Part shown: in pieces, positions 1-36,687 of the stretch
Layout of the letters: each line of letters starts with the position of its first letter
Position numbering within the stretch: the first letter of the stretch is position 1
Assembly: GCA_015060885.1 (NCBI GenBank)
Contig: SUXO01000021.1
Span: 1 to 36,687, forward strand
DNA length: 36,687 bases
DNA from: Bacteroidales bacterium
GTDB taxonomy: Bacteria; Bacteroidota; Bacteroidia; Bacteroidales; Bacteroidaceae
Direction: 5' to 3'
The notes under the pieces: model-generated
Told to the model about the DNA's origin: nothing
What the model saw: the letters and a program-made list of their open reading frames with translations, nothing else
The model's database searches: none
Program-made: the position numbers and the translations under genes

Positions 1-739
1 GGCTCACCTGCAAAAGTCGGGGGAATAAAACTTTCTCACTCCTAAATCCTCGGTGGCCCGTGAGATATTCTTTCTATCAAAGAATTTTTATTTACTTTTT
101 GTCGCTCAAAAAGTAACAAAAACGCCCGGCACACGGGGCGTTCAAGTCGCTCCTGTCTCTGCTCGTGAATTGCTTTAAAGCAATATAACTCGTTCGCCAC
201 TCGCTTGTCGCTGCAAGCCTTTCTGCCGTTTGCAGGGTGCTGCGTAACTCGCTCCGTGCGGCTATATAAGATAAATTATACCCGCACTGCGCTCAAACAG
301 TACTCGCACAATGGCCTGCCCCCGGCAGGGCTCTCCGCTGTCTCTCTTACGGTGCCGGTTTCTTTTTCTGAATTACTTTTGCTTGCGTTGTGCAACGCAA
401 AGGTAATTCGTCGCTGAAAGCGAAAGGGCAGCGTGGCGCGACACAGTGAGCTACCGAGCAATGCGCAGGAAAAGCGTGGTACATGTTTGAGCGCAGCGAG
501 TCGTGCCACGCCCAAGCATTGCGACCAGTAGTGAGCGGCAAGGCACGTAGCGACCGAAGAATGTCGCAGGCGTAGCAGCGACTTGTGAGCAAAGCAAGTG
601 CCGACTGGTAAGTACGACTGCCCACGTTTTTGTGCACTTTTTTCAAAAAGTGCAGCAGAAATCCTCTCTTAATTGAGAGAATAGCCGATAATAACACCGA
701 AAAGTTTTGAGCAAGTCCCATAGAATTTGCAGGTGAGCC
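1..739. mobile_element. MITE-like element, copy A
   Basis: A 739-bp non-coding element. The first 14 bases (GGCTCACCTGCAAA) and the last 14 (726-739) are perfect inverted repeats. It shares almost its whole length with the element at 1973-2856. Inside are a 10-bp hairpin (TTACTTTTTG, 92-116), a GC-rich hairpin around 124-140, a long hairpin around 369-409 and a 9-bp hairpin at about 474-512. The short open frames inside overlap in several frames and are not kept between the two copies, so I do not regard it as coding. No transposase is encoded, so it would need one in trans. The left flank is outside the window. If it made an 8-bp duplication like copy B, the base run just before position 1 should be GTGTTTGC, the sequence at 740-747. 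Confidence 0.85.
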
Positions 740-750
740 GTGTTTGCCCA

Positions 751-794
751 AATGAAAGAATAGCCGATAATGACACCGAGGAGTTTATAGTAAG
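751..794. repeat. Remnant of the right end of the MITE-like family
   Basis: This stretch is clearly similar to 671-714 inside copy A. Both contain GAATAGCCGATAAT followed by A or G and ACACCGA, then a GAGTTT/AAGTTT block and an AAG end. It lies only 11 bp beyond the right end of copy A, so copy A was probably inserted into or next to an older relative. A 7-bp hairpin (CCGAGGA at 776-782 with TCCTCGG at 798-804) follows. No other feature is seen between 795 and the promoter near 874. Confidence 0.65.
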
Positions 795-873
795 TTTTCC
801 TCGGTTTATAGCTGAACCAATTGGGCGTTATAACGAAGAAAAGCAGAGAATATTGTTAAAATGGATAATTTTG

Positions 874-905
874 TTTGGATTTAACACAATTATTTTATTA
901 CTTTG
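874..905 (+). promoter_or_regulatory. Promoter of the ECF sigma factor gene
   Basis: TTTG at 874-877 is followed after 20 nt by TTACTTTG (898-905), one mismatch from the Bacteroidota -7 box TAnnTTTG. A start near 912 would give a leader of about 75 nt before the ATG at 986. Confidence 0.5.
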
Positions 906-985
906 CACCGTTAAATCATTATAAACAACCTAAAAACACTATTGCCTATAAAACACGTCTACTCCAAAATCAATAAATAGACAGA

Positions 986-1579
986 ATGGAGAATTTGAAA
1001 CAGATGACCGACGATATGTTGGTGTCACTGTATGTAGGGGGCAATAATTCAGCGTTTGATACATTGTTGAATCGTCACAAGGACAGGTTGTACTATTACA
1101 TATATTTTATTGTACGTTCACGCGAGGTAGCCGAGGATATATTCCAGGAGACTTTTGTGAAAGCCATTATAAGGTTACAGGAGGGAAAATACCAGCCCGA
1201 CGGCAAGTTCGGTGCGTGGATAACCCGCATTGCTCATAATCTGGTAATAGACCAGTTCCGCCAGGAGCGCAATGAAAACCTTGTATCGAGCGACGAGGGC
1301 GAGGTGGATATTCTTAACGATGCATCGCTCTCCGAGGGTACAATAGAGAACCGTATGGTGAACGAGCAGGTGTTGCGCGATGTGCGTGCTCTTGTCGACG
1401 AACTTCCCGACTGCCAGCGCGAAGTGGTTTATATGCGTTTCTATCAGCAACTCTCTTTCAAAGATATTGCCGACATCACAGGTGTGAGCATAAACACAGC
1501 TCTTGGCCGCATACGTTATGCAATATTGAATATGCGTCGCATTGCAGCAGAGAAGAATATCAGTCTTGTACTTGAATAA
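986..1579 (+). CDS. ECF-type RNA polymerase sigma factor
   Basis: The 197-residue product has the two-domain layout of group 4 (ECF) sigma-70 factors and directs core RNA polymerase to a promoter set. Sigma region 2 covers roughly residues 24-95 (DIFQETFVKAI, then WITRIAHNLVIDQFR in the -10 recognition helix). Sigma region 4 covers roughly 135-185 (LPDCQREVVYMRF, then the helix-turn-helix FKDIADITGVSINTALGRIR). There is no region 1.1 or 3. No anti-sigma gene or FecR-like partner adjoins it, unlike the sigma/anti-sigma/SusCD arrangement common in this phylum. The next gene is the 59-aa protein at 1699, separated by a strong terminator. ATG 986 is the first Met and region 2 follows at normal spacing. 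The regulon cannot be told from sequence. Confidence 0.93.
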   Translation: MENLKQMTDDMLVSLYVGGNNSAFDTLLNRHKDRLYYYIYFIVRSREVAEDIFQETFVKAIIRLQEGKYQPDGKFGAWITRIAHNLVIDQFRQERNENLVSSDEGEVDILNDASLSEGTIENRMVNEQVLRDVRALVDELPDCQREVVYMRFYQQLSFKDIADITGVSINTALGRIRYAILNMRRIAAEKNISLVLE

Positions 1580-1610
1580 TAAACTGGAAATCATAAACTT
1601 ATAATTAGGT

Positions 1611-1653
1611 GTATATCCCGCAGTAATTTTTTTTACTGCGGGATATACTTTTT
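1611..1653 (+). terminator. Rho-independent terminator of the sigma factor gene
   Basis: A perfect 16-bp stem (1611-1626 with 1633-1648) closes a six-T loop and is followed by five Ts. It begins 31 nt after the sigma factor stop codon. Because the arms are perfect, it would also fold on the opposite strand. Confidence 0.9.
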
Positions 1654-1698
1654 ATGGCTTTCTTGCGTTTATTATATAGAACACCACCGATATAGCCT

Positions 1699-1878
1699 AT
1701 GAATAAAAAATCTACACTCAATCTAAAATTACAGAACTCAATCATTGCACAGGCATTGCGTAGCGAGAAGATGCCGAAGCCTACTGAAACTTCATTGGCT
1801 TTTATAAAGAATTTTGCGTATAATTTCAGGGTACAGCAGTGTGGCGATGGTATTGTTCACGATTTTGTATTAAACTAA
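1699..1878 (+). CDS. Small conserved Bacteroidales-type protein (59 aa)
   Basis: An ATG-started frame of 59 codons, ending TAA at 1876-1878. The product starts MNKKSTLNLKLQNSIIAQAL, has EKMPKPTETSLAFIKNFAYNF in two parts through the middle and ends HDFVLN. I recall short proteins of this shape (basic N-terminus, SIIAQAL, EKMPxP, then a FIKxFA segment) as uncharacterised proteins in Bacteroides relatives, but I know no function. It has no signal peptide or membrane segment. It lies between the sigma factor terminator and its own terminator at 1902, which supports a separate short transcript. There is no clear -7 box in the 45 bp between the upstream terminator and the start, so it might be expressed by readthrough. 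Confidence 0.65.
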   Translation: MNKKSTLNLKLQNSIIAQALRSEKMPKPTETSLAFIKNFAYNFRVQQCGDGIVHDFVLN

Positions 1879-1901
1879 CTGATTACTTAAACTAACCTCG
1901 G

Positions 1902-1931
1902 GCCGTTCCTCTTTTGGGGAACGGCTTTTTT
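1902..1931 (+). terminator. Rho-independent terminator after the 59-aa gene
   Basis: GCCGTTCC (1902-1909) pairs with GGAACGGC (1918-1925) and is followed by a run of six Ts. It lies 23 nt after the stop codon. Confidence 0.88.
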
Positions 1932-2400
1932 CTTGTTTGTTTCCCGTAAAAAAAGCTCATCTGCAAAGTCCGGGCTCACCTGCAAAAGTCGGGGGAATAA
2001 AACTTTCTCACTGCTAAATCCTCGGTGGCCCGTGAGCAATTCTTTCTATCATTGAATTCCTTTATTTACTTTTTGTCGCTCAAAAAGTAACAAAAACGCC
2101 CGGCACACGGGGCGTTCAAGCCGCTCCTGTCTCTGCTCGTGAATTGCTTTAAAGCAATATAACTCGTTCGACACTCGCTTGTCGCTGCAAGCCTTTCTGC
2201 CGTTTGCAGGGTGCTGCGTAACTCGCTTCGTGCGGCTATATAAGATAAATTATACCCGCACTGCGCTCAGACAGTACTCGCACAATGGCCTGCCCCCGAC
2301 AGGGCTCTCCGCTGTCTCTCTTACGGTGCCGGTTTCTTTTTACTGAATTACTTCTGCTTGCGCTGTACAACACGAAGGTAATTCGTCGCTGAAAGCGAAA

Positions 2401-2472
2401 ATAACGATTAAGTGAGAGTAGAAGGCAAATTTATTTGCATTATGCCGAGCGTGAGTTATTTCGTTATACAAA
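2401..2472. repeat. 72-bp insert in copy B with inverted ends
   Basis: Absent from copy A, where the flanks join directly (GCGAAA to GGGCAG). It has 7-bp inverted ends, ATAACGA (2401-2407) and TCGTTAT (2461-2467), and an inner AAATTTATTTGCATTATGCC block. It looks like a small palindromic repeat that entered copy B, or was lost from copy A. Confidence 0.6.
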
Positions 2473-2651
2473 GGGCAGCGTGGCGCGACACAGGGAGCTA
2501 CCGAGCAATGCGCAGGAAAAAGCGTGGTACATGTTTGAGCGCAGCGAGTCGTGCCACGCCCAAGCATTGCGACCAGTAGTGAGCGGCAAGGCACGAAGCG
2601 ACCGAAGAATGTCGCAGGCGTAGCAGCGACTTGTGAGCAAAGCAAGTGCCG

Positions 2652-2724
2652 AAAGTTTGTACAAACGAGCGGGTGAAAGCTTGCTTACACACAAAGCGAG
2701 TGCAGCCAAGCTTGGATTTATCAA
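2652..2724. repeat. About 73-bp insert in copy B related to the 83-bp repeat near uvrB
   Basis: Absent from copy A between GTGCCGA and the following AAGTACGACTGCCC block. It contains ACAAACGAGCGG (2661-2672) and, further on, GCGAGTGCAG, both in the same order as in the tandem unit at 17961-18126. The middle differs (GAAAGCTTGCTT instead of GAAGTTTACTTC) but keeps a small self-pairing block. This suggests one short repeat family present in both places. Confidence 0.55.
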
Positions 2725-3000
2725 TGGCAAGTACGACTGCCCACGTTTTTGTGCACTTTTTCAAAAAGTGCAGCATAAATCTTCGCTTAATTGAGAGAAT
2801 ATCCGACAATAACACCGAAAAGTTTTGAGTAAGCCCCTAGAATTTGCAGGTGAGCCAAAGTCCGGGGGGTGCTCAAAACTTCCCGACTATTCTCTTATGT
2901 GGGGCACGCCGGTGTGTGCGCCCGGAAAGAATATCTCACGGGGCACCGAGAATTTAAAAGTGAGAAATGTTTTATCCCTCCAACTTTTGCAAGTGGTCCT

Positions 3001-3032
3001 AAAAAACGGGCTGTGTCACGTGACACAGCCCG
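3001..3032 (-). terminator. Terminator of the S9 peptidase-MFS unit
   Basis: A 26-bp perfect palindrome (3007-3032, arms CGGGCTGTGTCA) is followed on the minus strand by six Ts (3006-3001). It lies 25 nt past the MFS stop codon. The T run is also part of the presumed target duplication of the older mobile element. Confidence 0.9.
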
Positions 3033-3057
3033 CTATGTAAATGAAGTGTTTTATGTA

Positions 3058-4434
3058 TTACTCCATATTCTTCTTTTCAAGTCCGTAACCGTGCTTTGCA
3101 TCGGCCTGCTTCAAAAGCAAGGCAGTGGCAATGGCAACAAAGCCGAACAGGGTGAAAATAGCCATAGGTATGGTGTAGTCATAAGTTATGGTGCCATCGG
3201 CGGCGGTTATGGTAGAGTAGTCCTGTATGACCGAGCCAATGAATATGGGTACCATTGAGAGCCCTATGTTCTGAATGTAGAAGATGATGGCATAAGCCGA
3301 ACCAAGCTGTTTCATAGGGATAATTTTGGGTACCGAAGGCCACATTGCCGAAGGAACAAGCGAGAAGGCCACGCCCAGGATAATCATAATGATTATGGCA
3401 AACCACCATACATTAAGCACGGGAAGTGCGAAAAGGATATGTACAAGGGTGAGCATTGCCGAGCCTATAATCATAAGCGTTGCTCCCTTGCCCACGCGGT
3501 CGTAAAGACGGCCGAAGATGGGTGTGAGAAGGATTGTTCCAAAGGGTAGCATTGCAGGTATGAGGCCGGCAAGTTCAGGTTCCACCTCATACTTGTGTAT
3601 CATAAGTTTTGTGGCAAACTTCAAGAAGGGGAATACGCCCGAATAGAAGAGTACGCACAGGATGGCTATGAGCCAGAAGCCGGTGTTGGTGAATATCACT
3701 TTGAGGTCGGCAAAACGGAATCCCTCTTCGGGTTCGCTGTCGGTGCCGGTGGCGAGTGAAGCATCGAGCTTGCGGTCCATTACGCAGTAAACAAGGTACG
3801 AAATGAAGCCCACGCAAAGGAGCGCAGCACCAAGCAGAATGGGTGCCGAGGGCTTGCCCACGGCATTGGCAATGGGGAGGCTGCAAGCAAGTGCGGCTGC
3901 TGTACCAATACGTGCCATAGCAACCTGCAAGCCCATAGCAAGAGCAAGTTCGTGGCCTGTGAACCACTTCGCAATTACTTTGGTAACTGTGATGCCTGTA
4001 ATTTCGGCTCCAAGACCGAAGATGGCAAATCCCAAAGCTGCAACGGCAACCTGCATGGGATAACCAAAGATAACCGCATCGCCGAACGTGTTGTCAATGG
4101 CATACCATTTTATGATGGTTCCCACAAGCATAAGCGCGCTGCTCGCTGTGCCGGTGAAGCGTATTCCGCATTTGTCGAGGATGATGCCGCCAAAGAAGAG
4201 CATCAGTAGGAATACATTTATAAAGCCGTATGCGCCCGAAAAGAAACCATATTCATTGCTGGTCCATCCGAGGCCTCCCTCGGCCACTGTCTGTGTGAGA
4301 ATCTCTTCGAGCGGTGCCATTACATCGGTAATGAAATAACCGCACATCATGGTGAACGAAACTATTAGCATGGCACCCCAACGCGCCACGGGCGAGTCGT
4401 TCAGTTTTGTCTGGATTTTTTGTGTTACTGTCAT
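3058..4434 (-). CDS. MFS transporter, possibly for (di)peptides
   Basis: The 458-residue inner-membrane protein has about twelve hydrophobic segments and belongs to the major facilitator superfamily. The loop 2-3 signature is present at about residues 82-94 (GGIILDKCGIRF, matching the GxxxDxxGxR pattern). The start ATG is the first one, followed by a short cytoplasmic N-terminus and a first membrane segment near residue 20. Its gene begins 40 nt after the stop of the S9 peptidase on the same strand, with no terminator between, so the two are probably co-transcribed. The overall look and the pairing with a secreted dipeptidyl-peptidase-like enzyme suggest a peptide or dipeptide carrier of the MFSD1 type. 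That substrate is inferred from context only. Other small-molecule substrates cannot be excluded. Confidence 0.85.
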   Translation of the reverse strand: MTVTQKIQTKLNDSPVARWGAMLIVSFTMMCGYFITDVMAPLEEILTQTVAEGGLGWTSNEYGFFSGAYGFINVFLLMLFFGGIILDKCGIRFTGTASSALMLVGTIIKWYAIDNTFGDAVIFGYPMQVAVAALGFAIFGLGAEITGITVTKVIAKWFTGHELALAMGLQVAMARIGTAAALACSLPIANAVGKPSAPILLGAALLCVGFISYLVYCVMDRKLDASLATGTDSEPEEGFRFADLKVIFTNTGFWLIAILCVLFYSGVFPFLKFATKLMIHKYEVEPELAGLIPAMLPFGTILLTPIFGRLYDRVGKGATLMIIGSAMLTLVHILFALPVLNVWWFAIIIMIILGVAFSLVPSAMWPSVPKIIPMKQLGSAYAIIFYIQNIGLSMVPIFIGSVIQDYSTITAADGTITYDYTIPMAIFTLFGFVAIATALLLKQADAKHGYGLEKKNME

Positions 4435-4474
4435 TGTCTTGTCTTTTGTGTTATCGTTTTATTTAAGCCATTTG

Positions 4475-6610
4475 TTAATTCTGTTTGTTCAACCATTTGT
4501 CGAGCCAGCCGAAGAAGGTGCGTTGCCACAGAATGCCGTTCTGCGGTTTAAGTACCCAGTGGTTCTCGTCGGGGAAGAGCAGCAATTGCGCAGGAACTCC
4601 TTTGAGCTTTGCAGCGTTGAAGGCTGCCATCGATTGCGACGACAGTATGCGGTAGTCGCGGTCGCCGTGTATGAGCAGAATGGGGGTGTCCCACTTGTCG
4701 ACAAATCTATGGGGTGAGTTCGAGAACGATTTCTGTACCTTGGGGCTATTCTCATAGGGTGCGCCGCCCAGGTCCCAGTTGGTGAACCAACTCTCTTCGG
4801 TTTCATAGTACTGCTGTTCCATATTGAAGAAACCGTCGTGGGCAATGAAAGCCTTGAAACGCTTGTTGTGGTGTCCCATCATCCACATTGCAGTGTAACC
4901 GCCGAAGCTGGCACCCACGCAGCCGAGTCGCTCGCTGTCGACATAAGGCTCTTTTGCCACATCGTCGATTGCAGCGAAGAGGTCCTTCATGCAGGCACCG
5001 CCATAGTCGCCGCTAATCTGTTCGTTCCACTCCGAACCGAATCCTGGTAGTCCACGGCGGTTGGTGGCAACCACAATGTAGCCTTGTGCTGCCATAATGC
5101 GGAAGTTCCAGCGGAAACTCCAAAACTGGCTCACGGGCGATTGGGGGCCGCCATTGCAGAAGAGCAGGGCGGGGTATTTCTTGTTCTTGTCGAAGTTGGG
5201 CGGGAAAACAACCCAGGAGTGCAGCGGCTTGCCGTCGAAGGTTGTGCACCAGCGTGCCTCAACCTTTATGTCGGGCAGTTGTGAGAGAATGTGCTCGTTT
5301 TCGGCTGTAAGTTGAGTTATGTTGCCGTTGCTTTCAATAGAGTATATGTCGGTGGGCTCGCTTATCGACTGGCGTGTGGCAATGAGCTTGCCGTTACCGG
5401 CGGGAGTTACCGATGTGTAGTCGTAATCACCGGTGGTTATCTGTTTCAGGTCGCTTTCAAGGGTAATATTGTATACGTGTGTTGTGCCGTGCCAGGTTCC
5501 TGTAAAGTAGAGGCTCTTGCTGTCGGGTGCCCAGCTGTAACTGTCGACATTGCTGTCGAAGAGAGGGGCTTTTTCGCCGTTCTTTCCGTCGGTGAGGTAT
5601 CTCTGCTCGCCTGTTGCCAGGTTGAGCACGCACAGACGGTTGCGGTCGCTTTCGTAGCCGTCGCGTTTCATACTCAACCAGGCGAGGTGTGTGCCGTCGG
5701 GCGAGAATGCGGGTGTTGTGTCGTAACCATAGTTGGCACTGCTCTCGTTCATTTTGCACAGGTTTTCTGTTGTGCCATTCTCTGTGTCGTAGAGGTATAT
5801 GTCGGTGTCGGTGCTCACGGTGTAATCCACGCCGTTCTTTTTAATGCAGCTATATGCTATTTTTTTCGAATCGTTGCTCCACGCAAGCTGCTCGGTGCCG
5901 CCAAACGGGCGGTTGGGGCAGTCGTATGTGGTGCCTTCGAGCAGGTCCTTTCCCTCATCTATGCTGTTGCCGTCAAATGTGGCAATGAAGGGGTGGGGAG
6001 CATCGGTAATCCATTCGTCCCAATGCTTGTACATCAGGTCGTCGACCACGAAACCTTGTGCCTTTGGCAGGTCGGGGTGTATGTCGGCAGTGCTCTCTTT
6101 TATCTTTATGCGCTTGACGAGTATTATTTTTGTTTCGCAGGGCGAGAAAAGGAAACCCTCAATGTCGCTCTTGTCGTGGGTGAGCTGTCGGCGTTCGCTG
6201 CCGTCGGGGTTCATTTCCCACACCTGGTTGCTGCCGCCTTCGTTGGAGAGGAATGCAATCTTGCTGCCGCCTTTAATCCAGGTTGCGCCTGTTTCGTTGG
6301 CGGGTGTGGCGGTGAGGCACTGCTTGTTGCCACCGTCGGCATCCATAATGTTTATTGTGTGGTGGCTCTTGTTGTGCTCCACGCTGTAATAGCTTGTGCC
6401 ATAGATGATGCGTTGCCCGTCGGGTGAAACCACCGGTGTTCCAACACGGCCCATAGCCCATAGGACTTCGGGAGTCATTACTCCGTTCTCGACCTTTATG
6501 TCGCTTTTCCCAATCATTGCGGTAGCCTCCTCTTTGGGGCTCTCACCGCAACCGTTCAGCATAATGCCTGTAAATGCCATTGCTGCCATAATGAATGTTC
6601 CTTTGTTCAT
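4475..6610 (-). CDS. S9 family peptidase lipoprotein (dipeptidyl-peptidase type)
   Basis: The 711-residue serine peptidase starts with a lipoprotein signal: a hydrophobic stretch ending LNGC, with Cys21 the lipidated residue, so it should be anchored to a membrane and face the periplasm or exterior. Residues about 45-440 form a WD40-like beta-propeller with repeated SPDG blocks (62-65, 303-306). The C-terminal alpha/beta-hydrolase domain (about 450-711) holds the triad: Ser568 in GASFGGY, an Asp in HGDRDY (Asp652 most likely) and His684 in DENHW. Length and layout fit the prolyl-oligopeptidase/dipeptidyl-peptidase family, and the C-terminal half resembles DPP5-type enzymes of Bacteroidales. 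It would clip dipeptides from oligopeptides outside the inner membrane. It is the first gene of a two-gene unit with the MFS transporter. Confidence 0.92.
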   Translation of the reverse strand: MNKGTFIMAAMAFTGIMLNGCGESPKEEATAMIGKSDIKVENGVMTPEVLWAMGRVGTPVVSPDGQRIIYGTSYYSVEHNKSHHTINIMDADGGNKQCLTATPANETGATWIKGGSKIAFLSNEGGSNQVWEMNPDGSERRQLTHDKSDIEGFLFSPCETKIILVKRIKIKESTADIHPDLPKAQGFVVDDLMYKHWDEWITDAPHPFIATFDGNSIDEGKDLLEGTTYDCPNRPFGGTEQLAWSNDSKKIAYSCIKKNGVDYTVSTDTDIYLYDTENGTTENLCKMNESSANYGYDTTPAFSPDGTHLAWLSMKRDGYESDRNRLCVLNLATGEQRYLTDGKNGEKAPLFDSNVDSYSWAPDSKSLYFTGTWHGTTHVYNITLESDLKQITTGDYDYTSVTPAGNGKLIATRQSISEPTDIYSIESNGNITQLTAENEHILSQLPDIKVEARWCTTFDGKPLHSWVVFPPNFDKNKKYPALLFCNGGPQSPVSQFWSFRWNFRIMAAQGYIVVATNRRGLPGFGSEWNEQISGDYGGACMKDLFAAIDDVAKEPYVDSERLGCVGASFGGYTAMWMMGHHNKRFKAFIAHDGFFNMEQQYYETEESWFTNWDLGGAPYENSPKVQKSFSNSPHRFVDKWDTPILLIHGDRDYRILSSQSMAAFNAAKLKGVPAQLLLFPDENHWVLKPQNGILWQRTFFGWLDKWLNKQN

Positions 6611-6649
6611 TTTCCTATAATTATTTTTCTGTTTACGTTTTATATGTTA

Positions 6650-6657
6650 CAAAAATA
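6650..6657 (-). promoter_or_regulatory. -7 box of the S9 peptidase-MFS unit
   Basis: On the minus strand TATTTTTG is a perfect TAnnTTTG box, about 40 nt before the start codon. I see no convincing TTG at the -33 position. The 334-bp divergent region 6611-6944 otherwise holds AT-rich sequence, the motif at 6835 and the forward promoter at 6874. Confidence 0.5.
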
Positions 6658-6834
6658 TCAAATATTTTTAGAATATTGCAGAATATTCACTGCTTTATCA
6701 ATAGAAAAATAGCGATATAATTACAGATTTCTTGGAAAGTTTACATGCTTCGCCAAACGGGAGTGGGTTCGTGAAACAAAGAGCATAAAAAGGCAGGCAC
6801 AATTTGCGGGCAATGTAATCATCTTTTTCCGAAA

Positions 6835-6855
6835 GAAATTCAAACGGTTTCTTAA
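6835..6855 (+). repeat. Recurring intergenic motif, occurrence 1
   Basis: GAAATTCAAACGGTTTCTTA, 60 nt upstream of the -7 box of the beta-galactosidase gene. Near-identical copies lie at 23045 and 32486 and a weaker one at 25658, all on the plus strand between genes. It may be a protein-binding site; see findings. Confidence 0.5.
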
Positions 6856-6873
6856 TTTTAACAAATTATTGCC

Positions 6874-6902
6874 TTTGTTATTGATAATTTTGATTAGTTT
6901 TG
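6874..6902 (+). promoter_or_regulatory. Promoter of the beta-galactosidase unit
   Basis: TAGTTTTG (6895-6902) is a perfect TAnnTTTG box. TTTG at 6874-6877 lies 17 nt upstream, slightly closer than usual. The leader would be about 35 nt. Confidence 0.55.
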
Positions 6903-6917
6903 CATAATAACCACTAA

Positions 6918-11189
<4,272 letters not shown>

Positions 11190-11201
11190 GAATGTGATTT
11201 G

Positions 11202-12530
11202 ATGATAGACGAAACAGTATTTAAGGATAAAAAGGCGGTTTATTATACGCTTGGTTGCAAACTGAACTTTTCGGAAACAGCAACCATTGAGCGCACCTTG
11301 CAGGAGGTCGGAATACGCACTGCCCGTCGTGGCGAAAAGGCCGATATTTGCATCGTAAACAGTTGCGCCGTTACCCAGGAGGCCGAAAAGAAGTGCCGCC
11401 AGGCAATTCACAAGCTGGTACGCCAGCATCCGGGTGCATTTGTTGTAATAACAGGCTGCTATGCCCAGCTGTCACCCGAAAAACTCTCCATGGAATCGGG
11501 AGTTGATGTTGTGCTGGGTATCGACCGTAAAGGCAGCATATTGGAGCATATCGGAAATCTTGAAAAACGTACCGGTGGTGGCGAGTGGTTTGCACAACCC
11601 TCAAAGGATGTACGCAATTTCGTGCACTCCTGTTCACGTGGCGACCGCACACGATATTTCCTCAAAGTACAGGATGGCTGCGACTATTTCTGCACCTATT
11701 GTACCATTCCTTTTGCCCGTGGCCGCAGCCGCAACCCCAAAGTGGAAGAACTTGTGGCACAGGCACAGAAGGCTGCTGCCGAAGGCGGCAAGGAGATTGT
11801 AATAACCGGAGTGAATATAGGCGATTTCGGCAAGTCGACCGGCGAGAGTTTTCTCTCGCTCGTCAAGGCACTCGATGGAGTCGAAGGCATATCGCGTTAC
11901 AGGATATCGTCAATAGAGCCTAACCTTATAACCGACGAAATAATAGATTATATGGCGCAGTCGCGCAGTTTTATGCCTCACCTCCATATTCCGTTGCAAG
12001 CGGGCAGCGACGAGGTGCTGAAACTTATGCACCGCAGGTACGACACCGCATTCTTTGCCGAAAAGATTGCCAAGGTGCGCCGTGCCTTGCCCGATGCCTT
12101 CATTGGTGTCGATGTCATTGTGGGCACACGCGGTGAGAGCGAGGAGCTGTTTGAAAAGGCTTATGAATTCATAAAAGGGCTCGATATTTCGCAGTTGCAC
12201 GTGTTCAGCTACTCGGAACGCCCCGGCACACAGGCTTTAAAGATAGCAGGTGCTGTGTCGCCTGCCGAAAAGCATTGCCGAAGCCGTCGCCTCATAGAAC
12301 TCTCCGAAGAGAAACGCATTGCATTCTACGAACGCTACATAGGGCGCGAGGCAGTGGTGCTTTTCGAGAAACCGAAGGCGTGTATGCCCATAGGCGGTTT
12401 CACAAGCAACTACATACGCGTTGAAACCGAGAACAACCCCGTTTTTGTGAACCGTCTTGTGCGTGTGCGCTTGGGCGGCTTCACCGCCGACAGGCAGGCA
12501 CTCACGGTGGCCGAAATCATTGAGCAGTAA
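11202..12530 (+). CDS. mtaB: tRNA t6A37 methylthiotransferase MtaB
   Basis: The 442-residue radical-SAM enzyme adds a methylthio group to N6-threonylcarbamoyladenosine at position 37 of ANN-reading tRNAs. The N-terminal domain carries the three cysteines of the auxiliary iron-sulfur cluster (Cys19 in TLGCKLN, Cys55 in VNSCAV, Cys86 in TGCYAQ). The radical-SAM CxxxCxxC motif is at Cys160, Cys164 and Cys167 (GCDYFCTYC), followed by the typical IPFARGRSR. A TRAM-like RNA-binding domain forms the C-terminus. I chose ATG 11202 rather than the TTG one codon earlier. It starts 12 nt after the beta-galactosidase stop with no terminator between, so readthrough from that gene is likely. The glycosyltransferase follows after 10 nt. 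Confidence 0.95.
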   Translation: MIDETVFKDKKAVYYTLGCKLNFSETATIERTLQEVGIRTARRGEKADICIVNSCAVTQEAEKKCRQAIHKLVRQHPGAFVVITGCYAQLSPEKLSMESGVDVVLGIDRKGSILEHIGNLEKRTGGGEWFAQPSKDVRNFVHSCSRGDRTRYFLKVQDGCDYFCTYCTIPFARGRSRNPKVEELVAQAQKAAAEGGKEIVITGVNIGDFGKSTGESFLSLVKALDGVEGISRYRISSIEPNLITDEIIDYMAQSRSFMPHLHIPLQAGSDEVLKLMHRRYDTAFFAEKIAKVRRALPDAFIGVDVIVGTRGESEELFEKAYEFIKGLDISQLHVFSYSERPGTQALKIAGAVSPAEKHCRSRRLIELSEEKRIAFYERYIGREAVVLFEKPKACMPIGGFTSNYIRVETENNPVFVNRLVRVRLGGFTADRQALTVAEIIEQ

Positions 12531-12540
12531 AATTACCGCA

Positions 12541-13569
12541 ATGGAAAGCAGAACGGCAGTCGTGATATTGAACTATAACGGTGAGTCTATGCTCACCCGT
12601 TTTCTCCCATCGGTGGTGGAGCATACCCCCGATGCTCGTATTGTGGTTGCCGACAATGGTTCCACCGATAACTCAGTGTCGGCAGTTCGCACAGCCTTTC
12701 CAACGGTCGAAGTATTGGAGTTGGGCGAAAACTACGGCTTTGCCGAAGGGTATAATCGCGCTCTTGCCCAAATTGATGCCACATATTATGTGCTGCTCAA
12801 CAGTGATGTCGAGGTAACACCCCGATGGCTGTCGCCACTTGTGGAATTGCTGGACAACAATTCTGCTGTTGCAGCTTGCCAGCCCAAGATTCTTGCTTGC
12901 AACAACAGAACCCATTTTGAATATGCCGGTGCTTCGGGCGGCTTCATAGATGCCTATGGCTATCCCTTCTGTCGTGGTCGTATATTCGATACCGTGGAAG
13001 AGGATAAGGGGCAGTATGATGCCCCCTGCCACATCTTTTGGGCAACAGGGGCTGCACTTGCAGTGCGAAGCGATGTGTTCAGGAGTGCAGGCGGTTTCGA
13101 CGGGCGTTTCTTTGCCCATATGGAAGAAATTGACCTTTGCTGGCGTATCCGAGCGCGTGGCTGTGGAATAATGGCAGTGCCGTCGAGTGTGGTGTACCAC
13201 GTTGGCGGTGCCACGTTGCAGAAGAGCAATCCACGCAAGACATATCTCAACTTCCGCAACAATCTGCTGCTGCTTTACAAGAATTTGCCGGCCGCGCATT
13301 TGCACCGTGTTATGCGTGTGCGTTGCCTGCTTGATCTCCTTGCAGCAATAAAGTTCCTCGTTGCAGGGGAGTGGGGCAATTTCAAAGCCGTGTTGCGGGC
13401 GCGCAGGGACTTTGCACGTATGAAAAAGGACTTTGCGCCCTCGCGTGACGAAAATCAGTCGCTTGCCACAAATGAAAAACCGGCCGGAATGTGCGGTTTC
13501 TCAATCCTATGGAGGTATTATGCAAGAGGCAAGCGATATTTTTCGCAATATATGATAAATGGACTATAA
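12541..13569 (+). CDS. Family 2 glycosyltransferase
   Basis: The 342-residue product has the GT2 (GT-A fold) layout: nucleotide-sugar site near the N-terminus (VVILNYNGE at 7-15, ADNGSTDNS at 37-45), a metal-binding LNSDVEV at 86-92, and a C-terminal acceptor part with FFAHMEEIDLCWR and VVYHVGG. It resembles rhamnosyltransferase-like members that build cell-surface polysaccharide. Donor and acceptor are unknown. A longer frame opens at 12457 inside mtaB, but ATG 12541, 10 nt after the mtaB stop, puts the GT2 signature at its usual distance. Its end overlaps the longest possible reading of the methyltransferase that follows. Confidence 0.9.
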   Translation: MESRTAVVILNYNGESMLTRFLPSVVEHTPDARIVVADNGSTDNSVSAVRTAFPTVEVLELGENYGFAEGYNRALAQIDATYYVLLNSDVEVTPRWLSPLVELLDNNSAVAACQPKILACNNRTHFEYAGASGGFIDAYGYPFCRGRIFDTVEEDKGQYDAPCHIFWATGAALAVRSDVFRSAGGFDGRFFAHMEEIDLCWRIRARGCGIMAVPSSVVYHVGGATLQKSNPRKTYLNFRNNLLLLYKNLPAAHLHRVMRVRCLLDLLAAIKFLVAGEWGNFKAVLRARRDFARMKKDFAPSRDENQSLATNEKPAGMCGFSILWRYYARGKRYFSQYMINGL

Positions 13570-13582
13570 AACAAGATTGAAT

Positions 13583-14287
13583 ATGGAAACAGCACTCTAT
13601 CTGCTGCCTGTTACTTTGGGCGATACTCCCATAAACAATGTGCTACCGCAGCATAATGCCGAAATTATAGCCGGAATACGTCATTTTATTGTAGAGGATG
13701 TACGTTCGGCACGCCGTTTCCTGCGCGCGGTGGACCCGCACTTCGATATCGACGGCTCGCAATTCTTTGAACTGAACAAGCATACATCGCCTGCCGATAT
13801 TTCGGGCTTTTTGAAACCCTTGCAGGACGGCAATCCTATGGGGGTAATCTCCGAGGCCGGTTGCCCGGCTGTTGCCGATCCCGGTGCCGACGTGGTGGCG
13901 ATAGCACAGCGCAAAGGGTTGAAAGTGGTTCCGCTTGTGGGCCCTTCGAGCATAATACTTTCGGTTATGGCATCGGGCTTTAACGGACAGAGCTTTGCAT
14001 TCCACGGCTATCTGCCCATAAAACCCGATGAGCGTGTAAAGAAACTGCGCAGGCTTGAACAGAGCGTCTACAATGAGAACCAGACACAGCTGTTTATAGA
14101 AACTCCTTACCGCAACAATAAGATGGTAGAGGATATTTTGGGCACCTGCCGCCCCCAAACAAAATTATGTATAGCGGCCAATCTCACCTGCGCCGACGAG
14201 TATGTGCGCACCCGAACCATCAAAGAGTGGAAGAACCGTGTGCCCGATCTTACAAAAATTCCCTGTATATTCCTTTTATATAAATAA
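13583..14287 (+). CDS. RsmI-like SAM-dependent methyltransferase
   Basis: A member of the tetrapyrrole-methylase superfamily, close to RsmI, which methylates the ribose of C1402 in 16S rRNA. Visible features are LYLLPVTLGDTPI near the start, VISEAGCPAVADPGADVV (the GxPxxxDPG region), VPLVGPSSIILSVMASG and ETPYRNNKM. I prefer ATG 13583, giving 234 residues that begin METALYLLPVTLG. An in-frame ATG at 13559 would add eight residues and overlap the glycosyltransferase by 11 bp. It is the last gene of the run that begins at 11202. This is the short Bacteroidales form, and its exact target is inferred from the family. Confidence 0.85.
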   Translation: METALYLLPVTLGDTPINNVLPQHNAEIIAGIRHFIVEDVRSARRFLRAVDPHFDIDGSQFFELNKHTSPADISGFLKPLQDGNPMGVISEAGCPAVADPGADVVAIAQRKGLKVVPLVGPSSIILSVMASGFNGQSFAFHGYLPIKPDERVKKLRRLEQSVYNENQTQLFIETPYRNNKMVEDILGTCRPQTKLCIAANLTCADEYVRTRTIKEWKNRVPDLTKIPCIFLLYK

Positions 14288-14450
14288 AAGCTATGATTTT
14301 CTTCTTTTGCACCGTTTGTGCATAATGGTTTTCTATGGTTTATGGCTTTTGTTGTCAAAAGAAGTGTATAAAATGAACAATAGTGGGATAAATTCAACAT
14401 TTTTTACGTTAAAAAGGGAATTGTCTGATATGTGTTTTGCACAAACAGAC

Positions 14451-14458
14451 TATCTTTG
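14451..14458 (+). promoter_or_regulatory. -7 box of the outer-membrane porin gene
   Basis: TATCTTTG is a perfect match, about 63 nt before the ATG. No good -33 element stands at the expected spacing. The rest of 14288-14520 is AT-rich with no gene that I can support, and no clear terminator for the preceding operon. Confidence 0.6.
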
Positions 14459-14520
14459 TGCAGTGAAAAAACAAAGTACGCATTATTTAAGACGAATAAC
14501 AACTTTTTAAATTTTATATT

Positions 14521-15837
14521 ATGATGAAAAGAGTTTTTTCTACTATTGCAGTAGCTTCATTTGCAATCGCATCGTTTGCAGGTGGTCTTTTGACAAACAC
14601 AAACCAGAGTGCATCGTTTGTTCGTAACCCTGCCCGTTACGCTTCACTCGACGCAGACGCTGTTTACTTTAACCCCGCAGGTACAGCATTCTTGAAAGAG
14701 GGTTGGAATGTGTCGGCCAACTGGCAGATGATTTGGCAGGACAGAGATGTAGTGAACGGTGGTAAGGAGTTCAAAGGTGAGGTTTATGTTCCCATTATGC
14801 CTACCTTCTTCGCAACATACAAGACAGGTGATTGGGCGTTCAGCGCATTCTTCGGTATGCCCGGTGGTGGCGGTAACGCTAAATTCGACGATGGTCTTCC
14901 TATGTTCAACCAGCTTGGCGGTGGTTTGGCACAGACATTAAACCCCGCTCTTTCAGCAGGTTCTTCATTTGAGTCTACACAGTATCTCTTCTCTTTGCAG
15001 CTCGGTGCCGCATACAGAATCAACGACAACCTTTCGGTTTATGGTGGTATCCGCACAAACTACACAAGTTTGAGCTATGAGGGTGAAATCAACGCTCTTC
15101 TGCCCACCGGTCAGACTATGGCAAACATCCTTGCACTCGACTTGACACAGACAGGTATCGCTTTTGCTCCCATCGTAGGCGTTGACTACAAGGTTGGCAA
15201 GTTGAATATCGGTGTTAAATATGAGTTCCGTGCCGTAAATATCATTGAGAACGATACAAAAGCTCTCACAAGCGAGGCTCTTGGTATGATGAACCCCCAG
15301 TTGGGTTCTAATCTCGATGGCAAGCTTGCTCTTCTCGCTACACAGATTCCCACACTTTCTAAATTGACATCCTTGCAGGATGGTGAGAAGTTCCGTAACG
15401 ATGCTCCCGCTAAACTTTCGGTTGGTGCTTCATACGATATCTGCGACCGCGTAAAGGTAATGGGTGCCGGTGTTTACTACTTCGACAAGGATGCCCGTAT
15501 AGAGTCTTTGCTTGGCAAGGCCAACACTATGAAGACATTGAGCCGTAACACATTCGAGCTGCTTGCCGGTGTTGAGGTCAAGGTTACCGACAAACTGCTC
15601 CTCTCTTCGGGTATTCAGTTCAGCGACTTCGGTGTTAACGAGAGCTATTTGAGCGATGTCTCTTTCATAGACGACTCGTTTATGGTGGGTGCAGGTGGTA
15701 AGTACAGCATCAACGAGAATTGGGACTTGAACTTCGGTGCTTGCTATGCCAACTATGCTCACGGTAAGGGTTCTACCGGTTCACAGTACTTGCGCAAGAC
15801 TTACAACGTTGCAGTTGGTGTTGACTTCCGTTTCTAA
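14521..15837 (+). CDS. OmpP1/FadL-type outer-membrane transporter
   Basis: The 438-residue beta-barrel belongs to the FadL/OmpP1/TodX family, which carries hydrophobic compounds such as long-chain fatty acids across the outer membrane. It has a signal peptide (residues 1 to about 21, ending ASFAGG), and the mature part opens with the family's conserved region (FVRNPARYASLDADAVYFNPAGTAF in sections, residues 34-58), which forms the hatch. It ends with the amphipathic strand VAVGVDFRF and a terminal Phe, the usual signal for BAM-dependent insertion. Two ATGs stand together at 14521 and 14524; either may be used. It has its own -7 box and a strong terminator, so it is probably monocistronic. The substrate is unknown. 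Confidence 0.92.
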   Translation: MMKRVFSTIAVASFAIASFAGGLLTNTNQSASFVRNPARYASLDADAVYFNPAGTAFLKEGWNVSANWQMIWQDRDVVNGGKEFKGEVYVPIMPTFFATYKTGDWAFSAFFGMPGGGGNAKFDDGLPMFNQLGGGLAQTLNPALSAGSSFESTQYLFSLQLGAAYRINDNLSVYGGIRTNYTSLSYEGEINALLPTGQTMANILALDLTQTGIAFAPIVGVDYKVGKLNIGVKYEFRAVNIIENDTKALTSEALGMMNPQLGSNLDGKLALLATQIPTLSKLTSLQDGEKFRNDAPAKLSVGASYDICDRVKVMGAGVYYFDKDARIESLLGKANTMKTLSRNTFELLAGVEVKVTDKLLLSSGIQFSDFGVNESYLSDVSFIDDSFMVGAGGKYSINENWDLNFGACYANYAHGKGSTGSQYLRKTYNVAVGVDFRF

Positions 15838-15860
15838 TAAAACAAGATTCTCATAACGTA

Positions 15861-15894
15861 AAATGCGCCGTTCTTTTGAGCGGCGCATTTTTTT
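15861..15894 (+). terminator. Terminator between the porin gene and uvrB
   Basis: AAATGCGCCG (15861-15870) pairs with CGGCGCATTT (15881-15890), followed by Ts to 15894. It serves the porin gene. It lies 19 bp beyond the uvrB stop on the other strand and may act weakly in that direction too. Confidence 0.88.
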
Positions 15895-15912
15895 ATTATA
15901 CTATGTAATTTT

Positions 15913-17934
15913 CTATTTCTTCTTTTTCAGTATCTCTTCAAGCCTGAACATCTCGTCGCGGTATTGTGCGGCCTCTATGAACTCCATTTTTGCAGCGGCA
16001 TCGTTCATAAGCCTGCGGGTGCGCTCGATGCTCTTCTCTAACTGCTCCCGGCTCATATATTCTACAATGGGGTCGCAGGCGATGGCTGTTGTTACGGCCT
16101 CTTCGGAATACATTGCCGTTAGTTTGCCCTTCTCCTTCTTGTCGGTAACCAATGCGTTGCTTATCTCCTTTTTTATCGGGGTAGGCGTTATGCCGTGTTT
16201 CTTGTTGAACGCACTCTGTTTTTCCCGTCGGCGATTGGTTTCGTCGATGGTCTTTTTCATGCTGTCGGTTATCTTGTCGGCATAAAATATCACAAGTCCG
16301 TTCACGTTACGCGCAGCACGGCCGGCTGTCTGTGTTAGTGAGCGGTGGTCGCGCAGGAATCCCTCCTTGTCGGCATCGAGCACAGCAACAAGAGAAACCT
16401 CCGGCAGGTCGAGTCCCTCGCGCAGGAGGTTTACGCCTATAAGTACGTCGTAAAGCCCTTCGCGGAGGTCGGTCATTATCTGTATGCGGTCGAGCGTGTC
16501 CACATCGCTGTGTATGTAGTTGCAGCGCACACCGTGTTTGGCAAGGTAGTCGGTAAGTTCCTCGGCCATACGCTTGGTGAGCGTGGTTACCAGCACTCTC
16601 TCGTCGCGTTCCACTCGCAGCTGTATCTCCTCCATAAGGTCGTCGACCTGGTTGGCGAGCGGGCGTACCTCTATCAGAGGGTCGAGCAGGCCTGTTGGGC
16701 GTATCACCTGGTCCACTACAATCCCTTCGCTTTCCCGCAGTTCGTAATCGGCCGGTGTTGCACTCACATAAATTACCTGGTGTGTCAGTTGTGTGAACTC
16801 CTCGAATTTCAGCGGTCGGTTGTCGAAGGCTGCCGGCAAGCGGAACCCGTATTCCACAAGGTTGGTCTTACGGGCGCGGTCGCCACCATACATTGCGTGT
16901 ATCTGCGGCACGCTCACGTGGCTCTCGTCGATTATGAGCAGAAAATCGTCGGGGAAAAAGTCGAGCAGGCAGTAGGGGCGGGTGCCCGGCTCCCGGCCAT
17001 CGAAGTAGCGCGAGTAGTTCTCTATGCCCGAACAGTGCCCCAGTTCGCGTAACATCTCGGTGTCGTATGTGACACGCTCGTGCAACCGTTTGGCCTCCAA
17101 ATGTTTCCCAATCTCACGGAAGTACTCCTCACGCTCAATAAGATCCTTCTCAATCTCCTTTATTGCACGTTCCGTACTCTCCTTTGTGGTCATAAAGAGA
17201 TTGGCTGGGTATATCTTGTAATCGTCGAATGTGGTGATGCGTGTACCCGTTTCGGCATCAATCTCCTCAATGTCGTCTATGTCGTCGTCCCAGAATGTGA
17301 CACGCAACACGTGGTCGCTGTAAGCGAGGCTCACCTCCACGGTGTCGCCTTTTACGCGGAAATTACCGCGGTTGAGGTCAATGTCGTTGCGTGTGTAGAG
17401 GCAGCTCACAAGCTTGCGCAAGAATACATTGCGGTCGAGTTTGGCACCTGTCTTTATCTCAATTACATTGTTGTAGAAATCGGCGGGGTTACCCATTCCA
17501 TAGATGCACGACACCGAGGATATTACAACAACATCCTTTCGTCCCGAAAGCAGTGCCGATGTTGCCGAAAGGCGCAATTTGTCAATCTCGTCATTTATCG
17601 CGAGGTCTTTCTCTATGTATGTGTCGCTCGATGGTATGTAGGCTTCGGGCTGGTAGTAGTCGTAGTACGACACGTAGTACTCCACGGCATTGTCGGGGAA
17701 GAAACTCTTGAACTCATTGTAAAGCTGTGCGGCAAGAGTCTTGTTGTGGCTCAAAATGAGGGTAGGGCGGTTTATCTCCTTTATCACATTGGCAATGGTA
17801 AAGGTCTTTCCCGACCCTGTCACTCCCAGGAGTGTCTGTGCCGGCGTGCCTGCCTTCACTCCCTCCACAAGTTGTGCAATGGCTTCGGGCTGGTCGCCCA
17901 TAGGTGTATATGTCGATTTAAGGTTGAATTTCAT
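15913..17934 (-). CDS. uvrB: Excinuclease ABC subunit UvrB
   Basis: The 673-residue helicase-like subunit of nucleotide excision repair receives DNA from UvrA, verifies damage and recruits UvrC. Walker A is GVTGSGKT (residues 37-44). The damage-probing beta-hairpin region YYDYYQPEAYIP is at 90-101. Later motifs include DESHVSVPQ (the DEAD-box-like Walker B), VSATPADYE and AGRAARN. The UVR motif that binds UvrC closes the protein (about 630-665, MNDAAAKMEFIEAAQYRDEM in part). Length is normal. The start ATG sits just downstream of a perfect -7 box. The gene is alone on this strand, and the region upstream holds an exact tandem duplication. Confidence 0.98.
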   Translation of the reverse strand: MKFNLKSTYTPMGDQPEAIAQLVEGVKAGTPAQTLLGVTGSGKTFTIANVIKEINRPTLILSHNKTLAAQLYNEFKSFFPDNAVEYYVSYYDYYQPEAYIPSSDTYIEKDLAINDEIDKLRLSATSALLSGRKDVVVISSVSCIYGMGNPADFYNNVIEIKTGAKLDRNVFLRKLVSCLYTRNDIDLNRGNFRVKGDTVEVSLAYSDHVLRVTFWDDDIDDIEEIDAETGTRITTFDDYKIYPANLFMTTKESTERAIKEIEKDLIEREEYFREIGKHLEAKRLHERVTYDTEMLRELGHCSGIENYSRYFDGREPGTRPYCLLDFFPDDFLLIIDESHVSVPQIHAMYGGDRARKTNLVEYGFRLPAAFDNRPLKFEEFTQLTHQVIYVSATPADYELRESEGIVVDQVIRPTGLLDPLIEVRPLANQVDDLMEEIQLRVERDERVLVTTLTKRMAEELTDYLAKHGVRCNYIHSDVDTLDRIQIMTDLREGLYDVLIGVNLLREGLDLPEVSLVAVLDADKEGFLRDHRSLTQTAGRAARNVNGLVIFYADKITDSMKKTIDETNRRREKQSAFNKKHGITPTPIKKEISNALVTDKKEKGKLTAMYSEEAVTTAIACDPIVEYMSREQLEKSIERTRRLMNDAAAKMEFIEAAQYRDEMFRLEEILKKKK

Positions 17935-17953
17935 TGTTTCATCTTTTATTTTA

Positions 17954-17961
17954 CAAATATA
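17954..17961 (-). promoter_or_regulatory. -7 box of uvrB
   Basis: On the minus strand TATATTTG, a perfect TAnnTTTG box, about 20 nt before the start codon. Its upstream edge coincides with the first base of the 83-bp tandem repeat, so all sequence upstream of the box, including any -33 element, is supplied by the repeat. No TTG lies at the standard spacing. Confidence 0.6.
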
Positions 17962-18126
17962 GTTACAAACGAGCGGAAAATATGAAGTTTACTTCTATAT
18001 TTTACACTGCGAGTGCAGTCTATATTCGCGGTTTTCGCAAATAAGTTACAAACGAGCGGAAAATATGAAGTTTACTTCTATATTTTACACTGCGAGTGCA
18101 GTCTATATTCGCGGTTTTCGCAAATA
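17961..18126. repeat. Exact tandem duplication, 2 x 83 bp
   Basis: Units 17961-18043 and 18044-18126 are identical. Each unit contains ACAAACGAGCGG, a small hairpin GAAG-TTTA-CTTC flanked by AT arms, a second hairpin ACTGC-GAGT-GCAGT, and CGCGGTTTTCGC. A decayed partial third unit (ACAAACAAGCGAGAAATATA) follows at about 18130-18149. There is no reading frame across it. It lies between the divergent uvrB and bamD promoters. The rest of 17935-18332, from about 18150 to 18230, shows nothing but AT-rich sequence. Confidence 0.95.
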
Positions 18127-18231
18127 ATCACAAACAAGCGAGAAATATACCTTAATCCCCATAAACTCTCCGTTTTTCTGTTTTTTTAGTTTTATTTACT
18201 CTTTTTGCGCTAAATAATAACAGATTTTAGG

Positions 18232-18262
18232 TTGCGGTTTTCTGTAAAAAGTGCTATCTTTG
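18232..18262 (+). promoter_or_regulatory. Promoter of the bamD operon
   Basis: TTG (18232-18234), 20-nt spacer, TATCTTTG (18255-18262): both elements match the Bacteroidota consensus. The leader is about 65 nt. Confidence 0.75.
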
Positions 18263-18332
18263 CAGGCAATTTGTTATTTATTGCGACAATAAGGCCCTGT
18301 ATAAGCGGCAATTGTAGTGTAAAGAAGATATA

Positions 18333-19148
18333 ATGAACAGGTTTTGCCACATATTTATACTGCTCGGTGCTGTTGCTCTCGCATCGTGCTCCTCGTTCGA
18401 CACTGTTATGAAGTCGGCCGACTTGGAGTACAGGTACGAGGAGGCGAAGGCCCTTTATATGAAAGGGGAATATAACCGTGCAGCCCTGCTTATAGAGAAT
18501 ATAGTTACAATGTTCAAGGGAAGCGATAAGGCCGACGAGTCCATGTTCCTTTTGGCAATGTGCTATTACCGGTCGGGTGACTACGATACAGCGTCGCAGT
18601 GCTTCAAGGCCTGTTACAGCAACTATCCACGCGGCCAGTATGCCGAACTTGCCCGTTTCTATTCGGGAAAATCGCTCTACAAGAATATCTTGGAGCCGGC
18701 TCTCGACCAGGTGGATACCTACACCGCAATAGAGGAACTGCAACTCTTTATGGAGTATTATCCCGCAAGCGAGTATAGAGAAGAGGCACAGAATATGCTT
18801 TTTGAGATGCACGACGTGTTGGTTATGAAGGATTATCTGTCGGCAAAGCTCTATTATGACCTGGGCGACTATATGGCATATATGGGCAACAGCTATCAGG
18901 CCTGTATAATTACAGCGCAGAACGCGTTGAAGGATTATCCCTACACCAAATTGCGCGAGGATTTGTCGATTCTGGTCTTGCGCGCACGTTATATGATGGC
19001 TCGCAAGAGTGTCGATGAAAAACAGCCCGAACGCTATCGTGAGGCAATAGATGAGTTCTATGCCTTCAAGAACGAGTTTCCCAAGAGCAAGTATATGGAG
19101 GAGGCCGAAGGATACTTTAAGAAATCGCTCCAAGAGATAGGTGAATAA
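18333..19148 (+). CDS. bamD: Outer-membrane assembly lipoprotein BamD
   Basis: The 271-residue lipoprotein is a subunit of the BAM complex that folds beta-barrel proteins into the outer membrane. The signal peptide ends in LASC, with Cys19 lipidated. The mature part is a series of TPR-like helix pairs (for example YEEAKALYMKGEYNRAALLIE, split at about 36-57, and SMFLLAMCYYRSGDYDTASQCF), the known fold of BamD. Length fits the family. It is the first gene of a three-gene unit with the omega-like subunit (38 nt downstream) and a DUF4293 protein. Confidence 0.93.
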   Translation: MNRFCHIFILLGAVALASCSSFDTVMKSADLEYRYEEAKALYMKGEYNRAALLIENIVTMFKGSDKADESMFLLAMCYYRSGDYDTASQCFKACYSNYPRGQYAELARFYSGKSLYKNILEPALDQVDTYTAIEELQLFMEYYPASEYREEAQNMLFEMHDVLVMKDYLSAKLYYDLGDYMAYMGNSYQACIITAQNALKDYPYTKLREDLSILVLRARYMMARKSVDEKQPERYREAIDEFYAFKNEFPKSKYMEEAEGYFKKSLQEIGE

Positions 19149-19186
19149 TAGATATATTGAATAATTTTAAAATAAACATATAAGAA

Positions 19187-19519
19187 ATGGATTACAAGAA
19201 AAGCAATGCTCCCACAAACACCGTGACACGCAATATGGCGGACTTCGTGACAGAAACAGGCAATGTCTATGAATCGGTGGCCATCATCGGCAAGCGTTCC
19301 AACCAGATTGCAGCCGAAATGAAAGAGGAACTGTTGAAGAAACTCAACGAGTTCTCTTCGTCGACCGACAACCTTGAAGAGCAGTTTGAAAACCACGAGC
19401 AGATAGAAATCTCACGTTTCTATGAGCGTTTGCCCAAACCCACTCTCATTGCAGCGCAAGAGTTCCTTGATGGCAAGGTTTATTTCCGCGATCCCTCAAA
19501 AGAGGCAGCCGAAGAATAA
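19187..19519 (+). CDS. rpoZ: RNA polymerase omega-like subunit
   Basis: The 110-residue protein resembles the Bacteroidota form of the omega/Rpb6 subunit, which binds the beta-prime C-terminus and helps assemble core RNA polymerase. The family block is NVYESVAIIGKRSNQIAAEMKEEL (residues 26-49), corresponding to the alpha-helix with R-x-x-Q-I. It is followed by an acidic linker (SSSTDNLEEQFENHEQIE) and a C-terminal segment found in this phylum's version. There is no signal peptide. Its position between bamD and the DUF4293 gene, 8 nt before the latter, is the arrangement I recall in Bacteroides relatives. Confidence 0.85.
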   Translation: MDYKKSNAPTNTVTRNMADFVTETGNVYESVAIIGKRSNQIAAEMKEELLKKLNEFSSSTDNLEEQFENHEQIEISRFYERLPKPTLIAAQEFLDGKVYFRDPSKEAAEE

Positions 19520-19527
19520 TCGCAGTT

Positions 19528-20007
19528 ATGAAAATTCGCTTTTATCAGTTCTATTTTGTGCTGGCCATAGTGTTGCTCATTGCAACTATTTGCAATGACC
19601 TGTTGCACGTGCTGGCACCCAATGGAGCAACATATACAATAGGCAACTTCTCGCTTTTGAGGCCCGACGGTTCGGCCTCTTGTTCGGTTGTCGCATTGGG
19701 CGTGGTGCTGATAGTGGCAACCGCAGTCAATGCATTCGGCCTTTTTGTGTCGTTCTTCACTAATTTTGAACTGCAAAAAAGGGCATCGATACTTTCGGTG
19801 CTTTTGTTGACAGGGTATTACATCCTGTTGTTGCTCTATGTGCTCCTTGTCCTATACAGCGACGAAGCCGTAACAACCATAAGCTTGGAGGCTGCTGTAA
19901 TGTTCCCCTTTACGGCAATTGTGCTTAATGTATTGTCGTTTCTTGCCGCCCGTCGTACCGAGGCAAAGATACTGGCAAAGGCATCGGGGTTCCGTTTGCG
20001 CGACTGA
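19528..20007 (+). CDS. DUF4293 membrane protein
   Basis: The 159-residue product has four predicted membrane segments: about 6-28, 55-77, 85-108 and 118-140. It ends with the basic tail RTEAKILAKASGFRLRD, which I recognise from DUF4293 proteins of Bacteroidota. No function is known to me. It has no enzyme motif and no clear signal peptide; the first hydrophobic segment is probably a membrane anchor. It is the last gene of the bamD unit, ending just before a terminator. Confidence 0.8.
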   Translation: MKIRFYQFYFVLAIVLLIATICNDLLHVLAPNGATYTIGNFSLLRPDGSASCSVVALGVVLIVATAVNAFGLFVSFFTNFELQKRASILSVLLLTGYYILLLLYVLLVLYSDEAVTTISLEAAVMFPFTAIVLNVLSFLAARRTEAKILAKASGFRLRD

Positions 20008-20024
20008 TTATTACAAATCTATCG

Positions 20025-20058
20025 GCAGGGTGTGTAAAATAACGCACCCTGCTTTTTT
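20025..20058 (+). terminator. Terminator of the bamD operon
   Basis: GCAGGGTG (20025-20032) pairs with CACCCTGC (20045-20052) and is followed by six Ts. Confidence 0.88.
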
Positions 20059-20115
20059 GTGTCACGGCTTCAACCATTTTGCTCCGGGCGGTGTTCTCTT
20101 TAAAAACAGAGAACA

Positions 20116-21087
20116 ATGGAAAAAATAAAAATTACCGTATTTGCCGACCCTGTATGTACTTGGTGCTGGGGTAGTGTGCCTGTGTTGCGTGCTTTGGAGT
20201 ACCGCTTTGGCAGTAGTGTTGAAATCGATTATGTTATGGGCGGTATGATAGAGGATATTGCCAAATTCAGCAACCGCAGGCTTGGAATTGGCGGTGACAT
20301 TCCGCTTTCGAACAGGAATATGCATAAGGCTTGGAGCGATGCTTCGCAGATACACGGTATGCCGGTATGTGAGCACGGCTTCCGTCTTTTCAGTGAAGAA
20401 CATCGTTCTACCGTACCGCAGAATCTTGCATACATTGCAGCCAAAGTGTATGCAGCCAAAGAGCCGGGGAAAGAACTTTCGCCCAAGAAGTTCCTGCGTC
20501 GTTTACAGGAGGCGACAGCCGTAGATGCCGCTCTCACCGGCGATGCCACCGTTATTGCCGACCTTGCCGCCGTAGAGGGCTTTGAACCTGCCCGTTTCGG
20601 CGAAATAATGAGAAGCCGCGAAGTACAACGCCTTTACGAGGAGGACAAAGAGCGGTGCCGTCATTACGAAATACAGACTTTTCCCACCTATCTGCTTGTG
20701 TATAAGGGAGTGGAACTTATGTTGCGCGGTTTCACATCCTTCGACACCATTGTGCAGAATATGAAGCATTTGAGCTACGGCAAGGTTGGCGGCTGTGACA
20801 ATGCTTGTACAAAGCCCACTACGGAGAATGTGAAACGCTTTATAGAACATTATGGCGCAGTATACCCTGTGGAGATTGCCACAGCCTTTGCAATGCAGCG
20901 CATCAGTGGCAAGTCGGCAATAAATACGGAATCATATGTGGGTCTGCCCGATGTCATCGACGAGCTTGTGGGTGCCGGTGAGGTCCTTATGCGCCCCCGT
21001 GGCAACGGCTTTGTGCTCTATGCCAAAAAGTTCTATCGTGGCGAGCCGGTGGCCGTTGAGGAAACATCTGTCGGAGCGCACGCCTGA
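20116..21087 (+). CDS. Cytoplasmic DsbA-family thioredoxin-fold protein
   Basis: The 323-residue protein has a DsbA/FrnE-like thioredoxin fold with an inserted helical domain. The active-site pair is C-T-W-C (Cys14 and Cys17, in VCTWCWG), and the cis-proline loop is TFPTYLL near residue 193. There is no signal peptide, so unlike periplasmic DsbA it should work in the cytoplasm. The C-terminal part, from about 240, has a stretch that looks helical (VKRFIEHYGAVYPVEIATAFAMQ) and may be an extra winged-helix-like domain; that is a guess. It could be a disulfide isomerase-like or protease-adaptor protein of the SpxH/FrnE kind. I found no clear -7 box in the 58 nt between the upstream terminator and the start. 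Confidence 0.8.
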   Translation: MEKIKITVFADPVCTWCWGSVPVLRALEYRFGSSVEIDYVMGGMIEDIAKFSNRRLGIGGDIPLSNRNMHKAWSDASQIHGMPVCEHGFRLFSEEHRSTVPQNLAYIAAKVYAAKEPGKELSPKKFLRRLQEATAVDAALTGDATVIADLAAVEGFEPARFGEIMRSREVQRLYEEDKERCRHYEIQTFPTYLLVYKGVELMLRGFTSFDTIVQNMKHLSYGKVGGCDNACTKPTTENVKRFIEHYGAVYPVEIATAFAMQRISGKSAINTESYVGLPDVIDELVGAGEVLMRPRGNGFVLYAKKFYRGEPVAVEETSVGAHA

Positions 21088-21111
21088 AAGTATTTTTAAC
21101 ACTGCTTTATG

Positions 21112-21141
21112 TTGAAAATAGTGTGAAAATTGTTAAATTTG
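21112..21141 (+). promoter_or_regulatory. Promoter of the peroxiredoxin-mscS-thioesterase unit
   Basis: TTG (21112-21114), 19-nt spacer, TAAATTTG (21134-21141): an excellent match. The -7 box lies in the left arm of the terminator hairpin of the preceding gene, so the transcript would start inside that hairpin. Confidence 0.75.
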
Positions 21142-21181
21142 CAGCCGCTTTTAAAACGGCTGCAAATTTGTCGTTTTTTTA
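21135..21181 (+). terminator. Terminator of the DsbA-family gene, overlapping the next promoter
   Basis: A 13-bp perfect stem (21135-21147 with 21157-21169), a loop of nine, then GTCG and a run of seven to eight Ts. The four bases between stem and T run make it slightly non-standard. Confidence 0.75.
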
Positions 21182-21198
21182 TTTAAATATGGTCTGAT

Positions 21199-21648
21199 AT
21201 GTTGCAAGCAGGTGATAAGGCCCCCGATTTCCTGGGGCTCGACGAAGATGGTAATGAAATAAGAGTAAGTGACTACAAAGGCAAGCGACTTGTTGTCTAT
21301 TTCTATCCCAAAGACAACACTCCGGGTTGCACAGCCGAAGCCTGTTCCTTGCGCGACGGGTTAAGCGACCTCTTGGCAGCCGGTTATGCCGTAGTGGGCA
21401 TCAGTGCCGACTCTGCTGCATCGCACCAACGCTTCAAGGCAAAGCAGCAACTTAACTTCCCCCTCGTAGCCGATGTGGAGAGAAAAGCCATTGAGGCTTT
21501 TGGCGCTTGGGGCCCTAAAAAGATGGCAGGCCGCGAATATATGGGTATTCTGCGCACAACCTTTGTAATAGATGCCGATGGCACCATTGAACGCGTGATT
21601 ACAAAGGTTGACACGAAAAATGCCGCAGCACAAATACTTGAACGTTAA
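21199..21648 (+). CDS. bcp: Thiol peroxidase, Bcp/PrxQ type
   Basis: The 149-residue peroxiredoxin reduces hydrogen peroxide and organic hydroperoxides with electrons from thioredoxin. The peroxidatic cysteine is Cys44 in TPGCTAEAC and the likely resolving cysteine is Cys49, five residues on, as in the atypical two-cysteine Bcp group. A catalytic Arg should lie in the later GILRTTFVID block, present here near residue 117. Length is normal. It leads a compact three-gene unit with mscS (23-nt gap) and a thioesterase, driven by the promoter at 21112. Confidence 0.95.
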   Translation: MLQAGDKAPDFLGLDEDGNEIRVSDYKGKRLVVYFYPKDNTPGCTAEACSLRDGLSDLLAAGYAVVGISADSAASHQRFKAKQQLNFPLVADVERKAIEAFGAWGPKKMAGREYMGILRTTFVIDADGTIERVITKVDTKNAAAQILER

Positions 21649-21671
21649 ATTTAAACTAATAATATATTACT

Positions 21672-22583
21672 ATGATTTTGGACTTTATTATGGCAACTGC
21701 CACTGTCGCAAACGACTCGATAAACGCAGTTGCAAAATTGGATGAGGCTATCGCCGCTGTGTCGGGCCTCACTGTTGCCGAGGTTACCAACATTGTTGTG
21801 ACTTACGCACTTGCGCTTGGCTGGAAACTTATAAAGGTTGGTTTTGTTTGGATGGTGGGCCGCTGGCTTACACGCCGTCTTATCTCCATTGTGAAACTGC
21901 TGATGGAGAAACGCAACACCAACCTCACCGTGAGAACATTCCTTGTGAGCCTTATCGATGTTGTTGCACTCATAATACTTCTTGTTATAATAATAAGTAT
22001 TCTGGGTATCGATACATCTTCGTTCATCGCGCTCTTTGCATCGGCCGGTGTTGCTATTGGTATGGCATTGAGCGGTACTTTGCAGAACTTCGCAGGTGGT
22101 GTGATAATCCTCCTGTTCCGTCCCTTCAAGGTGGGCGATTTCATTGAGGCACAGGGCCAGGTGGGTACTGTGAAGGAGATACAGATATTCAACACTCTTA
22201 TTCAGACCGGTGACAACAAGACTATTCTTGTTCCTAACGGCCCTCTCTCCACAGGCATAATCAACAACTACTCACGTGAGTCGTTGCGCCGTGTCGACTT
22301 TACTTTCTCAATCTCCTATGGCGACGATTATGAGAAGGCAAAGGAGGTGCTTCTCGAACTCATTGCAGCCGATAAACGCATTCTCAATAGCCCTGTCGAG
22401 CCCTTCATTGCTCTTAAAGAGCTGGGTGCAAGCTCCATAAATATTGTAGTTCGCGTGTGGGCTGCACAGGCCGACTACTGGGATATATACTTCGACCTCA
22501 ACAAGGCGGTGTACGAAACTTTCCCCAAACGTGGCTTGAACTTCCCCTATCAGACATTCACTGTTAACGTAAATAACCAGTAA
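21672..22583 (+). CDS. Small-conductance mechanosensitive channel (MscS family)
   Basis: The 303-residue inner-membrane channel opens under membrane tension and releases solutes on osmotic downshock. Three membrane segments are visible: about 45-65, 88-110 and 115-140. The last is the glycine/alanine-rich pore helix (FIALFASAGVAIGMALSGTL), followed by the family signature of FAGGVIILLFRPFKVGDFIE and the beta-domain block VGTVKEIQIFNTLIQT with VPNGPLSTGIINNYS. The C-terminal alpha/beta vestibule domain follows. ATG 21672 is used here; the ATG six codons later is also possible. The next gene starts 2 nt after its stop, so the two should be translationally coupled. Confidence 0.93.
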   Translation: MILDFIMATATVANDSINAVAKLDEAIAAVSGLTVAEVTNIVVTYALALGWKLIKVGFVWMVGRWLTRRLISIVKLLMEKRNTNLTVRTFLVSLIDVVALIILLVIIISILGIDTSSFIALFASAGVAIGMALSGTLQNFAGGVIILLFRPFKVGDFIEAQGQVGTVKEIQIFNTLIQTGDNKTILVPNGPLSTGIINNYSRESLRRVDFTFSISYGDDYEKAKEVLLELIAADKRILNSPVEPFIALKELGASSINIVVRVWAAQADYWDIYFDLNKAVYETFPKRGLNFPYQTFTVNVNNQ

Positions 22584-22585
22584 CA

Positions 22586-23002
22586 ATGACATTAAAGGAT
22601 TTTATAGGTGAGGGCGACCATTTTGCACGCCATTCGGGCGTGCAGGTGTTGAGCGTTGCCGAAAATTACGGCAAGGCCTCTCTTGTGGTCGCAAACGAGC
22701 ATCTTAATGCCGGCGGTGTGTGCCAGGGTGGTGCAATATTCACTCTTGCCGACACGGCTCTTGCACTTGCAGCCAACAGCGGGCTTATGCTCACATTGTC
22801 GGTTGAGGCATCTATTAGCTACCATAGAGCAGCTATGGAGGGAGATGTGCTCACTGCCGAGGCTGTTGCTCTTTGCCCCCATCCCAAAATCCCCGCATTC
22901 GAAGTAAAGGTTACCAACCAGCGTGGCGAGCTTATAGCTTCGTTCAAAAGTACCTGCTACACAAAAAAAGCAGCGTTGAACGGTGTAACCGGGCTCGAAT
23001 AA
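22586..23002 (+). CDS. PaaI-type hotdog-fold thioesterase
   Basis: The 138-residue protein has the hotdog fold of acyl-CoA thioesterases. The active region is NAGGVCQGGAIFTLADTALA (residues 41-60), with the conserved Asn41, the GG pair and Asp56. Gln stands where many PaaI proteins have His before GG. It is likely a homotetramer that hydrolyses small or aromatic acyl-CoAs, but its substrate is not shown by the sequence and no paa genes are nearby. It ends the peroxiredoxin-mscS unit. Confidence 0.88.
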   Translation: MTLKDFIGEGDHFARHSGVQVLSVAENYGKASLVVANEHLNAGGVCQGGAIFTLADTALALAANSGLMLTLSVEASISYHRAAMEGDVLTAEAVALCPHPKIPAFEVKVTNQRGELIASFKSTCYTKKAALNGVTGLE

Positions 23003-23011
23003 TACAAAGGC

Positions 23012-23044
23012 AGAGAGGCGGGTGTATTCCTGCCTCTCTTTTTT
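23012..23044 (+). terminator. Terminator of the peroxiredoxin-mscS-thioesterase unit
   Basis: AGAGAGGC (23012-23019) pairs with GCCTCTCT (23032-23039), followed by Ts to 23044. Confidence 0.85.
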
Positions 23045-23065
23045 GAAATTTAAACAGTTTCTTAA
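23045..23065 (+). repeat. Recurring intergenic motif, occurrence 2
   Basis: GAAATTTAAACAGTTTCTTA, immediately after the terminator T run and 42 nt upstream of the SulP -7 box. It matches occurrences 1 and 3 at all but two to three positions. Confidence 0.5.
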
Positions 23066-23086
23066 AAGGTGTTAAAAGTTTTTTTG

Positions 23087-23094
23087 TACCTTTG
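23087..23094 (+). promoter_or_regulatory. -7 box of the SulP transporter gene
   Basis: TACCTTTG, a perfect match, about 50 nt before the ATG. No clean TTG at the -33 spacing. Confidence 0.55.
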
Positions 23095-23143
23095 CACCGC
23101 TTTTTGTTAAGCCTCTATTTTCTTAAAGAAAAACACATATAAA

Positions 23144-24850
23144 ATGGACGCAAAAAAAATTATCGATTTTCATCCCAAATTCTTTGAGGCGATGAAAAAC
23201 TATTCGCGTGAAAAATTTAGTGCCGACGTTATGGCCGGAATCATTGTGGGTGTTGTGGCAATTCCCCTTGCCATTGCATTCGGTATTGCCAGCGGAGTGG
23301 GCCCCACAGAGGGCTTGGTGACAGCAATCATCGCAGGTGCTCTCATCTCCATATTCGGTGGCTCAAAAGTGCAGATAGGCGGCCCCACAGGCGCATTCAT
23401 CATCATTGTCTATGGTGTCGTGCAGCAGTTCGGTCTTGGCGGTCTTGCCATTGCAACCATTATGGCAGGAATAATGCTGGTTGTTATGGGCCTGTGCCGT
23501 ATGGGCGGTATAATAAAGTTTATGCCCTATCCCATTATCATAGGTTTTACAGGCGGTATTGCAATCACAATCTTCTCAACCCAGATAAACGACCTTTTGG
23601 GGCTTGGCATCGAGAGCGTGCCTGCAAACTTCGTGGACAAGTGGGTGTGCTATTTCAGGAATATAGGCAACATCGACTGGTGGAGTGCCTCTATGGGCAT
23701 TTTGAGCGTGGCTCTCATAGCCGTTACACCCAAATTCTCGCGCAAGGTGCCCGGTTCTCTTCTTGCAATTGTGGTTATGACCATTATTGCCTGGTTGTTG
23801 AAGGAGTTTGCCGGTGTAACCTCTATAAAGACCATCGGTGACCTTTACGAACTCCCTTCGGGCCTTCCTTCATTGACCTTGCCTGCACTTAATTTCGAAG
23901 ATGGCTCTTTCTTCTCCACCATTCAGGCACTTGCCCCTGTTGCCTTTACAATAGCAATGTTGGGTGCGATAGAGTCGTTGCTCTCGGCTATGGTGGCCGA
24001 CGGCGTCATTGGCGATCGCCATAACTCCAATACGGAGCTCATTGGCCAGGGTATTGCAAATATTGTTGTGCCTTTCTTCGGCGGAATACCTGCCACCGGT
24101 GCCATTGCCCGTACAATGGCTAACATTAACAATGGCGGAAAGACACCCATTGCCGGTGTTGTGCACACTTTGGTCCTCCTCCTGGTGCTTATGTTCCTGG
24201 GTGGCGTTGTGGGTAAAATACCTATGCCCTGTCTTGCCGGTGTGCTTGTTATGGTATCGTACAATATGAGCGGCTGGCGCACCATACGCTCAATGTGCAA
24301 GGCTACAATGTCGGGTACAAGCGTGTTGTTTGTCACTCTGTTGCTCACTGTATTCTTCGACCTTACATTCGCAATCGAGGTGGGCCTCGTAATGGCAGTG
24401 GTAATATTTATGAAGCGTGTTATGGACAGCACTACCGTGTCGGTCGTTACCGATGAACTTGAAGTGCATCACGACGGTGAGCACGACGAGATACTCTCTA
24501 TTCCCGCCGGTGTCGATGTATTTGAAATCGAAGGTCCTTTCTTCTTTGGTATCGCAACAAAGTTCGACGAGCTTACCCGTGAAACCGATGCTTCGCCCAT
24601 TCGTATAATACGTATGAGAAAGGTTACATTCATCGACTCAACAGGCTTGCATAACCTCGAAATCTTTGTGCAGTCGTCGCTTAACGAGAACCGCACCGTA
24701 ATCCTTTCGGGCGTTCACGACAATGTTGCCGAGAAACTGCGCAAGTCGGGTATCGCGGCAATGGTAGGTGCCGAAAATATCTGTTCCGATATTCACTTGG
24801 CCCTCGCCCGTGCGAAAGAACTTTCCGACTCAATGGGATTGGAAAAATAG
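23144..24850 (+). CDS. SulP-family anion transporter with STAS domain
   Basis: The 568-residue inner-membrane protein belongs to the SulP (SLC26) family of anion transporters or exchangers. The N-terminal part holds about twelve to fourteen hydrophobic segments (residues about 25-440), with the family block VGVVAIPLAIAFGIASGVGP in residues 35-54 and GGSKVQIGGPTGAFI after it. The cytoplasmic STAS domain covers about 455-560 and contains the typical VTFIDSTGLHNL loop. Substrates in the family include sulfate and bicarbonate. No carbonic anhydrase or sulfur-assimilation gene is adjacent, so the substrate stays open. It stands alone between its promoter and a strong terminator. Confidence 0.93.
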   Translation: MDAKKIIDFHPKFFEAMKNYSREKFSADVMAGIIVGVVAIPLAIAFGIASGVGPTEGLVTAIIAGALISIFGGSKVQIGGPTGAFIIIVYGVVQQFGLGGLAIATIMAGIMLVVMGLCRMGGIIKFMPYPIIIGFTGGIAITIFSTQINDLLGLGIESVPANFVDKWVCYFRNIGNIDWWSASMGILSVALIAVTPKFSRKVPGSLLAIVVMTIIAWLLKEFAGVTSIKTIGDLYELPSGLPSLTLPALNFEDGSFFSTIQALAPVAFTIAMLGAIESLLSAMVADGVIGDRHNSNTELIGQGIANIVVPFFGGIPATGAIARTMANINNGGKTPIAGVVHTLVLLLVLMFLGGVVGKIPMPCLAGVLVMVSYNMSGWRTIRSMCKATMSGTSVLFVTLLLTVFFDLTFAIEVGLVMAVVIFMKRVMDSTTVSVVTDELEVHHDGEHDEILSIPAGVDVFEIEGPFFFGIATKFDELTRETDASPIRIIRMRKVTFIDSTGLHNLEIFVQSSLNENRTVILSGVHDNVAEKLRKSGIAAMVGAENICSDIHLALARAKELSDSMGLEK

Positions 24851-24857
24851 AATGTTA

Positions 24858-24906
24858 TACAAAGAAGAGGGAGCAACGCGTGATGTGTTGCTCCCTCTTC
24901 TTTGTA
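24858..24906. terminator. Bidirectional terminator between SulP and HAD genes
   Basis: A 20-bp perfect stem (24858-24877 with 24887-24906) with a 9-nt loop. T-rich arms on both strands make it suitable for both convergent genes. It begins 7 nt after the SulP stop and ends 3 nt before the HAD stop codon. Confidence 0.88.
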
Positions 24907-24909
24907 TCA

Positions 24910-25533
24910 TCAATCCTCTGTAAGCACCTTCGCGAGGGTGTCGCGCCAGTCCTCGCCGTTGCCCACTTGCAAAACATTTATGCCAAGTTCCCTTGCCGTG
25001 GCAATGTTCTTTGCGCTGTCATCGAGGAAAAGTGTCTCTTCGGGCCTCATATTGCCTTCGAGCAGCATCTTGCGGTAAATCTCCTCGCCGGGCTTGGAAC
25101 AATTCATTCTGTAACTTAAAAAGAGCAGGTCGAAATAGTCGTCGAGCGACTTGCCACAGGGAGTGAACTCGCTGCTGCGTGCCCATCCTTGCAGGAACGG
25201 GTTGGTGTTGCTCAATACCGACAGGCGGTAGCGTGGGCGCAACTGTTGGAGGAACTCCATAAACTCCTCCTGAACCTTCACAATGAAACCGAGCCACGCA
25301 TATTTCGCCTCCTCGTATGTTATTGTGCGGCCGCATATCGCGGTAAGCTCCTTGCAGAATTCTTCGGCTGTTATATCGCCGTTCTCCAATGAGAAGAAGG
25401 GGCCTTTCTGCCGGTAGGAGTTCAGATACTCTTCGGGGTGGGGCACGCCAATCTCCCCGAAACGTTCCAGTGCCTTGTCGGCATCAATCTGTGTGAGCAC
25501 TCCGCCAAAATCGAATACAATATCTTTAATCAT
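24910..25533 (-). CDS. HAD-superfamily phosphatase (HAD-IA type)
   Basis: The 207-residue protein is a haloacid dehalogenase-fold phosphatase. Motif I is at its start (DIVFDFGGVLTQID, with Gly in place of the usual second catalytic Asp, as in the DFGGV group). Motif II is VLSNTNPF, the motif III Lys lies in the NCSKPGEEIYRKML stretch, and motif IV is LFLDDSAKNI. A helical cap lies between motifs I and II. The DFGGV form resembles the YihX/alpha-D-glucose-1-phosphatase and epoxide hydrolase-like groups, but I cannot fix the substrate. An open frame continues upstream to 25692, but Met at 25533 places motif I at residue 5, and the upstream part looks non-coding. Confidence 0.88.
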   Translation of the reverse strand: MIKDIVFDFGGVLTQIDADKALERFGEIGVPHPEEYLNSYRQKGPFFSLENGDITAEEFCKELTAICGRTITYEEAKYAWLGFIVKVQEEFMEFLQQLRPRYRLSVLSNTNPFLQGWARSSEFTPCGKSLDDYFDLLFLSYRMNCSKPGEEIYRKMLLEGNMRPEETLFLDDSAKNIATARELGINVLQVGNGEDWRDTLAKVLTED

Positions 25534-25558
25534 CGCTTTTCTCTCTTGTTTGTGGCCG

Positions 25559-25566
25559 CGAAGATA
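25559..25566 (-). promoter_or_regulatory. Possible -7 box of the HAD gene
   Basis: On the minus strand TATCTTCG, one mismatch from TAnnTTTG, about 25 nt before the start. Weak evidence, no -33 element. Confidence 0.3.
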
Positions 25567-25618
25567 GGTCTTTTTTTGAAAGAAATTGTGGCTGCAACTA
25601 AAATTAACCTGCTTTTTA

Positions 25619-25649
25619 TTGATTTGTGAGCCTAAATGAGTTAATTTTG
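25619..25649 (+). promoter_or_regulatory. Promoter of the 5'-nucleotidase gene
   Basis: TTG (25619-25621), 20-nt spacer, TAATTTTG (25642-25649): good match at both elements. The leader, about 45 nt, contains the weaker fourth occurrence of the recurring motif (GAATTTAACAGTTTCTGA, starting at 25658). Confidence 0.65.
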
Positions 25650-25703
25650 AACCCTTGAATTTAACAGTTTCTGATAAAAGAGAATATAGCATTAAGAATA
25701 TAT

Positions 25704-26663
25704 ATGGAGAACTTGGACGGACGTTTGGTTGTGGGTGTGTCGTCGCGCGCGCTCTTCGACCTTGAAAAGGAGAACGAGATTTTTGAACGCTACGGCGTTG
25801 CCAAATACAGAAAATACCAGGAAGAACACGAGGATGAACCGCTTGAAAAGGGTACAGCCTTTTACCTTGTGAAGAGCCTACTGGAACTCAACAAACAGGC
25901 CAATCGCCCCATTGTGGAGGTTGTGGTTATGTCGCGCAACAGCCCCGAAACAGGTATGCGTATGCTCAAATCGCTCGACGTTTACGGCCTCGACATTACC
26001 CGCGTGGCACTGTCGGGCGGCGAGTCGCTCTCCAAGTATCTGAAAGCATTCTCCATCGACCTCTTCCTATCGAAAGACGAGGGCGATGTACAGCGCGTGA
26101 TCGATTCGGGAATATGCGCTGCCGCGCTCATCTATGCTCCTCCCACCGACTTTAACCCCGAGGACAGCCGTGTGAAGATAGCCTTCGATGCCGACGCGGT
26201 CATCTTCTCCGACGAGTCGGAGTGCCGCTTTAAGGAGGAGGGTATCGATGCCTTCTACAAGTATGAAAAGGAGAATGCCGATGTTCCCTTGAAGGAGGGC
26301 CCCTTTGCCAATCTGCTCAAAAAGCTGTCGGCCATACAGGAGTGCCTGCCCACATCAATAGAACTCTCCCCGCTGCGTCTGGCAATAGTGACATCGCGCA
26401 GCCTTCCCTCGCACTTCCGCGTTATAAAGACTCTGCGCAAGTGGGGCGTTTATGTCGACGAGGCTTACTTCCTCGGCGGTTTGCGCAAGGACGAGCTGTT
26501 GAAGGCGTTCGGTGCGCACATCTTCTTCGACGACCAGGATACGCACCTGAGCGAGTCGAGCAAATATGTTCCCGCCGGCAAGGTGCCTTACCATTCGAGT
26601 TCGCAGATAAACGATGTGATAAAGGCGAAGCAGGATAAAGAACAGACCGAACAGAACGGGTAA
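25704..26663 (+). CDS. Cytosolic 5'-nucleotidase-like protein
   Basis: The 319-residue cytoplasmic protein matches the family of cytosolic 5'-nucleotidase 1A-like enzymes, which dephosphorylate nucleoside monophosphates. It opens LVVGVSSRALFDLEKEN, the family's N-terminal block. VVVMSRNSPETGMRMLKSL lies at about 73-91, KIAFDADAVIFSDESE follows at about 154-169 (the HAD-like catalytic Asp pair), and FFDDQDTHL lies near 276. Length is normal. There is no signal peptide. It is monocistronic by the promoter before it and the terminator after. Which nucleotides it acts on is not visible. Confidence 0.88.
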   Translation: MENLDGRLVVGVSSRALFDLEKENEIFERYGVAKYRKYQEEHEDEPLEKGTAFYLVKSLLELNKQANRPIVEVVVMSRNSPETGMRMLKSLDVYGLDITRVALSGGESLSKYLKAFSIDLFLSKDEGDVQRVIDSGICAAALIYAPPTDFNPEDSRVKIAFDADAVIFSDESECRFKEEGIDAFYKYEKENADVPLKEGPFANLLKKLSAIQECLPTSIELSPLRLAIVTSRSLPSHFRVIKTLRKWGVYVDEAYFLGGLRKDELLKAFGAHIFFDDQDTHLSESSKYVPAGKVPYHSSSQINDVIKAKQDKEQTEQNG

Positions 26664-26684
26664 ATACAGCAGCCGATATATGAT

Positions 26685-26719
26685 AAAACGCTATGGCCTC
26701 ATAAGGTTGTAGCGTTTTT
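26685..26719 (+). terminator. Terminator of the 5'-nucleotidase gene
   Basis: AAAACGCTA (26685-26693) pairs with TAGCGTTTT (26710-26718), inner GGCC/GGTT pairing is partial, then Ts. Confidence 0.8.
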
Positions 26720-26777
26720 CCACTTTATGCGGAACAATTCTTCTCCGGCGATGTTTATTTATAAAAAGTTTCTTTTT

Positions 26778-27242
26778 ATGAAAAAAATTGTTCCCGTTAT
26801 TCTCTTTGTGGCATTGTGCCTGCTTGCCGGTTATGTGTCACGTCTGTTGCAAGCCTCCTCTTTGGAGATGTGGTATTATACTTTGGTACAGTCGCCATTG
26901 ACTCCGCCGGCGGCTGTTTTCCCTGTGGTGTGGAGCGTGCTTTATATCCTTATGGGTGTGGCGGCCGGTATCCTGTGGGGTGAACGCTCAATCTACTCAC
27001 GCCTGTTGTTCACGTTGTTCTCCTTGCAGCTGCTTTTCAATATCGCGTGGAGCTTCTGTTTCTTCTATATGCAGTCGCCGCTTATGGGGCTTGTGGTTAT
27101 TCTGGCAATGGATATGCTCGCTCTCATTTATGTGGCCGGCTGTTTCGTTGTGCGTAAACTTGCAGGCTGGCTTATGGTGCCTTATATGTTGTGGCTCCTC
27201 TTTGCTACCTATCTCAACGGCTTTGTTGCTGTGTATAACTAA
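26778..27242 (+). CDS. tspO: TspO/MBR-family membrane protein
   Basis: The 154-residue inner-membrane protein has the five-helix layout of the TspO/translocator-protein family, whose bacterial members bind porphyrins and take part in tetrapyrrole or stress responses. Family landmarks are WYYTLVQSPLTPPAAVFPVVW in two parts (32-52), the LYILMG that follows, and the Trp-rich helix FNIAWSFCFF. It ends FATYLNGFVAVYN, with the conserved YLN. I use ATG 26778; an in-frame ATG at 26727 would add 17 residues that do not belong to the family. The gene stands alone and converges on the DnaJ-like gene. Confidence 0.93.
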   Translation: MKKIVPVILFVALCLLAGYVSRLLQASSLEMWYYTLVQSPLTPPAAVFPVVWSVLYILMGVAAGILWGERSIYSRLLFTLFSLQLLFNIAWSFCFFYMQSPLMGLVVILAMDMLALIYVAGCFVVRKLAGWLMVPYMLWLLFATYLNGFVAVYN

Positions 27243-27267
27243 CTGATGTGTCATATATACTTAAAAA

Positions 27268-27307
27268 GCAAAAAGCCTCTCCCTTATTTGTCGGAGAGGC
27301 TTTTTGC
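27268..27307. terminator. Bidirectional terminator overlapping the end of the DnaJ-like gene
   Basis: A 15-bp perfect stem (27268-27282 with 27293-27307). The right arm codes for the last residues of the convergent DnaJ-like protein and the stop codon (27284-27286) lies in the loop. T runs follow on both strands. Confidence 0.85.
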
Positions 27308-28183
27308 CTGTTCCAGCAGTTGCTTCTGCTTCTCGTTGAGTGTGGGCATAATGGCTTTCAGCGTTACAATGAGGTCGCCGCATTGCCCCTCTTTCTTGTA
27401 AAGCGGGAACCCCTTTCCTTTGAGGCGCAGTTTGCTGTCGGGTGGTGTACCGGCCTTTATGTTTGTCCTTACATTGCCGTTGAGGGTGGGCAGTTGTATG
27501 CTGCCGCCTGTGAGCAGAGTGAGAACATCGATGCCCGCGGTCAGCAGGAGATTGTCGCCATCGCGCGCGAATATATTGTCGGGCTCCACGTTTATAGTAA
27601 TGTAAAGATCGCCGCGGCTGCCGTCGGGCATAGCGGTGCCATAGCCCCGCAGACGTATCTTTTGCCCATTGGCAATGCCGGCCGGAATGGTTATCCTTAT
27701 ATTCTCGCCGTTTATGGAGAATGTCTGCTTGTGGGTGGTTGCGGCTTCGCGCAGCGTAATGGTTAGCGTTGCTTGCAAGTCCTGTCGCCTTGCCCTGCGG
27801 TTGTTGCCCATTGAACCGAACAATTGCTCAAAGAAATCGCTGAATCCGCTGGCGTTCTCGCTGTTCCCGCTGAAATCGCCCCAACCGCCGAACTCTCCAT
27901 AACCCCATCCGCCGTCGTGGCTGTTATACTCCCTGCGTTGCGCCTCGAACTCATCGGCGTGCTTCCAGTGCTCGCCATATTCGTCATACTTCTTGCGCTT
28001 TTCGGGGTTGCCCAGCACCTCGTTGGCCTCGTTTATTGCCTGGAAACGCTCCTCGGCCTGCGGGTCCTCTTTGTTGATGTCGGGGTGATACTTCTTTGCC
28101 AGGCGGCGGTATGCCTTTTTTATATCGGCCTCCGATGCATCGTGGCTCACTCCAAGTACTTTGTAATAATCTATAAATGCCAT
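27284..28183 (-). CDS. cbpA: CbpA-type J-domain co-chaperone
   Basis: The 299-residue protein is a class B (zinc-finger-free) DnaJ homologue that stimulates DnaK. The J-domain covers about residues 4-70 with the catalytic HPD at 33-35 ([11 protein letters not shown]). A Gly/Phe/Trp-rich linker follows (about 88-125: [16 protein letters not shown] and [10 protein letters not shown]). The two C-terminal substrate-binding beta domains cover about 130-285 ([40 protein letters not shown]). Cysteine-rich repeats are absent. A CbpM modulator, often next to cbpA, is not found here. The last codons form one arm of a terminator shared with tspO. Confidence 0.92.
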
Positions 28184-28316
28184 AGGTGTTATCTGTTTTG
28201 TTGTATATTAACAAACGGCGTGGCCGTAATGTCGGCAAAATCACTTAAAAAGGGTGAAAAACAGTTCTTGCCCGCAACTGCTCCCGAATGGGGACTATAA
28301 AAAACTCCCCGTTTAG

Positions 28317-28347
28317 TTGTGCCAACGCCCTTTTATTATTATTTTTG
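28317..28347 (+). promoter_or_regulatory. Promoter of the SPOR lipoprotein unit
   Basis: TTG (28317-28319), 20-nt spacer, TATTTTTG (28340-28347): both elements fit. The rest of 28184-28406 shows no gene. Confidence 0.7.
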
Positions 28348-28406
28348 CAAAGAAATCTGCTGCCACCGGTGGCGGCAGAGTGTTTTTTATGTTGAATTTT
28401 TAAAAA

Positions 28407-28922
28407 ATGAATAGAATGAAGAAATTATTTGTATTCGGTTTGGCTCTTTGCTCAGTGTTTGCTTTCACATCTTGTAAGACATCAAAGTCGGAATATAAGA
28501 AGGCTTACGACCAGGCACAGCAGCTCGAACTTGCCCAGGGACAGGGCCAGGCCAACGAACCCATTGAGATTGCTCCCGTAACATCGACAACAGCAGCAGT
28601 GCAGAACACCGCTTCCAACATCGATACATCGTTCCGCACCGAAAAGGTAGTGCTTGCTTCGGGTGCCGAAGGCTCGTTGAAGGATTTCAGCGTTGTATGT
28701 GGCAGTTTCGGTCGCAAAGAGGGTGCCGAGTCGGTTAAAGAGGGACTCATTGCCCAGGGTTACAATGCAATTATAGTCCAGAACCCTGCAACAGGAATGT
28801 ACCGCGTTGTATGCGGCTCTTTCGACACCAAGCAGCAGGCTGCCGAGTATCGTGAGCAGTTCAAGGCCAATAACCCCGACAACGCCGACTTCCAGAAGGC
28901 TTGGTTGCTCTACAACAAGTAA
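28407..28922 (+). CDS. SPOR-domain lipoprotein
   Basis: The 171-residue lipoprotein has a signal peptide ending FTSC (Cys23 lipidated), a low-complexity Gln/Thr/Ala linker (about 35-80) and a C-terminal SPOR domain (about 92-165) with the two half-repeats FSVVCGSFGRKEGAES and YRVVCGSFDTKQQAAE. SPOR domains bind peptidoglycan stripped of stem peptides at division sites, so it may act at the septum or at cell-wall remodelling sites. ATG 28407 is the first start, and ATG 28416 is also possible. The mutarotase-like gene follows after 6 nt and shares its terminator. Confidence 0.88.
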   Translation: MNRMKKLFVFGLALCSVFAFTSCKTSKSEYKKAYDQAQQLELAQGQGQANEPIEIAPVTSTTAAVQNTASNIDTSFRTEKVVLASGAEGSLKDFSVVCGSFGRKEGAESVKEGLIAQGYNAIIVQNPATGMYRVVCGSFDTKQQAAEYREQFKANNPDNADFQKAWLLYNK

Positions 28923-28928
28923 TCCCGA

Positions 28929-29318
28929 ATGGAAACCCCTTCTACCGGCTACAAGGTTCAGAAGTATGGCTGTGAGGTAAAGCGTTACTGCCAGACACTC
29001 GAACTCAAAGACAATCCCGAACTCATTGCCGAATACCGTCGCCGTCACAGCGAGGGTGAGGCTTGGAAGGAGGTGCTCGACGGAATACGTGAGGTGGGCA
29101 TCCTTGAAATGGAAATCTACCTTGTGGGTACCCGCCTGTTTATGATAGTGGAGACACCTGTCGACTTCGATTGGGACACCGCAATGGCACGCCTTGCAAC
29201 ATTGCCACGGCAACAGGAGTGGGAGGACTATATGTCAATCTTCCAGGAGGCCGAAAAGGGGGCTTCGTCGAACGATAAATGGAAGGCGATGGAGCGAATA
29301 TTCCATCTTTACAAATAA
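28929..29318 (+). CDS. L-rhamnose mutarotase-family protein
   Basis: The 129-residue protein resembles the RhaM family, small dimeric ferredoxin-like enzymes that interconvert the alpha and beta anomers of L-rhamnose. The key region is AEYRRRHSE with Tyr36 and His40, matching the catalytic Tyr and His of the family. EMEIYLVGTRLFMIVETP (60-77) and WEDYMSIFQ follow in the expected order. It carries about 15 extra N-terminal residues. No rhamnose catabolism gene (rhaA, B, D) adjoins. It is co-transcribed with a SPOR lipoprotein, an unexpected partner. The sugar could be L-rhamnose, L-fucose or something else. Confidence 0.8.
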   Translation: METPSTGYKVQKYGCEVKRYCQTLELKDNPELIAEYRRRHSEGEAWKEVLDGIREVGILEMEIYLVGTRLFMIVETPVDFDWDTAMARLATLPRQQEWEDYMSIFQEAEKGASSNDKWKAMERIFHLYK

Positions 29319-29345
29319 AAATGCGGCTTTCGGGCCGCATTTTTG
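29317..29345 (+). terminator. Terminator of the SPOR lipoprotein-mutarotase unit
   Basis: AAAAATGCGGC pairs with GCCGCATTTTT around a short loop and begins inside the stop codon of the mutarotase gene. Confidence 0.85.
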
Positions 29346-29397
29346 TTATAAAAGCATTTTTTTGCATTTGTTGGCTCTTCCTTTCGCCCAATTTGGT

Positions 29398-29405
29398 TAC
29401 CTTTG
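29398..29405 (+). promoter_or_regulatory. -7 box of the ruvX-def-TPR unit
   Basis: TACCTTTG, a perfect match. It overlaps the longest possible reading of ruvX (start at 29403), so the real start must be the ATG at 29427. The -33 element is not clear at the usual spacing. Confidence 0.6.
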
Positions 29406-29426
29406 CACATTATTGGATTAACGACT

Positions 29427-29852
29427 ATGGCACGACTGTTGGCGATTGATTATGGAAAGAAACGTACCGGCATAGCGGTGACCGACGAGTTGCAGATAAT
29501 AGCCAACGGGCTTGCAACTGTTGCCACCGTGGAACTCGAACGTTTCATTCTCTCCTATGTGGAGCGCGAGCCTGTTGAGCGCATAATCGTAGGCCTGCCC
29601 AAGCAGATGAACAACCGCCCGTCGGAAAATATGGGCCGCATAGAGCCCTTTGTGAACCGCTTGCGCAAGTTGTTGCCCGCAATCCCGGTGGAGTATTACG
29701 ACGAGCGTTTCACGTCGGTACTTGCCCAGAGAGCCATCCTCGAATCGGGGATAGGCAAAATGGCGCGCCGCGACAAGGCACTTGTCGACGAGGTGAGTGC
29801 CGTTATAATATTGCAATCCTATATGGAGAGCCGCAGAATGAGAACAGAATAA
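29427..29852 (+). CDS. ruvX: RuvX/YqgF pre-16S rRNA nuclease family protein
   Basis: The 141-residue RNase H-fold protein is of the YqgF family, which in bacteria processes the 5' end of 16S rRNA and was first described as a Holliday-junction resolvase homologue. Asp7 lies in LLAIDYGKKRTGIAV, the second acidic site is in YYDERFTS, and the last is the Asp of KALVDEVSAVIIL. The VGLPKQMNN loop is also typical. The start at 29427 is fixed by the -7 box just upstream and by the family's usual beginning. def follows after 15 nt. Confidence 0.93.
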   Translation: MARLLAIDYGKKRTGIAVTDELQIIANGLATVATVELERFILSYVEREPVERIIVGLPKQMNNRPSENMGRIEPFVNRLRKLLPAIPVEYYDERFTSVLAQRAILESGIGKMARRDKALVDEVSAVIILQSYMESRRMRTE

Positions 29853-29867
29853 CAAACAAAATAGAAT

Positions 29868-30425
29868 ATGATACTACCCATCTACCTTTACGGCCAGCCC
29901 GTGTTGCGCAAAGTGGCCGAGGATATCACCCCCGATTATCCCGAACTCGGCAAGCTCATTGAAGATATGTTCGAAACAATGCACAGTGCCGAAGGCATCG
30001 GCCTGGCAGCACCGCAGATAGGCCTTGCGATACGCCTTGTTGTAGTGGACCTCGATGTTCTTGCCGAGGACTTCCCCGAATTCAAGGACTTCCGCCGTGT
30101 CTACATCAACGCTCACATTCTTGAAACATCCGACGATACCGAGTCGATGGAAGAGGGCTGTTTAAGCCTTCCCGGCATACACGAAAAGGTTACTCGCCCC
30201 ACACGTATCCACGTGAAATATATGGACGAGAATTTTGTGGAGCACGACGAGTGGGTTGACGGTTATCTTGCCCGCGTTATGCAGCACGAGTTCGACCATT
30301 TGGAGGGCAAGGTCTTTGCCGACCGCCTTTCGCCCCTGCGCCGTCAGATGAACAAGAACCGCCTTATGAACCTGTTGAAGGGCAAGGCGCATTGTGCCTA
30401 CAAGACCAAGCGCGTGCTCAAATAA
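29868..30425 (+). CDS. def: Peptide deformylase
   Basis: The 185-residue metalloenzyme removes the formyl group from the initiator methionine of new proteins. All three motifs are intact: GIGLAAPQ (43-50), EEGCLSLP with the metal-ligand Cys98, and QHEFDHLEGK with His140, Glu141 and His144. The family start MILPIYLYGQPVLR is at residue 1, so ATG 29868 is right. It lies between ruvX and the TPR protein in one unit. Confidence 0.97.
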   Translation: MILPIYLYGQPVLRKVAEDITPDYPELGKLIEDMFETMHSAEGIGLAAPQIGLAIRLVVVDLDVLAEDFPEFKDFRRVYINAHILETSDDTESMEEGCLSLPGIHEKVTRPTRIHVKYMDENFVEHDEWVDGYLARVMQHEFDHLEGKVFADRLSPLRRQMNKNRLMNLLKGKAHCAYKTKRVLK

Positions 30426-30452
30426 TGGCATTTTCATAAACCGGGCCGTAAT

Positions 30453-32459
30453 ATGTTCCGTAGAGCCTCAATCCTCATTGTCGCACTGCTTGCGCTGTTG
30501 CCCTTGCAGGCCCAGCTCAACACCGACCGCATTATGCTCATAGGGCGCAATGCGCTTTATTTCGAGGATTATGTGCTCTCAATCCAGTATTTCAACAGGG
30601 TGATAGAGTCGAAGCCCTTTCTTCACGAACCCTACTTCTTTCGCGGCCTTGCTAAATACTATCTCGACGACTATAAAGGAGCCGAAGAGGACCTCGACAA
30701 GGCCATAGAGAAAAACCCCTACGTTTCGCGCAGCTACCAGTTGCGAGGAATGTGCCGTGCCAAGCGCGACAGTATAGCAGGTGCTATGGCCGACTTCCGT
30801 TCGGCAATAAAATATGACCCGCAGAACCCTGTCCTGTGGCAGAACCTTGCAGCGACAGCCGTTCAGGGCGAAGAGTGGGGCACTGCTGCCGCAGTTGTCG
30901 ACTCACTTCTTTACTTCGCACCGCGCTACACCGTGGGCTATCTTATGCGCGTACACATATCGATGGAGCTCAAAGATACCTTGACGGCTATCAGAATGGC
31001 CGATGAGGCTGTCGCCAGCGACCCCTATTCGTGCGACACCTACGAAATGCGTGCTCTTGTGAATGCCCAAGTGGAGCATTACGAAAAAGCCGAGGCCGAT
31101 ATGGACCGCGCCATAGAACTTATGCCGGGGCGTTGCAGCAGCTATCTCAACCGCGCTCTCATACGCTACCACCGCAACGACCTGCGCGGTGCAATGGATG
31201 ACTATGATATGGCTCTCTATGTGGAACCTGCCAATTTCGTGGGCCATTACAACCGTGGTCTTTTGCGAATGCAGGTGGGCGACGACAACCGCGCGATAGA
31301 GGACTTCGACTTTGTACTCGGCATTGATGCCGACAATACGATGGCACGCTTCAACCGCGCCCTCTTGCTCGACCAGACAGGTGACCTGCGTGCAGCAATA
31401 GACGATTACTCCAAGGTGCTTGCCGTCTATCCCCAATTCGAATATGGCTACCGTTGCCGTGCTGCCGCTTTGCGCAAGGTGGGCGACATAAAGGGTGCCG
31501 AAAAGGATGAGGCCTGGCTGCTCAACAATATGACCGACAGCTATCTTGGCCGGTCGGGCAGTGGCGGCAGTGACGGCGAGGGCGAAAAGACACGCAAACG
31601 CTCCGACCGCAATGTGCGCAACTACAACAAGATGATTGCTGCCGAAAACAGCATCGACAAGGATTACACCACCGAGTACCGCGGCAAGGTGCAGAACCGC
31701 CAAATGCCGGTGGAACTCGAACCAATGTTCGTTCTCACATACTACGAAGATGTCCAGGAACTGCGCAACGAAGGCTTTTATGCCCCTGTCGAGGAGTTCA
31801 ACAAGAACAGTCTGTTGCCTTACAGGGTGATACTTACCAATGGCGAGCGTGCGCTCGCCTCCAACGAGGTGGAACGCCACTTCGCAAGCGTCGATGCGCT
31901 GTCGAAAAGTATCGACGAAAACCCCGATGACCTCTATTTCCGTCTGGCACGTGCCATAGACTATTATCTCGTGCAAGACCTTTCGTCGGCAATTGACGAC
32001 CTCGATGCCGCCCTCACGCTCGACGGCGAGCTGTGGAGCATATATTTCACACGCGCTTTTGTGCGTTACAAGTTGCTCGAAGGAGAGCATCTTGCCACAA
32101 TGAATGCAGGCGACAATCCGGTGGCTGTGAAGCGCGGCTCCGGGCTCCCCGATATGGAATATCTGTTGATAAAGAGCGACCTCGACAAGGTTGTTGCACT
32201 TATGCCCGACTTTCCCCAGGCCTTCTTCAACCGTGGCAATGTGTGCGTGAAGCTCAACGATTTCAAGTCGGCGGTAGTCGATTATGGCGAAGCCATAAGA
32301 CTTGACGACAAATTTGCCGAGGCCTACTATAACCGCGGCCTTGCCCATCTCTATCTTGGCAACACCGAACAGGCTATTGCCGATTTAAGCCGTGCCGGCG
32401 AGCTTGGTATCTATTCGGCCTACAATGTCATAAAGCGTTACAAGGAGTCGGGCGAATGA
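30453..32459 (+). CDS. Secreted or periplasmic TPR-repeat protein
   Basis: The 668-residue product has a signal peptide (1 to about 20, ending LQAQ) and a long run of tetratricopeptide repeats in two blocks, about residues 25-350 and 480-665. Clear repeats are YFEDYVLSIQYFNRVIESKP, YLDDYKGAEEDLDKAIEKNP, RNDLRGAMDDYDMALYVEP and LNDFKSAVVDYGEAIRLDD. A charged linker (SGSGGSDGEGEKTRKRSDR, around 365-383) separates the blocks. TPRs form superhelical scaffolds for protein contacts; no enzyme motif was seen. It is the third gene of the ruvX-def unit. The specific role is unknown. Confidence 0.88.
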   Translation: MFRRASILIVALLALLPLQAQLNTDRIMLIGRNALYFEDYVLSIQYFNRVIESKPFLHEPYFFRGLAKYYLDDYKGAEEDLDKAIEKNPYVSRSYQLRGMCRAKRDSIAGAMADFRSAIKYDPQNPVLWQNLAATAVQGEEWGTAAAVVDSLLYFAPRYTVGYLMRVHISMELKDTLTAIRMADEAVASDPYSCDTYEMRALVNAQVEHYEKAEADMDRAIELMPGRCSSYLNRALIRYHRNDLRGAMDDYDMALYVEPANFVGHYNRGLLRMQVGDDNRAIEDFDFVLGIDADNTMARFNRALLLDQTGDLRAAIDDYSKVLAVYPQFEYGYRCRAAALRKVGDIKGAEKDEAWLLNNMTDSYLGRSGSGGSDGEGEKTRKRSDRNVRNYNKMIAAENSIDKDYTTEYRGKVQNRQMPVELEPMFVLTYYEDVQELRNEGFYAPVEEFNKNSLLPYRVILTNGERALASNEVERHFASVDALSKSIDENPDDLYFRLARAIDYYLVQDLSSAIDDLDAALTLDGELWSIYFTRAFVRYKLLEGEHLATMNAGDNPVAVKRGSGLPDMEYLLIKSDLDKVVALMPDFPQAFFNRGNVCVKLNDFKSAVVDYGEAIRLDDKFAEAYYNRGLAHLYLGNTEQAIADLSRAGELGIYSAYNVIKRYKESGE

Positions 32460-32485
32460 AAGAGCCCATCCCTTCTTTTTAGAAA

Positions 32486-32506
32486 GAAATTTGAACAGCT
32501 TCTTAT
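32486..32506 (+). repeat. Recurring intergenic motif, occurrence 3
   Basis: GAAATTTGAACAGCTTCTTA, 60 nt upstream of the thrS -7 box, the same distance as occurrence 1 from its -7 box. No terminator was found for the TPR gene in 32460-32530. Confidence 0.5.
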
Positions 32507-32523
32507 AAAAAAAGATAATCCCG

Positions 32524-32553
32524 TTTGCATATTTCTTATTTTTATTATCTTTG
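32524..32553 (+). promoter_or_regulatory. Promoter of thrS
   Basis: TTTG (32524-32527), 18-nt spacer, TATCTTTG (32546-32553). The leader is about 125 nt, longer than at the other genes here, and contains a short hairpin (AATCTC with GAGATT around 32588-32614). Confidence 0.65.
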
Positions 32554-32686
32554 CATAATGTAGTGAAAGTAGGCTGCGCCCGTTGCATAAATCTCTGCTG
32601 TTTTTTGGAGATTAATTCAGTGCAGCGCTTGTGAAAATGACAAAGGCGTGGCAGTTTGTAAGTAGTAAAAATAAAAGATATACGTT

Positions 32687-34651
32687 ATGATTAAACTAAT
32701 TTTCCCCGACGGAGGTGTGCAGGAGTTTGCAGCCGAAGGAAAATCCTTCATAGAAATCCTTTCCTCGGTCGACCCCAAAATCCTGAACAGTGTAGTTGCC
32801 GCAAAGGTAGGCGACAATGTTATAGACTTGCGCGACGTGCCCGCCGACGGCTGCGAGGCACAGCTCGTGGGCATAGAGAGCAAAGAGGCTCTGCACGTGT
32901 TGCGCCACACAGCCACCCACATTATGGCCGAGGCTGTGAAACACCTCTTCCCCGAAGCCAAGCTCACCATAGGCCCTGCCACAGAGAACGGCTTCTTCTA
33001 CGATTTCGATTGTCCTCCCTTTACCAAGGAGAACCTTGCCGAAATTGAGAAGGAGATGAAGAAGATCATAAAATCGAACCCCCGTATCGAACGCAAGAGC
33101 GTTTCACGTGCCGAAGCCATTGAGATGATGAAGGCAATGAACGAGCCCTATAAACTGGAACTCATCGACGCAATCCCCGAAGGCGAGAACATTACAATAT
33201 ACTCGCAGGACGATTTTGTCGACCTCTGTATGGGCCCCCATTTGCTCAATACAAAGCTCATAAAAGGCTTCAAGCTGCTCTCTACCTCGACAGCCTACTG
33301 GCGTGCCGACAAGAACAACGCTGCGCTTGCCCGCATCTACGGAACAGCCTTCTTCTCGAAAGAGGAACTCGAAGCATTCCTTGCTCATTTGGAGCACATC
33401 AAGAACATCGACCACAACAAGATAGGCCGTGAAATGGAACTCTTCACCACTGTCGATGTCATAGGCCAGGGCCTTCCCCTGCTTATGCCCAAAGGAGCGA
33501 AAATAATACAGACCTTGCAACGCTGGATAGAAGATATCGAGGATAACGAGTGGGGTTACATCCGTACCAAGACACCCCTTATGGCCAAAAGCGACCTCTA
33601 CAAGATTTCGGGCCACTGGGACCACTACAAGGACGGTATGTTCGTTCTTGGCGACGAGGAGAACGACAAGGAGGTCTTTGCCCTTCGCCCTATGACCTGC
33701 CCCTTCCAGTACTATGTCTACAAGGCAACACAGCACTCTTACCGCGACCTTCCCTTGCGTTACAGCGAAACATCGACACTCTTCCGCAACGAGGATTCGG
33801 GCGAAATGCACGGCCTTACCCGTGTGCGCCAGTTCACCATCAGCGAAGGACACCTCATCGTGCGCCCCGACCAGATGGTCGAAGAGTTCAAGAAGTGTCT
33901 TGCCCTTGCAAAGCACGTTATGGAAACACTCGGCTTGCAGAACGACGTAACATACGTTCTTGCCAAGTGGAACCCCGAAAACCGTGCGAAATACATTGGC
34001 GATGCCGAAGTCTGGGAACAGACACAGCAGCATATACGCGAAATGCTCATCGACCTCGAAATACCTTTCGTAGAGGAGGTTGGCGGTGCCGCCTTCTATG
34101 GCCCCAAAGTGGACATCAATGCCAAGAACGTATATGGCAAAGAGGATACAATGATAACCGTTCAGTGGGATGCGCTCCTTGCAGCCCAGTTCGATATGTT
34201 CTACATCGACCAGAACGGCGAGAAGGTACGCCCCTACATCATCCACCGTACAAGTATGGGTTGCTACGAGCGCACCCTCGCCTGGCTCATTGAGAAATAC
34301 GAAGGCAAGTTCCCCACCTGGCTCTGCCCCGAACAGGTGCGCGTTCTTCCCATCTCCGAAAAATATGGCGACTATGCCGAAAAGGTGGCTGCCGAGCTCA
34401 AAAAGAACGGCATACTCTGCTCGGTCGACAACCGCTCCGAAAAAATCGGTTACAAGATTCGCGACGCGCGCAACAGCCGCATCCCCTATATGCTTGTCCT
34501 CGGCCAGCAGGAAGAGGAGAGCGCGACAGTGGCAGTGCGCAGCCGTTTTGCAGGCGACGAGGGTGTGAAACCCATTGCCGACTTCATTGCAGCCATCAGC
34601 GAGGAGATACGCACACGCCGCATACGCAAGGAGCAGGCTCCCGCGCAATAA
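32687..34651 (+). CDS. thrS: Threonine-tRNA ligase
   Basis: The 654-residue class II synthetase charges tRNA-Thr. The N-terminal TGS domain covers residues 1-60. The editing domain follows, with HTATH (His74 and His78) and later LCMGPH supplying the other residues of the deacylation site. The catalytic core holds the zinc-binding Cys in RPMTCPFQ, motif 2 (FRNEDSGEMHGLTRVRQF) and motif 3 (HRTSMGCYERTLAWLIE). The anticodon-binding domain forms the C-terminus. Length fits the family. It has its own promoter and terminator but precedes infC-rpmI-rplT, the same gene order as in many bacteria. Confidence 0.98.
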   Translation: MIKLIFPDGGVQEFAAEGKSFIEILSSVDPKILNSVVAAKVGDNVIDLRDVPADGCEAQLVGIESKEALHVLRHTATHIMAEAVKHLFPEAKLTIGPATENGFFYDFDCPPFTKENLAEIEKEMKKIIKSNPRIERKSVSRAEAIEMMKAMNEPYKLELIDAIPEGENITIYSQDDFVDLCMGPHLLNTKLIKGFKLLSTSTAYWRADKNNAALARIYGTAFFSKEELEAFLAHLEHIKNIDHNKIGREMELFTTVDVIGQGLPLLMPKGAKIIQTLQRWIEDIEDNEWGYIRTKTPLMAKSDLYKISGHWDHYKDGMFVLGDEENDKEVFALRPMTCPFQYYVYKATQHSYRDLPLRYSETSTLFRNEDSGEMHGLTRVRQFTISEGHLIVRPDQMVEEFKKCLALAKHVMETLGLQNDVTYVLAKWNPENRAKYIGDAEVWEQTQQHIREMLIDLEIPFVEEVGGAAFYGPKVDINAKNVYGKEDTMITVQWDALLAAQFDMFYIDQNGEKVRPYIIHRTSMGCYERTLAWLIEKYEGKFPTWLCPEQVRVLPISEKYGDYAEKVAAELKKNGILCSVDNRSEKIGYKIRDARNSRIPYMLVLGQQEEESATVAVRSRFAGDEGVKPIADFIAAISEEIRTRRIRKEQAPAQ

Positions 34652-34667
34652 TTTGTTGAAACTCCAT

Positions 34668-34704
34668 AAAAGAGGCTCGCAGGCTTTACCCGTGAGCCTC
34701 TTTT
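34668..34704 (+). terminator. Terminator of thrS
   Basis: AAAAGAGGCTC (34668-34678) pairs with GAGCCTCTTTT (34694-34704), loop of 15. It separates thrS from the infC operon. Confidence 0.85.
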
Positions 34705-34740
34705 CGTGATAAATAAGCCGGAAAAGGGCGTGAATTTCAA

Positions 34741-34799
34741 AAAAATGCGAAAAAAAGAGCAAAACCTCTTCGTTATGTGATAAATAAGTCGTAAATTTG
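34741..34799 (+). promoter_or_regulatory. Promoter of infC-rpmI-rplT with upstream A-rich element
   Basis: TAAATTTG (34792-34799) is a perfect -7 box. Upstream is an A-rich block, AAAATGCGAAAAAAAGAG, whose ATGCG starts 47 nt before the box. The same block stands at exactly the same distance before the promoter at 36275. It may work like an UP element. The -33 element is poor, and the leader is about 55 nt. Confidence 0.6.
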
Positions 34800-34857
34800 C
34801 GACGATTTTTTAGCAACATAGAGGAAAAACGAATAAATACTTTATCAAACTTAATTA

Positions 34858-35436
34858 ATGAAGAACGACAACATTAAGAATCAATATCGTATAAACGAAC
34901 AGATTCGTGCAAACGAAGTACGCATTGTAGGCGACGACATAGAATCAGTGGTGCTTCCCTTGCACAAGGCCCTCGACCTTGCCGACGAAAAAGGTCTTGA
35001 CTTGGTTGAAATATCACCCTCGGCCAACCCGCCGGTTTGTCGTTTGATAGAGTATTCAAAATTCCTTTATCAGCTGAAAAAACGCCAGAAGGAGCAGAAA
35101 GCGAAGCAGGTGAAGATAGATGTCAAGGAGATACGTTTCGGCCCGCAGACCGACGACCACGACTATAACTTCAAGCTCAAACACGCGATAAGTTTCCTGG
35201 GCGACGGCGACAAGGTAAAAGCCTATGTCTTCTTTAAAGGCCGTTCAATCCTCTTTAAAGAGCAGGGCGAGATACTCTTGCTCCGTTTTGCAAAAGACCT
35301 CGAAGAGTACGGCAAGCTCGATATGATGCCTGTGCTCGAAGGCAAGAGAATGACAATTATGGTGTCGCCCAAGAAAGCGGCTCCCGCAAAGAAAGAGAAG
35401 CCCGCAAAGCCCGAGGCTCCCAAGACCGAAGAATAA
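34858..35436 (+). CDS. infC: Translation initiation factor IF-3
   Basis: The 192-residue factor binds the 30S subunit, prevents premature joining of 50S and checks start codon and initiator tRNA. The N-terminal domain ([17 protein letters not shown] onward, then [17 protein letters not shown]) covers about 8-70. The lysine-rich linker helix is [14 protein letters not shown], and the C-terminal domain starts with [19 protein letters not shown] charged tail rich in Lys, Pro, Ala and Glu (residues about 173-192) extends beyond the E. coli form. The start codon is ATG, not the AUU that allows autoregulation in E. coli. It leads the infC-rpmI-rplT operon. Confidence 0.97.
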
Positions 35437-35495
35437 AAGCGAGTAGTGTTGGATAGTACGCTACCGATAAATATTAACTAATAATTTTTTATAAA

Positions 35496-35693
35496 ATGCC
35501 AAAAGTTAAAACTAACTCCGGTGCCAAAAAAAGATTCGCTCTTACCGGAACAGGTAAAATTAAAAGAAAACATGCTTATCACAGTCACATCTTGACTAAA
35601 AAGACAAAGAAGCAGAAGAGAAACCTTGTACACTTCACAACCCTCGATTCTGCCAATGTTAAAAGTGTTAAGGAATTGTTGTCATTGCGTTAA
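35496..35693 (+). CDS. rpmI: Ribosomal protein bL35
   Basis: The 65-residue basic protein is a large-subunit component. It opens [20 protein letters not shown], the family signature, followed by [22 protein letters not shown]. Length is normal. It lies 59 nt after infC and 79 nt before rplT. Confidence 0.97.
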
Positions 35694-35710
35694 GTATTGT
35701 ATTATTAACC

Positions 35711-35757
35711 GAATGTATTAGCAAGCAAGCCCGTTAAAATGGACGGCGCTAACATTC
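35711..35757 (+). promoter_or_regulatory. Hairpin between rpmI and rplT
   Basis: GAATGTATTAGC (35711-35722) pairs with GCTAACATTC (35748-35757) with a two-base bulge, and inside it CCGT (35731-35734) pairs with ACGG. No T run follows, so it is not a terminator. It may be an RNA processing or L20-binding site; see findings. Confidence 0.4.
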
Positions 35758-35772
35758 AAAAGATTTAAAACT

Positions 35773-36120
35773 ATGCCAAGATCAGTAAATCACGTTGCTT
35801 CAAGAGCAAGAAGAAAGAAAATTTTAGGTTTGACCAGAGGTTACTTTGGTGCAAGAAAGAATGTATGGACCGTAGCCAAGAACACTTGGGAGAAAGGTCT
35901 TACCTATGCATTCCGTGACCGTCGTAACAAGAAACGCGAGTTTCGCGCATTGTGGATTCAGCGTATCAACGCCGCTGCTCGTCTCGAAGGCCTCTCTTAC
36001 TCACAGTTGATGGGTGCTCTTCACAAAGCAGGTATCGAAATCAACCGTAAGGTTCTTGCCGACCTCGCTATGAACAACCCCGCAGCGTTCAAAGCTATCG
36101 TAGACAAGGTTAAGAAGTAA
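35773..36120 (+). CDS. rplT: Ribosomal protein bL20
   Basis: The 115-residue protein is needed early in 50S assembly and binds 23S rRNA; in several bacteria it also represses its own operon. It starts [20 protein letters not shown] and includes [15 protein letters not shown] and the conserved [19 protein letters not shown]. Length is normal. It is the last gene of the operon and is followed by a terminator and the Bacteroidales-1-like RNA. Confidence 0.98.
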
Positions 36121-36144
36121 TTCTTACCCACGATACACAAAAAA

Positions 36145-36178
36145 AATAACCGAGGAGATATCCTCGGTTATTTTTTTT
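36145..36178 (+). terminator. Terminator of infC-rpmI-rplT
   Basis: AATAACCGAGGA (36145-36156) pairs with TCCTCGGTTATT (36161-36172), loop of four, then Ts to 36178. The left side is also A-rich, so it could act on both strands. Confidence 0.92.
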
Positions 36179-36226
36179 GTGCGTACATTTCCTTTATTTG
36201 CGGTAAAAGATGTGATATTGCCTTAA

Positions 36227-36282
36227 AATGCGAAAAAAACAGGGCTATGGGTTGTTTATCTATAAAAAGTGAATTATATTTG
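36227..36282 (+). promoter_or_regulatory. Promoter of the Bacteroidales-1-like RNA
   Basis: TTG (36252-36254), 20-nt spacer, TATATTTG (36275-36282): a near-consensus Bacteroidota promoter. AAAATGCGAAAAAAACAG lies upstream, its ATGCG beginning at 36228, 47 nt before the -7 box, as at infC. Confidence 0.75.
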
Positions 36283-36288
36283 TATAGG

Positions 36289-36473
36289 TTTTGCTGTACG
36301 AGCGACTGGGAAACTCATCAATTTATATGAAAACCGAGACAGCTTCGGTATCCCAATGGCGGGCCACAACCTTCGGGTAGCTTTAGAGAGCCGGTGGATT
36401 ACAAAGGGGTAGAGCTCTCAAATCATTTTTTCTCGGAGTTTCATCGTTCTCGTCGTGCAGCAAAACTTTTTTT
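36289..36473 (+). ncRNA. Bacteroidales-1-like structured RNA
   Basis: About 185 nt between a clear Bacteroidota promoter and a T run (36467-36473). The ends pair: GCTGTACGA (36293-36301) with TCGTGCAGC (36453-36461), nine pairs with one G-T, and next inside GAAACTC (36310-36316) with GAGTTTC (36436-36442). Smaller inner hairpins lie between. There is no open frame. The published Bacteroidales-1 motif is described as restricted to Bacteroidales, preceded by this kind of promoter, ended by a terminator and often placed after the L20 gene, all of which hold here. Its function is unknown. I identify it by context and structure, not by a covariance-model search. Confidence 0.75.
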
Positions 36474-36475
36474 GT

Positions 36476-36503
36476 GGTAGGCCCAAAGTGCCTGCCTTTT
36501 TTT
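36476..36503 (+). terminator. Second terminator after the structured RNA
   Basis: GGTAGGC (36476-36482) pairs with GCCTGCC (36490-36496) with one G-T pair, then seven Ts. It backs up the T run at 36467. Confidence 0.75.
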
Positions 36504-36557
36504 GTGGCTCAGTAGCAAAAAGGTGTGTGCACTCACTATATACGATACTAAACATTC

Positions 36558-36687
36558 TTGCTTTTGACTTCTCGGTGTTATTTGTCGGTTATTCTCTCAT
36601 TGGAAATATATCTTTGACGTTCTTTGTCGCGCAAAGAACCAAACGCCCGGCACGCGAGAAAAATCAGTCGCTCGGTTCTTTGTTCAC
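36558..36687. repeat. Diverged member of the MITE-like family, cut by the window end
   Basis: From 36558 the sequence follows the reverse complement of the family's right end (TCGGTGTTA, then TTATTCTCTCA). It then passes into a hairpin GTTCTTTG-TCGCG-CAAAGAAC (36619-36639) and AAACGCCCGGCAC, as near the family's left end. No inverted terminal repeat was found, and the rest lies outside the window. Between 36504 and 36557 I see nothing. Confidence 0.65.

Follow-up and report, generated by a model that had tools for sequence, protein, structure and literature searches.

Among the described systems, the MITE BrickBuilt of Porphyromonas gingivalis resembles the repeats analyzed here in being about 1 kb long, modular, intergenic and hairpin-forming, and in coming from the Bacteroidales. 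The passages cited here give IS5-family ISPg1-like ends and 23-nt internal tandem repeats as its own features, and report no BLASTn match beyond P. gingivalis except P. gulae (PMC4596501). REP/BIME elements and their RAYT genes share the interspersed hairpins; in Bacteroidetes, genes of RAYT subclass 2.6 are said, in the cited part of that study, to have flanking ‘atypical secondary structures’ that recur at other sites of the genome (PMC6006769). Covariation has also yielded thousands of structured RNA candidates from the human microbiome, some of them palindromic and in Bacteroidetes, as summarized in the cited portion of PMC8040213. Here we analyzed a window of 36,687 nucleotides from a Bacteroidales bacterium (contig SUXO01000021.1) that holds two repeat elements. 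In our assessment they are probably non-autonomous ISL3-type MITEs, moved in trans by an ISAon1-type transposase and carrying a DNA-level hairpin cargo, the A domain.

The two elements of the window

The first-pass annotation had described elements of 739 and 884 bp with perfect 14-bp inverted ends in common, the second element being flanked by an exact 8-bp direct repeat. Both observations held, since all four ends matched without mismatch and the direct repeat was exact (Table 1). The left flank of copy 1 lies beyond the contig start. With up to three mismatches allowed, the end pattern occurred 13 times in the window compared to 3.8 expected, a number reached by 0 of 100 shuffles. The elements had also been called strongly structured and protein-free, and our results agree, the latter within the frames scanned. 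The copy 2 strand (884 nt) folded as DNA at -163 kcal/mol (z -5.4, 20 shuffles), and the longest frame lying mostly within either element, 134 aa as against 88-105 aa for the other inner frames, gave no Pfam match in a scan of this longest frame. As far as the frames were scanned, the window elements encode no ISL3 transposase, suggesting that they are an ISL3 derivative and not an insertion sequence.

Table 1. Coordinates of the repeat elements and their parts in the window.
Feature	Position	Strand	Description
MITE copy 1 (element 1)	1..739	+	739 bp; begins at the first base of the contig
Copy 1 left terminal inverted repeat	1..14	+	GGCTCACCTGCAAA, no mismatch
Copy 1 right terminal inverted repeat	726..739	-	GGCTCACCTGCAAA, no mismatch
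A domain of copy 1	91..360	+	By alignment with copy 2
Weak second A-type core, copy 1	452..525	-	Model R1, 11.9 bits, E 0.08
Older, decayed family member split by copy 2	1954..2999	.	154 bp minus the insert
Copy 2 target duplication, left	1965..1972	.	AAAGTCCG, exact 8 bp
MITE copy 2 (element 2)	1973..2856	+	884 bp
Copy 2 left terminal inverted repeat	1973..1986	+	GGCTCACCTGCAAA, no mismatch
A domain of copy 2	2065..2334	+	Hairpin P1, closing stem P2, stems P4, P5 and P6
A core of copy 2	2195..2305	+	Model R1, 108.9 bits
Weak second A-type core, copy 2	2500..2574	-	Model R1, 10.4 bits, E 0.18
Copy 2 right terminal inverted repeat	2843..2856	-	GGCTCACCTGCAAA, no mismatch
Copy 2 target duplication, right	2857..2864	.	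AAAGTCCG, exact 8 bp

Around copy 2 lies an older family member, which, like the interior hairpin domain, was absent from the first-pass annotation. Its ends are at 1954-1967 (two mismatches) and 2986-2999 (three mismatches), and its stretch 2925-2987 pairs at 81% with positions 12-74 of copy 1. The nesting of copy 2 within this older copy indicates that the family has inserted at this site at least twice.

A comparison of occupied and empty sites had been suggested, and we carried it out on congeners. The same gene pair was present in eight of them and the site was empty in seven, with an intergenic gap of 347-410 bp compared to 1484 bp in the window. In the gap of these seven we found neither of the two ISL3-type end types considered below. 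The eighth congener (L315) had 1156 bp between the genes, also with neither end type, and was omitted from the empty-site alignment.

Copies in the genome and a partner insertion sequence

Further copies with these ends, predicted for a transposed MITE-like family, were recovered in the genome. There were 51 exact 14-bp ends across it and 73 ends with up to one mismatch to GSCTCACCTGCAAA, while the reversed-pattern control gave 0 in each case. Six of the 11 complete, testable copies were flanked by exact 8-bp duplications, one by a 7/8 match and four by none; L084, a 155-bp end pair with two mismatches in one end and flanks alike at 6/8, was excluded from the complete copies. Exact duplications were also found in congeners, at L160, which has the second end type, and at L152 and L150, whose ends match those of the window elements to within one mismatch. 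In the window's genome the repeat extends to 16 or more contig ends.

A full-length ISL3-like element with the same ends and 8-bp duplications had been proposed as a relative, and we identified two such ISL3-family insertion sequences in sister species, L113 (1429 bp) and L117 (1427 bp). Their ends are those of the MITEs with one mismatch on one side, and each is flanked by an exact 8-bp duplication (TGTTTTAC twice for L113, CACTTAGG twice for L117). The transposase frames of L113 match PF01610 and the NCBI ISAon1 models NF049916 and NF049917, and PF01610 is present in 17 of the 41 genomes searched from other species of the genus. The expectation of a transposase elsewhere in the element's own genome was not confirmed: neither PF01610 nor the ISAon1 model detected an ISL3/ISAon1 transposase in the assembly that holds the window, which has 64 contigs and is 88.5% complete. 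The family combines MITE features, namely shared terminal inverted repeats, a duplication of fixed length, no transposase found inside and an autonomous relative in congeners. The ends, with up to two mismatches, occurred at 18 of 30 ISL3 loci and at 0 of 9 IS1595 loci; IS1595 was rejected as the partner on this result and on the presence of PF12762 in 4 of 41 genomes.

The hairpin domain

The interior of the elements holds the A domain, a hairpin domain of about 270 nt. In copy 2, stem P5 is paired at 10 of 14 positions and P3 is unpaired (1/8). Model R1 was built from 24 sequences, the copy 2 core among them, and it recovered the copy 1 core at 221-331 with 112.4 bits. Of 44 genomes searched from the genus, 40 carried the domain, with up to 45 matches per genome; R1 gave no match in three genomes from a different genus of the same family, and matches from other families show motifs similar to those of the A core. 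In 13 of the 15 copies with an end found, A lies 92-127 bp inside it. Some copies contain two A domains that face each other as an inverted pair, and L150 has such a convergent pair together with an exact duplication. The domain occurs with two ISL3-type end types, plus one mixed copy; neither type was present within 250 bp upstream in 12 of 27 A-domain copies, indicating that A can occur independently of these ends. A phage and plasmid search gave no match, the exact core pattern occurred 0 times in viral contigs, and no Rfam family reached its gathering score in the elements, where the hits were limited to E 0.17 and above. The genes next to A copies included no consistent neighbor and were randomly oriented (6/6/5/5 of 22), for which reason a riboswitch or leader is unlikely.

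We analyzed pairing in alignments A1 (27 of 28 rows; L095 omitted for an insertion) and A2 (24 of 27 rows; L097, which is degenerate, L098, which lacks P6, and L156 omitted). In the A domain alignment 90.4% of cells were paired and double changes occurred in 26 of 29 pairs. On four of five measures none of the 500 shuffles matched the covariation, and on the fifth 6 of 500 did; the signal collapsed on sliding. Double changes compared to one-sided changes numbered 116 to 7 in A, whereas the 6S RNA control had 35 to 43. Across all 24 rows of A2, 17 of 116 columns were invariant, including unpaired ones in TGCG and CTC. Folded as RNA, the domain gave a z of -3.6.

The balance of G-T to A-C pairs depended on how the pairs were chosen. 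The hand-drawn A structure had 10 G-T and 13 A-C (the mostly unpaired A2 pair at columns 43-64 was excluded from this count and from the 116 to 7 count), and the 6S RNA control with an RNAalifold-chosen structure had 145 and 5. A symmetric pair choice gave 71 to 72 for A1, 30 to 26 for A2 and 36 to 19 for 6S RNA, the strictest cut gave 60 to 44, 34 to 23 and 33 to 19, respectively, and single-sequence folds gave ratios of 1.06 and 0.84 for A and 1.29 for 6S. The gap between A and 6S RNA was thus large with the RNAalifold-chosen structure, smaller with single-sequence folds or symmetric pairs, and gone at the strictest cut.

Proposed mechanism and alternatives

In the mechanism that we favor, an ISAon1-type ISL3 transposase acting in trans would recognize the GGCTCACCTGCAAA ends and move the element as DNA, and this movement would leave the 8-bp duplications seen at copies that share these ends. 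The A stems change in sequence yet keep their pairing, and some unpaired positions are invariant. Most likely, A would be a DNA-level hairpin module whose stems are perfected by template switching in replication and whose invariant positions may be held because a host or transposon protein binds them, the module spreading as cargo among at least two ISL3-type end types. We counted against this explanation the assembly without a detected transposase, the four of 11 copies without a duplication, the 12 of 27 A copies without either end, the E values of the second window cores (0.08 and 0.18), the G-T and A-C counts, which do not set A apart from an RNA, and the blank R1 search in the three other-genus genomes. 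A broader proposal, which we put forward tentatively and with less than even confidence, is that A represents a separate kind of genus-wide mobile hairpin module. It would have relatives in two or more further families of the Bacteroidales, use ISL3-type ends as vehicles and be recognized in its folded DNA form by a protein.

The domain might instead be transcribed and act as a structured small RNA, which the MITE disperses and whose stems are kept by selection on the RNA. The strong covariation with invariant unpaired positions, the RNA fold and the presence in 40 of 44 genomes agree with this, and the G-U counts at the strictest cut are compatible with it; the missing Rfam match, the random orientation to neighbors, the hand-drawn structure without G-T excess and the up to 45 matches per genome make it rather unlikely in our view. 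We are similarly doubtful that A is a functionless MITE passenger whose covariation is a by-product of template switching perfecting quasi-palindromes. Template switching is described, in the cited part of PMC8794818, as able to create and maintain perfect stems, and the 116 to 7 excess of two-sided changes fits such an origin, but the invariant unpaired columns and the similar motifs in matches from other families suggest that template switching alone is insufficient.

Two further alternatives concern the mobile element itself. Interspersed hairpins, in inverted pairs in some copies, would suit a large REP/BIME moved by a RAYT (Y1 HUH) transposase; however, the terminal inverted repeats and 8-bp duplications suit a DDE transposase, and the element is far larger than a REP, given as 20-40 bp in the cited passage of PMC3733652, leaving this a very remote prospect. 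RAYT/REP was rejected on the Y1 transposase counts: the window's genome had none, and across the genus only 5 of 44 genomes had one. The IS1595 and IS256 families also produce duplications of about 8 bp, which counts for MITEs of one of these types, but our search, which covered ISL3 and IS1595 loci, found the ends at the former and not at the latter, and we consider this alternative highly improbable.

Comparison with known systems

The preferred reading, an ISL3-type MITE with hairpin cargo, names a probable transposase family for a high-copy repeat at at least 16 contig ends, and indicates that a folded, co-varying module can travel in MITEs throughout a genus. The A domain can also serve to test what strong covariation in a repeat reflects, whether RNA function, DNA-hairpin function or replication template switching, and the answer bears on the calling of candidate RNAs from covariation. 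The A domain may overlap with the candidates of PMC8040213.

ISAon1-type ISL3 insertion sequences share their 14-bp ends (L113 and L117 deviate by a single mismatch on one side) and the 8-bp duplications with the window elements, whereas the window elements have the A domain and no transposase. Conversely, L113 has no A domain between its ends, and BLAST of copy 2 matches L113 outside the ends only. Compared to REP/BIME, the window elements are much larger and have DDE-type ends, with no RAYT in the genome. No 23-nt tandem array was seen by eye in 12 aligned copies, and the ends differ from those printed for BrickBuilt in the cited passages of PMC4596501. Unlike BrickBuilt, the window family joins ISL3-type ends to a covarying hairpin domain that extends across the genus.

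Two elements with shared ends and their relatives in the genome

The first-pass annotation had described two elements with perfect, shared 14-bp inverted ends, the second within an exact target duplication, and both descriptions hold. Copy 2 lies within an older, decayed relative and therefore inserted into a family member that was already in place; positions 2925-2987 of this relative show 81% pairing with 12-74 of copy 1.

Positions and sizes of the elements, the two-ended ISL3 loci and the RNA control
Feature	Window position	Length (bp)	Remarks
Element, copy 1	1-739	739	At very start of window; GGCTCACCTGCAAA as perfect inverted ends
Element, copy 2	1973-2856	884	GGCTCACCTGCAAA as perfect inverted ends; AAAGTCCG on either flank
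Older, decayed relative enclosing copy 2	1954-2999	154 once insert removed	
L113 (ISL3 locus)		1429	Flanked each side by TGTTTTAC
L117 (ISL3 locus)		1427	Flanked each side by CACTTAGG; transposase frame broken
L121 (ISL3 locus)		1245	Transposase fragment; no duplication
6S RNA control	36292-36468		Bacteroidales-1 (suggested 6S) RNA, 126 bits

Further copies with these ends do exist: the 14-mer has 51 exact occurrences across the 64 contigs (2.24 Mb) that make up the window's genome, and it is present in 26 of the 61 genomes searched, this one included, all of one genus. GSCTCACCTGCAAA was found 73 times in the window's genome at one mismatch or fewer, its reversed control not at all, and a DNA search of the genome gave at least 73 matches (40 of 150 candidates scored). 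We aligned the 12 complete copies, those with both ends on one contig. The right ~65 bp were similar in all 12 and the left ~130 bp in 11, just the left ~65 bp being similar in the copy on contig C37. Three short copies (294-298 bp) differ strongly in the middle. In the other nine, which are longer (592-885 bp), the modular interior seen in the window copies is present, whole or in part. Among 11 testable copies (copy 1 was excluded, as it starts at a contig end), 8-bp duplications were exact in six, 7/8 in one and absent in four. At another locus of this genome (contig C47, 23487-23895) the right-end type occurs three times in direct order, ~197 bp apart, and three ends spaced 89 bp apart occur in genome G025 (contig C27).

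An ISL3 insertion sequence with the same ends

The transposase had been predicted to sit elsewhere in the genome; neither the ISL3 transposase model PF01610 nor that of ISAon1, a type of ISL3-family insertion sequence, matched in the window's genome, which is 88.5% complete. Across 41 genomes of the genus, 17 had a PF01610 match, 14 of them above the cut-off. The 14-bp end was present at two mismatches or fewer in 18 of 30 fetched ISL3 loci compared to none of nine IS1595 loci, and IS1595 was rejected as the partner. For six of the 18, the transposase match is a short fragment scoring below the Pfam cut-off; in two cases a pair of loci has one end in common. Both ends were present at L113, L117 and L121, each with one mismatch in one end; L113 and L117 are thus the ISL3-like insertion sequences with these ends and 8-bp duplications whose existence had been suggested. 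ISL3 elements generally produce 8-bp duplications.

The L113 transposase consists of two overlapping frames, matching the NCBI ISAon1 N-terminal and downstream models. The run CTTTTTTAAAAG, where the two frames join, is identical in nine of ten loci compared (L111-L116, L127, L128, L134), the tenth (L110) being a one-frame ISL3, and looks like a programmed frameshift site. A second end, GGYTCAGYAGAAATTTAGTGTGG (type-2, the 14-bp end being type-1), adjoins ISL3 transposases at L123, L135 and L134, the last with a match to the ISAon1 downstream model.

Empty sites in congeners

The window's MFS gene is present in 39 of 44 genomes, and 30 loci were fetched, including the window's own. At eight of the 29 others, with MFS genes 59-79% identical, the fetched flank includes a homologue of the ECF sigma gene (81-87% identical), the arrangement found in the window. 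The gap between the two genes is 347-410 bp in seven of these eight, compared to 1484 bp in the window; subtracting copy 2 with one duplication (892 bp) and the older copy (154 bp) leaves 438 bp. Alignment of the seven gaps placed nothing opposite the window elements, and neither type-1 nor type-2 ends, both of which were sought, were present in them. These sites are empty, in a comparison across species rather than strains. The eighth congener (L315) has a gap of 1156 bp and neither end type. A 59-aa frame (1699-1878), lying between the elements and the ECF sigma gene, could be a genuine small gene, because its ATG and much of its sequence align across seven congeners.

A covarying hairpin domain within the elements

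Relatives of the element interior occur in many congeners, mostly at ~65-80% identity and often without type-1 ends. Alignment of its ~270-nt hairpin domain, A (27 of 28 sequences used), revealed a hairpin at the start, a closing stem CCGGCAC/GTGCCGG that in some sequences is replaced by CCGTAAC/GTTACGG, GCAGCAC/GTGCTGC or CCGGCAG/CTGCCGG, and further stems whose sequence varies while pairing is kept in most rows. Stem P3 of copy 2 is unpaired (1/8), and P5 pairs at 10/14. The core spanning P5 and P6, aligned for 24 sequences of which 23 are distinct, has 90.4% of its cells paired and double changes in 26 of 29 pairs. Its covariation score of 0.489, compared to 0.175 in shuffles, was reached by none of 500; its count of further pair types was reached by 6 of 500. 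Slid partners scored 0.045-0.144, a comparison biased towards the structure because it was drawn from some of the same rows.

Of the 44 genomes of the genus, 40, the window's own among them, had matches under strict filters to R1, a model of the core; the window's genome has 45. With strict filters again and 12 candidates scored per genome, R1 matched in at least five of 295 genomes across the order, own included, and in none of three from another genus of the family. Outside the genus, it matched in G185 (E 1e-10) and the complete genome G267 (E 3e-6, seven matches); matches in G335 and G071 (E 8e-4 to 9e-4) are near chance expectation over so many genomes. The sequences matched outside the genus retain much of the core motif, and in G267 the outer stems vary among copies and still fold. 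In G267, a one-contig genome of another family, A-like hairpins (L282, L284) follow one another in direct order at spacings of 288 and 980 bases. The exact two-part core pattern matched 41 stretches in a named genome collection, all in MAGs whose title gives Bacteroidaceae or Bacteroidales bacterium, the sample name being a ruminant one for 38 of them, and had no match in viral contigs.

An end lies within 250 bp upstream of A in 15 of 27 copies (type-1 in 10 at three mismatches or fewer, type-2 in five at five or fewer) and neither type in the other 12; among 1350 stretches drawn at random from the same loci, 64 had a type-1 and seven a type-2 end. A-carrying elements bounded by type-2 ends were recovered with an exact 8-bp duplication (L160) and, in the window's genome, with a 7/8 duplication (L268). 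Another A-carrying stretch (L149:344-1239; genome G011, contig C52) has a left type-1 end (two mismatches) and a right type-2 end (five mismatches). An 825-bp element (L150) with type-1 ends (one mismatch each) and the exact duplication GTGACTTT contains two facing A domains. All five pairs of R1 matches less than 350 bp apart, among the matches listed, are convergent; direct order is seen in one pair on contig C4 of G033 (~600 bp apart) and in pairs of G267. The second A domain of the window copies is weak (E 0.08 and 0.18).

Possible role of the A domain and comparison with known systems

Gene context was compared at 48 loci. Neighbour-gene orientations around the 22 copies with genes on both sides were 6/6/5/5, and among the eight largest protein clusters the biggest comprised frames overlapping A, the next occurred in four of 48 loci and the others in three each. 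Both results argue against a leader or riboswitch.

A may act as RNA, and pair types were compared with 6S RNA of the same genus. G-T to A-C counts were 10 to 13 in the hand-drawn A structure and 145 to 5 in the RNAalifold structure of 6S. With a neutral pair choice they were 36 to 19 for 6S, and 71 to 72 and 30 to 26 for A; under the most stringent cut, where the contrast vanished, 6S gave 33 to 19 and A gave 60 to 44 and 34 to 23. Double versus one-sided changes numbered 116 to 7 in A and 35 to 43 in 6S. It may also be that A is a mere passenger. The reading that we tentatively place foremost is a DNA-level hairpin, in which template switching would keep the stems perfect and a putative binding partner would hold the invariant positions.

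The family is undescribed in the titles and abstract openings listed on MITEs with ISL3, Porphyromonas or Bacteroidales, and in those on structured RNA and covariation in Bacteroidales, candidate structured RNAs in Bacteroidetes, and REP or interspersed repeats in Bacteroidetes; ISAon1 had no paper in the literature searched, which covers few subscription papers. Passages of PMC10969869, PMC2864571, PMC6006769, PMC8040213 and PMC4596501 were considered, the candidates of PMC8040213 by text rather than sequence. Template switching can produce perfect stems and maintain them, according to PMC8794818.
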